The notes below the pieces were generated by a model. That model made no database searches. It was given only the letters and a program-made list of their open reading frames with translations, and was not told where the DNA came from. From Motacilla alba alba (lineage: Eukaryota; Chordata; Aves; Passeriformes; Motacillidae): 64,000 bases of DNA. This document shows, piece after piece, positions 1 to 64,000 of this stretch. Where the stretch lies: the NCBI RefSeq assembly GCF_015832195.1, contig NC_052028.1:2027501-2091500 (forward strand). The letters are read 5' to 3'. The position numbers and the translations under genes are program-made. Position 1 is the stretch's first letter, and each line of letters opens with the position of its first letter.

Positions 1-1044
1 GTAGCTGGAACTGAGAGAAGGAATCAAAGCCACATTTGAGACAAACCCGGGGCGCAGCATCTGCAGGGGCTCAGGGCATGCTGGACACGGAGCACAGGCC
101 AGGTGCTGTGCCAGGAGAGGCAGGTACAGCCTCTGCACAACCTGGAGCCGCCTTCAATAATCTTGGCTACATGGAAATCATGGAATAAGCAGACAAAGGG
201 CTTTTCTGGCAGCCCTGCCACAGCCCCACTGCATCCATCTGCATCCCAGCACTGCCCCACTACCGAGAGCTTCCACAAGCACCCACACCAGGGGGGCACT
301 TGGGTGCTCTGCTCATCAGCTAATTGCAGCACCCTCAGCCATCAGGTCCCTTTTTATCTTCCAATTCCAGCACAAAATTATTCCACTTCGAGCACAGAAT
401 TATTCATTTCCTTGCGGGGTTGCCATGGAGCTCATCACTATGGCAGCCAAAGGCCTCGCAAACATTTATTTGCACAATCGCCCGATGGATTCCTGAAAAA
501 TTGTTTTCCTTGCTCTGCAGCTGGAAACACGAGTCACAGCAGCGCCACAACAAACCGGGGAAGTTTATTCGTGCCAGAGCAGCGCTGTCAGAGCCCCAGG
601 GGATGGAAAGGGCAGCTCGGTGCCCCGAGGGCACTCCGAGGTGCCTGGCAGGGCTGGGGGCAGTCTCGGGCTGGGGATTTTCCCGGGACACGCTCAGCAT
701 CCTCTCTCCTCTCTTTTTGGGGCTTTCTTTTTTGGGGCTTTGGGGCTTTCTGGCTCCTACTCCACTTTGTGGCAGTGCCCTCTCCCAGCCAGGACCTCTC
801 CCAGCCGTGGTCCTGGCTGCTCCCAGGCAAGGAGTTGTGACTGGGATTTACTTCTCCTCCCGGCCTCTTCTCCTTTCGCTCCCATTTACACGGCCTCGGA
901 TGCTGCTCCCCCTTCCCCTGGGGCAGCACCCAGCCCTCCCGTCCCTGGCAGCTCCCGGAGCCAGGGCTATCTCCAAGCCCATTCCTCCAGCCCATTCCCG
1001 AGCAGCCCCTGCTTGCCGCAGGCTGTGCCCCTGCCCCATCGCCC

Positions 1045-1296
1045 CTGCGCTCCTCTTCCTCTCTCCCAGCTTCCTCCCTATTCTCCCTGCGCTCCTCTTC
1101 CTCTCTCCCAGCTTCCACCCCATCCCCCCTGCCCTTCTCTTCCTCTCTCCCAGCTTCCTCCCTATTCTCCCTGCCCTTCTCTTCCTCTCTCCCAGCTTCC
1201 TCCCCATCCCCCCTGCGCTCCTCTTCCTCTCTCCCAGCTTCCTCCCCATCCCCCCTGCGCTCCTCTTCCTCTCTCCCAGCTTCCTCCCCATCCCCC
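1045..1296. repeat. 42-bp minisatellite, six copies
   Basis: Six head-to-tail copies of a pyrimidine-rich 42-base unit that begins CTGCGCTCCTCTTCC and ends in CCTATTCTCC or CCCATCCCCC. The two endings alternate among copies, and some copies carry CCCTTCTC instead of GCGCTCCTC. The period is a multiple of three, so several frames stay open through it and create spurious proline/leucine/serine-rich or arginine/glutamate-rich reading frames. It lies inside the presumed constant-region intron. Confidence 0.93.
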
Positions 1297-1443
1297 CGCT
1301 GCCTCCCACACGCGGCTCCAGCCGGAGGCAGCAGCGGCAGGAAAATCTCAGCCTGAACATTCCCCGGCTGGCAAAGTGACAAAAGTGAGAGGGAGCAGAG
1401 CTGTCCCTGCCGGGGCTGAGCCTCCGCTGGGCTGCAGGCGTGT

Positions 1444-1650
1444 GGGGACACAGCCCCGAGCCTGGGGACACAGCCCCGAGCCTGGGGACACTGCCCCGAG
1501 CCTGGGAACACTCCCCGTACCTGGGGACACTGCCTGTCCCTGGGAACACTGCCCCGAGCCTGGGGACACTGCCTGTGCCTGGGAACACTCCCCGTACCTG
1601 GGGACACTGCCCCGAGCCTGGGGACACTGCCTGTGCCTGGGGACACAGCG
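1444..1650. repeat. 20-bp (19/20) minisatellite, about ten copies
   Basis: About ten tandem copies of GGGGACACAGCCCCGAGCCT and close variants (GGGAACACTCCCCGTACCT, GGGGACACTGCCTGTGCCT), with units of 19 or 20 bases, plus a partial last copy. It lies about 150 bases after the 42-bp minisatellite, so two unrelated G/C-rich tandem repeats sit side by side in the intron. Confidence 0.92.
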
Positions 1651-2924
1651 CAGGGCGAGCATCCCTCTGTCCTACTTCCCACGCCAGCATCCCGCAGCCC
1701 CCCACCCTCCCCAGCCCCCAAAAGCCGGGATCAGCTCCAGAAGTGCCACCATTCGCTGTCCCTGGCAGGGGACGCTGCCGGCCCTTCCCCCACGGCCCCT
1801 CGGCTCACTCCCGATGAAGCCCAGCTTCAGGATCATGGCTTTGCAAAGACGCGACTGCAAGTGTTAGCGAGGAACTGGGAGTGGGGGAGCATTTCCAGCC
1901 TCCCAAAGCTGGGGAGCCTTCACTTCCAGCCCGTGGGGCTGCTGGGATGCTGCTCTGCTGGATGAAGGCAGAACAAAAGCCCACAATGTTCCTAAAATGG
2001 GGCCAGGGCTGCGTCTCCTCTCCCTGAACTCTTCTAACCCTCCTGAAGGACGCAGAGCCCAGACCAGTAATTATTTCCCCCAGGCCATCCTGCCACCATC
2101 CATGTCCCAGACATGCCAGGAAGGATATTTTGGGAAATTCTTTGGAAAGGTTGTTGTGCCTGTTTTTCAGACCCATCTCTGCAGCCGGCCATGGCACGTG
2201 CTCAGCTGCGCAGGAAGCAGATGGAGGGAGAAAAATTAAATCAATACACGTAGCACCTGTTAAATTACCTAAAATAGCTTTTCTATACATAAAACTGGTG
2301 ATGAAACCCCTGATATTCTGGCGGCTCTCCACAGTGAGAAACACATCCCATCACCTGGACAGTTCCTTTTCTCTACAAAAGACAGCTTTTGTCCCACTTG
2401 GCAGGATCTGGAGGGTTCAGACTTCAAGGGCCATGACAAATGCAGATAAAGGGATTATTGGCCCAGAATGGTCCATAAGGGAAGAAAATACTCTGTGTAA
2501 AAGGGCTGTATTATGTAGAAAGAAGCCCAAATACTGAATCTGCTGAGATTTGGGCTGTTAGTAGCCAAAAGGGTGGCCCCTGCAAGCAGGAGTGCTCACA
2601 GGTGGCAGAGAGGACAGCTCTGTGGTCTCCTGGCTGTGGAAGGGGAGGTGGGGTGGGACAGGAAAAAATCATCTCTACAAAAACCTTCAGCTTCCAATCC
2701 CAAAATCAGATCAGCTCTGCAGGAAGAGGGGGGGGAGAGGAGTTATCCAGGGACAAGTCCTAGTCCCAGCATCAAAACAGCTCCTGCCTGCCCAGCAACC
2801 CAAATCCATTCCAAAATTGCACCCCAAGGCTGCAGCCCCTGCTGCGAGCAAAGCCAGGCTCTGGGCAGCCCCACAGTCCTCTAAAAGCAGTGTTTTGTCC
2901 ATAGGGTTGATAGGAAACCCCAGT

Positions 2925-3400
2925 AACGAAATCACAGCATTGCTAGGATGGAAAAGTCCCCTGAGATCATCAGCTCCAACCATGAACCCAGCACTGACAA
3001 TTCCAGCACTAACCCAAGCCCCAGGTGCCACATCTGCACAACTTTCAAATCCCCTCAGGGACAGAGACTCCACCACTCCCCTGGTATCTGTTCCTACTCC
3101 TGACCACCCTTTCAGAGAAGAAATTTTCCCAATATCCACCCTGAGCCTGCCCTGGTGCAAACTGAGGCCTTTTCTTCCTCCTGTTCCCTGGGAGCAGAGC
3201 CTGACCCCCCGGCTGTCCCCTCCTGTCAGGAGCTGTGCAGAGCCACAAGGTGCCCCCTGAGCCTCCTTTTCTCCAGCTGAGCCCCTTCCCAGCTCCCTCA
3301 GCCTCTCCTGGGGCTGCAGCCCCTTCCCAGCTCCGTTCCCTGCCCTGGACACTCTCCAGCATCTCCAAGCCATGAGGCTCTCAGTTGTCTTCAATCTTTT
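2925..3400 (-). mobile_element. CR1 LINE 3' fragment
   Basis: The plus strand reads as the reverse complement of a CR1 3' end. A degenerate terminal TCACAGCATTGCTAGGATGG is followed by AAAGTCCCCTGAGATCATC. The fragment then runs through the CR1 features of a dissected trauma-like stretch: GAGACTCCACCACT, the CTTTTCTCCAGCTGAGCCCC block, and CCAGCTCCCTCAGCCTCTCC, ending near CTGGACACTCTCCAGCATCT. It is degraded and truncated, with no usable coding capacity. Family assignment is from memory of the CR1 consensus; the right boundary is approximate. Confidence 0.75.
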
Positions 3401-6400
3401 CTGTTCCACAACCCACCAGGTCAAACCTGGCAGATAAAACAGTCTGGCCCTTCCCGTGGTTCCCTCCAAGGTGTTTGCTGAGCAAAAGCCACACAAACAG
3501 GCTGGGGACAGGCGTGGGCTTCATCACTGGACACAACCACCCCAAATACTCCCCAAAAAGACACCTTCTCTCCCAGGCTCCCCAGGACGTGGCACAAGTT
3601 GGTGATTTGAGCTGTTCAGCCCCAAGGATTTGGCAGGGGGAAATCCCCTTCAGAGCAGAGCTCCTTCACTGGCACAACTCCTCCTGCACTCAGATCACAG
3701 CCCACATTAAGCACAGCAGCTCTCACTTTTAGGAGAACACTGTCACTCTAGATTATGGCTGTTCCTTCAAAGCAATGCCCTCAAATAGAATTCCAGAGGC
3801 TGCTGTGATTTTTCAGGCTGCAGGGCTCCACTCACACCTTCCCCAGGCCTTGGGGAGGCAGCTGAGAGCAGCTCCACACTCCACATGCTGCAGGAGTTGT
3901 GGAGGAGCCACTACTCAACACTGAACAGACAAACAAATACAACCCAGTCAGAAAAAGCAGGAATTTTAGCCCACAGACTGTTACAACTTTATAATTCACC
4001 TGCAAAACATGTGGAACCACACCTGGCAAAGCAAACACCAGTGCTGGCTTAACCCTGGGGTGTGTTTGAGATGGCAATGTGAGCATTGTCATTATTTCCT
4101 AAACTTGCCACAGTGGCACTTCCCTCTGCTGCTCCTCCTGCTCTCAGTGAGAAGCTGCAGCCTGTCCAGCAGCCCTGCCTGGCATGTGCTCATTTCCACA
4201 TTTTCCAAGAATGAGGAGAAGGCAAATCCATCAGAGTTTATCTGCACAGCCCTGCTGGTGCCCTGTGCTGTGTAGCACCTGCTGATGGATCCACTACAAC
4301 CCGACACAAACTGCCAGCGTAAATTCCTCGGTGTTTACAACGGCCCCAGACACCCCTGGGGCTCCTGGCTCTGCCTTCATTTATTTTTAGGAAGGATGTG
4401 GGCAAAGCCTGCAGCTGTGGCCAGTTGTCCTGCTGGGTGTCCACCCCCGTGCTAGGTAAGCCCAGGAATGTCTGTGGTTCCCTCTCTGGCCCCAGCTGCT
4501 CTGGGATGTCCCCCCCAGACACACACGTGGGGTCAGTGTCCTGGTACACTGTCATGCACCCCAAAAGCACAGCACGGGCTCCCCCTTGGCAATACCTGCA
4601 TGCTTTGAGCCACAAGAACACCCCTGAGAGCTTAAAGGACTACTCTTTACTCCTCTCCCCAGCACACACAGGCAGCCTGTTGATAGTCCTGCAAGCCCAA
4701 CTCTTGAAGTTCTTGCATGAAAACACAACAAAGAATGGGGGGCAAAAAAAAATTCCTCTTTTCCTTCCTGGCTCTCTCCTGCTGCAGCATCTCCACTGTG
4801 AGCACCAAGCCCCCCGTCTGTGGGTGGGGGTGATGGCTGGGGCCAGCCAGGGCAGCTGTGATGCTGTTTGATAAACAAGTGAAGCCAAGTGAACACCACC
4901 ATTGGCTGTGCTCAGCCGGGGAGGGGAAGCCTGGCTAGCAACAGCTTTGGGAAGCATTAACAAAGGGGGATTTAGGATTGGAGAAAGCAAATGGAAGGGG
5001 GCTGTGAAATGGCAACTCTGCATCTCCTCTACACGCTCTGCTCCTCCCTCCCCTGGAGTTGCCATGGATTCTCACACTGCTTCCCACCTCGCTGAGTCCC
5101 CTGCCGCTGTCTCTGGGGTGTCTCCTGCTGCCATCTCCTCCCAGCCTGCCCACACAGCCCAGAATTGTCCTCAGCCCTGCCACAGGATGCCTCCCAGACC
5201 TGTCCACCCTCTCATGTCCACCTGTGAGCAACACAGAGCCCTCCCCATCCTGCAGGAAGGAAATCCTGCCTCCAGCCCGGTGTTTTCCTGAACAAATCAT
5301 CACACAGACCCCAAAACAAAGAGCAGCCAGGGTCAGGCAGCACCACGAACACGCAGGGCACAACAAAGCAAACAAACCAAAACAACAAGATGGGTCCTTT
5401 GTACCAGCCCCAGTCCCTGCACTCTCCTCCCATACACCACCAGCCTCCTCCCACAGGGAACCCTCACAGTGATGATCCCACAGGGATATCCTGAGATGCT
5501 GCTGGACCATTCATTTACTGCACTTTGGCCAATTCCTCACTGTAATCTCTGCTAGAGCCACTGATCTGATTTATCCAGGAATGGCATCTGCTGCTCGGAA
5601 TCAGTCTGGATTCATTTCCATTTGCCCAGCGACAGCATGGGTGTGGTTTTTTTAAGAAAACCAAACCACAAACATCATTAAATTAATCATCCTATCCTCC
5701 TATTTCTCCCAAACAAGATTAATTCTGTTTTGCTCAGGTCTGCCTCGCTACCACATTTTCAGAGCATATTGTCTGAGCTCCTCTCTCCTGAGCATGTGCA
5801 CCAGAGCTCTCCCGTGTTTCAGAACAAAGAGCAGATTCCCTTTGTTGTCCTGGAGCAGCAGCAATGTAGATCAAGAGCTGGTCCCTGCCTCATTGAGCTT
5901 CCCCTGTTCTGCCTGGTTCCAGGTGCCAGAGACATGTGGGATGGGCAGGGCTATGTGCAGAAGAGACAGGATTGTTCCTTCCCCAGCTCCCATGGAGACA
6001 GCGAGGCAGAAATCCCAACACGGGTTTGAGCTTGTTTCTGGCTTAGGGTCAGTGCCAGGCTCCCCCCACGAACCATCCAAACCCCTGGCCTAAGCTGCTG
6101 TGTCTTTATTGTTGTTTAATTTGGGTCAAATAGAGTTAAGAGCACATCCCTGGTTTTGATTTCGAGCTGAAAGGCAGGCTGGGCTCCCCTGCGCTTCAGA
6201 GAGCTCGTGGTGCTCCAGAGCTTCACCTGTCAGCAGGAGACACATTTGTACAGGGTTTAACAGCAGAGAGAACAGCAAGCCAGGCTCAGGCAGCTGCACT
6301 TGCCCCCTCTTTAATGCCTGTACTACCAAGCAGTGCCTGGGGAATTCACACACCAGGCATCAAAACTCTGGGAAGAGCACGGGAACAGCACAATGGGGAG

Positions 6401-6784
6401 TGGGCTGCTTTCCAGGATCTGCCTGTTTGATCACCAGGGAGATGTCAGGGCTGGGCACTGAACATATGAGAGCACTTTCTACTTCCATCCTTTAATAGTG
6501 TCACACAGGTTTGGATTAAAAACATCCCCCTTCATTTAACTTAAAACAGGATGAAAGAAACAGGGGGGAAAAAAATCTGCAAGAGCAGTTTTGTTGCAAA
6601 TGTGGACACAGGCAAGTGGGGAAAACCAGCAGGAATTAAAATCCACAGAGCTTTTCCAGTTCTTTCAGCAGCAGCCTGCTCCTCAGCGAAATCTCTTTCC
6701 AAAGCCAGGGCTCAGCCCATGCTGTGGGACCCCCCCGTCACAACATGGGGCTCAGAGCAACCTGGTCCAGAGGAAGGTGTCCTT

Positions 6785-6853
6785 ACCCATGGCAGGGGGT
6801 GGAAAAAGATGAGCTTGAAGGTCCCTTCCAAGCCAAACCATTCTGTGATTGAA
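6785..6853 (+). mobile_element. Short CR1 LINE 3' tail
   Basis: About 70 bases match the end of CR1 in forward orientation: GGATGAGCTT-like sequence, then GAAGGTCCCTTCCAAGCC and AAACCATTCTGTGATTGAAG. The final ATTCTGTGATT is the typical CR1 terminal repeat. It is a truncated relic. Confidence 0.75.
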
Positions 6854-8696
6854 GAGCAGCTGTGCCAGGGGCTGTCCTGGGCACCCAGGTCACACATCCT
6901 CAGCAGTGACATCGTGGCTCATGCACCAGAACTGACATGTGCCACTCGTTCAGCTCCCCACACACTCCGAGGCTGCCTTTCCCCTTGCCCTCTCTCTCCC
7001 CAGGCCACAGCTGCTGCTGTCTTTGGGCACTGGGAAGGGGACGGAGCTTGTGAAGAGATCCAGGCAGGGGCTGGGAGCTGGGCTGAGTGTCACTGTCCCA
7101 CGACCTGAGGAAAGTCCCTGTCACTGAGCTGAGGGGGTCTGGGCTGCATCAGCTCTGTGCCTGAAGAGCCCCAGCACGATGCTAGAAGAGGGAGCAGCAG
7201 AGCCTGCTCTGATGGGGCTCATTTACTGGCTTCTCACAGCAAAACAATTACAGCAGCTGTGCTGCGCTTCTGCATTAGCAGGGCTTTTTTAATTGTCATT
7301 TGAACTAGAGCGGAAATGCTTAGAAAGATTTTCCTTGATTAAAATGTTGTCAGTGATGGGGAGCTCAACAGACCTCTGAGGAAACCATTCCAGCTATAGC
7401 TTTGCTTTAAAGTCCAAGGCCAGCTTCTACTATGAACACTTAATCTAATTACATCAAACCCTCACTCCATTCCAGCTTTATCAGCTGGAATAGCAAAGTT
7501 TAATCACTTCAACAAGTTGGCTATAGCAATCTCTTAATTTTCTGATAAGATAAATTGTTGAGCCAGACCCAGGGAAAGAGTCAGGCACAAGCAGCTGCTG
7601 CAGATGTTTAACTGCAAGCTCTGACACCAAAATCCAGCACCCACTACTCCCATGACACTGTTTTAAACTCCACGGGAGCTGCCCCAGTGGCCACCAGGAG
7701 TGACAAAGCACAGAGATACAGTGCCAGAGCCAGCCAGATGAGCAAGCACATCACCCAGATTTACTCCTGATTATTCAGAGTGTAACCCTCAGGTGTGCCA
7801 CAAAAGATACAATCTTTTCACATATAAATTATCCTGGAGCCAGTCTGCTCACACACAGTAACCTCTGGTTGGGGTATTCACAGAGAAAGGTGGAATTCAG
7901 TTAAAGCTCCCTCTCTCAAGGAAGTTCATCCTCTGCAGGGGATCCCTGTCCATGAACCAGGAGAAAAGACGGGAGAGGCAGAGAACAACGTTTTGTTGTC
8001 AGTGGTCTCTCACTGTGGACCAAGACAAGCAGACCTTGCTGGGAGCAGGGCACTCACTGGGGAGGTCTCTGCTCTGCTGCTGGGGCCTCTCTTCTGACCT
8101 CACACACCCCACAGAGAGGTGGTGGAATCTCCCTCACTGGGGATATTCCAGAACTGTCTGGACACAATCCTGTGCTGTGAGCCCTGGGATGACCCTGCTG
8201 AGCAGGGAGGGGGGACCAGGTGAAGCTCTGTGGCTCCCTCCTCCTGACCCATCCTGCGGCTCTGCGAGCACGCCTCAGCAGCACAGAGCTCACGCTTCCA
8301 TGACTGGTAAAGGGAGTGACTTCCAGTGGCCTCCATGAAGGGAGAGGCATTGAGATTTTTGACTCAGGAAGGAATTTACATGCTCAGAATCTGCTTTAGC
8401 AAAGAGGCCTTTCTCTGTGAAACCCATTGTCCAGTCCTTCAGCCGTCTCCCGACTTCACCTGGAGTTCCTTCCAGCTCCTGAGGTGCAGACACCAACCCC
8501 AGACACACCACTGCCAACAGCAGCTGTCACACCAGCTCCAAACTCAGCTGACACTGGAGCAGCCCTGTTTCTGACTCCATCAACGACACGGACACCCCCT
8601 CTCAGAGCTGCCACTCATGGACTTCCCAGCACTGAAAGTGGCACACCAAGAAAAGAAACCTTCCTCCCACAGATAAATGAAGAAAGAGTCACTCAC

Positions 8697-8755
8697 CCAC
8701 TTGTTCCAGGTCTCTGGGTCTGAGAGAAGCGCCAATCTGTGTTAGGCTGAGCTTG
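8697..8755 (-). CDS. PCDHG: Protocadherin gamma constant exon 1
   Basis: This 59-base exon encodes 19 complete codons reading QAQPNTDWRFSQTQRPGTS plus two bases (GG). It is the gamma-cluster constant region start (mammals: QAPPNTDWRFSQ...). Its length equals that of the mammalian exon as I remember it. On the minus strand it is preceded by a long pyrimidine tract ending TTTGCAG and followed by GTGAGT, a canonical acceptor and donor. It enters in phase 0, which matches the phase-0 ends of all ten complete variable exons upstream. Every gamma isoform should splice to it. The constant cytoplasmic region is known in mammals to bind signalling and trafficking partners. The exon is far too short to be found by open-frame length. 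Confidence 0.96.
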
Positions 8756-10788
8756 CTGCAAAGAAAAAGAAGAGTTTTAATACCTCCATTCTTGCCTTTG
8801 AAAATGAAAGCGAACTGATCCTGGATTATTTCAGTCTGGAATATCAGCATGTTCTGTCCAAGTGAAGCAAATCAATTAGAACAAAGAGAAAGCTCCCCCT
8901 CCCCCTTTCTTGAGTATTTCTGAAGCAGCATGAATACCAAAAAGCATGACAAAAACTGTTCAGAGAATAATCTTCCAAAGCAGCTCAGGAAACCAGGCTG
9001 TGAAAGAAATGAAGCATGAAATAAACTGATAAGGGCATGAATTCAGCAGGAGCAGTGGTACCACAGTAATGAGCTTGGAGGAGGAAGGGGGTGTGAGGGG
9101 GTGGCAGAGTTAATTGATACTGAGAAAGATGCTCTTAATACTCAAAGGTAAAATGGTAACAGACCTTCTAATCTCTCCTTCTTCTGTCCTTAAAAAGGCC
9201 TGCCTGAGATCTTGTTTTTATGCATGGTATTTGAATGACTTTTCCTAGCTGTTGTGGCCTTGGAGCACTACAATATTTTTCTGTCCACAGAAAAAAGAAC
9301 AAACTTCCGACAGCAAGAGGAAAAAGCATTATTTGTTTAGGAGACACAATAACCTTCAGACACAGCAGCACACTTTGTAACCTCATTAATAAACCCCCCA
9401 TATCACTCTCTGCCCGTGTTATTTTACAACCAGACAATGAACATTTTGTAAATAAGGAAGGACATGGAGCAAGCTTGTATATTCCTGTTTGAATCATGCC
9501 TTTGTGGAAAGCACTAAATAGCACAACTGTTTCTGTCGGGAAAACACACACACTTCCGAAAATCATGATCATCTTAATGAACTCCAGAGTGATGACATAC
9601 TACCTGGAAAGGACAATGCTTCCCTCAGCTATTTTAGGAAGGAGCAGTTCGTAGTCCATACATAGTGGAACATCAGTTTTATAGGATTATTCTGCTTGTA
9701 CATGCAATTACTAAGGAAAAGTGAAGACGAGTAGAGCTGACCTAGATTTTTATTTAGGAGATGTGCTCTCACTAATTTCTCTGCAGCTTTGATGATACTC
9801 ATGAAAGAAGATATTAGAATAAATTACTCCCCTAAAATAGATGCCCCACTGGTCCCCACGCTGCATGCAAATGAAGCTGCTGAAAGACTTGCCCTCCAGA
9901 TTTCAGATCCGCATTTTTGCACACGCTGACACACAATACTGCACAAGATAAACCCTTCCCAATATTTTGAATAGCCCTTCCATATTTTGAATTCCTGTTG
10001 TAATTACCATTTTCAAATTTAGGGCAGGCATTTGTGACACAAAATTACTTTACTTTTTATATCCCAAAGTTATAAAAGCTCCAGCTAAACACAGTCACCT
10101 GCATCTATATTTAGGCATCTGAGTACAAACAGCTCAAGTTTTCAAAGCATGCCGCTCCTCAGCCTCTGCAAGCCCAAGGGCACATAAGGTCACCAGGATC
10201 TTTGTGAATAACGTCTCTCCTGACATTTCAGTATTTTAGTGCTGAATACTGAATTCAGCTCCTCGCTCAACATGACCAAGCTGGAAAATGATCCTTTGCC
10301 GAGGCACAGTCAGTAATTAATAACACTTGGGGTTTGAGAAATGAGAAATTTCTACAAGGCACCTCTAAAACTGAGCAAAAGGAACACAGGCAGACTTTCC
10401 TTTCAGATAACCTCCTCCGCACCACAGCTCATGTGCCATGTAGGAAAAAATGGGTTGAACAGAACCAAGAAGTTAAACCCCCAGAAAACCTGTTCCTGAC
10501 CACGCTAAGAATCACTTTAAATAGAAACAAGTACGAGTGGGGCCAAGGGGAAACTCCGCTGCTACAAACACAGAGTCTTTGATTCTGAAATGCTGCTCAG
10601 CCCCTTCCCCCACCTCCACGAAGCCGAGCCAAAACTTTCACCTGCCACCTCCCAGGAGACGACAGTGACACATGTTCCCTGAGGCCACCGTCTCAGGAGG
10701 AAGGACGGACAGAGAACAGCCAAGTGGCCTGGGTATGCCAAACTGTTGCACTCGGCAGAGAGGACAGTAAGAAGCAGCCATCTCTTAC
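8756..10788 (-). other. PCDHG: Intron between last variable exon and constant exon 1
   Basis: About 2 kb between the donor of the 3'-most variable exon and the constant acceptor. It is markedly less GC-rich than the exons and contains no supportable exon. The part next to constant exon 1 is the pyrimidine tract of the acceptor. A perfect octamer ATGCAAAT lies at 9865-9872. No repeat element was recognised. Confidence 0.7.
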
Positions 10789-13221
10789 CCCATCGCAGGG
10801 ACTCGCTAAGGTGCTGGTCACCTGCTCATAGGCAGCCACGGTCTCCGCAGTGCTAGAATGGCTGAAGGGCTTTACAAAGAGGAAATCGCTCTGCTCAGAC
10901 ATGGGCGAGAAACAAGAGGTGTAATTCTGTGCCTGGGAGGTCAAGCCCGCTCCTCCCACGTCCAGGTACTTGATGAAGCCATCTGGCTTCATCTGCCCTC
11001 GGAAATGGGAGGCGGGCTTGCGGCCAGTCCCTCGGCAGCAACCCGCGAAGGTCCAGCTGGCGCTGCCAGCTTTGAGACACCGGGCAGCCACCAGCCCGAA
11101 CATCACGCAGGACACGAGGGAGATGGACACCAAGGAGATGATGAGGTAAAGAGTTAGGTTGGTATCCTCGGAAGAAGGCTGGGGGAGGTCCAAGGACTTG
11201 GAGAAGTCCTGCACGCTGCTTTCCTCCGGAGAAATGACTATTACCACGGAGGCCGAGAGGGACGGCGTGCCGTTGTCCCTCACTTCGACCACCAGCCTGT
11301 GGGAGTCTTCTGATTCCCTGAGAGCCTGTGCAAGCCTTATCTCTCCAGAGCGGCGTTCCACTTGGAAAGGCAAAGCCTCAGCAGACTCCTGCAGCTGGTA
11401 GGACAGCCAGGCATTATGGCCACTGTCAGCATCAACTGCTACAATTTTAGTTACCAGATAGCCAGGCTCTGCCAAGGCCGGGATGGCTTGGTGGAAGGCA
11501 GAGCCCTTGGGGACAGACGGGTAGACAATGTTGGGAGCATTGTCATTCTCGTCCAGGACAAACACATGGACCACAGCAGTGCTACTCAGAGCAGGAGACC
11601 CAGCATCCTTCACCTCCACCGGCACCTGGAACACCTTGTCCTGCTCGTAATCCAGAGCTCGCACGGTGTAGATGGTGCCGTTGTCCTGATCGATTCGGAA
11701 GTAGGTTGAGATAGGTGCATCCTGCATCCCATTGTCCAGGATGGAGTAAGACAGCTTGGCATTGCTACCCTCATCAGGATCCGATGCTGACACTGAAAAG
11801 ACAGAAGTTCCAGGGAGGGAGTTTTCCTGAACGTGAGCTGTATCAAAAGGGCTGGAGAAATTCGGTGCGTTATCATTCACGTCAGCAATGCGGAGATAAA
11901 AGGTTTTTTGTGTGGCCCTCTGGGGGGACCCTGAATCCACAGCCCTCACTGTGATGTTGTATCCACTGGCCTTCTCCCGATCAAGGGGACCACTGGTGAC
12001 CAGCGAGAAATGCTCTTTAAAAGATGACACTAGTTTAAATGGAAGCTCTTTTGCTATCTGCAGACGGACCTGCCCGTTGTCACCCGAATCGCTGTCCTTC
12101 ACACCAATGAGGGCAATCACCGTGCCTGGGGCTGCATCCTCCTGCACTGGGCTGGAGACAGAGGTCAGCACGATCTCTGGGCTGTTATCGTTGATATCAA
12201 TTAATTCCACTCGCAGGTGACAGTGGCCTTCCATGGCTGGGGATCCCTTGTCCCTGGCTCGAACCGCAATCTCGTAAGCACTGGATTCCTCATAATCCAG
12301 CGGGGCTTTGGTTCTGATCTCTCCTGTACGGGCATCTAAGGAGAACAGTTTGGTGAATTTACCAGGTGCGTTATTGCTGGTTTTGAAAGAATATTCCACG
12401 TCCCCGTTGGGACCTTCATCCAGGTCGGTGACATTCAGCTTGGTGACCAGAGTGCCCACTGGCACATTCTCCTCCAGAAGCACCTTGGATATGGGTGGGT
12501 CACAGACAGGAGGGTTGTCATTTGCATCCAAGACGTGGATGGTAACCCTGGCAGTGCCAGATTTCACGGGATTCCCTCCATCCAGGGCTGTCAGTGTTAG
12601 ATGATGAACAGGCACTTTCTCTCTATCCAGTGCTTTTTCAAGTACGATCTCGGGCATTTTAACACCATCTCCTCTCACGTTGATGCTCAGGGCAAAATGC
12701 TTGCTGGGGCTGAGCTCATAGGTGGAGATGGAGTTGGAGCCCATATCTGGGTCTTCTGCTACCTCCAAGGGGAGCCGAGTCCCAGGGTTGGCTACCTCGG
12801 TGATCTCCAACACCACCTCTGGCTTGGGGAACTGGGGCGCGTTGTCGTTCACGTCGAGGACGTCCACCTCAACACGGTGGAGCTGGAGGGGATTCTCCAT
12901 GACGAGTTGGAGGTGTAGAGAGCACGTGGGGCTCTGCCCACACAGTGCCTCCCGGTCCAGCCTGCTGTCCAGGAGCAGCACACCTGCCGCCAGGTCCACC
13001 TGGAAGTGCCGCTGCCCACCCTCGCTCACCAGGCGCAGGTTGCGGGCGGCCAGGCTCCGCACCTCCACCCCCAAGTCCTTGGCCAGGTCGCCCACAGAGA
13101 ATCCCGGCTCGCGATCCTCGGGCACGGAGTAGTGGAGCTGGGCGCAGCTGGGAGCCGGCAGGCAGGAGAGGGCTGCGAGCAGCAGCGGGAGCTGCCATGG
13201 CAAACTCTGTCCCGCGAGCAT
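10789..13221 (-). CDS. Protocadherin gamma C-type variable exon, 3'-most (C4-like)
   Basis: The exon encodes 811 codons, from an ATG that opens a good signal peptide (MLAGQSLPWQLPLLLAALSC..., about 28 residues) to a phase-0 donor, GATGGG|GTAAGA. The frame is open further upstream, but that extension is low-complexity and unlike a protocadherin. Six cadherin repeats are marked by DVNDN-type linkers near residues 123, 232, 342, 448 and 558 and by LDRE/LDYE motifs. A membrane span covers about 689-713, followed by a tail of about 98 residues. The tail contains KYLDVGG and CFSPMSEQSDFLFVKP. Mammalian C4, as I remember it, has KFVDVGG at the matching place and similar EC1 and EC4 text, so this may be the C4 counterpart although it lies 3' of C5. 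An RGD occurs at 183-185 in EC2. It is expected at the neuronal surface as a homophilic adhesion isoform. Confidence 0.93.
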
Positions 13222-13824
13222 CCCGTGCCGGGTGCGCGAACGGAGCAGCGCGGAGAGGAGCAGCGGCGGCTCCGCGCAGCCTCCCCCTCCTCCCCGCCCC
13301 CGCAGCCGGCCCCGGCAGCCGGAACCCCTGCGCCCCGGGGGGGTCCGAGCGGGTTGTGCAGGGAGGAAGCCGCCGCCGGAGCCGCCGGAGCCGGACAGGG
13401 AGGGATGGAGGAGGCGGGGGAGGGGGCGAGCGCAGCCCGGCCGGCTGAACCGCTTCTCGGTACGCAAAGACACACAAAGTCGGCGAGCGGAGGGGATGGA
13501 CCGAGTGACAGTTTTACGTCTCTCCACAGCCCCCTCCTCCTCCGCCTCCTCCTTTTTCTCTCCCTCCTCCTCCCCTTCTCCATCTCACCGCCTTCCCCAA
13601 AATACGCACGGCGTGGCCCTCCCCTTCCCCCGCTGCCGCCACTCCGCCCCCACAGCGCCGGGAGGGCGCCGGGGACTCCCGGCAGCGGGGAACCCGCTCC
13701 GCCCCGCCCGGCTGCTGGCACCGGGCACCGGCGGACACCCCCTCCCCAAAGCCGGTCGGTTCGGTACCGAGCCCCGCGAACACCGGGGTTGTGTTCAGGC
13801 TGGAGACCACACCCCCGAGCTCAC
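13222..13824 (-). promoter_or_regulatory. Presumed promoter and 5' UTR of the 3'-most C-type exon
   Basis: Only 603 bases separate this exon's start codon from the donor of the preceding exon, so its own promoter, if it has one, should lie here. The DNA is GC-rich, with a CT-rich run on the plus strand at about 13525-13590. No TATA box, CCAAT box or convincing CGCT-type block was seen. The boundaries are simply the space available. Confidence 0.4.
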
Positions 13825-16224
13825 CTCTCTGCACAGGGTGGGATCCGCGGAGGGTTTCACAAACATGAACTCGCTGATATCCGAGACCGGCGAAAAGCAG
13901 GAGCGGTAACGAGGGGCGGGGGGTGCCGTTGCTGTCACCGGCACGCCCATCACAGTGTCCCCTTTCTTAGGCTCATAGTGCAAGTGCCCAAAGATGTGGC
14001 TGGGAGGAGGCTGAAGCGTGTTCACGCTCTCCACGCAGCAGCCCTGGTTGGCAGGTGCAGAGCCCCGCCGGAGGCACCGAATGCCCAGTGCTGCCAGTGC
14101 CACCAGCGAGACGGTGGAGATGAGCACCAGGGACACAATCAGGTAAAGCGTAATAGTGGGCAAGCCCCCACCATCAGCGGCCTGAGCCTCGGAGCCCTGC
14201 AGGGCCTCTGGACCCTTCTCCTCCACCAGCACCACCAGTGTGACAGCTGTGGAGAGCGGGGGCTCCCCGGCGTCCCGCACCACCACCAGCAGTTCGTGCT
14301 CAGAGGCGTCCGTCTCCTGCAGAGCCCGCATGATCCGGACCTCCCCGGAACGCAGGGCCACGCTGAAAAGCCCCAGGTCTGGGGCTTCCACGAGGTGGTA
14401 GGACAGCCAGGCATTGCGCCCCGAGTCCGCATCTATTGCCACCACCTTGGTGATGAGGGCAGGAGGGACGATGGAGGGGGAAATTCGGAACTGAGTAGCA
14501 GAGTCCTCCCCAGCCCTGGGGAAATGCACCCGTGGGGCGTTGTCGTTCTGGTCCACTACAAAAACATGAACCAGTGTTCTGTTCCTCAGGGCCGGGGAGC
14601 CACCATCAGAGACCTCCACGTGGAACTGGAGATAGGTGGTTTGCTCATAGTCAAAAGGGAATTTGGCGGTGACCTGCCCATTCGTGGGATGTATCGAGAG
14701 GTAGCGAGTAGGATCCAGGCCTGGATCTGTCCCACCAGCTCGCAGGATGGAGTAGGACAGGCGGGAATTCTGCTCCGAGTCAGGGTCGGCAGCAGAGACT
14801 GTAACCAGCACACTGCCCACTGGATTGTTTTCTGCCACCAGCACTTCATAGGACGCTTGCTCAAACTGGGGAGCGTTGTCATTGACATCTATCAGGGTGA
14901 TTGGCAAGATGGTGTGGCGGGAGAGGGGGGGATTGCCCAGGTCCGAGGCAGAAACGGTGACATTGTAGTAGGCAACGTGCTCTCGGTCCAAACGGGTGCT
15001 GGTGAGCAGCGAGTACTGGTGCTCGTAGTCCTTACGCAGCTGGAAGGGAAGATCTGGAGACACGTGACACAGGACCTTGCCCTGCTCGCCAGAGTCCCTG
15101 TCTCTGACGTGTATCACAGCCACCACCGTGCCTGGCAGTGCATCCTCGCTCAGGGTGCTTGAGAAGGAGGTGAGAATGACCTCAGGGGCGTTGTCATTGA
15201 CATCCGTGATCTCCACCACCACGCTGCAGTGCTCCTCCATCGTGGGCGACCCCATGTCCTTGGCCTCCACTTCGATCTCATACACTGTGGCCTCCTCAAA
15301 GTCCAAGTTGCCTTGGACACGAATCTCCCCAGTTTGCTCATCGATGGCAAAGATCTGGCGTAAGGCAGCTGAGTTGTGGCTACTGAGGGAGTAGCGGATG
15401 TCTCCGTTGGGTCCTTCGTCCACATCCGTGGCATTTAACTTCACCACGAGGGTGCCCAGCGGCGAGTTCTCCACCAAGCGTGCTCCGTATGATGGTCTGT
15501 CAAAGACCGGGTGGTTGTCATTGGCATCCAGGACCTGAATAGTGATGCGTATCTTGCTGGACTGAGGGGGAGAGCCCCCATCTTCAGCAGTCAGGACCAG
15601 GTAGTGGAAAGCTCTGAATTCCCGGTCCAGGGCCCGCTCCAGCACCAGCTCAGGGAACTTCCCACCATCGGTGCGGGCCTTCACATTGAGGTTGAAGTTG
15701 TCATTGGCACTCAGGTGATAGGTCTGCAAGGTGTTGGTGCCCACGTCGGGGTCCTGGGCTGGCTGGATGGGGAAGCGGGCACCCAGAGACGCCAGCTCGT
15801 AGATGCGCAAGGAAACCTCATCGCTGGGGAACACCGGGGGGTTGTCATTGATGTCCAGGATCTCCACCTCGATACGGTAAAACTCCACCGGGTTCTCGAT
15901 GGCAAGTTTCAAGTGGAGGAAGCAGCGTGGGTTCTGCCCGCAGAGCTGCTCCCGGTCTATCCTCTCGCTGACCATAATAACGCCGGTGTTCACATTGACA
16001 GAGAAGTACTGGGAATCCGAATCCGACAGTACCTGCAGATTAGCTGCCGCCAGTTTAGCCACATCGGTGCCCAGGTCCTTGGCGATATTGCCCACAAAAG
16101 CACCCCGTGTGAGCTCCTCCGGGATGCTGTATCGGATCTGAGCAGATGAGCTGTGCAAGAACAAACAGAAGGAGAAGACACGCGGCAGCCCCAGGGACCG
16201 GCGCGCCTGCCCTGCCCTCGGCAT
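13825..16224 (-). CDS. Protocadherin gamma C-type variable exon, second from 3' end
   Basis: The exon encodes 800 codons, ending at a phase-0 donor AGAGAG|GTGAGC. The start chosen is the ATG opening MPRAGQARRSLGLPRVFSFC, a short basic stretch plus hydrophobic core ending near SSSA; an in-frame ATG 24 codons upstream is also possible. Six EC repeats have DINDN/DANDN/DVNDN linkers near residues 124, 233, 341, 447 and 558. The membrane span is about 691-715. The tail of about 85 residues has a double cysteine, a proline-rich stretch and CFSPVSDISEFMFVKP. It is clearly a diverged C-type sequence and not an A or B type. I cannot assign it to one mammalian gene: its tail motif resembles those of C5 and the next exon, and its position 3' of C5 has no mammalian equivalent. 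It should splice to constant exon 1. Confidence 0.92.
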
Positions 16225-16553
16225 CCTTGCCGGGTGGCCGGCCGGGGAGCGATGCCCTCGGCGCCGGGGGCCGCGCTCAGCGCTCGCCGCTCCCATTCAT
16301 TGTTTGGGGCGGACGCGGCTCGACGGGGCGGGGGGAGCGCTGCGCGCAGCCGCGCCGCCATTGGCTGCGGGCGCGGCGGCGCCGCTCCAATCGCCGCGCT
16401 GCTTCCCCCGGACAGCAACACCGGCGCCAATCACGGCCCGCGCGCCGCCGCCGCGCGCCGCGAACCGGCGCGGCCGCTCCGCGCCCCCCGCGGGGACCGC
16501 GCCGTCGGAGCGCCCGGCGCTGCCGCCGGACCCGCCCCGGCATCGCCGCTCAC
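16225..16553 (-). promoter_or_regulatory. Compact promoter region with three CCAAT boxes
   Basis: This 329-base gap between the C5 donor and the next start codon must hold the next exon's promoter if it has one. Three CCAAT/ATTGG pentamers occur at 16360-16364, 16387-16391 and 16427-16431. The first is CCAAT on the coding strand and the other two are inverted. They lie about 135-205 bases upstream of the start codon in CpG-rich DNA, the usual arrangement for an NF-Y-type TATA-less promoter. Function is inferred. Confidence 0.55.
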
Positions 16554-19007
16554 CTGGCCGCGCTCCCGCAGCGTGCCGGCCGCGGGCAGGAAAGCCCCGC
16601 TTGCCCTCGGCAGGGTGGCGGGGGTCGGGCAGGGCCGCAGGAAGGTGAAGTCGCTCCGCTCGGAGCCGGGGGAGAAGCAGGTGCTGTAGCACTGGGACGG
16701 GGAGTCGGTGGGTCGCAGCGTGACCTCCATGTACTTAAGGGTGCCGTCGGAGCTGAGCTGGAGCTTGGGGCTGGAGTGCTTGCAGAAGTCCCGGGAGGGC
16801 GACTCGCTGAGCCAGCAGCAGCAGTAGGGTGAGACGGCGGCGCGGCCCCGGCGCCGGAGGCACCGGGCGGCCAGGAGGGTGACGGTGGCCAGTGCCACCG
16901 TGCTAATGGCTGCCAGAGCGATGATCAGGTAGAAGGTCAGGTCCGGCTTCTCCTTGGCACCAGCCAGGAAATCCTGAGGCTTGAAGCTCTCATCCGGGGC
17001 CGCCTCCTCCAGGGCCACAGTGATGGTGGCGGTGGTGGAGAGCGGAGGGTCACCGTTGTCCGTCACCAGGACAACGAGCTGCTGCACTGCCATGTCGCTG
17101 TCCTGGAAGGCACGCGCCGTCCGCACCTCCCCGGTGTACAGCGACACATGGAACAAGGAGGGGTCGGTGGACTGTGGCAACAGTCGGTACGAGAGCCAGG
17201 CATTGTGCCCAGCATCTGCATCCACTGCTGTCACCTTGGCCACCAGGTAGCCCGGTGGGGCAGACAGTGGGACCCTCTGGGGTGCCGGCACATCGCTGTC
17301 ACTGGCAGGGTGCAGGATGGTGGGGGCGTGGTCATTCTGGTCCAGCACAAAGATGTAGACAGTAACATTGGCATAGAGAGGGGGGGACCCCGAGTCCCTC
17401 ACGAGCACTGACACTGGCAGAACCTGCAGCAGCTCGAAGTCGAAGGTGCTCTGAGCATAGAGATTACCATTGTCAGGGTTGATGTGGACAAAGGAAGAGA
17501 TGGGGGCATCCTGCACTTGGCCACTCTCTATGGAGTAAACAAGCCGGGAATTATCCCCATCGTCAGGGTCTGAGGCAGAGACGGTGCACAGCAGGGAGCC
17601 AGGCGGGTTGTTCTCCTGGAGAAAGGCATCGTAGGAGGGTTGCGAGAAGCGTGGGGGGTTGTCATTCACATCAGATATATTGAGGAGCAGCGTGAGTGTG
17701 GTGGTGAGGGCAGGAGAACCACCATCCTGGGCAATCAGCTCCACTGCGTACTGTGAGGTAGACTCTCGGTCCAGGCTCTTCTGGGTGACCAGGGAGAAGT
17801 GGTTCTGAAGGGACCTGATGGCAAAAGGCACATTGGGGGAGATCTCCAAACTCACATCCCCATTGGCCCCCGAGTCTCGGTCCCGTACATTGAAGAGCCC
17901 CACGACAGTCTCGGGTGGGGTGTCTTCTGGCACCGGATTCAACAGGGAGGTGAGCAGCACCTCCGGGGGGTTGTCATTGGCATCCTCCACTTGTACCTGC
18001 AGCACACAATTGCCCTCCATCTCCGGGACCCCTCCGTCGTGGGCTCTCACATAGATCTCGTAGAAACGTGATTCCTCAAAGTCCAGGGCCCCGCTCACCC
18101 GGACCTCACCAGAGCGGGGATCCAGGGCAAAGAGCCTCCGCACCGAGTCGGAGGTGTGAACCCCGAAGGAGTACTGTGTCTCCCCGTTGGGACCCTCATC
18201 GGGGTCAGACGCGTTGACCCGGAGGAGCACAGCCCCCACAGGTGTGTTCTCCGGGACTTTCACCTTGTATGTGGTGCGGTCAAAGGCGGGTGCGTTGTCA
18301 TTGACATCCAGGACCTGCACCGTTATCTGCGCCGTGCCCGAGCGCGCCGGGCTTCCCCCGTCCACGGCAGTCAGCACCAGCTGCACCTCTGGCTGCTCTT
18401 CCCGGTCCAGGGCACGCTCCAGCACTAGCTCCGGGAAGAGTTTGCCATCCGGCTGCTGCTTGACGTCCAGGGAGAAGTGGGAGTTGGGGCTCAGCCGGTA
18501 GGAGCTCACAGCGTTGGTGCCCACGTCGGGGTCCTGCGCGCTCTCCAGGGGGAAGCGCGCGGCCACCGTGGCAGACTCGGCGATGCGCAGGGTGCGGTGA
18601 GCGGTGGGGAAGCTCGGGGAGTTGTCATTCAGATCCAGGATCTCCACTTCCAGGCGGAAGAGCTGCAGGGGGTTCTCTGTCACCACCTGCACCGACAGCA
18701 CGCAGCTGGCAGCTGCTCCGCACAGACGCTCGCGGTCCAGCCGCTGGCTCACCACCAGCGCGCCGCTGTCCAGGCGCACGGTGAAGTAGCGCAAGCTCTC
18801 CTCTGAGCCCAGGCGCAGCCTGCGACCCGGCAGCTCCTCCACCTTCAAGCCCAGGTCCCGGGCCACGTTCCCCACCACGGTTCCCAACTCTGACTCCTCA
18901 ACCACCGAGTAGCGGATCTGCCCGGAGACCCGGCCCCAGCCGCAGAGCAAAAACAAACTCAGTACTTGCCATTTCCAGGCGGGTCGCTGGAGGCTGGCAC
19001 TCTCCAT
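16554..19007 (-). CDS. PCDHGC5: Protocadherin gamma-C5 variable exon
   Basis: The exon encodes 818 codons. The chosen ATG gives MESASLQRPAWKWQVLSLFL, which aligns without gaps to the mammalian C5 start (KWQVL after the same number of residues). Another ATG lies four codons upstream. After the signal peptide come QIRYSVVEESE and then six EC repeats with DLNDN, DVNDN and DANDN linkers. The membrane span is about 691-714, followed by a tail of about 104 residues. The tail carries GTLKYMEVTLRPTDS, CFSPGSERSDFTFLRP and a TLRERGQ end, all near-identical to mammalian C5 (ending TLRERSQ), which makes orthology secure. The donor is GGCCAG|GTGAGC, phase 0. In mammals C5 is the last variable exon; here two more follow. 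It is a neuronal homophilic adhesion isoform. Confidence 0.96.
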
Positions 19008-19246
19008 GTCCGTGCGCATCCGGCCCGGGACACGGCAGGCACTGAGGAACTGCGAATAAATCCCTGGGTCTCTCTTGCACGGCTTAGAAAACAGCTCCGG
19101 GGCTCCGGCAGGCTGCGGCTCCAACTGTCAGCCTCCAAGCAGAGGGGGTGGGCTGGGGGAGGGGAACTGAATCACAGCCCCAGCGCGGAGGTGGGAGGGG
19201 GGGTGGGGGAGAAGCAGATTTTCCCCCCCTCGCTTCAGATCAGCGC

Positions 19247-19254
19247 CCAATTGG
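19247..19254. promoter_or_regulatory. PCDHGC5: CCAATTGG palindrome upstream of C5
   Basis: A CCAAT box and an inverted CCAAT box overlap as CCAATTGG, 240 bases upstream of the C5 start codon, flanked by GC-rich sequence. CCAAT boxes also occur in the upstream regions of C3 and of the exon following C5, which suggests a shared promoter style. No CGCT block like that of the gamma-A exons was seen here. Confidence 0.4.
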
Positions 19255-20164
19255 CCGAGAGCTCCATCCCCTCTCGGCCGGCAGTGGCTCCGGAGGTGCG
19301 GGAAGCGGGGCCTGAGCCGGCAACAGCGGGGCTGCCACCCCCGGCCTCCCCTCTGCCAGCCTGACTCACTTGCTCCGACAGCTCGCTTTGCGTTCACAGG
19401 GAAACTGCACGTCCTGGCAGCCTGGAAGCAAGGTACAAGCCCTCCCTGTGTGCTCCCCCTCCACAATGGTGGCTTCACATCATGCCCACAGACAAAGGGC
19501 AGCTGTCATGAACGCAGGCCAAAGGACTTTTCATGCCGGATGAAAAGGTGCTTGTTAGAGCCCCGAGGTGCCAGGGGCTCTTCTCTCACCCCTCTTCTCC
19601 CCCTCAGCTACTGCTTTGGCTGCTGCCTGCACCTCATGATTGCCTCTCTGAGTGAGGCATCCCTGCCACCAGTACCACCACTGGCCAGGAGACCTTGCAC
19701 TGGGAGGGGGACACCCACCCTGCCAGCCCACCGTGGGAGTGACTGGCTGAAGGTGCAAAAGCAAAGGCAGGTGAGCCATTCAAAGCCAAAATACAATTGC
19801 TCCCAATGTACACCTGACTGGAAGCCACCTCCTCACCCTGGGGCAAGGAAGGGGTCAGTCTTCACAGTACCCAAATCACTGCAAACACACAGAGCCAGAC
19901 AATAAGGCCACCAGATCACCACAGGATCACAACACCAGGTCAGCATCTTGGTCTGGGAAGGAAGCCCAAGCCTCCCACCTGGCAGACACACACAGATACT
20001 CTGTGGCAGGTACAGCTTTGCAATCAGTCTCCTGAGGGCAGAAGCAGGGGTCTTAGGCTCCCCGGGGGGAGCACAGTAATTTCCTGCTCTCCCTGTCACA
20101 GACGATATTGGCAAGCTGCAGACTTTTAGTTCCATTCACATCCCTGCAGAAGTCTTGTGCAGTC

Positions 20165-20470
20165 AGAGTCACAGAATAGCCTGGGTTGGAAGGGACCTTA
20201 TAAATCATCTCATTGTGACCTCCTGCCGGCGGCAGGGACACCTTTCACTAGACCAGGTTGCTCAGAGTTCAATCCAGCCCAGCCTTGAACATTCCCAGGG
20301 ATGCGGCAGCCACAGCTTCTCTGCGTAGCCTGTACCAGTGCCTCACCACCCTCACAGGGAGGAATTTTTATACCTGTTATCTAATCTAAACCTTCTGTCA
20401 GTTAAAACCATTCCCTCTTGTCCTGTCACCACATGCTTTTTTAGAGTCCCTGTCCGCCTTCCGTCCTTGG
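20165..20470 (-). mobile_element. CR1 LINE 3' fragment
   Basis: The plus strand reads as a reverse-complemented CR1 end: AGTCACAGAATAGCCTGGG, then TTGGAAGGGACCTTATAAATC, ACTAGACCAGGTTGCTCAGAG, CCTTGAACATTCCCAGGGAT and CAGTGCCTCACCACCCTCAC, continuing to AACCATTCCCTCTTGTCCTG. This is one of the best-preserved CR1 copies in the window and a good indicator of an avian or other sauropsid genome. It is 5'-truncated, as is typical. Confidence 0.9.
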
Positions 20471-23047
20471 TGCACTGAAGGCCACCCTGCCCCTCCCTTG
20501 GGTGCACACAGATCCTGGGGCTGGCGGCTGCAGTGGTGTGTGTGCCTGCCTGGGATCCTGCCTGTCCCCACCACCTGGGCACCAGAGGGACCTGGGGAAT
20601 AGGTGGGAGAGGCTGCGGGCACCCGTGCAGTTACGGGGGATGGTGATGGGGACAGCATCCTTCTGCCGAGAGCAGGGACGGCGAAGGTGCTGCAGTCCGG
20701 GGACCTCCCTCCCGTCTGCAGCACCTCCCTGCCTATTCTAAGAGCCGTGAGGCGGGACCACCCTGCTGCCCGTCAGGGAGAGACACCGGGAGGAACCTTA
20801 TGAATGGTGAGAACACTGCCCGGGTCCCACCCACCGCCGGCTCCGGAGGAGCGGGGAGGCGTCCTTAAAGAGACAATGCAGAAAAACATTGGACAAGGGA
20901 TTCCCCAGCACACAGAGACCAATTCCTTCTTGTACATACTCATTCCCCCAGGGCTCCTGACGGTGCCACCAGCAGGAAGCTGTCACGGTAACCTTGGCTC
21001 TGGAATGTGCCCTGTCCCCATCCCAGGCTGAGCCCCAGACAGTGCAGCTGGGTGTCAGACACAGCTTTCTGCTGGCAATACAGGGTGCTGCACCCCTGGG
21101 GATGCGTTTGGTGCTGCTGCAGTGTCTCAGCAGAAGCCTCTGCAAAGCCCACAGAGCCTGGGAGAAACCACTCAGTGCCCTGAGATGGCTCAGCCACCAA
21201 GGACCTGGAGCAAGGGCTTTACGCGGGGATCCTGCTGCCGTTTGGGCCTGTCAGAGCTTGGGATGGGGACTGTGGGACAAAGCAGGGAGGCTATGGGGTG
21301 TCTAGGATGGAGAAGGAGATGTTCCTTATTCCACAGGGCCAGAGCTCACTCTATGGAGAGGCACCAAGCCAGACAACCCAGGGATGACTGGAGATCCTGC
21401 AGGTAGGATCCCTCATGGCAGGACACGCTACCTGCTAGAGACTGGGCCAGCACCCTTCCCCCTGCATCCCTTTTGGGGGGTGGCTGTGCCCTGCAGAGCA
21501 AGGAGGTGTAAAGCCTTTGCAGGCTTGACACAGTCTGTTGTCACCACAAAGACTGAAAATCCAGGGCCCAGAGCCAGCCCAGCTGATTTCTCACTGCCAG
21601 TGCCTTTCCAGTGCAGTACTGGAGAGTAGGGGGGAGTCATGGCTCAGGCTCTGGCTTGCTGCCCTCCTTCCACCCCCACTCTCAAATCATTTATTGCCCT
21701 CACCCCCAAAGGCATCTTGTCAGGACGTTTAGGTGGAGGGGACATCCTTGTCCCCAGCCATAGCCCAGCCCACACAATGCAGAGGAACACTTGCTGCTGC
21801 AGCTGCTGCAGCCATTCTCACCTGCCACAAATCAGAAGTGCTGAGTCTGAGCAGTGACGCAAGCAGGGGAAAAAATAAAAAGGCATAAAATAATTCTGAG
21901 AGGTTTCTGCCTCCGTCTGTGATTTGGCCACACTGAGCAGGCAGCACACGCAGCCTCACAGCCATGAACAGCTTCCGCTGCACCTCACTTCCTTCTGCTC
22001 TGAGGAACCAGTCACTCCTACCCACTGCCTCCCAGGAAGGACAAATTACCAGCACCAACGACCTTGGAAAATCCATCAGATCCACACTCCCCCTCCACTG
22101 GACCCACTACCTGGCCTCATCTCTGAAGACTGAAGCATTCCTGTAATTGAAAGCTTTCAAATTAAGCAGCACAATTCTCATCGGAGGAGAAGCACAGAAG
22201 CTGCTGCTATGCGCAAACCTTCCAGCCTGCAGTCAGGACACCAGACATCAACCAGAGACAGCATTTACAAATCATGCAGAGCTTGAAACGGGGTTTTTGA
22301 ACAACATCTGAGTGGACGACTCACCACCCTTCTCAGAGCCAAAGGCCAGCTCAGCAGAGCCCTGCAACAATTGGGGCATCCTGCAATCCCACCCCCTCCC
22401 CCAAAGCGAACATCAGCACAGAACTTCCATGGACATAAAACCGGAACCATTCAGGAGCCAAACGTGAGGAACGGCACAGATGGAAGGGACTGCTCTATGA
22501 CCATGGTCTGTCAGAGGAGCCAGCATCATCCTTCAGCTTTGCGTGCTGCACTGCGAGAGGCGACACGCCGATCCCCAGCTCCCAGCCCATCTGCACCCCC
22601 AGCTCTCCAGCCCCCACCAAGTCACGACGCACAGAAATTACATTCCCCCGCAGTGCAAGTGCTCCCCTTGGCTCTCCTTTTGCAAAGGGAAGGAAATACC
22701 ATTAACAACAAACTTCGTGCCAAGGATTAACAAGTGGTTTCAAGCTGACCTCAGCCTCCACCGGTTACTCATGCAAGGCGTACCCAAAACTGCCCCCAAA
22801 AGACGTATGATTGCCAGCATGGGGAAACTGACTCACTTGATCCTGCTCGTCACAGTGCAAAAGTCATCAGCCCTCAGGATGGCCCATTTGACTCCAAAGA
22901 ACACCTGTTCAGCTGTAGCTGAACTCTTCAGGGTCGTGGCGCGAGTGGATGTCCCTCCCAACCCCAACACGCAACCACACGCGGACGGCACAAACGAACC
23001 GCGGCTCTGCCCAGCGCTGGGACACGCCAAGGAAGGAGCTACGTTAC

Positions 23048-25480
23048 CTCAGCAGGTGTGGGGAGCCGGCTGGCGGTGCCCACAATCTGGTGGTACAGCC
23101 CTGGCTCCCCATTCCTTATGGTGCCCTGGCGGCTCCCCAAGGGGCTGGAAGTGAAGGGCTTTTTACACAGGAGATCACTCTGGCGAGAGTCTGTGGTGAG
23201 ATAGACCTGGTGGTAGAAGCTGGGTGGCGTGAAGCCGCCCCTCACGGCATCAATGTGGTGGAAGGGCCCTGGTGTCCTGTACGTGGTGCTCCTGGAGCTG
23301 TTGTACAGCTCCCTTGACTGCCTCCACTTGTAGCACTTGAAGATGCCCACGGACAACATGGTGATGAAGAAGGCTGCTGACACCAAAATCACAGCCAGGA
23401 TGAGATAGAAAGTCACATGTCTCCTGGGATCATTGGCAGGTGCCACATCAGTGAGGTCAGTGAGCACCTCCTTGACCATCTCAGCCACAGAGATGGAGAT
23501 GGTGGCACTGGTGGACAGCACAGGCTCCCCATGGTCTTTCAGCAGGATGACCAAGGTGTGCTCGGGAGCGTCATCCTCGCGGAGCTGGCGGGCCGTGAAG
23601 ATCTCCCCGTTGTGCAGCCCAACCGAGAAGAGGCTGGGGTCAGTGGCCTGCAGCAGGGTATAGGAGATCCAGGCATTGTACCCTGCATCCGCATCCACCG
23701 CCACCACCTTGGTGACCATGTGGCTGGCGGGAGTGCCTGGTGCCACCACATCGGTGTAGGTGGCGGTGGTGTTGGGGTGAGGGTACAGCACCGTTGGGGC
23801 ATTGTCATTGAGGTCAGTGACAAACACACTGACTGAGACATTAGTGGCCAGAGGCGGAAAGCCGCCGTCCTGGACCTGCACCATCATGTTGAACTCCACC
23901 TGGTCCTCATGGTCCAGGGAGGTGAGCAGGTAGAGGGTGCCATTCTCCCGGTTGATGGAGAAGAGGTGGCCAAAAGTGGTGTCACCCTGCAAAAGGGTAT
24001 AGGAGAGGTGGGCATTGCGCCCGAGGTCTGGATCCGTGGCACTCACGTTAAGGATGGGGATGCCAGGCATGTTGTTCTCCAGAACATAGACATCATAGGA
24101 GTCCTGGGATGACCTGGGAGCGTTGTCATTGACATCTGACACCTGCACCAGGATGTGTTTTACTGCAGACAAGGGTGGTGAGCCCGAGTCCTTGGCTGTG
24201 ATAGTGATGTTATACTCTGCTGCCTTTTCCCGGTCCAGAGCTCCTTCTGTTTTCAATGTGTAGTAATTTTTGAGGGAGGAGCTGAGCATGAACGGGATCC
24301 CAGGGGAAATAAAACAGTTCACCAGGCCATTGTCATGGGAGTCCAAGTCTGTTACACTCAGCAGAGCTACGACCGTCCCTGGGGCTGCGTCTTCAGGCAC
24401 AGGGCTGTAGACAGAAGTCACTGTCACCTCTGGAGCATTGTCATTCACATCCACGACTTCCACCAGCACTTTGCAATGAGCCACACCAGGAACAACTCCC
24501 TTGTCTTTAGCCTGTAAGTAAATCTCGTACAACTTTGTTTCCTCATAGTCCAGCTGTCCCTTGACCCTCAACTCCCCTGTGGCTGAGTCCAGAGCAAAGA
24601 GTTCTCGTACCTTGGCGGGGGTGTGGCTGCTGAAGGAGTAGACGATGTCTCCATTGGGCCCATCATCCAGGTCGTACGCACTGATCCTGGCGACCAGGGT
24701 ACCGCTGGGCGTGTTCTCCCTCACACTCGCCTTATAGGTGGACTGGTTGAAGACCGGGGCATTATCGTTGGCATCTACAACGTCAATGTGGATCTGCACG
24801 TGGGCCGACCGTGGCGGGCTGCCTCCATCCAGCGCAGTCAAGACCAAATTCAGCTCCCTTTGCTCCTCCCTGTCCAGCTCCTTCTCTAACACCAATTCCG
24901 CGTACTTGCTGCCATCCACCCTCGTCTGCACGTCGAGCGCAAAGTTCGGGTTGGCGCTGAGCTGGTAGGTCTGCAAAGAGTTAATTCCCACATCGGGATC
25001 TTGCGCGCTCTCTAGCGGGAAGCGCGCTCCGGCAGCCACCGACTCACTGATTTCCAGCCTCGCCTGGCTGCTGGGAAAAACCGGGTCGTTGTCATTGATG
25101 TCCTGGATTTCCACGGTGCCGCTGTACAGCTCGAGCGGGTTTTCCACCACGATCTCAAAGCTGAGGGAGCAGGGAGAGAGCGCGCCGCAAAGCTCCTCCC
25201 GGTCTATCCTCTCGTTCACCAGCAGCGCCCCGCTCGTCAGATCCACCCCGAAGTACTTCTTGTTGCCGCCGGACACCACCCGCAATCGGCGCCCCGGCAG
25301 CCGCCCGAGGTCCAGCGCCAGGTCGGCTACCACGTTCCCCACCGCGGAGCCTCTCCGCGCCTCCTCGGGGATCGCATAGCGAATCGCGGCGGAAACCCAG
25401 TCGGAAACGCCGAACAAAAGCAAGAGGCTCAGTACCTGCCCCGTCGTCACCCCGCGGCTCCTCACAGCAACGCCGTTCAT
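23048..25480 (-). CDS. PCDHGC3: Protocadherin gamma-C3 variable exon
   Basis: The exon encodes 811 codons from MNGVAVRSRGVTTGQVLSLL to a phase-0 donor GCTGAG|GTAACG. Signal peptide about 1-30, EC1 starting IRYAIPEE, DxNDN linkers near residues 128, 237, 343, 448 and 557, a membrane span about 691-714, and a 97-residue tail. The tail has FKCYKWRQSRELY, YRTPGPFHHIDAVRGG, FYHQVYLTTDSRQSD and GSRQGTIRNGEPGLYHQ. Mammalian C3 carries nearly the same series (KVYKWKQSRDLY, YRTPGPS, DAVRGG, YHQVYLTTDSRRSD), so the assignment is firm. Known role: the most broadly expressed gamma C isoform, acting in neuronal and glial cell adhesion and recognition and in dendrite branching. It separates the repeated A/B group from the remaining C-type exons. 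Confidence 0.97.
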
Positions 25481-25704
25481 CGCACAGGACGGCCGCGCTC
25501 TCCGCTTCGCCCCCCGCCCCGGCTAGAAACTCTCAGCTCGCCCCGTCATGCCGCTGCCCAGCGGCCCCAGGAAGCGGCGGCGGCGGCGGGGAGCCGGGCA
25601 TTGCTCGGCGGGCTCGGCGGTGACTCACTCGCAGAGTCTCTCTGAGACCGTCTGCGCCTCATCCCGGCTCCGAGCGGGGCCGGGCCGCCAGTTCCCCCCC
25701 GCTC

Positions 25705-25745
25705 CATCATTGGCCGACAGCGGCGCTCAGAGTCCCGGCCAATAA
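25705..25745 (-). promoter_or_regulatory. PCDHGC3: Candidate C3 promoter core: paired CCAAT boxes around a CGCT
   Basis: An inverted CCAAT (ATTGG, 25709-25713) and a CCAAT (25739-25743) flank GCGGCGCTCAG, about 230-265 bases upstream of the C3 start codon. The CGCT core recalls the conserved element of clustered protocadherin promoters, but a four-base core in GC-rich DNA is weak evidence alone. Confidence 0.4.
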
Positions 25746-25768
25746 CTGCACAGCGCGCAGCGAGCCCG

Positions 25769-25806
25769 GGCCGAGCCCCGCCGAGCCCCGCCGAGCCCCG
25801 CCGAGC
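25769..25806. repeat. 10-bp tandem repeat, about four copies
   Basis: Nearly four copies of CCGAGCCCCG in a row, in the CpG-rich DNA upstream of C3. Confidence 0.85.
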
Positions 25807-28696
25807 CGCAGGGAGCGCGGCCACCTCGGCCCCAGGACACGGGGCTCGAGCGGGCAGGGCCTGCAGGGAGAGCGCAGCCCTGCGAGAGACCCCGCCACAG
25901 AAACAGCCAGGCGGGGGGAGCGCTGGCAGAGGCCGGGTAAACCGGGCACAGGGACTGCGTGTGTGGACAAGAAGCTGTAAAAGTCGACAGAGTGACGCCA
26001 AAAGGGGCGATACGGAGACGTGGGGTGTTTGGGGTGCGTCCCGGGAACACCTCGCTGGAATGAGGCAGCGGGAGTAAGAAAGGGAGGTGGAGAGGGCGGG
26101 AGGGTCCTCCGGGGTACGCAGGGTGCCAGGGAGAGCCAGCACCGGCACGACGCGCCAGCTCCCAGTGTTTCTCAGGACCTTCAGGATGCCGGTCCTCCCA
26201 CCCAAGTGCTTGGCCAGCCCCTTCCGGGGAGGAAGCCCCTTTCAAGACGTCGGGACGTCGCTGCTCAGTATGCCACCAAAGCAGCGTGGCCGGCAAAGCG
26301 ACATTGATTTCGTGCTGCCGCGTTATAAGCAGCTCCTCCGGCCGCAACACTGAGTCTCGCCGCGGGGCGGCTCCCGCCGCTGGATTTTCAGGAGCATCGC
26401 CCCTCCCGCGGGATCCCCACTGCCACCACTATCCCAGCAGGCTTCGTCCCCGACAAACCGCAGAAATCTCGGTTTAATATGCCCTCCTACTCTCGCAGTC
26501 TCCCAGGCTGCTCCCCGGTACTTTTTTCCACCAGCTGGACTCAGGGCAATCACACTCTGCGACCCGCGGTGCCGGTTCACCGGGGTGGGAGCGGATCCCG
26601 TTCCCGCGCAGCAACAGCCCGGCAGGTCACAGCACCGGCGGTGCCTGGTCGAAAACTTGCCTTTGGGTTGTTGTTACTGTCATTAACAACTCGTGCTACG
26701 TCGGCTTTTCCGATTTTTCCCAATTTTTACGCACACATAAGGATAAAATTACCGAAATCCCGGCATTCGTCGTCTGCCACCCGCAGAACTGCCCGGTTCT
26801 CACGGGGTAATTAAAAGGGGACGAGGATGCTTGATAAGGGAGCGTCAGGCACCCTGCGAAAACCCAGCTGTGACACAGCGCCCAGGTGGCATCCCACAGC
26901 CGGCACTGATAAGGAAGACAAAAACCGGACTAGAAATCAGCGGCCACGCGTTCATTCGCTCATGGAGGCTCCCAAAGCCTTGCAGAACTGGCTCGGAAAC
27001 TTGCGGCGGGTTAATTGTTACCCCGCTAATCGTGGGGCTGAGCTCGTAGGGGCTGCAAGCCACCCGCACCAGCGCTGGACAGCGACATTCGCCAGAGCGA
27101 GAGGGATCTCGACTCTGCCCGCGTGTCCTCGCCCCGCACAATCCTAAAAGCTGCCCTGAGCACAGGGGATCCGCCCGGAGACGCAGCAGTTCGGCGCGTA
27201 CATGAAGAATCGGCAATATCAAAGAGTCGGCGCAATCTGTCCTATCTACATGCTCAGCTATTTCCTTTTCTCCTGATTAATCGTTGCCAAAAGATAAAGT
27301 TTATTAGCGCTATTTATCACTTATCGCCTGTTCACAGAATGTGATAAAAGTTCACATAGCGTTCACATGTTTTAGGGTTTCACACAAATAAAATCCAATA
27401 TGAGTCATCTAACGTTCCCAAAGCACTTCTTTTCTCACAGAAAACCAAATCCCAATTTTCTTTCTTACATATAATCTAAAACCAAGAAAATCCACAGCTC
27501 TCTTCTAGCCAATCTTGAAATAGTCTTCAGCGACTTATTTCTGTGAAATAAACTCTTTTCCCAACCACTCTAAATTCTGAATCCTTTTTCCAATCAGTCC
27601 CCTTTTTAGGTTCTTCCTACATGCGATTTCTCAGTGTGAGGACCACAGTTCTCAAGTAATTTCGTCCCTATGTACGAGTGCACACACCACCCGTACCAGA
27701 GAACCTTCTCCGTTTAATCCCAGCAGTAGTGGGATGGCCAAGCAGCGAAGAGATGAGCAGGAAAGAGATTTTAGGGAAAGCATGAAAGACAGGACATTTT
27801 CATCTACCGTATTTAAATTAATCTGCAGACATTACATCTCCTCCACCTTGACGGGAAGCCTGAATATTGCAGACGACTCTTCAGAGCGCCTGAAAGCGCC
27901 GCTTTGAGGGAGAGGAGTGAAAAAGTATAACAGCTAAGGGGGAAGACGCCTTCCCCTGCACCAGGAATTCCTCCGGGGACGGGTTCAAGCCAAATCCCAG
28001 CCTGAGCCGCTCACATCGGCATTTTCCCCGACTCCACTCCACGGAAGCCGGTGGCAGCGGGCAACAAAAAGCTCCTTCTGCTCGATGCCACGCTTGGGGC
28101 TACACTGAAGCACCAGCTCCGGTCGTACAGACGGAGAGGGAAAGTTGGGTTACGGGTGTACACCACACCTTCTGTTAAAGCGGTTCAGAGCGCTAAGGAA
28201 CCGAGCTGGCCAGAAAGAACTCCAGCGTAGCTGCCTCACTGAGTAAACACTCCGGGATAGATCACACATAATTATCGCGTAAAAGAGCCCAAATGCGGCT
28301 GAGACAATTAGTGGTCACTAGACACAGGCGAAAGGATTGTCTCAGCTTCAGGCTCCACGGCACTTTTGTTCCCGCTCCACCCCGAGTCCACCTCACCACC
28401 CCAGTTCGGTGAAACTCGCAGCTGTCTGTCCTTCTCCAGAACGGACAGAAGTGCGGACAACATTTGCGTCGTTCCTCGGGGGAAGCCAGCAATTTGCAGA
28501 GAAGACTTAGCAGGTCAAAAGGATGAGCCAAGGTCTGAAGTACACCCCCACTCACTCACATCCCCCCGCCCGTGAGCTAGTGAGCAGTGCGCCGGCACGT
28601 TCACATCTGCCGGCTCCCCACTGATCACCCACAGCAGAACAGAGGAAAAAAAGATTCACAAAAACTCACAGAGAGGGACCGTAGGGCAGAGCTCAC

Positions 28697-31147
28697 CTGT
28701 GCTGAGCTCCCAGGGCTAGGAGGGTCCTCCCCAGAACGAGTGCCTGAGTCGGGATCAGAGGACGGGAGACCGGCAGACAAGGCTGCCGCCCCTGGTCTCA
28801 GGAACGTGAAGTCCTTCTGCCCCGACTCGGAGGCCAAACACACCTCGTAGGAATAGGGCAAGGGCAGCGTGCTGCTGCAGTAGTTGTACGGTGCTTTTGA
28901 GCCCAAGGTGGAATACAGTTCCTTATCAGAAGTTATAAAAATGGGAGGGCTCCTCGACTGTCGACATTTGAAGAAAAAAACAAAAATGACCGTACAGACG
29001 AATAATAAGGACACGACGGAGAGCGAAACAACAAGAATGAGGTTCAGATCAGACGCCAGGAGGGACACAGCGTCTCTGTCGCTCAGCTCCGGCAGCGCCT
29101 CCTGCAAGCTCTCGGCCAGCACCACGTGCAGCGTGGCCGTGGCCGACAGCGCCGGCTGCCCGTGGTCCTTCACCACGGCCACCACACGCTGCTTGGCCGC
29201 GTCCCGCTCGGACACGGCGCGCGCCGTGCGCACCTCGCCGCTGTGCAGCCCCACGCGGAACAGCGCCGGCTCCGACGCCGCCACCAGCTCGTACGACAGC
29301 CACGCGTTGCGCCCCGCGTCCGCGTCCACCGCCACCACCTTGGCCACCAGGTAGCCGGCCTCGGCCGAGCGCGGCACCACCTCGAAAGGCGCCGCCGCCC
29401 CTCCCGCCGCCTCTCCCGCCGCCGCCGCCGCCGCCGCCGGCCACAGCACCCTGGGCGCGTTGTCGTTGCGGTCCAGCACGAAGACGCGCACCGTGGCCGT
29501 GGAGCTGCGCGCCGGCGAGCCGCCGTCCTGCGCCCGCACGGCCACCGCGAACTCGCGGCACCGCTCGTAGTCCAAGGAGCGCTGCGCGTACAGCGCGCCG
29601 CTCCGCGCCTCCACCGACACGAGCGGCGCCGCGCCCGCCGCGCCCGCGCTGCCGCCCGCCAGCCAGTAGCTCACGCGCCCGTTGGCGCCCGCGTCCGCGT
29701 CCCGCGCCTGCACGCGCAGCACCAGCGCGCCCGCCGCGTTGTTCTCCGCCACGTACGCGCTGTACGCCGCCTCCTCGAACACCGGCGCGTTGTCGTTCAC
29801 GTCCGACACCTCCAGCACCAGCTCCCTGCTGCTCCGCAGCGCCGGCCTGCCCCGGTCCCGAGCCACCACCGTCACGCGGTGCTCGCACGCCTGCTCGCGG
29901 TCCAGCGCGCTCGCCGTCACCACCTTGTACGAGCCGCCCGACGACGCCACCAGCGACAGCGGCGCCTCGCCCGACAGCTCGCACGACACCTGACCGTTCT
30001 CGCCCGAATCAGGATCGTCCACGTTCAGCAGAGCCACCACGGTGCCGACTGGAGCGTCCTCGGGCACCGGGCTCGACAGTGACAGAATCGTGATTTCGGG
30101 CGCGTTGTCATTCACGTCCAGCACCTCCACCTCCACCTTGCAGTGCGCCACCAAACCGCCACCGTCCCTTGCCTGCACCAGCAACACGTAACCTCGCGTG
30201 TCCTCAAAATCCAGCTCCTCCTGCAGACTGATCGCCCCGCTGTCCACATCCACTGTGAACTTCTGAAGCACCTTAGCCGGCATTTTCCCAAAGCCGTAGG
30301 TGATCCGGGCGTTGGTGCCGGCATCGGCATCGGAGGCAGAGATGTTCAGCACCGTCGATCCCAGAGGCGCGTCCTCGCGCAGGCTGACGCGGTACCGGTC
30401 CTGCGCGAACACGGGTGGGTTGTCATTGGCGTCGGTGACGTTGATCCAGAGCTGGGCGGTGCCACTCCGGGGCGGGTCTCCGCCATCCAGCGCAGTCAGC
30501 AGCAGACGCAGGCTCGGCTCGCTCTCTCGGTCCAGTGCACGGCGCAGCACCAGCTCTGGAAACTTGCTGCCGTCCTGGCTCTCTTTCACCTCCACTGCGA
30601 AGTACCCGTTAGCCTCCAGCTGATAGCCCTGCAGAGAGTTACTGCCCACGTCCGCGTCCTCGGCCACATCCACGGAAAATCGGGCACCAGTAGGTGTAGA
30701 CTCAATTATTTCGTAGTGGATATTTTCCTTAAGAAAGCGGGGTGCGTTGTCGTTGACGTCCTGAATGTCCACCTCGACGCGAAAAACGTTCAGCGGGTTG
30801 TGCACCAGCGCCTCGAAGCTGACGGAGCAGGTCGCCGAGTCGCCGCACATCTCCTCCCGGTCCAGCCTCTCGTTCACGTACAGGTTCCCGTTCTCCTCAT
30901 CCACCGTGAAGTATTTCAGCTGCTTCTTGCCGGCAGACGCCACCTGCAGCTTGCGCGCCGGCAGCTCGTCGGCGCTGAGCCCCAGGTCCCGCGCCAGCGG
31001 CCCCACGAGCGAGCCTCTGCCCAGCTCCTCGGCGATGGCGTAGCGGACCCGCTCGGCCGCCGCCCGGCAGCACACGCACAGCAGCACCGCGGCCAGCAGC
31101 GCTCGCCCGCCGCCCGGCCCGCGCCTCTGCCGCCGCCTCCCCGCCAT
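28697..31147 (-). CDS. PCDHGB: Protocadherin gamma-B-type variable exon with distinct membrane/tail segment
   Basis: The exon encodes 817 codons from [20 protein letters not shown] (signal peptide about 31 residues, as in the other gamma-B copies) to a phase-0 donor GCACAG|GTGAGC. Six EC repeats. The 5' UTR, EC1 start and late EC4-EC6 are almost identical to the gamma-B exons at 38830 and 50890; the middle differs. Just after [11 protein letters not shown] the sequence departs entirely: a different membrane span (about 702-726) and a 91-residue tail with [29 protein letters not shown] and KDFTFLRP. The gamma-B tails share only [13 protein letters not shown] residues. This is the last exon before C3. 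Its tail and canonical donor look like an older, unhomogenised gamma-B sequence; the ectodomain appears overwritten by gene conversion. Known role of the class: homophilic neuronal recognition. Confidence 0.92.
29418..29439 (-). repeat. PCDHGB: GCC trinucleotide run coding polyalanine
   Basis: An in-frame GCC/GGC run encodes eight alanines after LWP in the EC5-EC6 boundary region. Run length differs among the gamma-B copies. Confidence 0.85.
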
Positions 31148-34100
31148 TCTCTGCCCGCCGCGCTCGCCGCGCTCCTGCCTCCTGCCGCCGCCCCGCCGCC
31201 CTTCCAGCCGCTCTCGCCGCCCGCGGCCGACACCGCCGAAAGGCACCGAGCTCGGCGCGCCGCCTCTCGCCGCCTCTCGCCGCCTCTCGCTGCTGCGGCC
31301 GCTGCCGCTGCCGCTGTGGCCGGCGCCGGGCGAGCGAGCAGCCTGCGGGGGCAGGACGCTGCGGCGGCGGCGGCGGCGGCTCCAGCGCCGCTCGGCGGCG
31401 GCCAACAGCGACACCCGGAGGCGCCGCCGCGCCGCTGCAGCCGCCCGATGGCCGCGCTCGGGGTCTCGCCCCGGGCCGCTCCCCGCTCCATCAGCCCCCG
31501 GAAAGCGCGAGTCGGAGTTCAGTTTGGAGAATTTTTTCATACCCGCGGAAAGGGGAATTGAGGAGCTCTGTTCAGAAGCAAAACTGCAGAGCCTGGCTGG
31601 GGAACCTGTAGCGGAATAATCGAGGATCACGCAGACTTCGTACAAGGCGGCACAGGTGAGTACAGGTAAGGATCAGCAGGTACACTGTGCATCAAATGCC
31701 CTGCAGATTCCTATCCCTTCTGTTACTGCTGTGGGCTCTCTTTAACCCAGCTCTTTTATTTCATTTCTACCATCTCTGTGAAGAGACATCTACAAAATAC
31801 TTGGGAAGAGAAGCCTTTGTAGAAAAGAAGCACCAGAAGCAACATCTCCTTTCTGGAGATTCTTGTTTATATTCCTTTTTTTATATATCCATCTCACAGT
31901 AACTGTGACTGGGGGAAAATGGCAAGTCTTATTCTCTATTACAGCATTATCCTTACATGTTCCCAGTTTGACAAATCATGGAGATCACCACAACTTCTTG
32001 TGCTAGAACTGGGAAGAATGACCTGTTAAAGCATTTCTTCAAAAAAAAAAAAAACCTTTTCAGTGAACGGCTTAAGTAAGTAAATCTAAGAACAGGGAAT
32101 GACTGGGGAAAGTATCCATGCTCCCAGGATACTTCAGTTAGCAGCGTGCTGAATTTTACTCTGAGAATTGTGAAAATTACTATTAATACTCCTCTGTGGT
32201 GATGCCTGAGGGATACATGACATGTCAGCTACCTTTCCCAGGACAGAGACTTCAAGATAAAAAGACAAAAAAAAAAAAAGAAAAAAGTCTGAAAAATTAT
32301 TCTCAGAAGGGCACAACTAGAGAAGGCAGTTTGCCCCCAGCTCAAACGCCCTGACATGTCCTTTGCCACGATAAAATAATAAAACACTGAACACTCCCGG
32401 CGTGGGATGGTCTGAAAACGGAAATGATACAACACTCTTGAGAGTACACCTGTGCAAAAACGAAAAAACACTTGATCCTCCTCGGTGCCTGTTTGTGCTG
32501 ACACCACTTCTCTACAACAACCAAAGAAAATCACGAAATACAAAACTCTCCACAAACCAACAGCTCTCGTTTCATGACCTTGTAGAGAGCAGGGCACGTT
32601 ATGATCAGCTGAACCATTCCAAGCGCTACCCAAACCAGCTTTTGGGAAACTACAGGTACAACAGGTTTTACCAACACTCCTATTGCTCAAGAATTAACTC
32701 CATGAATTCATACTGTGCTCATTCACAGGGTCCTGGTGATAACTCAGTTCCCACTTATGCCACTCTTACCCCGTCTCAAAAAAAAAAAAAAAAAACAAAG
32801 ACAGCAACTACAAGACTCAGTTTTTATATCTTCTTCTGCTGTAGCAGTTATTAGGAAATGATCGCTTGGCCTCAGCATTGCTGTGAGAACAGGCTCTTCC
32901 TCTGCAGTAAGAAGCACCCACACTCTGGTTTCAGAGAGAGAATGCTGAGAAAGTACTGAAATAGAACCTTCCCCTTCCTCGCCCTTTGTTGTATTACATA
33001 AATTAGACACTGCTTTCAAGTAATTAACGTTAATTGAAAACTCTGTGTTGTATGACAACGGCGATAAATACAAAACCAGATGACTGACGTTTGGAAAAGC
33101 CTTCCACCAATAAGCAGTTCACGATGAAAATACTCTTAAGAGTCCAAACCTGTGAGCAGTGCTGTGATCAAGAAATCAACATTGGCAAATGAACTTTAGG
33201 CACGTTAGGACCTCCTGTCGCTGCACCCTCGGCTACAGCACCATCTCTCTGAAAAAGGCACAACGGCGAAGAGTAACACAGACAAAAGTTGCCCATAGAA
33301 CAGAAACAATCCTCTGGAAATCTACTTTTGTTTGGCACAAGAGGCTTCTCGTGGACAATCAGCTCATTCTCACTAAATCACTCCAGGTGCACTAACTCGG
33401 GATTGTGCTCGCTGGCTGCTAAGGAGCACAGAAGGAAAAAACAACCTTTCAATGTAGTTCATTATTGTCACCTTTCATTAGCAACGAAGTCACCTTTCAT
33501 TAACAATGTACGCTACTCACTTCCTCCCACATTGCATCGACTTTAAACACTTGGCATGGAAAGACTGAGCGCTGCTACACGAGAGAGAACAATATGAAAC
33601 AGGATTTAAGGGGACGTGAAAAGGACAAACAAACAACCCTTCACACAAGCGTATCTCGACTTTCCCTGCAGTGCCATGCCACCTGTAACGCATCTCAGCA
33701 GAAATCTCGACAATACACTCCAATTTCTAGATATTACCCATAGTTTGAAGGCATAAAAAGAGGCAAATGGTCTCTAATCTGAACCTTCTGTCTGGGAACA
33801 TCCAGTTCTTCAGCTCCATCTTTGCAGGAGCACAGCGATGACGCACCACCAAGGTGACAAACCAGTGCTAACATACATAATTTAGATTTACAACATTAGC
33901 AGCAAACATTTGTGCTACTCTTCCACCATCTCTACTCACTCCCGAGTGTGAAGCTCACTTTTTACTCAACCAAAGAAAAAATGCCGCAAGCAAACTCAAA
34001 AAATGCCCGGGAATGGTCTCCTGGAAAAAACAGAGTGCTACAAAAAGTTGACACTGCTGCAAATACTGGATGAGGAACACTCAATGAGGCCCCCTCAAAA

Positions 34101-34862
34101 GTAAAAAATGCAACAAAACCAAAACAAAGCAGAAAAACACGGGTCCACGTTCAATTTCAAACAATGGCTTACATTTATCCTAAATACTATTTACAGAAAA
34201 GGAATATGGGGAGAGTGATAATTAATTATACTAAAGATAGACTTGGGAAAAGTGCTGCTGTTAAAAATCCATAATACAGTGTAGTTCATACTCTGTTTTA
34301 AAAGGAAAATAAATAATAAAAAAATATAAGATGGGACGATACAATATCCACGAGCAAATAATGATGCAGAGGGGTGGAGAAGAAAGAAAAAAAAGCCATA
34401 AGATTGTGTACAAAAGAAAAATATTCTACCGAACCTAAAATTACTAGACAAGAACAAAATGTTCTCTCACGCTACCTCAAGCACGTGTGCTGTCGAGAAC
34501 ACAGCTGATAGTGACAACGCAAACTTCCACTTGTTTACAATGCAATACAATAGAGGAGCAGAGCGAATACTGGCGAGATGACCGGAATTCAACAACCTGC
34601 ACTCACAAAAACAAAAGGTCTCAACCACAGAATCTCAAGCAGAGAAGAGCTCGAATCCTGCTAGAAGGTTCACCAAAAGCAACACTGAGATCCGAATCCT
34701 ACGTCCACCCCCCCACAGCAAGAGGTACCAGCCATCGCACACGGAGGTTATGCTTTACTTCTCAGAGTATTGCGCTAGTCAGGACAGAGTCACCAGGGGA
34801 AAAGAGGACAGGGAAGAACCACGAGGAAGCGTCACGGACGGAACTCGACCGAAGAAACTCAC
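31148..34862 (-). other. PCDHG: Interval between gamma-A (34863) and the gamma-B-type exon
   Basis: About 3.7 kb. The first 350 bases upstream of the start codon (to about 31480) are CpG-rich and nearly identical to the same part of the other gamma-B genes, including a CGG trinucleotide run near 31360-31382, so they are a shared 5' UTR/promoter block. Beyond this the sequence is AT-rich, with A-tracts at about 32041, 32268 and 32780. I see no exon or recognisable mobile element in it. Confidence 0.65.
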
Positions 34863-37313
34863 CGAGGGAGGGGCGGGATGCGAGGGGAGGGCGCCGGCAG
34901 GGTCCTCGTCCCCGAGCAGCGGCGCGGGCTCGTCGGGCGGCGGCCGGGCCGGGAGGGTGTCGCAGCAGGCGGCGGCCGAGAGGCGCAGCTGGCTCTTGCG
35001 CGAGTCGGCCGTGAGCGACACGTCGTGCGAGTAGGACTGCAGGAAGGCGCGCACGCCGTCGATGCCCACGAAGTGCGACACGGGCACGCCGCGCAAGGCG
35101 CCGCCGTCCGGCGGCAGCAGCTGGCGGCGGTGGCAGCGGCGCAGGCGCAGCGCCAGCAGCAGCAGCAGGAAGGCCACGAAGAGGCACGACACGGCGGCCA
35201 CGGCCAGCACGAGCCAGCGCGTCAGGCTGGCGGCCGGCTCGCCCGGCGCCGCCGCCTCATCGGCCGCGCTGCCCAGCTCGGCCAGCAGCTCGGCCACGCT
35301 CTCGGCCAGCACCACGCTCAGCGTGGCCGTGGCCGACAGCGCCGGCCGCCCGTGGTCCCGCACCAGCACCACCAGGCTGTGGCGCGCCGCGTCGCGGGCC
35401 AGCGGCGAGCGCGCCGTGCGCACCTCGCCGCTGTGCAGCCCCACGCGGAACAGCCCCGGCTCCGTGGCCTTGGCCAGCTCGTAGGACAGCCACGCGTTCT
35501 GCCCCGCGTCCGCGTCCACCGCCACCACCTTGGCCACCAGCGCGCCGGCCTCCGAGCGCCGCGGCGCCAGCTCCACGCCCGACCACGCGGCGCCCGAGCC
35601 CAGCGCCGCGGCCGCCGGCGGGTACAGCACCTGCGGCGCGTTGTCGTTCTCGTCCAGCACCTCCAGCCGCACCGACACGTTGCTGCCGAGCGCCGGCGCG
35701 CCGCCGTCCTCCGCACGCACCCACAGCTGCAGCTCGCGCAGCTGCTCGTAGTCCAAGGAGCGCAGCGCGTACAGCGCGCCCGTCTCCGCCTGCACCGACA
35801 CGTACGACGACAGCGGCGCGCCCCGCACCCGCCCCTCCGCCAGCCGGTAGCGCACGCGCGCGTTCTGCCCCCAGTCCGCGTCCGTGGCGCGCACCGTCAG
35901 CACCAGCGCGCCCGCCGCGTTGTTCTCCGCCAGCCGCGCGCTGTAGCGCTCCTCCGCGAACACCGGCGCGTTGTCGTTCACGTCCAGCACCCGCAGCGCC
36001 AGCACCGCGCTGCTCTGCAGCGCCGGCCGCCCGCCGTCGGCCGCCCGCACCGTCACGTTGTACTCCGACACCTGCTCCCGGTCCAGCTCTCCCGCTGTCA
36101 CCACACGGAAGTAATCTTCATAGGACTTCTCCAGCCGGAACGGGACGCCCCCTTCCAGGGAACAGCTCACCTCGCCATTCGCCCCCGAGTCCCGGTCCTG
36201 CACGTGCAGCAGGGCGACCACCGTCCGTGACGGAACGTCCTCGGAAATCTCACTTAGTGCCGACCTCACAGAAATCACCGGCACATTATCGTTTATATCT
36301 GTGACGCTGATCGTGACTTTTACAGTGTCGGAAAGGCCTCCCCCGTCCCGTGCCTGCACCTCCAGTTCGTAAGAACCGCCTTCCTCAAAGTCCAGTGCTC
36401 GCAACAGCGTGATCGCGCCTGTTTCAGAGTCCAGATAGAAGATATTCGATGCCACGTCCGACACTTTTTTCAACGAGTATTTCACGTGTCCATTCTGCCC
36501 CTCGTCGGTGTCGGTGGCAGTGACGGTGACGAGGACGGAGCCCACGGGCACGTCCTCGGGCACACGCACCGTGTACTCCGCCTGGCTGAACACCGGCGCG
36601 TTGTCGTTCGCGTCCAGCACGGTCACGCGGATCCGAGCCGTGCCCGTCCGGGCCGGATCGCCGCCGTCCATCGCCCGCAGCACCAGCTCGTGAAACGCCG
36701 CCTCCTCCCGGTCCAGCGCCTTCGCCAGCACCAGCTCGGGACGCTGATCGCCGCCGGGGCCCGCCTGCACGGCCAGCGAGAAGTGCTCGTCACCGCTCAG
36801 CTCGTAGCTCTGCAGGGAATTCCGGCCCGAGTCCGGGTCGTGAGCCTCGGCCAGGGGAAACCGTGACCCCGGGGCTGTCGTCTCGCTCATTCTTTCTTCC
36901 ATCTCAATTTCCTTGAAGCTGGGCGCGTTGTCGTTAATGTCCGTGATTTCCACTTCGATGCCGTAAACCTGCATTTCCCCTTCCACTATCAGCTCACAGC
37001 GTAGCACGCATTTCTCCACCAGCCGGCACAGCTGCTCTCTGTCGATCCTCTCCGCCGTCACTAAATGTCCCGTCTTCCCGTGCAAAGCGAAATACTGCGT
37101 CCTACCTTCAGAGACAATTTGAAAGCCGCGATCTCGGATCTCCGGCAGCTGCAGCCCCAGGTCCTTGGCCACGTCGCCCACGAAGGAGCCCTTGGGCATC
37201 TCCTCGGGCACCGAGTAGCGCAGCTGCCCCCACGCCGCCTCCCACGCTGCCAGCAGCACGGCCCAGAGCAGAGCTCGCTGCCGCCGGCCCCAGCGCCTCC
37301 CCGCCGCGCACAT
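34863..37313 (-). CDS. PCDHGA: Protocadherin gamma-A-type variable exon
   Basis: The exon encodes 817 codons, starting MCAAGRRWGRRQRALLWAVL (signal peptide about 29 residues, then QLRYSVPEE) and ending at the phase-0 donor CCCTCG|GTGAGT. An upstream in-frame ATG would add 29 unconserved residues and is not preferred. Six EC repeats with DINDN/DANDN/DVNDN/DENDN linkers, a membrane span about 700-722 with VAVAAVSC, and a 91-residue tail. HFVGIDGVRAFLQSYSHDVS and LTADSRKS in the tail match the mammalian gamma-A tail closely and fix the subfamily; a one-to-one mammalian member cannot be named. From late EC4 to the tail it is nearly identical to the gamma-A exons at 46457 and 58634. EC3 and parts of EC1, EC2 and EC4 differ, which should set its homophilic specificity. 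Confidence 0.95.
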
Positions 37314-38829
37314 CGCCGCCGCGGCACCGCTCGTTCTCTTGCAGCTCCTCGCCGCCAACCGACACAGCTCCGGCTCCGACTCTGCTCCCAGCTTCTGCAC
37401 GGTGTTTCAGCCACCGGCTCCTCCGTCTTGCTATAGAACGGCTCCGCACCGCGGACACACCGGCCGCAGAGCTCGATACCGAGCGAGCCACCGAGCCGCT
37501 CCGCAGCGGGCGGGGCTGCGGCGCTCCGAGCTCCCTCTCGCTCCTCTCGGTCAACAGCGGCGCCCGCAGCCTCCTCCCGGCACTGCAGGCACCGAGCGCT
37601 GCCCGGCGCTGCGATCCTGCCCGGCCCACGGGCAGCTCGCGGGGCGGGACATAACCGATAAGAAGACATCGCTTTTCGTCCAGCGCGGACCTCCTGCTTC
37701 GGCTTTTTTACAGTTGATCTCTGGTGTCATCCTCCGCCGGGGACGACGTGAAAGATGTAACATTCCGCCTGTGACTATGCTAGTGCTACCGCGCGGGAAA
37801 ATGTCTTCATCATGACCTCATAACATGAATGAAACTATCTCCGAGTGTGACGTCTGGGGTATCAAGTTTTTTACTGCATACGTCCGAAAGCGCAAACTCC
37901 TCCACCAATTCCAGTTTTTATACCAGTCGTGCTTGCAGAACATTCAGCGGATGAAAATAGTGTTATAGAATACGAAAACTACTCATGAACAGTCAATGTT
38001 CAAATTGGTCACTGAATTGGTCAAATTGCTCACTGCAGGGAAGGTCGTTGCAATCTTGAGCCTGCACATCACAAACTACTCCTAATAAAAGTGCGTTATT
38101 CCCCGTTCTCCAAAAACAACTTGGCAATTTTTCATTACAATTTTACTCAATGTAGGCATGACAATGCTCACTCTGATGACTTAATACTTGCGTATTAAGT
38201 CAAGTACCGGCATGACCTAGACGATAATGGAACTAAGTCGGGCACAGAGTTCGGGTACTTAGCAGGCAATAAATACAGAGCTGGCCCCACCAACAAAGAG
38301 CTTTTTTGAAATCCTTAATTAACCCGACTCAATAGTGTAAGCATTCCCACAGCAGCCTTCCCTCAAAATAAGAGCTTTGGTCCACCTATCAGAAGATCCA
38401 AACACACAGCTTCGACGAAAAAATGTCGGGAAGGGACACTATCCACACCAAGCCCGTCATGTGCATCTCATTCTACACAATAAAGATCCACCTTCCGCCT
38501 TAATAACAAGTAACAAATTAAAAAAAAAATAATTTTTCCTAAAGAAAAAAATTCAGCTAAATCAGAATGAGTCACGAAGGCAAATGTGCTTCAAAACTGC
38601 CGAACGGCAAGAAGTGCCCGCTGAGCCTACCAGTCTTACATCAGATGAGGCAGCAATTACCCGTTCGCAAAACTTTATGCAAAAGGAACATGAGAAGGGA
38701 TTATTTCACGGCATCATGAAATAAAATGAAACCACTAACAGATTCAGGGAAGAAAAATAACGCAAGAGCTCACGGCCACCAGCACGCCGTTATATAAAGG
38801 CGCAGAACGAAAGAATTCACTTTACAGAC
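37314..38829 (-). other. PCDHG: Interval upstream of gamma-A (34863)
   Basis: About 1.5 kb. The first 450 bases are GC-rich gamma-A 5' UTR/promoter sequence, with blocks shared with the other gamma-A genes (for example GGCGGGGCTGCGGCGCTCCG near 37510). The remainder, to about 38760, is AT-rich and unique, and unlike the duplicated spacers at 49.4 and 61.6 kb. No coding sequence. Confidence 0.65.
37667..37687 (-). promoter_or_regulatory. PCDHGA: Conserved gamma-A upstream block (candidate CSE)
   Basis: The plus strand reads CATCGCTTTTCGTCCAGCGCG about 360 bases upstream of the start codon. The other two gamma-A genes carry the same block with one or two changes, while flanking sequence here is more diverged. 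It contains CGCT on both strands, the core of the conserved sequence element of protocadherin promoters that is known to bind CTCF. Assignment is by position, conservation and core only. Confidence 0.5.
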
Positions 38830-41298
38830 CTGCGGTGCATCCGAGCCGGCCGGCGGCTCTCCCGTCAGGGCGCTGCTGCTCAGGCTCGGCTTGTGGCAGG
38901 AATCCCCGCCCAGAAGCTCCTCCGCCGACAGGATGGGCACCGGCGGCGGCGGCCAAGCGGCCTCGGGCGGGGCGCGGGCCGGCGGCGCCACGCACAGGTT
39001 GTAGGAGTAGGGCAAGGTGCCCTCGCAGAAGTCGGCCGGGAAGGCGGCGCCGGCCAGCGAGAAGCGCTGCGCGCCCAGGCAGCGCAGCACGGCGGGCGGC
39101 CCGGCCCGGCGCAGCCGCGCCAGCACGGCCAGCGCCACGCTCAGCACCAAGAGCGCCGACAGCAGCGCCAGCGCCAGCACCAGGTAGAACTGCAGCTCGG
39201 CCGCCGCCGCCGCCGCCGCCTCGGCGCCCGCCGGCCGCTCGCTCAGCTCCGGCAGCGCCTCCTGCAAGCTCTCGGCCAGCACCACGTGCAGCGTGGCCGT
39301 GGCCGACAGCGCCGGCTGCCCGTGGTCCTTCACCACGGCCACCACACGCTGCTTGGCCGCGTCCCGCTCGGACACGGCGCGCGCCGTGCGCACCTCGCCG
39401 CTGTGCAGCCCCACGCGGAACAGCGCCGGCTCCGACGCCGCCACCAGCTCGTACGACAGCCACGCGTTGCGCCCCGCGTCCGCGTCCACCGCCACCACCT
39501 TGGCCACCAGGTAGCCGGCCTCGGCCGAGCGCGGCACCACCTCGAAAGGCGCCGCCGCCCCTCCCGCCGCCGCCTCTCCCGCCGCCGCCGCCGCCGCCGC
39601 CGGCCACAGCACCCTGGGCGCGTTGTCGTTGCGGTCCAGCACGAAGACGCGCACCGTGGCCGTGGAGCTGCGCGCCGGCGAGCCGCCGTCCTGCGCCCGC
39701 ACGGCCACCGCGAACTCGCGGCACCGCTCGTAGTCCAAGGAGCGCTGCGCGTACAGCGCGCCGCTCCGCGCCTCCACCGACACGAGCGGCGCCGCGCCCG
39801 CCGCGCCCGCGCTGCCGCCCGCCAGCCAGTAGCTCACGCGCCCGTTGGCGCCCGCGTCCGCGTCCCGCGCCTGCACGCGCAGCACCAGCGCGCCCGCCGC
39901 GTTGTTCTCCGCCACGTACGCGCTGTACGCCGCCTCCTCGAACACCGGCGCGTTGTCGTTCACGTCCGACACCTCCAGCACCAGCTCCCTGCTGCTCCGC
40001 AGCGCCGGCCTGCCCCGGTCCCGGGCCACCACCGTCACGCGGTGCTCGCACGCCTGCTCGCGGTCCAGCGCGCTCGCCGTCACCACCTTGTACGAGCCGC
40101 CCGACGACGCCACCAGCGACAGCGGCGCCTCGCCCGACAGCTCGCACGACACCTGACCGTTCTCGCCCGAGTCCCTGTCCCGCACTTTCAGCACGGCCAC
40201 CACGGTGCCCACCGGAGCGTCCTCAGATACGGGACTCGAAAGCGACAAAATCGTAATCTCCGGGGCGTTGTCATTCTCATCGGTGATGTTGATCTGCACT
40301 TCACAGAGATCAGTGAGCCCTCCACCGTCCCTCGCCTCCAGCCGAAAGCTGTATTTACTCTGTCCCTCAAAATCGAGGGGACCCGCCGTCCTCACCTCAC
40401 CACTCTCACTGTCAATAGTGAACAGCGAGCGGATGCTCTCCGGGACGTTGCCGAAGGAATAAAAGACTCTCCCGTTAGCGCCCGCGTCCGCATCCTTCGC
40501 CTGCACACACAGCACCACCGACCCCGCTGGCAGATTCTCTGCCACTCGCGCCTCGTAGACGCTTTTGCTGAACACGGGCGGGTTGTCATTGGCGTCTGTC
40601 ACGTTGATAAGAACCAGAACAGTCCCAGACCTCGCGGGGTTCCCGCCGTCCACTGCTATCAGCACCAGCTCAAAGGAACTCTGCTTCTCCCGGTCCAGCG
40701 CTCTCTCCAGCACCAATTCCGGCTGTTTTTTTCCACCAGGGCTTTCCTTCATGGCCAAAGTGAAGGATGGGTTGCTGGTGAGCTGATAAGTCAGCAGAGA
40801 GTTGCTGCCCATGTCCATATCGCGGGCCATCTCCAGCAGAAAGCGAGCACCGGGGAGAGTCCATTCACCAATCTCCAGCTCTAGAGCAGCTTTGCTGAAG
40901 ACCGGGGAGTTGTCATTCACGTCCTCGATCTCCACATCAACGTGGAAAACGTTCAGCGGGCTGTGCACCAGCGCCTCGAAGCTGACGGAGCAGGTCGCCG
41001 AGTCGCCGCACATCTCCTCCCGGTCCAGCCTCTCGTTCACGTACAGGTTCCCGTTCTCCTCATTCACCGTGAAGTATTGCTTCTCGTCGCTCAGCCGCAG
41101 CTTGCGCGCCGGCAGCTCGTCGGCGCTGAGCCCCAGGTCCCGCGCCAGCGGCCCCACGAGCGAGCCTCTGCCCAGCTCCTCGGCGATGGCGTAGCGGACC
41201 CGCTCGGCCGCCGCCCGGCAGCACACGCACAGCAGCACCGCGGCCAGCAGCGCTCGCCCGCCGCCCGGCCCGCGCCTCTGCCGCCGCCTCCCCGCCAT
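38830..41298 (-). CDS. PCDHGB: Protocadherin gamma-B-type variable exon
   Basis: The exon encodes 823 codons. The start chosen is [20 protein letters not shown], which directly precedes the hydrophobic core of the signal peptide; an in-frame ATG 33 codons upstream only adds arginine/glycine-rich 5' UTR translation. Six EC repeats, a membrane span about 704-728 ([18 protein letters not shown]), and a tail of about 95 residues with [14 protein letters not shown], diagnostic of gamma-B (mammals: [12 protein letters not shown]). The frame ends in phase 0 at CCGCAG|GTCTGT, an unusual donor shared by all three gamma-B copies of this type. The 3' half is nearly identical to the copies at 50890 and 63079; EC2, EC3 and early EC4 carry most differences. 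Confidence 0.94.
39581..39602 (-). repeat. PCDHGB: GCC trinucleotide run coding polyalanine
   Basis: An in-frame GCC run gives eight alanines after LWP. A second, shorter alanine run in this exon ([10 protein letters not shown], about 39201-39220) lies just before the membrane span and is two alanines longer than in the copy at 50890. Confidence 0.85.
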
Positions 41299-41692
41299 TC
41301 TCCGCCCGCCGCGCTCGCCGCGCTCCTGCCTCCTGCCGCCGCCCCGCCGCCCTTCCAGCCGCTCTCGCCGCCCGCGGCCGACACCGCCGAAAGGCACCGA
41401 GCTCGGCGCGCCGCCTCTCGCCGCCTCTCGCCGCCGCTGCTGCGGCCGCTGCCGCTGCCGCTGTGGCCGGCGCCGGGCGAGCGAGCAGCCTGCGGGGGCA
41501 GGACGCTGCGGCGGCGGCGGCGGCGGCTCCAGCGCCGCTCGGCGGCGGCCAACAGCGACACCCGGAGGCGCCGCCGCGCCGCTGCAGCCGCCCGATGGCC
41601 GCGCTCGGCGGGGCCCGGCTTTGGGCGCGGCTCAGCGGCTGCACCGGCCCCGGGGCCGCTCCCCGCTGCCAACCGCCCGCGCAGAAGAACTT
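41299..41692 (-). promoter_or_regulatory. PCDHGB: Shared gamma-B 5' UTR/promoter block
   Basis: About 390 bases of CpG-rich sequence directly upstream of the start codon are almost identical to 53356-53745 and largely to 31148-31480. Identity between the first two ends abruptly after CGCGCAGAAG. It includes a CGG run near 41510-41527 and GCGCGGCTCAGCGGCTG near 41635. Promoter function is inferred from position and conservation. Confidence 0.5.
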
Positions 41693-44600
41693 CCGTAACT
41701 CCACTCCGAGCCGTTTCTCTCTGACATGTCCTGTCGCGTGCTTTCAGGGCATTCTTTTCAGTCACATTCTACAGGCAGAAGGAAATATTCATGGCAGGGC
41801 AGTATAGAATGGAATTAAGCCGCACTTAATAAAATAATGGTCCATTAACACCAGCAATAACCGATAATATAGAGAAGACTTCAAGAGCTTTTTCACACTC
41901 TGTAACTTGTCTTAAATTAGTTTTCATTATGTTATTCATTTCTTGAGATGAACTGAGATCTAGATCAGCCTAAAGCAATGTAAGCATCCCCCATGCCAAT
42001 GCAACAAAATAACATTTACTCTTTGGATTCTGACTCATTAAGGTTGTTTCATCTGCATCTCCATATCTGAGAACCTGACAATGGAAAGTGCAAAGCAACG
42101 CTGAGTTCCTCAAAGAGCCAAAAAATGTTTTCACGTTCCACCTTAAACTTATTATTGGTAACGTAATCCATACCTGTGCCATGAGCTGGAACACTTTTTA
42201 CTAGATTTGAACGTTGGAGGCATATCGAAAACTTCTCTGGGCAATACCTGCCCTTTTCTCACAACCCACATCAAGAGGTTTTGCCTAATCAAAAGTTCCC
42301 TTCTTTTAGTTCAAAGCATTTCTCTGCTATCCTATGACCAAAGACCCCCTTAAAAAGATACCTGTGCATATTTTCTAGAACTGTACTTGTAAATCAAAAC
42401 AGAAAAAAATAAAAAGGTTTTAAAAATATGAACAGAGGAATAATTTCTCCATCCTTGAAGACAGAAAACTCCTGCAGTCCTTCTGCATTGCAGAGATGCT
42501 CCAACACTCAGGCTGCTTCCAGGCGAACTCTGGCCTGTCCATTGGGATGTTGGCCCAACACCTGCACACAGTCTACGCTCTCACAAAAAGAGTTCAGAGG
42601 GGGGAAAGAACCTCCCTGGACCTGCCGGGCAGAGTGCATGTCATGCACTGCAGGACACTCTTGGAGGGAGCAGCAGGTGCCCATGGGCAGCTCATGTCCC
42701 ACCTTAGCACCCACCAATCACACAAAGCGCTTCTCTGCAAAGCTCTTCCCTATCCCCCACTCTCTCTGGAAACTGGGGATTGCCCCAGCCCCGTGCAGCA
42801 CCTGGCACTTTGATCCATTCCATGATGCTTGCACGGGGCCCCTTCTCCAGCCTGTCCCTGGCTGCCATCTCTGCCCTCCCGAGAATCAGCTCCAGTCGGT
42901 GTCAGCTGCCAGCTGCCTGAAGGTGACTCAATGCCATCGGCCACCAAGCTGCGGAACACAACTGGGCCCAGTCAGGCCCTGGAGGGACAGCACAAGTCAC
43001 TGCTCTCCACCTGGACACGCAGCCACCGTCTGTAACTCTCTGCAGCTGCCTCTCCAGCCTGCTCCGCAGCCATTTCACAGCCTCCAGCTGATTGCCCAGC
43101 ATGTTCCTCTGGGCCATGGCCTGGGGGACACTGCACACCTTCTCCCACTGGCCCCTGCTCTGCGCGGGGCAATCTGGACTGGGCTGGGCGGCCACTCTGC
43201 CCTTTGATGACTCCAGCAGAGATGATTCTGCATTTTACAGCACAGACCAAATGTTCCTGCCTGAGCACACCAGGAGTGCTCATGAAACCCTTCCTCTGCA
43301 CAGCTGCAACATCACAGGTGTGAGTGGGAGCTGCACCTGCACTCGGGCAGCTGGCACAGAGGAGACCTTCCACATGGGATCAGACACCCTGAGCCTGAGC
43401 TCATCACAACCAGCATGGCAAGACTTGGAAACACATGGAAATGGACAGATGCAACAACTTCTGCTAGGTCTCCCTTGCCCAACAGAAGCAACTCAAATCA
43501 CACTGCCCTCCATCAGGCCCAGCCTGGTGTCATCCACGACATGTGACAAGCACGGCAATGACCGAGTTCTTCTCCAGCCTCACACACAGAGCTCCCCTCT
43601 CTGCTCTGTCTTCCACACCAGGCCACTCTCAGGTTTTGCTTGTGGCCATCTCCTCCCTGCTCAAATCTATCATGAGGTGATCATGCACTGCAGCCACACC
43701 ATGAACGGAGCTACAATTGTCTGCTCACCACCGTGAGGAGAAGGAGCTGAGGGATTCCAGAGCACACAAATGATAAACAACCCTACTAAAAGATCAGCAG
43801 TCATCCAGCTGAGAATGGCTCACCACAGCATTGGCTGAGAGGGAATCTGCTCCCCTTCTTTATCACATGCTCTGTTCCACAGAGAAGCAAAGACTACCAA
43901 TGTCATGTTTACATCTATTTCTCCCAACAGGAACAGGACACAAAGTCACTCTCACATATATCAAAGACAATTGAAATCAACCCAGCCAAGAATGGGCAAA
44001 CACCAGGAGAGTATCAGTCACGGCCTCCCCTTGCAGATTGCTCAGCTGCAGTATATACACAGCCCAGGAAACTGGACTGGAACCAACACACAGGGGCCTC
44101 ACACAGGAGCTCACTACACAGGCCCCAGACTGTCATGTCCTTGGATAGCAAGAGGAAGAAAAAGCTTGGAACCACAGCTGTGGGCCTCAGCTAACTCCTG
44201 GCACAAACAGAACTGGACACCATTCATTCCTGCATTTTGAACTGCAGCACAGTGAACTCCAGCACCAGCCCTGCCTCTGGAGACACAGACTTCTTCTCTC
44301 TCTCCAAACACAACAGGACAGCCAACTTTGCACACAGACACCACTGGAAGAAAACTCATGTGCACAGCTTCTCAGAGCCCAAGCATCACAACTAGGAGTA
44401 TTCTCTTCTCCCAGTTATTTGATCAAGTGGGAAATGTCCTGTAGGCCATAAATTATTACCAGCTCTGGCACAGACCCACACACCCCAGTATCACCTCAAA
44501 GGCAGCACCACCATGCTTCAGCACATGGACTCCTCACAGGATGTGAGACTACCACTCCCGATGCAAAGGAACATGGAGCCCAAACTGGGCCATTTCAGTC

Positions 44601-46456
44601 CAAACCACACAACTGGAAATCATAAGGCTCCTCCTGACTCATTTTCAGAGGGCCAGCAATAGCCCTGGGCATCAGCACAACACATGCCATGTCTCCACCA
44701 GGACCTCCTCACACACCACACACCCAGCACTCCCTCCTAACCCTTCACAGCTCCCGTGCTCAGCACAGACCTTCACAATTTAGAGAGACTCCATCAAAAG
44801 AAGAGTTGCTCGGAGAGTATCTCCTTCCTATTGCTACGATTTGACATCTCACCCTAGCCATGGGACAAGAAAAGCATTTATTACAGAGACATTTTCAAGA
44901 AACATGTCTATGGAAGTCTCTCCCTTTTTACCTACAAACATGAAAGAACCATCTTCAGATCATCAGAAGAACGAGACTCAAAGTCAACACCTGCAGAGTT
45001 GAAGAGCTCACAACACTCTGCTGGGTTATATAACTCAGAGTAGATGATCGACGCCGTTGTTTATAGACACTGAAAACACAGCTTGCAATTCCCATACAGC
45101 ATCAGGCATAAGTACAAAATTAAGCTTTGAAGTGACTCAGTTAGGATGACATGAAAACACTGAGCAAGAACCTCACAGGGTTCTCCATGCAGCTGGAATG
45201 CAGATCTTCTAGACAATTACTCTGGGGACATGAACCTCACATTGCTTCATCCTAGAGATAGGAGCTGGACAGGGAATGGAGGAAAACATTCCCGGGAGTC
45301 TTTCAGCAGACATTCACACACGGCTCACAGCACTCAGATTTCCAACCCTTCACACCATCCCTGGTGTCCCTTCACCCAAATATCTCAAAAACACGTGACA
45401 CTGGGGGCGCAGCTCCACAGACCATTTTTCTTCCCACCGCCAAGTTCACACAGCTCTCTGTACATCTCTGTGCTGTGCCAGCTGCATTTGCTGCTCACTG
45501 AAGTTCTCTGAAGAGACTTCTTGGGTCTCCAAGGAAAAGCCCAGCAGTCTCCAAGAGACACTGACTCAGTGAATATCTGCTCACAGGGAGCTATGACAAC
45601 CTTGTATCTCCTGCTGCACCTTCAATCTCTCCCTTCCCATCCACGCAATTCTCTTGCCACGCTAAATCTTTTCTAGCCAAGGCTCATCCAGCCCCATCTG
45701 ACAAAGCTCTACCTTAGAAAACAAGCACCAACCAAAGCAGTTCTGCCATTTCCTCCTGCAATTCCTCCTCCACATGCAGCCACCCTCAGGCTTTTCAAAG
45801 AGACACAACTTCAAGAGGATCCTTCATGTTCTTAACTGGCAGACATACATCATCAGAGACCACTTGTTGCCGGGTCCAATCCTCTCTTGGCGACACAACC
45901 AAAGCACGGATGATGCAAACACTATTCCTGCTGACCTTCACTGTGTATCATGGACAGTGATAATGGCCAAAAAGAACTTGCAGAGAGGTTCCACACAAAG
46001 CCAACAGCATTTGGTTCAAGACACATTCTACCGTATTCGAGCACATGTGCTCTTGGTAACACACAGGAGCCTGCTATAAAGTTGTATTTCTTAATAACGA
46101 GATTCATCCCTTCACAAGAGCTAAAGCTGACAGCAACACAGATTCTACAGAGCACAGCTGACACAGGGGAACCACACCTGGAACCGGATCAACACCCAAA
46201 CCTCCGACCTAACCAAGAGCCTGCCAGCAGCAGCCTTCGCTCTCTTTCCTTGTTCTCTAACTGGAAGGCTGAGGACCCACCCCATGTTCACATAACGACA
46301 GCAACGGGCACCAGCCTTCAGATTTCTCACCAAAGGAAACTTCACCAGGCTTTAAAGCAAAATCTCCTGATCGAGGCAGAGAACACGGCGGAGAAAGTGC
46401 TCGACAGCACGAGGAGAAAGCGTGGTGGAGAAAATCTGGACCGAAGAGAAACTCAC
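41693..46456 (-). other. PCDHG: Spacer between gamma-A (46457) and gamma-B (38830)
   Basis: About 4.8 kb without a supportable exon. Stretches match the equivalent spacer at 53.75-58.6 kb: for example GCTGCACCTGCACTCGGGCA near 43330 against CTCCACCTGCACTTGGACAA near 55218, and TTTCAGCAGACATTCACACAC near 45301 against TTTCAAGAGACCTTCACACAC near 57633. The spacer therefore belongs to the duplicated unit. The copies have diverged and differ by insertions. Confidence 0.65.
42215..42350 (-). mobile_element. Degraded CR1-like fragment
   Basis: CTTCTCTGGGCAATACCTGC, CTCACAACCCACATCAAG and AGTTCAAAGCATTTCTCTGC follow the order of the CR1 3' region in reverse complement. A matching relic lies at the equivalent place in the other spacer (about 54160-54290), so the insertion predates the duplication. 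Identification is tentative. Confidence 0.45.
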
Positions 46457-48901
46457 CGAGGGAGGGGTGGGATCCGCGGGGAGGGCGCCGGTAGGGTCCT
46501 CGTCCCCGAGCAGCGGCGCGGGCTCGTCGGGCGGCGGCCGGGCCGGGAGGGTGTCGCAGCAGGCGGCGGCCGAGAGGCGCAGCTGGCTCTTGCGCGAGTC
46601 GGCCGTGAGCGACACGTCGTGCGAGTAGGACTGCAGGAAGGCGCGCACGCCGTCGATGCCCACGAAGTGCGACACGGGCACGCCGCGCAAGGCGCCGCCG
46701 TCCGGCGGCAGCAGCTGGCGGCGGTGGCAGCGGCGCAGGCGCAGCGCCAGCAGCAGCAGCAGGAAGGCCACGAAGAGGCACGACACGGCGGCCACGGCCA
46801 GCACGAGCCAGCGCGTCAGGCTGGCGGCCGGCTCGCCCGGCGCCGCCGCCTCGTCGGCCGCGCTGCCCAGCTCGGCCAGCAGCTCGGCCACGCTCTCGGC
46901 CAGCACCACGCTCAGCGTGGCCGTGGCCGACAGCGCCGGCCGCCCGTGGTCCCGCACCAGCACCACCAGGCTGTGGCGCGCCGCGTCGCGGGCCAGCGGC
47001 GAGCGCGCCGTGCGCACCTCGCCGCTGTGCAGCCCCACGCGGAACAGCCCCGGCTCCGTGGCCTTGGCCAGCTCGTAGGACAGCCACGCGTTCTGCCCCG
47101 CGTCCGCGTCCACCGCCACCACCTTGGCCACCAGCGCGCCGGCCTCCGAGCGCCGCGGCGCCAGCTCCACGCCCGACCACGCGGCGCCCGAGCCCAGCGC
47201 CGCGGCCGCCGGCGGGTACAGCACCTGCGGCGCGTTGTCGTTCTCGTCCAGCACCTCCAGCCGCACCGACACGTTGCTGCCGAGCGCCGGCGCGCCGCCG
47301 TCCTCCGCACGCACCCACAGCTGCAGCTCGCGCAGCTGCTCGTAGTCCAAGGAGCGCAGCGCGTACAGCGCGCCCGTCTCCGCCTGCACCGACACGTACG
47401 ACGACAGCGGCGCGCCCCGCACCCGCCCCTCCGCCAGCCGGTAGCGCACGCGCGCGTTCTGCCCCCAGTCCGCGTCCGTGGCGCGCACCGTCAGCACCAG
47501 CGCGCCCGCCGCGTTGTTCTCCGCCAGCCGCGCGCTGTAGCGCTCCTCCGCGAACACCGGCGCGTTGTCGTTCACGTCCAGCACCCGCAGCGCCAGCACC
47601 GCGCTGCTCTGCAGCGCCGGCCGCCCGCCGTCGGCCGCCCGCACCGTCACGTTGTACTCCGACACCTGCTCCCGGTCCAGCTCTCTCGCTGTCACCACGC
47701 GGTAGTAATCGTCAAAAGACTTCTCCAGCCGGAACGGAACTTCTTTGTCGATCGAGCAGCGCACCTCGCCATTCGCCCCCGAGTCCCGGTCCTGCAATTG
47801 TAGCAGTGCAACCACCGTCCCCGAGGGGGCGTCTTCGGAAATCTCACTTAGCGATGACCGCACAGATATCACTGGTGCGTTATCGTTTATGTCTGTGACG
47901 CTGATCGTGACTTTGGCAGCGTCGAAAAGACCTCCCCCATCCCGAGCCTGCACCTCCAGTTCAAAGGACTCGGCTTCCTCGAAGTCCAGGCTCCGCAACA
48001 GACTGATCGCTCCACTCTCAGAGTCCACATGGAAAAAAGCTGTGTCCCCCTCTTTCTTCAAAGAGTATTTAATTTCCCCGTACAGCCCTTCGTCGGCGTC
48101 CGTAGCCGTCATGATCACAAGGGTGGAGCCCACGGGCACGTCCTCGGGCACACGCACCGTGTACTCCGCCTGGCTGAACACCGGCGCGTTGTCGTTCGCG
48201 TCCAGCACGGTCACGCGGATCCGAGCCGTGCCCGTCCGGGCCGGATCGCCGCCGTCCATCGCCCGCAGCACCAGCTCGTGAAACGCCGCCTCCTCCCGGT
48301 CCAGCGCCTTCGCCAGCACCAGCTCGGGACGCTGATCGCCGCCGGGGCCCGCCTGCACGGCCAGCGAGAAGTGCTCGTCACCGCTCAGCTCGTAGCTCTG
48401 CAGGGAATTCCGGCCCGAGTCCGGGTCGTGGGCCCTGGCAAGGGAAAACCGTGACCCGGGAGCTGTCGTCTCGCTAATCCTCTCTTCAACCTCACTTTCC
48501 TTGAAGCTCGGTGCGTTGTCGTTAATGTCCGTGATTTCCACTTCGATTCGGTAAACCTGCATCTGTCCCTCCACTATCAGCTCACAGCGCAGCACGCATT
48601 TCTCCACCAGCCGGCACAGCTGCTCTCTGTCGATCCTCTCTGCCGTCACTAAATGTCCCGTCTTCCCGTGCAAAGCGAAATACTTCGTCCTACCTTCGGA
48701 GACAATTTGAAAGCCGCGATCTCGGATCTCCGGTAATTTCAGCCCCAGGTCCTTGGCCACGTCGCCCACGAAGGAGCCCTTGGGCATCTCCTCGGGCACC
48801 GAGTAGCGCAGCTGCCCCCACGCCGCCTCCCACGCTGCCAGCAGCACGGCCCAGAGCAGAGCTCGCTGCCGCCGGCCCCAGCGCCTCCCCGCCGCGCACA
48901 T
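46457..48901 (-). CDS. PCDHGA: Protocadherin gamma-A-type variable exon
   Basis: The exon encodes 815 codons, MCAAGRRWGRRQRALLWAVL to the phase-0 donor CCCTCG|GTGAGT. Same architecture as the other gamma-A exons: signal peptide, six EC repeats, a membrane span with VAVAAVSC, and a tail with HFVGIDGVRAFLQSYS. It is distinguished by GLKLPEIRDRGFQIV in EC1, ESEVEERISETTAPG at the EC1-EC2 boundary, and an EC3 with GLYGEIKYSLKKEGDTAFFH. From late EC4 to the tail it is nearly identical to its paralogues, including silent positions. It forms one tandem unit with the gamma-B exon just upstream. Confidence 0.95.
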
Positions 48902-50889
48902 CGCCGCCGCGGCACCGCCGGCACCGCAACACCGCCGATCCAATCCCGCTGCCGCTCAATGCTCTCAGCTCCTGCACCGTGCGCAGCTGCCGCTGCCTCC
49001 GCCTGGCTGCACAATGGACCGGCACCGCGGGGACGATCGCGGACCGCACGTTCGGACAGGGAACGAGCGAGCGAGCGACTGAGCCGCTCCGCAGCGGGCG
49101 GGGCTGCGGCGCTCCGAGCTCCCTCTCGCTCCTCTCGGTCAACAGCGGCGCCCGCAGCCTCCTCCCGGCACTGCAGGCACCGAGCGCTGCCCGCCGCTGC
49201 CCGCCCTGCCTTGCTCCGCACAGGCGACAGTCGCCACGGACATGTCGCTTTTCGTCCAGCGCCGATCTCCTGCCTCCGCATTTCTCCAGCCGCTCTCTGC
49301 TTTCATCCTCCAGGCTATCACCTTCGGGAGGGCGGCAGAGGCATTCCGTGGGCGGGGTTCCTCAACCGCACGGGAAACTCATCAGTTATTAATGTCATTA
49401 TATCTAAAATAAAACTCTTTTTTCGAACTTTATCCTATAATTTATTGCTAGTCGTATCATTTTTTAAAAAGCGTCTTCAGCAAGAGGTTCTGAGAGAGAA
49501 AACGGGAAGAGATCATATCCCAAATAAACAGATACCAGTTCTTTAACACAAGCGGGATGAGGGCAATTGCATACTTCTTGAAGTCAGGGAGCCAATTGTT
49601 ACAGAATTGAATTACGGGTAAAAATAATGATGCAGCTGAAACTCTCAAAAGAAAGTTTCAGGACTTCAAATATTTATAATCTTCTCCAACGATACAACTA
49701 GTTCACCTTAGTTCATACAGATTTACATTTAATCAAATCACTGCCGGTTTCCTTTTTTCATTAATCATTGTGTGAAGCACTGAAGCTCGTTAGTCAACTA
49801 CTCATCTAACTATCTCTAATGGACGTTCGTACGTCAGGTGTACAAGTAAATAATTATGGGACCGGAGAACAAAAGTACAACAAGTGAAACTGTGCTGACC
49901 ACTACTCAATGTGCAAATGGGCTTGATTCAAGCGCCTAAACCCTCCTCTGGCCAATCCCCCTGATATGGCATCCCTTCATATCTCAGAGGTCTATCCTAG
50001 TAAACAGAAATGCAAACATTTGCTGATCTTGATATATTTGTGATCTACTAAAATACCCAACGTTTATGTGAAAAAATGATAGAAAAAAAAATCTCTGAAA
50101 CAGAAATCTTTCAACACTCTCACCAGTGTACGAAATAAAGATCATGAAGAGCAAAAGAGATCGAACTGCCTCAGCCAGGACACATAAAAGAAGCCATCAA
50201 GCCTCACTACTGCATTTCCTCCCGACAATCTCTTTTGTCACTCAGGATGAAGAACAGAACTTTCCATATTCGTTTTCTTGCTAAATATAACAGGGACAAA
50301 ACAATTTTAAAGAACGGGTTACGGTAAAGCTATACACGAGCTCGAAGCACACCCTTTCTGAACAAATCAATCAGGAAGGAAATATCTCCAACACTATATG
50401 TCAGTGCTTTCTATTTTTCCTTTTTCGTCCATTCCGTCATGCAGAATCTGCCATTCTCCTTCCACAGAACACCAATCTGCTTTCAATGTTGCTAACACAT
50501 TCTAGATTACAGAGCTGGAGTGCTGAAGACAAAACCTCGAGCCTGAAGCTGAACCTGTGACCAAGGAAGAACCAAGTGCTTCCTGCTCTCAGTGAACGGG
50601 GGATAGCCGTTCCTTACTTCAGTCCGTCACGGAGACAGGACTGTGCAACTGACGAAAACACGACCCCGAGAAACATGGAGGAACGCTGAGAAACGCCGCT
50701 ACGAGCCGAAAGGAGAGCAATAATCAAAGCCTGTCACGTGAAGCTGTGACCGAGATAAAATTCAAAACTTCCGCTGCTACGTGGGGATACAGATGACGAA
50801 TCCCCACTGACACCGCGCAGAGAATACCCGGGGAAAACAAAGACGATTCGGAAACTTTTAAAACCAGAAGAAGCGAACTCTTTACAGAC
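48902..50889 (-). other. PCDHG: Spacer between gamma-B (50890) and gamma-A (46457), one arm of a tandem duplication
   Basis: About 2 kb. The first 450 bases are GC-rich gamma-A promoter/5' UTR sequence; the rest is AT-rich. The whole spacer corresponds, with high identity, to 61085-63078, with the same order of landmarks, such as GTTCACCTTAGTTCATACAG and GGAACGCTGAGAAACGCCGC. No exon. Confidence 0.8.
49243..49263 (-). promoter_or_regulatory. PCDHGA: Conserved gamma-A upstream block (candidate CSE)
   Basis: TGTCGCTTTTCGTCCAGCGCC on the plus strand, about 340-360 bases upstream of the start codon and at the same spacing as in the other gamma-A genes. It contains the CGCT core on both strands. 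Confidence 0.5.
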
Positions 50890-53355
50890 CTGCGGTGCAT
50901 CCGGGTCGGCCGGCGGCTCTCCCACAAGAAGGTTACTGCTCGGGCTCGGCTTGTGGCAGGAATCCCCGCCCAGAAGCTCCTCCGCCGACAGGATGGGCAC
51001 CGGCGGCGGCGGCGGCCAAGCGGCCTCGGGCGGGGCGCGGGCCGGCGGCGCCACGCACAGGTTGTAGGAGTAGGGCAAGGTGCCCTCGCAGAAGTCGGCC
51101 GGGAAGGCGGCGCCGGCCAGCGAGAAGCGCTGCGCGCCCAGGCAGCGCAGCACGGCGGGCGGCCCGGCCCGGCGCAGCCGCGCCAGCACGGCCAGCGCCA
51201 CGCTCAGCACCAAGAGCGCCGACAGCAGCGCCAGCGCCAGCACCAGGTAGAACTGCAGCTCGGCCGCCGCCGCCGCCTCGGCGCCCGCCGGCCGCTCGCT
51301 CAGCTCCGGCAGCGCCTCCTGCAAGCTCTCGGCCAGCACCACGTGCAGCGTGGCCGTGGCCGACAGCGCCGGCTGCCCGTGGTCCTTCACCACGGCCACC
51401 ACACGCTGCTTGGCCGCGTCCCGCTCGGACACGGCGCGCGCCGTGCGCACCTCGCCGCTGTGCAGCCCCACGCGGAACAGCGCCGGCTCCGACGCCGCCA
51501 CCAGCTCGTACGACAGCCACGCGTTGCGCCCCGCGTCCGCGTCCACCGCCACCACCTTGGCCACCAGGTAGCCGGCCTCGGCCGAGCGCGGCACCACCTC
51601 GAAAGGCGCCGCCGCCCCTCCCGCCGCCGCCTCTCCCGCCGCCGCCGGCCACAGCACCCTGGGCGCGTTGTCGTTGCGGTCCAGCACGAAGACGCGCACC
51701 GTGGCCGTGGAGCTGCGCGCCGGCGAGCCGCCGTCCTGCGCCCGCACGGCCACCGCGAACTCGCGGCACCGCTCGTAGTCCAAGGAGCGCTGCGCGTACA
51801 GCGCGCCGCTCCGCGCCTCCACCGACACGAGCGGCGCCGCGCCCGCCGCGCCCGCGCTGCCGCCCGCCAGCCAGTAGCTCACGCGCCCGTTGGCGCCCGC
51901 GTCCGCGTCCCGCGCCTGCACGCGCAGCACCAGCGCGCCCGCCGCGTTGTTCTCCGCCACGTACGCGCTGTACGCCGCCTCCTCGAACACCGGCGCGTTG
52001 TCGTTCACGTCCGACACCTCCAGCACCAGCTCCCTGCTGCTCCGCAGCGCCGGCCTGCCCCGGTCCCGGGCCACCACCGTCACGCGGTGCTCGCACGCCT
52101 GCTCGCGGTCCAGCGCGCTCGCCGTCACCACCTTGTACGAGCCGCCCGACGACGCCACCAGCGACAGCGGCGCCTCGCCCAACAGCTCGCACGACACCTG
52201 ACCGTTCTCGCCCGAATCAGGATCGTTCACGTTCAGCACGGCCACCACGGTGCCCACCGGAGCGTCCTCGGGCACGGGACTCGAGAGTGAAAGAATCGTG
52301 ATCTCGGGCGCGTTGTCGTTCTCGTCTATGATGTCGATCTGCACCTTGCAGTGTGATACCAAACCCCCGCCATCCCTCGCCTCCAGGCCAAAGACGTATT
52401 TGCTCTTCTCCTCGAAATCGAGGGGACCCGCCGTCCTCACCGCCCCAGTTTCCCGTTCGACAGTGAACAGCGCACTGATAGCGTCAGGGACATTGCCGAA
52501 GGAATAGGACACCTGCCCGTTTGTGCCAGCGTCTGCATCCTTCGCCTGAACCTGCAGTACCAGTGACCCCGCTGGTAAATTCTCTGCCACTCGCGCCTCG
52601 TAGACGCTTTTGCTGAACACGGGTGGGTTGTCATTGGCGTCTGTGACGTTGATGAGAACCTGGACAGTCCCGGATCTCGCAGGTTCCCCACCGTCCACTG
52701 CCGTCAACACCAGCTCAAAGGAACTCTGCTTCTCCCGGTCCAAGGCTCTGTCCAGCACCAATTCTGGTTGCTTGCCTCCGTCAGGGCTCTCTTTTAAGGC
52801 CAGTGAGAAGGACGGGCTGCTGGTTAGTTGGTAAGTCAACAGCGAATTCCTTCCCACATCAGCGTCTCGTGCCGTCTCCAGTGGAAAACGAGCACCGGGA
52901 AGCGTCAATTCTGTGATTTCCAGTTCCAGAGCAGCCTTGCTGAAGACCGGGGAATTGTCATTCACATCCTCAATAGCCACGTCGACGTGGAAGACGTTCA
53001 GCGGGTTGTGCACCAGCGCCTCGAAGCTGACGGAGCAGGTCGCCGAGTCGCCGCACATCTCCTCCCGGTCCAGCCTCTCGTTCACGTACAGGTTCCCGTT
53101 CTCCTCATTCACCGTGAAGTATTTCAGCTGCTTCTTGCCGGCAGACGCCACCTGCAGCTTGCGCGCCGGCAGCTCGTCGGCGCTGAGCCCCAGGTCCCGC
53201 GCCAGCGGCCCCACGAGCGAGCCTCTGCCCAGCTCCTCGGCGATGGCGTAGCGGACCCGCTCGGCCGCCGCCCGGCAGCACACGCACAGCAGCACCGCGG
53301 CCAGCAGCGCTCGCCCGCCGCCCGGCCCGCGCCTCTGCCGCCGCCTCCCCGCCAT
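50890..53355 (-). CDS. PCDHGB: Protocadherin gamma-B-type variable exon
   Basis: The exon encodes 822 codons from [20 protein letters not shown] to the phase-0 end CCGCAG|GTCTGT. EC1 contains the [14 protein letters not shown] version found in the 28697 exon, not the shorter LSDEKQYFTV of the 38830 exon. Later text shares [20 protein letters not shown] with the 38830 copy, so EC-sized segments are mosaic among paralogues. The tail has [14 protein letters not shown]. The polyalanine run after LWP has only three residues. Six EC repeats, membrane span and expected role are as for the other gamma-B exons. Confidence 0.94.
51638..51648 (-). repeat. PCDHGB: Short GCC run coding polyalanine
   Basis: Only three alanines follow LWP here, against eight in the other gamma-B copies. 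The difference is a whole number of GCC triplets, so the frame is kept. Confidence 0.8.
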
Positions 53356-54159
53356 TCTCCGCCCGCCGCGCTCGCCGCGCTCCTGCCTCCTGCCGCCGCC
53401 CCGCCGCCCTTCCAGCCGCTCTCGCCGCCCGCCGCCGACACCGCCGAAAGGCACCGAGCTCGGCGCGCCGCCTCTCGCCGCCTCTCGCCGCCGCTGCTGC
53501 GGCCGCTGCCGCTGCCGCTGTGGCCGGCGCCGGGCGAGCGAGCAGCCTGCGGGGGCAGGACGCTGCGGCGGCGGCGGCGGCGGCTCCAGCGCCGCTCGGC
53601 GGCGGCCAACAGCGACACCCGGAGGCGCCGCCGCGCCGCTGCAGCCGCCCGATGGCCGCGCTCGGCGGGGCCCGGCTTTGGGCGCGGCTCAGCGGCTGCA
53701 CCGGCCCCGGCGCCGCTCCCCGCTGCCAAACGCCCGCGCAGAAGCTCTGTCCTTATGCGACACCGAAGGAGATAAAATCTGAGAAGGCGATTTTGGTACT
53801 TTTAGATCATCTCCCTTTGCCGCAGTGAATAACCAGAAGCAAATATTTATGGCAGAGTAATAAAGTCACCTACTGTTATTAAAATGAAGGTACAACTATT
53901 AGAAAAAGATGCGACAGTACCGGTGGGGAAGACTTTAAAAGCTCTTTAGTACTCTGGGATATTTCTATTAGTTATAATAATCGGGAAAAATACCTAGAAG
54001 GGAATAGTTGCAGTAGTGTGGAATAGTCAATAATATTCAGATCACATGGAAGGAAAAGTCATTTCCATCTTGTCATGGTTTGGGTGTGAAGGAATCTTCA
54101 TGGTCAGGTAGTCCACACCTCACTACTCGGGTTTCTCAAAGCCCTGAACTCTTTCAAAC

Positions 54160-54290
54160 AGGGTATATCAATATCTTCTCTGGGGAACACGTTCCTATTT
54201 CTCACCACCCTCAATGAAAAACATGATACCAGGCTAAACCCACCTCCTCTCAGATTCAAACCAGTGACCTTATCCTATCAAGATGGGCCC
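54160..54290 (-). mobile_element. Degraded CR1-like fragment
   Basis: TTCTCTGGGGAACACGTTCC, TTTCTCACCACCCTCAATGA and CAGTGACCTTATCCTATCAA follow the CR1 3' region order in reverse complement. The matching relic at about 42215-42350 lies at the equivalent place in the other spacer. Confidence 0.5.
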
Positions 54291-54496
54291 TATCAGAAGT
54301 CTCTCTCCAGAACTCTTTTTCTCATTCTACATAGTAAACATCACAGTAAGTTCTTCCCAGCACCTTTTCCCCTCAGGCTGAAGGGCTTCCCTCTGCCCAT
54401 CTGTGTGGCAGAGATGTTCCATCCCTTTGACACGTTCTGGTGTCCTTCTCTGGACATACTCTGACAGGTCTCACAATAGCACAGTGAAGACAGAAA

Positions 54497-55180
54497 ATCA
54501 CAGAATCACAGAAGGATAAGGCTGGAGGGACCTTCAGGGTCATCGAGTCCAACCCATGCCCTAACGCCTCAACTAAACCAGAGCACCCAGTGCCACATCC
54601 AGTCTTGTTTTAAACACATCCAGGGATGGTGACTGCACCACCTCCACAGGCAGACACCTCCGGTACTTGATCATTCTTTACATTAAAAACTTCCTTGCTA
54701 ACATCCAGCCTGTATTTCCCTTGGCTCAGCTTAAGACTCTCTTGCTTGTTCTGTCAGCTGCTGCTCCCTTGTCCTGCTGGCCCCACTCTTTGTTACGCAG
54801 CCCAGAATGGGACTGACTTCCTGGCCTGCAAGAACTCCCTGCCAGCTCATATCCCATTTGTCACCCACCAGGACCCCGAGTCCTCCTCCTCAGGGCAGCT
54901 CTCCATCCCCCAAGTTTGTACTGCAAGGGGATTGCCCTGACCCAGGAGCATGATTCTGCACTCCACCTTGTTGAACTTAATGAGGCTGACATGAGTCCAC
55001 TCCTCCAGACTGCCCAGGTCCCTGCGGATGACATCCCATCCTTCTGCTCAAGCTGCGGCACCACTGAGCTTGGTGCCAGCTGCAAAGCTGTAGAGAGCAC
55101 CCTCACCCCAATCAGCCGGGTCACTGATAAAGATACTGAACGTATCGGTCCAAGGACAGGCCCTTGAAGACCCCACCCAT
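54497..55180 (-). mobile_element. CR1 LINE fragment, about 0.7 kb
   Basis: It starts with TCACAGAATCACAGAAGGAT, the inverted CR1 terminal repeat, then CTGGAGGGACCTTCAGGGTC and ATCGAGTCCAACCCATGCCC. It continues through CACCACCTCCACAGGCAGAC, TTGTCACCCACCAGGACCCC, CACCTTGTTGAACTTAATGA and CTGATAAAGATACTGAACGT, all in CR1 order on the minus strand. It has no counterpart of similar quality in the other spacer, so it probably inserted after the duplication. Confidence 0.85.
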
Positions 55181-58100
55181 GGGGAGTTTCCAGCTGGGCA
55201 TTGAGATATTTGAGCTCCACCTGCACTTGGACAACAGGAACAGGTGGGACCTTCCATGTGAGATCAGATACCCTGAGGTCACGCTCAAAACAACAAGCAA
55301 AGCAAGAGGTACTTCCTGAGCAGAAGCAAAATGATTCGGATGGTACACATCTAATTTCATTTTATGAAGTCATTATCAGCTCTCATGTGTAGTTTTTCCA
55401 TAATGCGCCCCGTTAACTCCCCTACAAATAAAATTCTCTCAATGTAAACACTTTATAATGGGCCTTGTTTGTATGAGAAGATATGAGAGAGTCCTTTTTA
55501 GATTTTTCTTAATTTTCTTCACACCAAAAATCCTGGTTTAGGTGATTGAATACAGTTTTTGCTGCTAAAAAATCCTTGCATCTTCTAAAGCAAAATGCCT
55601 TTTCTCCAGAAACAGGCAAAATGAACCATGACTTCCAGAAACAAAGGCCTGAAAGGAAGTGTAATTACACCTGTGAAGATACCGTGTACCATCATGCTCC
55701 AGGGACACAGAGATGGATAGAGGAGGATTCTCACAAGCCATCAACAATCACAAGCCATGCTACCCAGACATCCTTGTTCCACCTTCACACGTTCTAATAC
55801 CTCCTTGTCATTGCCTTTCAAAACAGGGAAATCGGGATCGTAACAGAAATGGCCTTGGCATCAGGCATGAAACCAAACCACTGCTCATCCAGAAACACAT
55901 TGGCCTATCCATGTTCCTCGTTCCGAGCTTGTCCCTCACCTTCCTCGCTCTGCATTCACAACTTTTAGTTGCACTATGGTCAGTAAACAACAGTTGGCTG
56001 GACGGCAGCCACAAGCAGAATAACGTGCAATCCAGTGATATTCTTGGGAAATATAAATGTATCAAAGCCTTTCGACTGGCAGCTGAACACCTCCATGGGT
56101 GAACACAGATAAGAACAAGTCCCACCACCTGATAATCTGAACAGATCTCTACTTGCAGGGACTATCAGCCAAACCAAGGCCTACTTGTGGAACATAAGAA
56201 ACAAGGAAGGAACAGGAAAGCCACAGAAGTTAAGAACCATGGCTTAACAGTTCAGACTTTGTCAAGTGGAGCAGGTACACAAGAAGCATCGTCTACCTTG
56301 CAAAAAGTACACAGGAGGATCACTCGGGACTTTACACCAAAGATCACAGGCATGGCTCTCTAAGTTCTTTGGAAAACAAGAAAAGTGCACAGAACCAAAA
56401 CTATGGGAATAAAAATAGGGGAATTTCAATGTTTATACCAACCTCCCAGACAGTTCAAACTACGCCACAGCAAACTCTTATCTGCCCTGTCTCTGTGTGA
56501 CACAAAACTTCAGTGTGCTCAAACATCACCCAACAGAGACCACTTTGCAAACAGACACTGTCAAAGACACGTTTCCCACACAACTTCTCCTCATGGAGAA
56601 TAAGGATCACAGCCCAGATCCACACAGGTGAACTTCTCTGCTCACACTCATCTCAAGCAATGTTCAACATTCAAGACCCCAAATCAGAATTTCCTATCAA
56701 AACTATCCTCCCGTGCCCACATTCTCCACACACAAACAGTTTAAATCCTAACAAAATGTCAGCAGTTACTTCAGACGAGCAAGATCCATCAGAAACCTCT
56801 GAAGGCTGGTCAAGGCTGCGGAAAGCTCAGTACACCTAAGACAAGATTTTACCTCACAGTCTTACAAGGATGTACACCTGGAAAAGGGACACTTCTTAGA
56901 CACAGAATCTCTGAGGCATGTTTGCATTTCCATGGGTGTGTCTGCAGACAAGTTCATCATCTCTGTATCATTCTGGGGTACAGGAGAAGGGGAATTCCCT
57001 CAGTCACACAGGCCTTGGCACTAGGATTGCTGTGAAAGCACACCAAGCCAAGCGGAGCATGCGAGCCCCTCCTTTCCTGCTCTGAGGCCAATCTCTCACT
57101 GATCTTCCACTGACTTCTCACCATGAATATTTGTCAAGAAAGAGTATTTCTCAGAGCGATGTTCTGCAGATAAACATCCATGAAAGTCTTTTACTTTAGA
57201 TCTGAAAACATGAAAAGCACATACAGGTCAAACAGACAACTCCACCAGATGTCATCTTCCACACACTCTCAGAGACAAAGGCCCACCTTTAGCTCACTAC
57301 AACGAATTAACGCATGCACAGTGGAAGGGATCATCCCCATACAGCTCTAGATTATGGCCCTCAGAGTAGCTACATAACTCCAGCATTTATTAAGGATTTA
57401 GTGAAGTGTTTGATCTTCCCCAATATTCCATTATGGTACGTGTTACACATTTAGGCTGTTAGTTAAGATTGATGAAAAGATGCAAACGCACAGGGAGAAC
57501 CTCCCAGGGCTCCCTGTACAGGTGGAATAAGATGTCATCCAGCTCAACACTTTGGGATGATCAAACTCACATTGCATGGTGCTGCAACCAGGCCCTGGTC
57601 AGGGAAAAGAGCAAACCATATTTCCTGTGTCTTTCAAGAGACCTTCACACACAGCTCCCAGGACTCTTATCTCCAGCCCTCTCAACTTGCATAGGGTCCT
57701 CTGAACTTCAGAAACTGCAAGAACATGTAATAAAAATCCCAGATGCACTGAAAATAAATCCGGTACTGTGCACCAAGATCAGGCCATGGATATTCACCAG
57801 GAGAGGAAGTACCTCCCTCAGCAAGCTTCAATGCCTTAGTATTTCAGTAGCAGGTACTCAAGCAAGGTGTCTAGCTGGTAAAAAGTCAAGAGAACATTCA
57901 CTCTGGATGTCACACAAAAGACCACCACCACTGCTTCCCTGTGGAATTTCTTTGGACAATAGAAGAAGGGGAAATAAACATAACCACTACTGTAGGCCTC
58001 GTTCAAAAGCTAAGACAAACTGAACTTGTACATCACCTTTACATATTTCAGTTATTTCTAATCACACCAGAGCACATGTTTTTAGTTGCTCTATCTTCAT

Positions 58101-58633
58101 GAGACACCGTGAGAGAAAAGTGGCACACAGAAATCCTCTTGACTGAGAACAAGGATCACAACATGCATGCAAAATTATAAGTTTGGTAAACACTGCTAAA
58201 ATTCCATGTAAGAATTTCAAAATGTCCTGAACTGATTAGGCAATACGCACATCTGATTAAAACCAGTCATCAGAGTCGCAGCTCAGAGACGCCATCATCC
58301 TACTTCAGCATCCTGTGTGACTTGGAAGACAGATTACTCTCAAACCTTGACATTCCCTGCGTGCTGACACTCAATAACCGCCACTGACAGGAAATATCAA
58401 CTCCAAGGCAGCAGACTGATGACACAGAGGGGAAGACTGTATGAAACGGGTAAGGTGACAAAACCAGAAAGGACCCGGCAGAAGAAAAAAATCAAAGACA
58501 CGAAAAAATGACGCAGCCAGGAGCAGCATCACTTCTATCTCTTCCAAGAACTGACTACACGTACACCACCCAGTAGCAAGACGAACTAAAGCAACGCTGA
58601 GCGAAATTTTGCCTTCGGGCAAGAGTAACTCAC

Positions 58634-61084
58634 CGGGAGAGAGGCGGAATCCGCGGGAGGAGCGCCGGCAGGGTCCTCGTCCCCGAGCAGCGGCGCGGGC
58701 TCGTCGGGCGGCGGCCGGGCCGGGAGGGTGTCGCAGCAGGCGGCGGCCGAGAGGCGCAGCTGGCTCTTGCGCGAGTCGGCCGTGAGCGACACGTCGTGCG
58801 AGTAGGACTGCAGGAAGGCGCGCACGCCGTCGATGCCCACGAAGTGCGACACGGGCACGCCGCGCAAGGCGCCGCCGTCCGGCGGCAGCAGCTGGCGGCG
58901 GTGGCAGCGGCGCAGGCGCAGCGCCAGCAGCAGCAGCAGGAAGGCCACGAAGAGGCACGACACGGCGGCCACGGCCAGCACGAGCCAGCGCGTCAGGCTG
59001 GCGGCCGGCTCGCCCGGCGCCGCCGCCTCGTCGGCCGCGCTGCCCAGCTCGGCCAGCAGCTCGGCCACGCTCTCGGCCAGCACCACGCTCAGCGTGGCCG
59101 TGGCCGACAGCGCCGGCCGCCCGTGGTCCCGCACCAGCACCACCAGGCTGTGGCGCGCCGCGTCGCGGGCCAGCGGCGAGCGCGCCGTGCGCACCTCGCC
59201 GCTGTGCAGCCCCACGCGGAACAGCCCCGGCTCCGTGGCCTTGGCCAGCTCGTAGGACAGCCACGCGTTCTGCCCCGCGTCCGCGTCCACCGCCACCACC
59301 TTGGCCACCAGCGCGCCGGCCTCCGAGCGCCGCGGCGCCAGCTCCACGCCCGACCACGCGGCGCCCGAGCCCAGCGCCGCGGCCGCCGGCGGGTACAGCA
59401 CCTGCGGCGCGTTGTCGTTCTCGTCCAGCACCTCCAGCCGCACCGACACGTTGCTGCCGAGCGCCGGCGCGCCGCCGTCCTCCGCACGCACCCACAGCTG
59501 CAGCTCGCGCAGCTGCTCGTAGTCCAAGGAGCGCAGCGCGTACAGCGCGCCCGTCTCCGCCTGCACCGACACGTACGACGACAGCGGCGCGCCCCGCACC
59601 CGCCCCTCCGCCAGCCGGTAGCGCACGCGCGCGTTCTGCCCCCAGTCCGCGTCCGTGGCGCGCACCGTCAGCACCAGCGCGCCCGCCGCGTTGTTCTCCG
59701 CCAGCCGCGCGCTGTAGCGCTCCTCCGCGAACACCGGCGCGTTGTCGTTCACGTCCAGCACCCGCAGCGCCAGCACCGCGCTGCTCTGCAGCGCCGGCCG
59801 CCCGCCGTCGGCCGCCCGCACCGTCACGTTGTACTCCGACACCTGCTCCCGGTCCAGCTCTCCCGCCGTCACCACGCGGTAGTAATCTTCAAAAGACTTC
59901 TCCAGCCGGAACGGGACGCCCCCTTCGAGGGAACAGCTCACCTCGCCATTCGCCCCCGAGTCCCGGTCCTGCACGTGCAGCAGGGCTACGACGGTCCCGG
60001 ACGGCGCATCCTCAGAGATCTCACTCAGCGCCGACGACACGGTGAGTTCGGGAGCGTTGTCGTTCACATCTGTTACGGTAACTACAACTTTGGAAGTGTC
60101 GGAAAGGCCTTCCCCATCATGTGCCTGCACTTCTAGTTCATAGAAATTGCCTTCCTCAAAGTCCAGGCTCCGTAACAGGGTGATCGCTCCCGTGTCGTCG
60201 TCCAGCTCGAAAATCTGCGAGGCTTTTTCTGTGATTTTCTTTAACGAGTATTTAATATGTCCGTTTAACCCGTCGTCTCTGTCGGAGGCCGTAACGGTGA
60301 CGAGGACGGAGCCCACAGGCACGTCCTCGGGCACACGCACCGTGTACTCCGCCTGGCTGAACACCGGCGCGTTGTCGTTCGCATCCACCACGGTCACGCG
60401 GATCCGAGCCGTGCCCGTCCGGGCCGGATCGCCGCCGTCCATCGCCCGCAGCACCAGCTCGTGAAACGCCGCCTCCTCCCGGTCCAGCGCCTTCGCCAGC
60501 ACCAGCTCGGGACGCTGATCGCCGCCGGGGCCCGCCTGCACGGCCAGCGAGAAGTGCTCGTCACCGCTCAGCTCGTAGCTCTGCAGGGAATTCCGGCCAG
60601 AATCCGAGTCGTGAGCCTCGGCCAGGGGAAACCGCGACCCTGGGGCTGTCATCTCGCTTACTCTCAATTCTTTTTCTGCCTCTCGGAAGCTGGGCGCGTT
60701 GTCGTTAATGTCCGTGATTTCCACTTGGATTCCATAAACCTGCATCTGGCCCTCCACTATCAGCTCACAGCGCAGCACGCATTGGTGCATGCTCTCGCAC
60801 AGCTGCTCTCTGTCGATCCTCTCCGCTGTCACTAAATGTCCCGTCTTCCCGTGCAGAGAGAAGTATTGAGTCCTACCTCTGTCTATGATGTGGACACCGC
60901 GGTCTTGGAGCGCTGGCAGCTGCAGCCCCAGGTCCTTGGCCACGTCGCCCACGAAGGAGCCCTTGGGCATCTCCTCGGGCACCGAGTAGCGCAGCTGCCC
61001 CCACGCCGCCTCCCACGCTGCCAGCAGCACGGCCCAGAGCAGAGCTCGCTGCCGCCGGCTCCAGCGCCTCCCCGCCGCGCACAT
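58634..61084 (-). CDS. PCDHGA: Protocadherin gamma-A-type variable exon
   Basis: The exon encodes 817 codons, MCAAGRRWSRRQRALLWAVL to the phase-0 donor CTCCCG|GTGAGT. Domain layout is the same as the other two gamma-A exons. Distinguishing text: QLPALQDRGVHIIDRGRTQY and LCESMHQCVLRCE in EC1, EAEKELRVSEMTAPG at the EC1-EC2 boundary, and GLNGHIKYSLKKITEKASQI in EC3. EC2's second half and everything from late EC4 onward are almost identical to the paralogues. The tail carries HFVGIDGVRAFLQSYS and LTADSRKS, the gamma-A signature. It is the gamma-A member of the third tandem unit. Confidence 0.95.
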
Positions 61085-63078
61085 CGCCGCCGCGGCACCG
61101 CCGGCACCGCAACACCGCCGATCCAATCCCGCTGCCGCTCAATGCTCTCAGCTCCTGCACCGTGCGCAGCTGCCGCTGCCTCCGCCTGGCTGCACAATGG
61201 ACCGGCACCGCGGGGACGATCGCGGACCGCACGTTCGGACAGGGAACGAGCGAGCGAGCGACTGAGCCGCTCCGCAGCGGGCGGGGCTGCGGCGCTCCGA
61301 GCTCCCTCTCGCTCCTCTCGGTCAACAGCGGCGCCCGCAGCCTCCTCCCGGCACTGCAGGCACCGAGCGCTGCCCGGCGCTGCCCGCCCTGCCTTGCTCC
61401 GCACAGGCGACAGGCGCCACGGACATGTCGCTTTTCGTCCAGCGCCGATCTCCTGCCTCCGCATTTCTCCAGCCGCTCTCTGCTTCCATCCTCCAGGCTA
61501 TCACCTTCGGGAGGGCGGCAGAGGCATTCCGTGGGCGGGGTTCCTCAACAGCACGGGAAACTCATCTCTTACTTAGGTCATTACATGTAAATTAAAACAC
61601 ATATTTCGTATTTCACCCTGTAGCCTACTGTTACTCTTATCCTTTTTGTTCAAAAGCATCTTCAACAACAGGCTTTCAGAGAGAAAACGGGAAGAGATCA
61701 CAACCAAAAAATCCAGAGCTGTTAGGTTTATTAACGCGAACGGGTCGGCAGCAATTGCACGCTTCCTGAAGTCAGGGAGCCAATTGTTACAGAATTGAAT
61801 TACGGGTAAAAATAAAGACGCAGCTGAAACTCTCAAAAGAAAGTTTCAGGACTTCAATTATTTAAAATATTCTCCAACGATACACCTAGTTCACCTTAGT
61901 TCATACAGATTTACATTTAATCAAATCACTCCGGTTTCCTTTTTTCATAAATCATTGTGTGAAGCACTGAAGCTCGTTAGTCAACTACTCATCTAACTGT
62001 CTCTAATTGACGTTCGTACGATAGGTGTACAAGTAAATAATCATGGGACCGGAGAACAAAAGTACAACACGTGAAACTCGGCTGACCACTACTCAATGTG
62101 CAAATGGGCTTGATTCAAGCGCCTAAACCCTCCTCTGGCCAATCTCCCTGATATGGGATCCCTTCATATCTCACATGTCTATCCTAGTAAAGAAAATTGC
62201 AAAAATTTACAGTTCTCGATATATTTGAGATCTTCTACAAGCCCCAATATCCATGTAAAAGGACGACAGAAAAATAAAAATCTCTGAATCAGAAATCTTT
62301 AGACACTCTCACCACTCTACGAAACAATGATCATGAAAAGCAAAACACAGCGAACTTCCAGCTAGGATACACAGAGGCCACCTAGTCTCACTACTGCATT
62401 CCCCCGAAAACGGGCGACACGCTTCTATCAGTTAGAATCGAGAACGGAACTTCCCACGTTCGTTTCCTTTCTAAATCTAAAAGGAAAAAAACAAAGTTTA
62501 CGAAGGGGGTTGTGTAAAGCTATACACGAGCTCCAAGCACACCCTTTCTGAACAAATCAGTCAGGAAATAAATATCTCCAACACCCCATGTCAGTGCTTT
62601 CTTCTTCTATCTTTTTCCTGGACTCCATCATGCAGAATCAGCCATTCTCCTTCCACAGAACACCAATCTGCTTTCATTGTTGCTAACACATTCTAGATTA
62701 TAGAGCTGGAGTGCTGAAGACAAAACCTCGAGCCTGAAGCTGAACCTGTGACCAAGGAAGAACCAAGTGCTTCCTGCTCTCAGTGAACGGGGGACAGCCG
62801 TTCCTTACTTCAGTCCGTCACGGAGACAGGACTATGCAACTGACGAAAACACGACCCCGAGAAACACGGAGGAACGCTGAGAAACGCCGCTACGAGCCGA
62901 AAGGAGAGCAATAATCAAAGCCTGTCACGTGAAGTTGTGACCGAGAAAAAATTCAAAACTTCCGCTGCTACGTGGGGATACAGATGACGAGACCACTGAC
63001 ACCGCGCAGAGAATACCCGTGGAAAATAAAGACGATTCGGAAACTTTTAAAACCAGAAGAAGCGAACGCTCTACAGAC
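61085..63078 (-). other. PCDHG: Spacer upstream of gamma-A (58634), second arm of a tandem duplication
   Basis: Near-identical copy of 48902-50889, offset by about 12183-12189 bases, with scattered substitutions and small indels. It contains the gamma-A promoter/5' UTR and an AT-rich spacer. No exon. Confidence 0.8.
61426..61446 (-). promoter_or_regulatory. PCDHGA: Conserved gamma-A upstream block (candidate CSE)
   Basis: TGTCGCTTTTCGTCCAGCGCC, identical to the block at 49243-49263 and with one or two changes from that at 37667-37687, about 340-360 bases upstream of the start codon. Confidence 0.5.

Positions 63079-64000
<922 letters not shown>

What the first reader, a model, noticed from the sequence alone, without database searches (positions are those of the whole stretch)
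10789..19007. Two C-type variable exons lie 3' of the PCDHGC5 orthologue, and none lies between C3 and C5
C3 and C5 are identified by near-complete tail matches to mammals. In mammals the order is C3, C4, C5, then the constant exons. Here the order is C3, (about 4 kb without an exon), C5, exon X (13825), exon Y (10789), constant. X and Y are intact, phase-0 and diverged from all A/B types. Y has C4-like features (KYLDVGG against KFVDVGG; similar EC1 and EC4 stretches). Either C4 sits in a different position, or the sauropsid lineage keeps C-type isoforms that mammals lost.
Basis: partly seen in the sequence, partly recalled or inferred. Interest (0 to 1): 0.75.

Follow-up and report, generated by a model that had tools for sequence, protein, structure and literature searches.

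The report
Extra C-type gamma protocadherins in birds
This bird keeps two old neuronal adhesion-protein exons that sit just after the gene known as PCDHGC5; they match exons already described in a lizard, have relatives in amphibians and are not known in mammals, so the arrangement is real but mostly not new.

Summary
On the minus strand the order is C3, 4 kb without an exon, C5, X, Y, constant exon 1. X and Y are intact variable exons with six cadherin repeats, a transmembrane segment and a short tail, and end in canonical phase-0 donors at 13825 and 10789. They are not copies of C5: each falls in its own 100/100 clade with crocodilian, turtle and lizard proteins, plus a newt (X) or a caecilian (Y). 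A rattlesnake gene model runs C3, C5, X, Y, constant. Jiang et al. 2009 already reported five C-types, gamma-c3 to gamma-c7, in the anole lizard, so X and Y are most likely bird gamma-c6 and gamma-c7. 'Y is a displaced C4' is not supported: mammalian C4 groups with C5 (97/91 on EC1-3), though some partitions do not exclude Y and Y's tail weakly resembles C4's. 'Sauropsids keep C-types that mammals lost' is supported. No remnant was found between C3 and C5; tortoises have a further C-type upstream of X. Open question: mouse gamma-C4 is essential for neuronal survival, yet none of the non-mammalian sequences I held is its clear orthologue. Transcription and splicing of X and Y could not be tested.

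The parts
10789..13221 (-). variable exon Y (most likely gamma-c7): signal peptide, EC1-EC6, TM, 97-aa variable tail; donor GG|GTAAGA
   Evidence: Y clade 100/100
13825..16224 (-). variable exon X (most likely gamma-c6); ORF open to 16296, start taken at the Met before the signal peptide (16224); donor GAG|GTGAGC
   Evidence: X clade 100/100
16554..19019 (-). variable exon PCDHGC5 orthologue; donor CAG|GTGAGC
23048..25480 (-). variable exon PCDHGC3 orthologue; donor GAG|GTAACG
8697..8755 (-). gamma constant exon 1 (59 nt), the expected acceptor of the gamma variable exons
19020..23047 (-). C3-C5 interval with no C-type exon or recognisable remnant (19020-23038 searched)
13222..13824 (-). 603-bp interval X donor to Y start, must hold Y's promoter if Y has its own
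   Evidence: coordinates; promoter scan inconclusive
16225..16553 (-). 329-bp interval C5 donor to X start, must hold X's promoter if X has its own
   Evidence: coordinates; promoter scan inconclusive

Best explanation
X and Y are bird orthologues of the anole C-type gamma-protocadherin exons gamma-c6 and gamma-c7, two ancient variable exons found in sauropsids and in at least one amphibian each, and not known in mammals. Each would be transcribed from its own promoter just 3' of the preceding exon and spliced at its phase-0 donor to constant exon 1 at 8755, giving a six-cadherin-domain adhesion receptor with its own short tail ahead of the shared gamma cytoplasmic domain. EC1-4 would set homophilic recognition and the tail isoform-specific signalling. 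Shown: order, intact frames, donors, domains, clade membership, sequence conservation, and the same order in gene models of other sauropsids. Inferred: presence in the tetrapod ancestor and loss in mammals (from the tree and the published mammal gene set), transcription, splicing, homophilic binding, constitutive C-type expression, and the c6/c7 naming, which rests on exon order.
For: Domains: one Cadherin_2, five Cadherin stretches and Cadherin_C_2 in each. EC1-3 tree of 33 rows: X clade 100/100 with rhea, gharial, pig-nosed turtle, anole and newt; Y clade 100/100 with emu, crocodile, tortoise, bearded dragon and caecilian. X+C5 rejected (AU p 0.007), Y+C5 weakly (0.046). EC1-3 identity of window X to rhea and window Y to emu is 94% each. 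Gene models joining X or Y to the constant domain: P0001, P0006, P0013, P0017 (X), P0123, P0154, P0175, P0180 (Y). Fused models keep the order: rattlesnake P0009 C3-C5-X-Y-constant, canary P0010 C3-C5-X, crow P0002 X-Y-constant, sea turtle P0007 C5-X. The anole has gamma-c3 to c7, with c3 and c5 = human c3 and c5, c4/c6/c7 without direct human orthologue, and c7 = coelacanth gamma-24 (PMC2764143, parts 1-4 of 5 read). The anole X row P0017 comes from a third-party annotation record, the type of deposit that paper names. No named mammal in the top-120 lists for X and Y exceeded 45% identity.
Against: No RNA evidence. Seven hits from unnamed assemblies that I inspected (six of X or Y, one mammalian C4) run past the donor into the intron, so they are genomic reading frames and do not show splicing. 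Joined gene models may be homology-based. I could not see the full record name of the anole sequence, so X = c6 rests on exon order. No coelacanth row was available. Mammalian absence rests on the published gene set and on capped top-120 lists. Two newt proteins match X (P0077, P0078), so X may not be single-copy everywhere. The Xenopus tropicalis study found no clear one-to-one gamma orthologues with mouse and a possible C-type expansion (PMC4978886, parts 2-3 of 6 read), so C-type histories differ between lineages.
Confidence: 0.86

Rival explanations
1. Y is the true orthologue of mammalian gamma-C4, moved from between C3 and C5 to the 3' end (or the reverse in mammals).
For: Against the mink C4 tail, window Y scores 54 (0 of 500 shuffles as high), caecilian Y 62 (0), emu Y 49 (1), tortoise Y 45 (3), bearded dragon Y 38 (8), against C5 42 (29), X 29 (242) and C3 20 (485). 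Among the clades compared, C4's TM is nearest Y (46.0%) and its EC4 nearly so (54.8%). The EC4-tail tree does not reject it (p 0.17), nor does EC1-6 (p 0.106).
Against: C4 groups with C5 on EC1-3 (97/91), EC1-6 (98/95) and EC1-tail (94/91). C4+Y AU p 0.043, 0.035, 0.037 on EC1-3 full, EC1-3 pruned and EC1-tail. In the tail test other types also score: newt X 64 (0 of 500), locus L003 50 (3), alpha-C2-like L005 40 (14), while crocodile Y scores 25 (297; that model lacks the KYLDV stretch). L005 equals Y by tail identity and exceeds it in EC4 for mink (55.8% against 54.8%). Position differs.
Confidence: 0.1
2. X and Y are recent bird or sauropsid duplicates of C5.
For: Tandem position directly 3' of C5.
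Against: 41-65% nucleotide identity in every domain for all six pairs among C3, C5, X and Y, with no homogenised part; an amphibian member in each clade; X+C5 AU p 0.007 and Y+C5 0.046.
Confidence: 0.02
3. X or Y is present but not used as a C-type isoform (not transcribed, or spliced only rarely).
For: No transcript seen here; very short intervals (329 and 603 bp) for separate promoters; no convincing promoter element recognised.
Against: Frames kept with 94% EC1-3 identity between the window and a ratite for both X and Y, and clades reaching amphibians; canonical donors.
Confidence: 0.05

Closest known systems
Anole gamma-c6 and gamma-c7 protocadherin variable exons (Jiang et al. 2009, PMC2764143, parts 1-4 of 5 read; figures not held)
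   Same: Two C-types numbered after gamma-c5, without direct human orthologue; anole X protein P0017 is in the X clade and bearded dragon P0180 in the Y clade.
   Different: The bird has no exon between C3 and C5, where the anole numbering puts gamma-c4; tortoises have a further C-type (P0094, P0012) upstream of X.
Mammalian PCDHGC4
   Same: C-type gamma exon spliced to the same constant exons; short tail stretch IKFVDVGG against IKYLDVGG.
   Different: Lies between C3 and C5 (order as given in the finding and recalled); groups with C5, not Y. In mouse essential for neuronal survival, through its variable cytoplasmic domain (PMC6957209 and the preprint PMC11975030, passages seen); nothing is known for Y.
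PCDHGC5
   Same: Adjacent C-type exon, same architecture.
   Different: Separate clade; X and Y do not fall inside it.

Membership tests
C-type gamma-protocadherin variable exon | one uninterrupted exon coding signal peptide, six cadherin repeats, TM and short tail | tested here: met
   (X and Y)
C-type gamma-protocadherin variable exon | lies 3' of the A/B exons and 5' of the gamma constant exons, same strand | tested here: met
C-type gamma-protocadherin variable exon | phase-0 canonical donor compatible with constant exon 1 | tested here: met
C-type gamma-protocadherin variable exon | diverged from A/B types and not homogenised with neighbours | tested here: met
   the A and B rows are long branches
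C-type gamma-protocadherin variable exon | spliced to the constant exons in mRNA | not testable with these tools
   only gene models; no RNA
C-type gamma-protocadherin variable exon | constitutive rather than stochastic expression | not testable with these tools
   no expression data; promoter scans inconclusive
anole gamma-c6 / gamma-c7 | clade with the lizard exon | tested here: met
   (anole P0017 with X, bearded dragon P0180 with Y); c6/c7 names inferred from exon order
orthologue of mammalian PCDHGC4 (exon Y) | groups with mammalian C4 in a tree | tested here: not met
   C4 with C5; EC4-tail alone unresolved
orthologue of mammalian PCDHGC4 (exon Y) | C4-type variable tail | tested here: inconclusive
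orthologue of mammalian PCDHGC4 (exon Y) | position between C3 and C5 | tested here: not met

The most novel reading that the evidence does not exclude
Exon Y carries the survival-signalling variable tail that in mammals resides on gamma-C4, so that in birds the last gamma exon, not a C4 orthologue, does gamma-C4's essential job; C4 itself would then be either a C5-related ectodomain with a Y-like tail or a mammal-lineage survivor that other tetrapods lost.
Probability: 0.12. Interest if true: 0.7.

Novelty: new member of a known kind. Interest (0 to 1): 0.36.

Why it matters
C-type protocadherins include isoforms with named, isoform-specific jobs in mice. [quoted passage not shown] This bird has C-types not known in mammals and, in the sequences I could reach, no clear gamma-C4. 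That makes a direct question: which isoform protects bird neurons?

Tried and rejected
Promoter elements: a scan for a CTCF-like site (matrix recalled) gave best scores of 3.5-4.1 upstream of C3, C5, X and Y, below the median of shuffles (6.7). Searches for a shared block found a CGCT-containing block upstream of 11 of 13 beta-region exons, which are close paralogues; the matches at 4 of 4 alpha exons run across an ATG and look like coding sequence. With a matrix from these and the one X match, the best scores upstream of C3, C5, X and Y were reached by 13, 23, 2 and 27 of 60 shuffles. X has one exact CGAGCGCTG 62 bases before its start, at the edge of chance (2 of 60). Inconclusive.

RNA evidence: I hoped that hits from unnamed assemblies were transcripts; all seven inspected (P0003, P0005, P0016, P0121, P0122, P0183, P0196) run past the donor into the intron.

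Mouse C4 as a probe: the 120 listed hits hold four mammalian C4 clusters (P0195, P0196, P0197, P0200); the rest are other protocadherins, many of them long fusions whose scores sum over many repeats, so a single-exon orthologue at about 60% identity could be missed. Of the 287 proteins held, the 283 outside those four clusters match mouse C4 EC1-4 at 57.0% or less where the best alignment is 100 aa or longer. The top ones are bird models, many labelled PCDGM; the three dissected whose rows stayed in view (P0134, P0170, P0171) are chimeras of C5 N-terminal repeats and Y (part of that output was cut).

Tortoise-type c4 elsewhere in the bird genome: six identical requests did not complete, so only five intervals of the window were searched, and loss from the whole genome is not shown.

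AU tests: six groupings were tested, two and C4+Y in three further data sets. Only C4+Y and the C5-copy reading were named before a tree was seen; nothing is corrected for number of tests. All rows were chosen by me.

Literature (listings only unless said): searches for gamma-c6/c7 and for gamma-c4 evolution found 0 papers; the anole paper surfaced; no paper on an avian gamma cluster was seen among those listed. The anole paper (2009) says only the alpha subcluster had been characterised in chicken. Passages of the fugu paper PMC1852091 were not used.
Full report
What is there. The window lies at G000:C13:2027501-2091500 of a 1.07 Gb genome, at the 3' end of the gamma-protocadherin cluster, read on the minus strand. 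The top hit of exon X is a 99% identical model from New World sparrows (Passerellidae). The last four variable exons are C3 (25480-23048), C5 (19019-16554), X (16224-13825) and Y (13221-10789), followed by constant exon 1 at 8755-8697. Matches to constant exons 2 and 3 lie beyond the window edge, in a stretch fetched as L009 (5061-4966 and 417-184), same orientation. The four variable exons translate without stops and end at canonical donors in phase 0. X and Y each match one Cadherin_2, five Cadherin stretches and the Cadherin_C_2 tail family. In the genome search with Y, none of the other 55 matches exceeds 48% identity (only the best candidates are scored).

Window C3 EC1-3 matches mouse gamma-C3 (4zi8) with 429 bits, and window C5 EC1-3 matches 4zpo with 466 bits, against 387 for mouse gamma-C4 (that 4zpo is gamma-C5 is recalled). 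The tree agrees.

X and Y are old. I built an EC1-3 tree of 33 rows: 6 window exons, 4 other loci of the same genome, 3 mouse rows read from PDB alignments, and 20 rows that I chose from the 287 proteins held as unmixed exons or exon pieces. X groups with rhea, gharial, pig-nosed turtle, anole and newt at 100/100; Y with emu, tortoise, crocodile, bearded dragon and caecilian at 100/100. The same clades appear at 100/100 in EC4-tail, EC1-6 and EC1-tail trees. X with C5 is rejected (AU p 0.007) and Y with C5 weakly (0.046); X with Y is not rejected (0.056). The six pairs among C3, C5, X and Y are 41-65% identical at the DNA level, domain by domain. So the 'recent copies of C5' refutation fails.

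The order is not peculiar to this assembly. Annotated fusion models, which I take to follow genomic order, read through neighbouring exons: a rattlesnake model runs C3, C5, X, Y, constant; canary C3, C5, X; sea turtle C5, X; crow X, Y, constant. Two tortoise models begin with another C-type (P0094, P0012) and continue into X, which fits an exon upstream of X like the anole's gamma-c4. In this bird the C3-C5 interval has no trace of it; the rest of the genome could not be searched for it.

It was published in another species. Jiang and colleagues (PMC2764143; parts 1-4 of 5 read; figures not held) described anole gamma-c3 to gamma-c7, called c3 and c5 orthologues of the human genes, found no direct human orthologue for c4, c6 and c7, paired c4 and c7 with coelacanth gamma-22 and gamma-24, and argued for differential loss of C-types. 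By order X is c6 and Y is c7. Databases hold bird and reptile models of both under labels such as 'gamma-C5-like' or 'gamma-C3'. My searches listed no paper naming them in birds, within an open-licence library. What is added here is the bird members, the newt X and caecilian Y, which put both in the tetrapod ancestor, and an explicit test against mammalian C4. In Xenopus tropicalis a study found no clear one-to-one gamma orthologues with mouse and a possible C-type expansion (PMC4978886, parts 2-3 of 6), so this end of the cluster has a different history in each lineage.

Is Y the missing C4? Probably not. C4 joins C5 at 97/91 (EC1-3, full and pruned), 98/95 (EC1-6) and 94/91 (EC1-tail); forcing C4 with Y gives AU p 0.043, 0.035, 0.106 and 0.037; EC4-tail alone settles nothing (0.17 for Y, 0.27 for C5). 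These p values sit near the threshold, are uncorrected, and C4 has a long stem, so I call this not supported rather than excluded. C4 with the tortoise exon (0.031) and with X (0.009) are also disfavoured. The tail evidence is mixed. Against the mink C4 tail, window Y scores 54 (0 of 500 shuffles as high), caecilian Y 62 (0) and emu Y 49 (1), but newt X 64 (0), locus L003 50 (3), C5 42 (29), the alpha-C2-like locus L005 40 (14) and crocodile Y 25 (297). By identity the Y tails average 23.9% (6 rows) and L005 24.4%. L005 is called alpha-C2-like from its place and tail, which I did not test further. Domain by domain C4 is roughly as far from one old C-type as from another.

How it most likely works. 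Each exon has its own promoter and is spliced to the shared constant exons; EC1-4 mediates homophilic recognition, as shown for the four mouse C-types tested in PMC8901172 (passages), and the short tail gives isoform-specific signalling. For X and Y this is inference from architecture. I could not show transcription: promoter scans were inconclusive and no sequence held proves splicing.

Why it still deserves a look. Mouse gamma-C4 is the essential gamma isoform for neuronal survival (PMC6957209, passages) and its variable tail alone was reported sufficient (PMC11975030, a preprint, passages). In this window no C-type exon groups with gamma-C4 other than C5 as a sister, and outside four mammalian C4 clusters the best match to mouse gamma-C4 EC1-4 among the 287 proteins held was 57.0%. 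Whether another C-type, Y being the first candidate by its tail, does that work in birds is testable.

Noticed in passing
28628-61084 (six gamma A and B exons compared): Three gamma-A exons are 100% identical (rounded) at the DNA level in EC5, EC6 and tail while EC3 is 75-80%; three gamma-B exons are 100% identical in EC5 and EC6 while EC2 and EC3 fall to 53-80%. This looks like strong gene conversion; the anole paper reports only limited conversion there (another measure). Collapsed assembly was not excluded.
   Followed up: partly
28628-31147: The most 3' gamma-B exon shares EC5-EC6 with the other two (100% DNA identity) but its TM and tail differ (44%), a mosaic exon.
   Followed up: no
16225-16553 and 13222-13824: C5, X and Y are packed with only 329 and 603 bp between one donor and the next start codon, against 4 kb between C3 and C5.
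   Followed up: partly
13405-15162: A 585-aa open frame on the plus strand lies antisense to exon X; most likely a by-product of GC-rich coding sequence.
   Followed up: no
about 1040-1340 and 1440-1650: Tandem repeats with units holding GGGGAGGAAGCTGGGAGAGAGGAAGAG and AGGCTCGGGGCAGTGTCCCC, seen by eye beyond constant exon 1.
   Followed up: no
L003 (G000:C13:2523391-2525736): A protocadherin exon at the far 5' end of the matches in the cluster, not in the C3, C5, X or Y clades; possibly the Pcdh-delta gene that mammals lack.
   Followed up: no
and one search hits labelled PCDGM: The bird 'PCDGM' gene models seen (P0134, P0170, P0171) are chimeras of C5 N-terminal repeats and exon Y, so bird C5 entries under this label need care.
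   Followed up: partly
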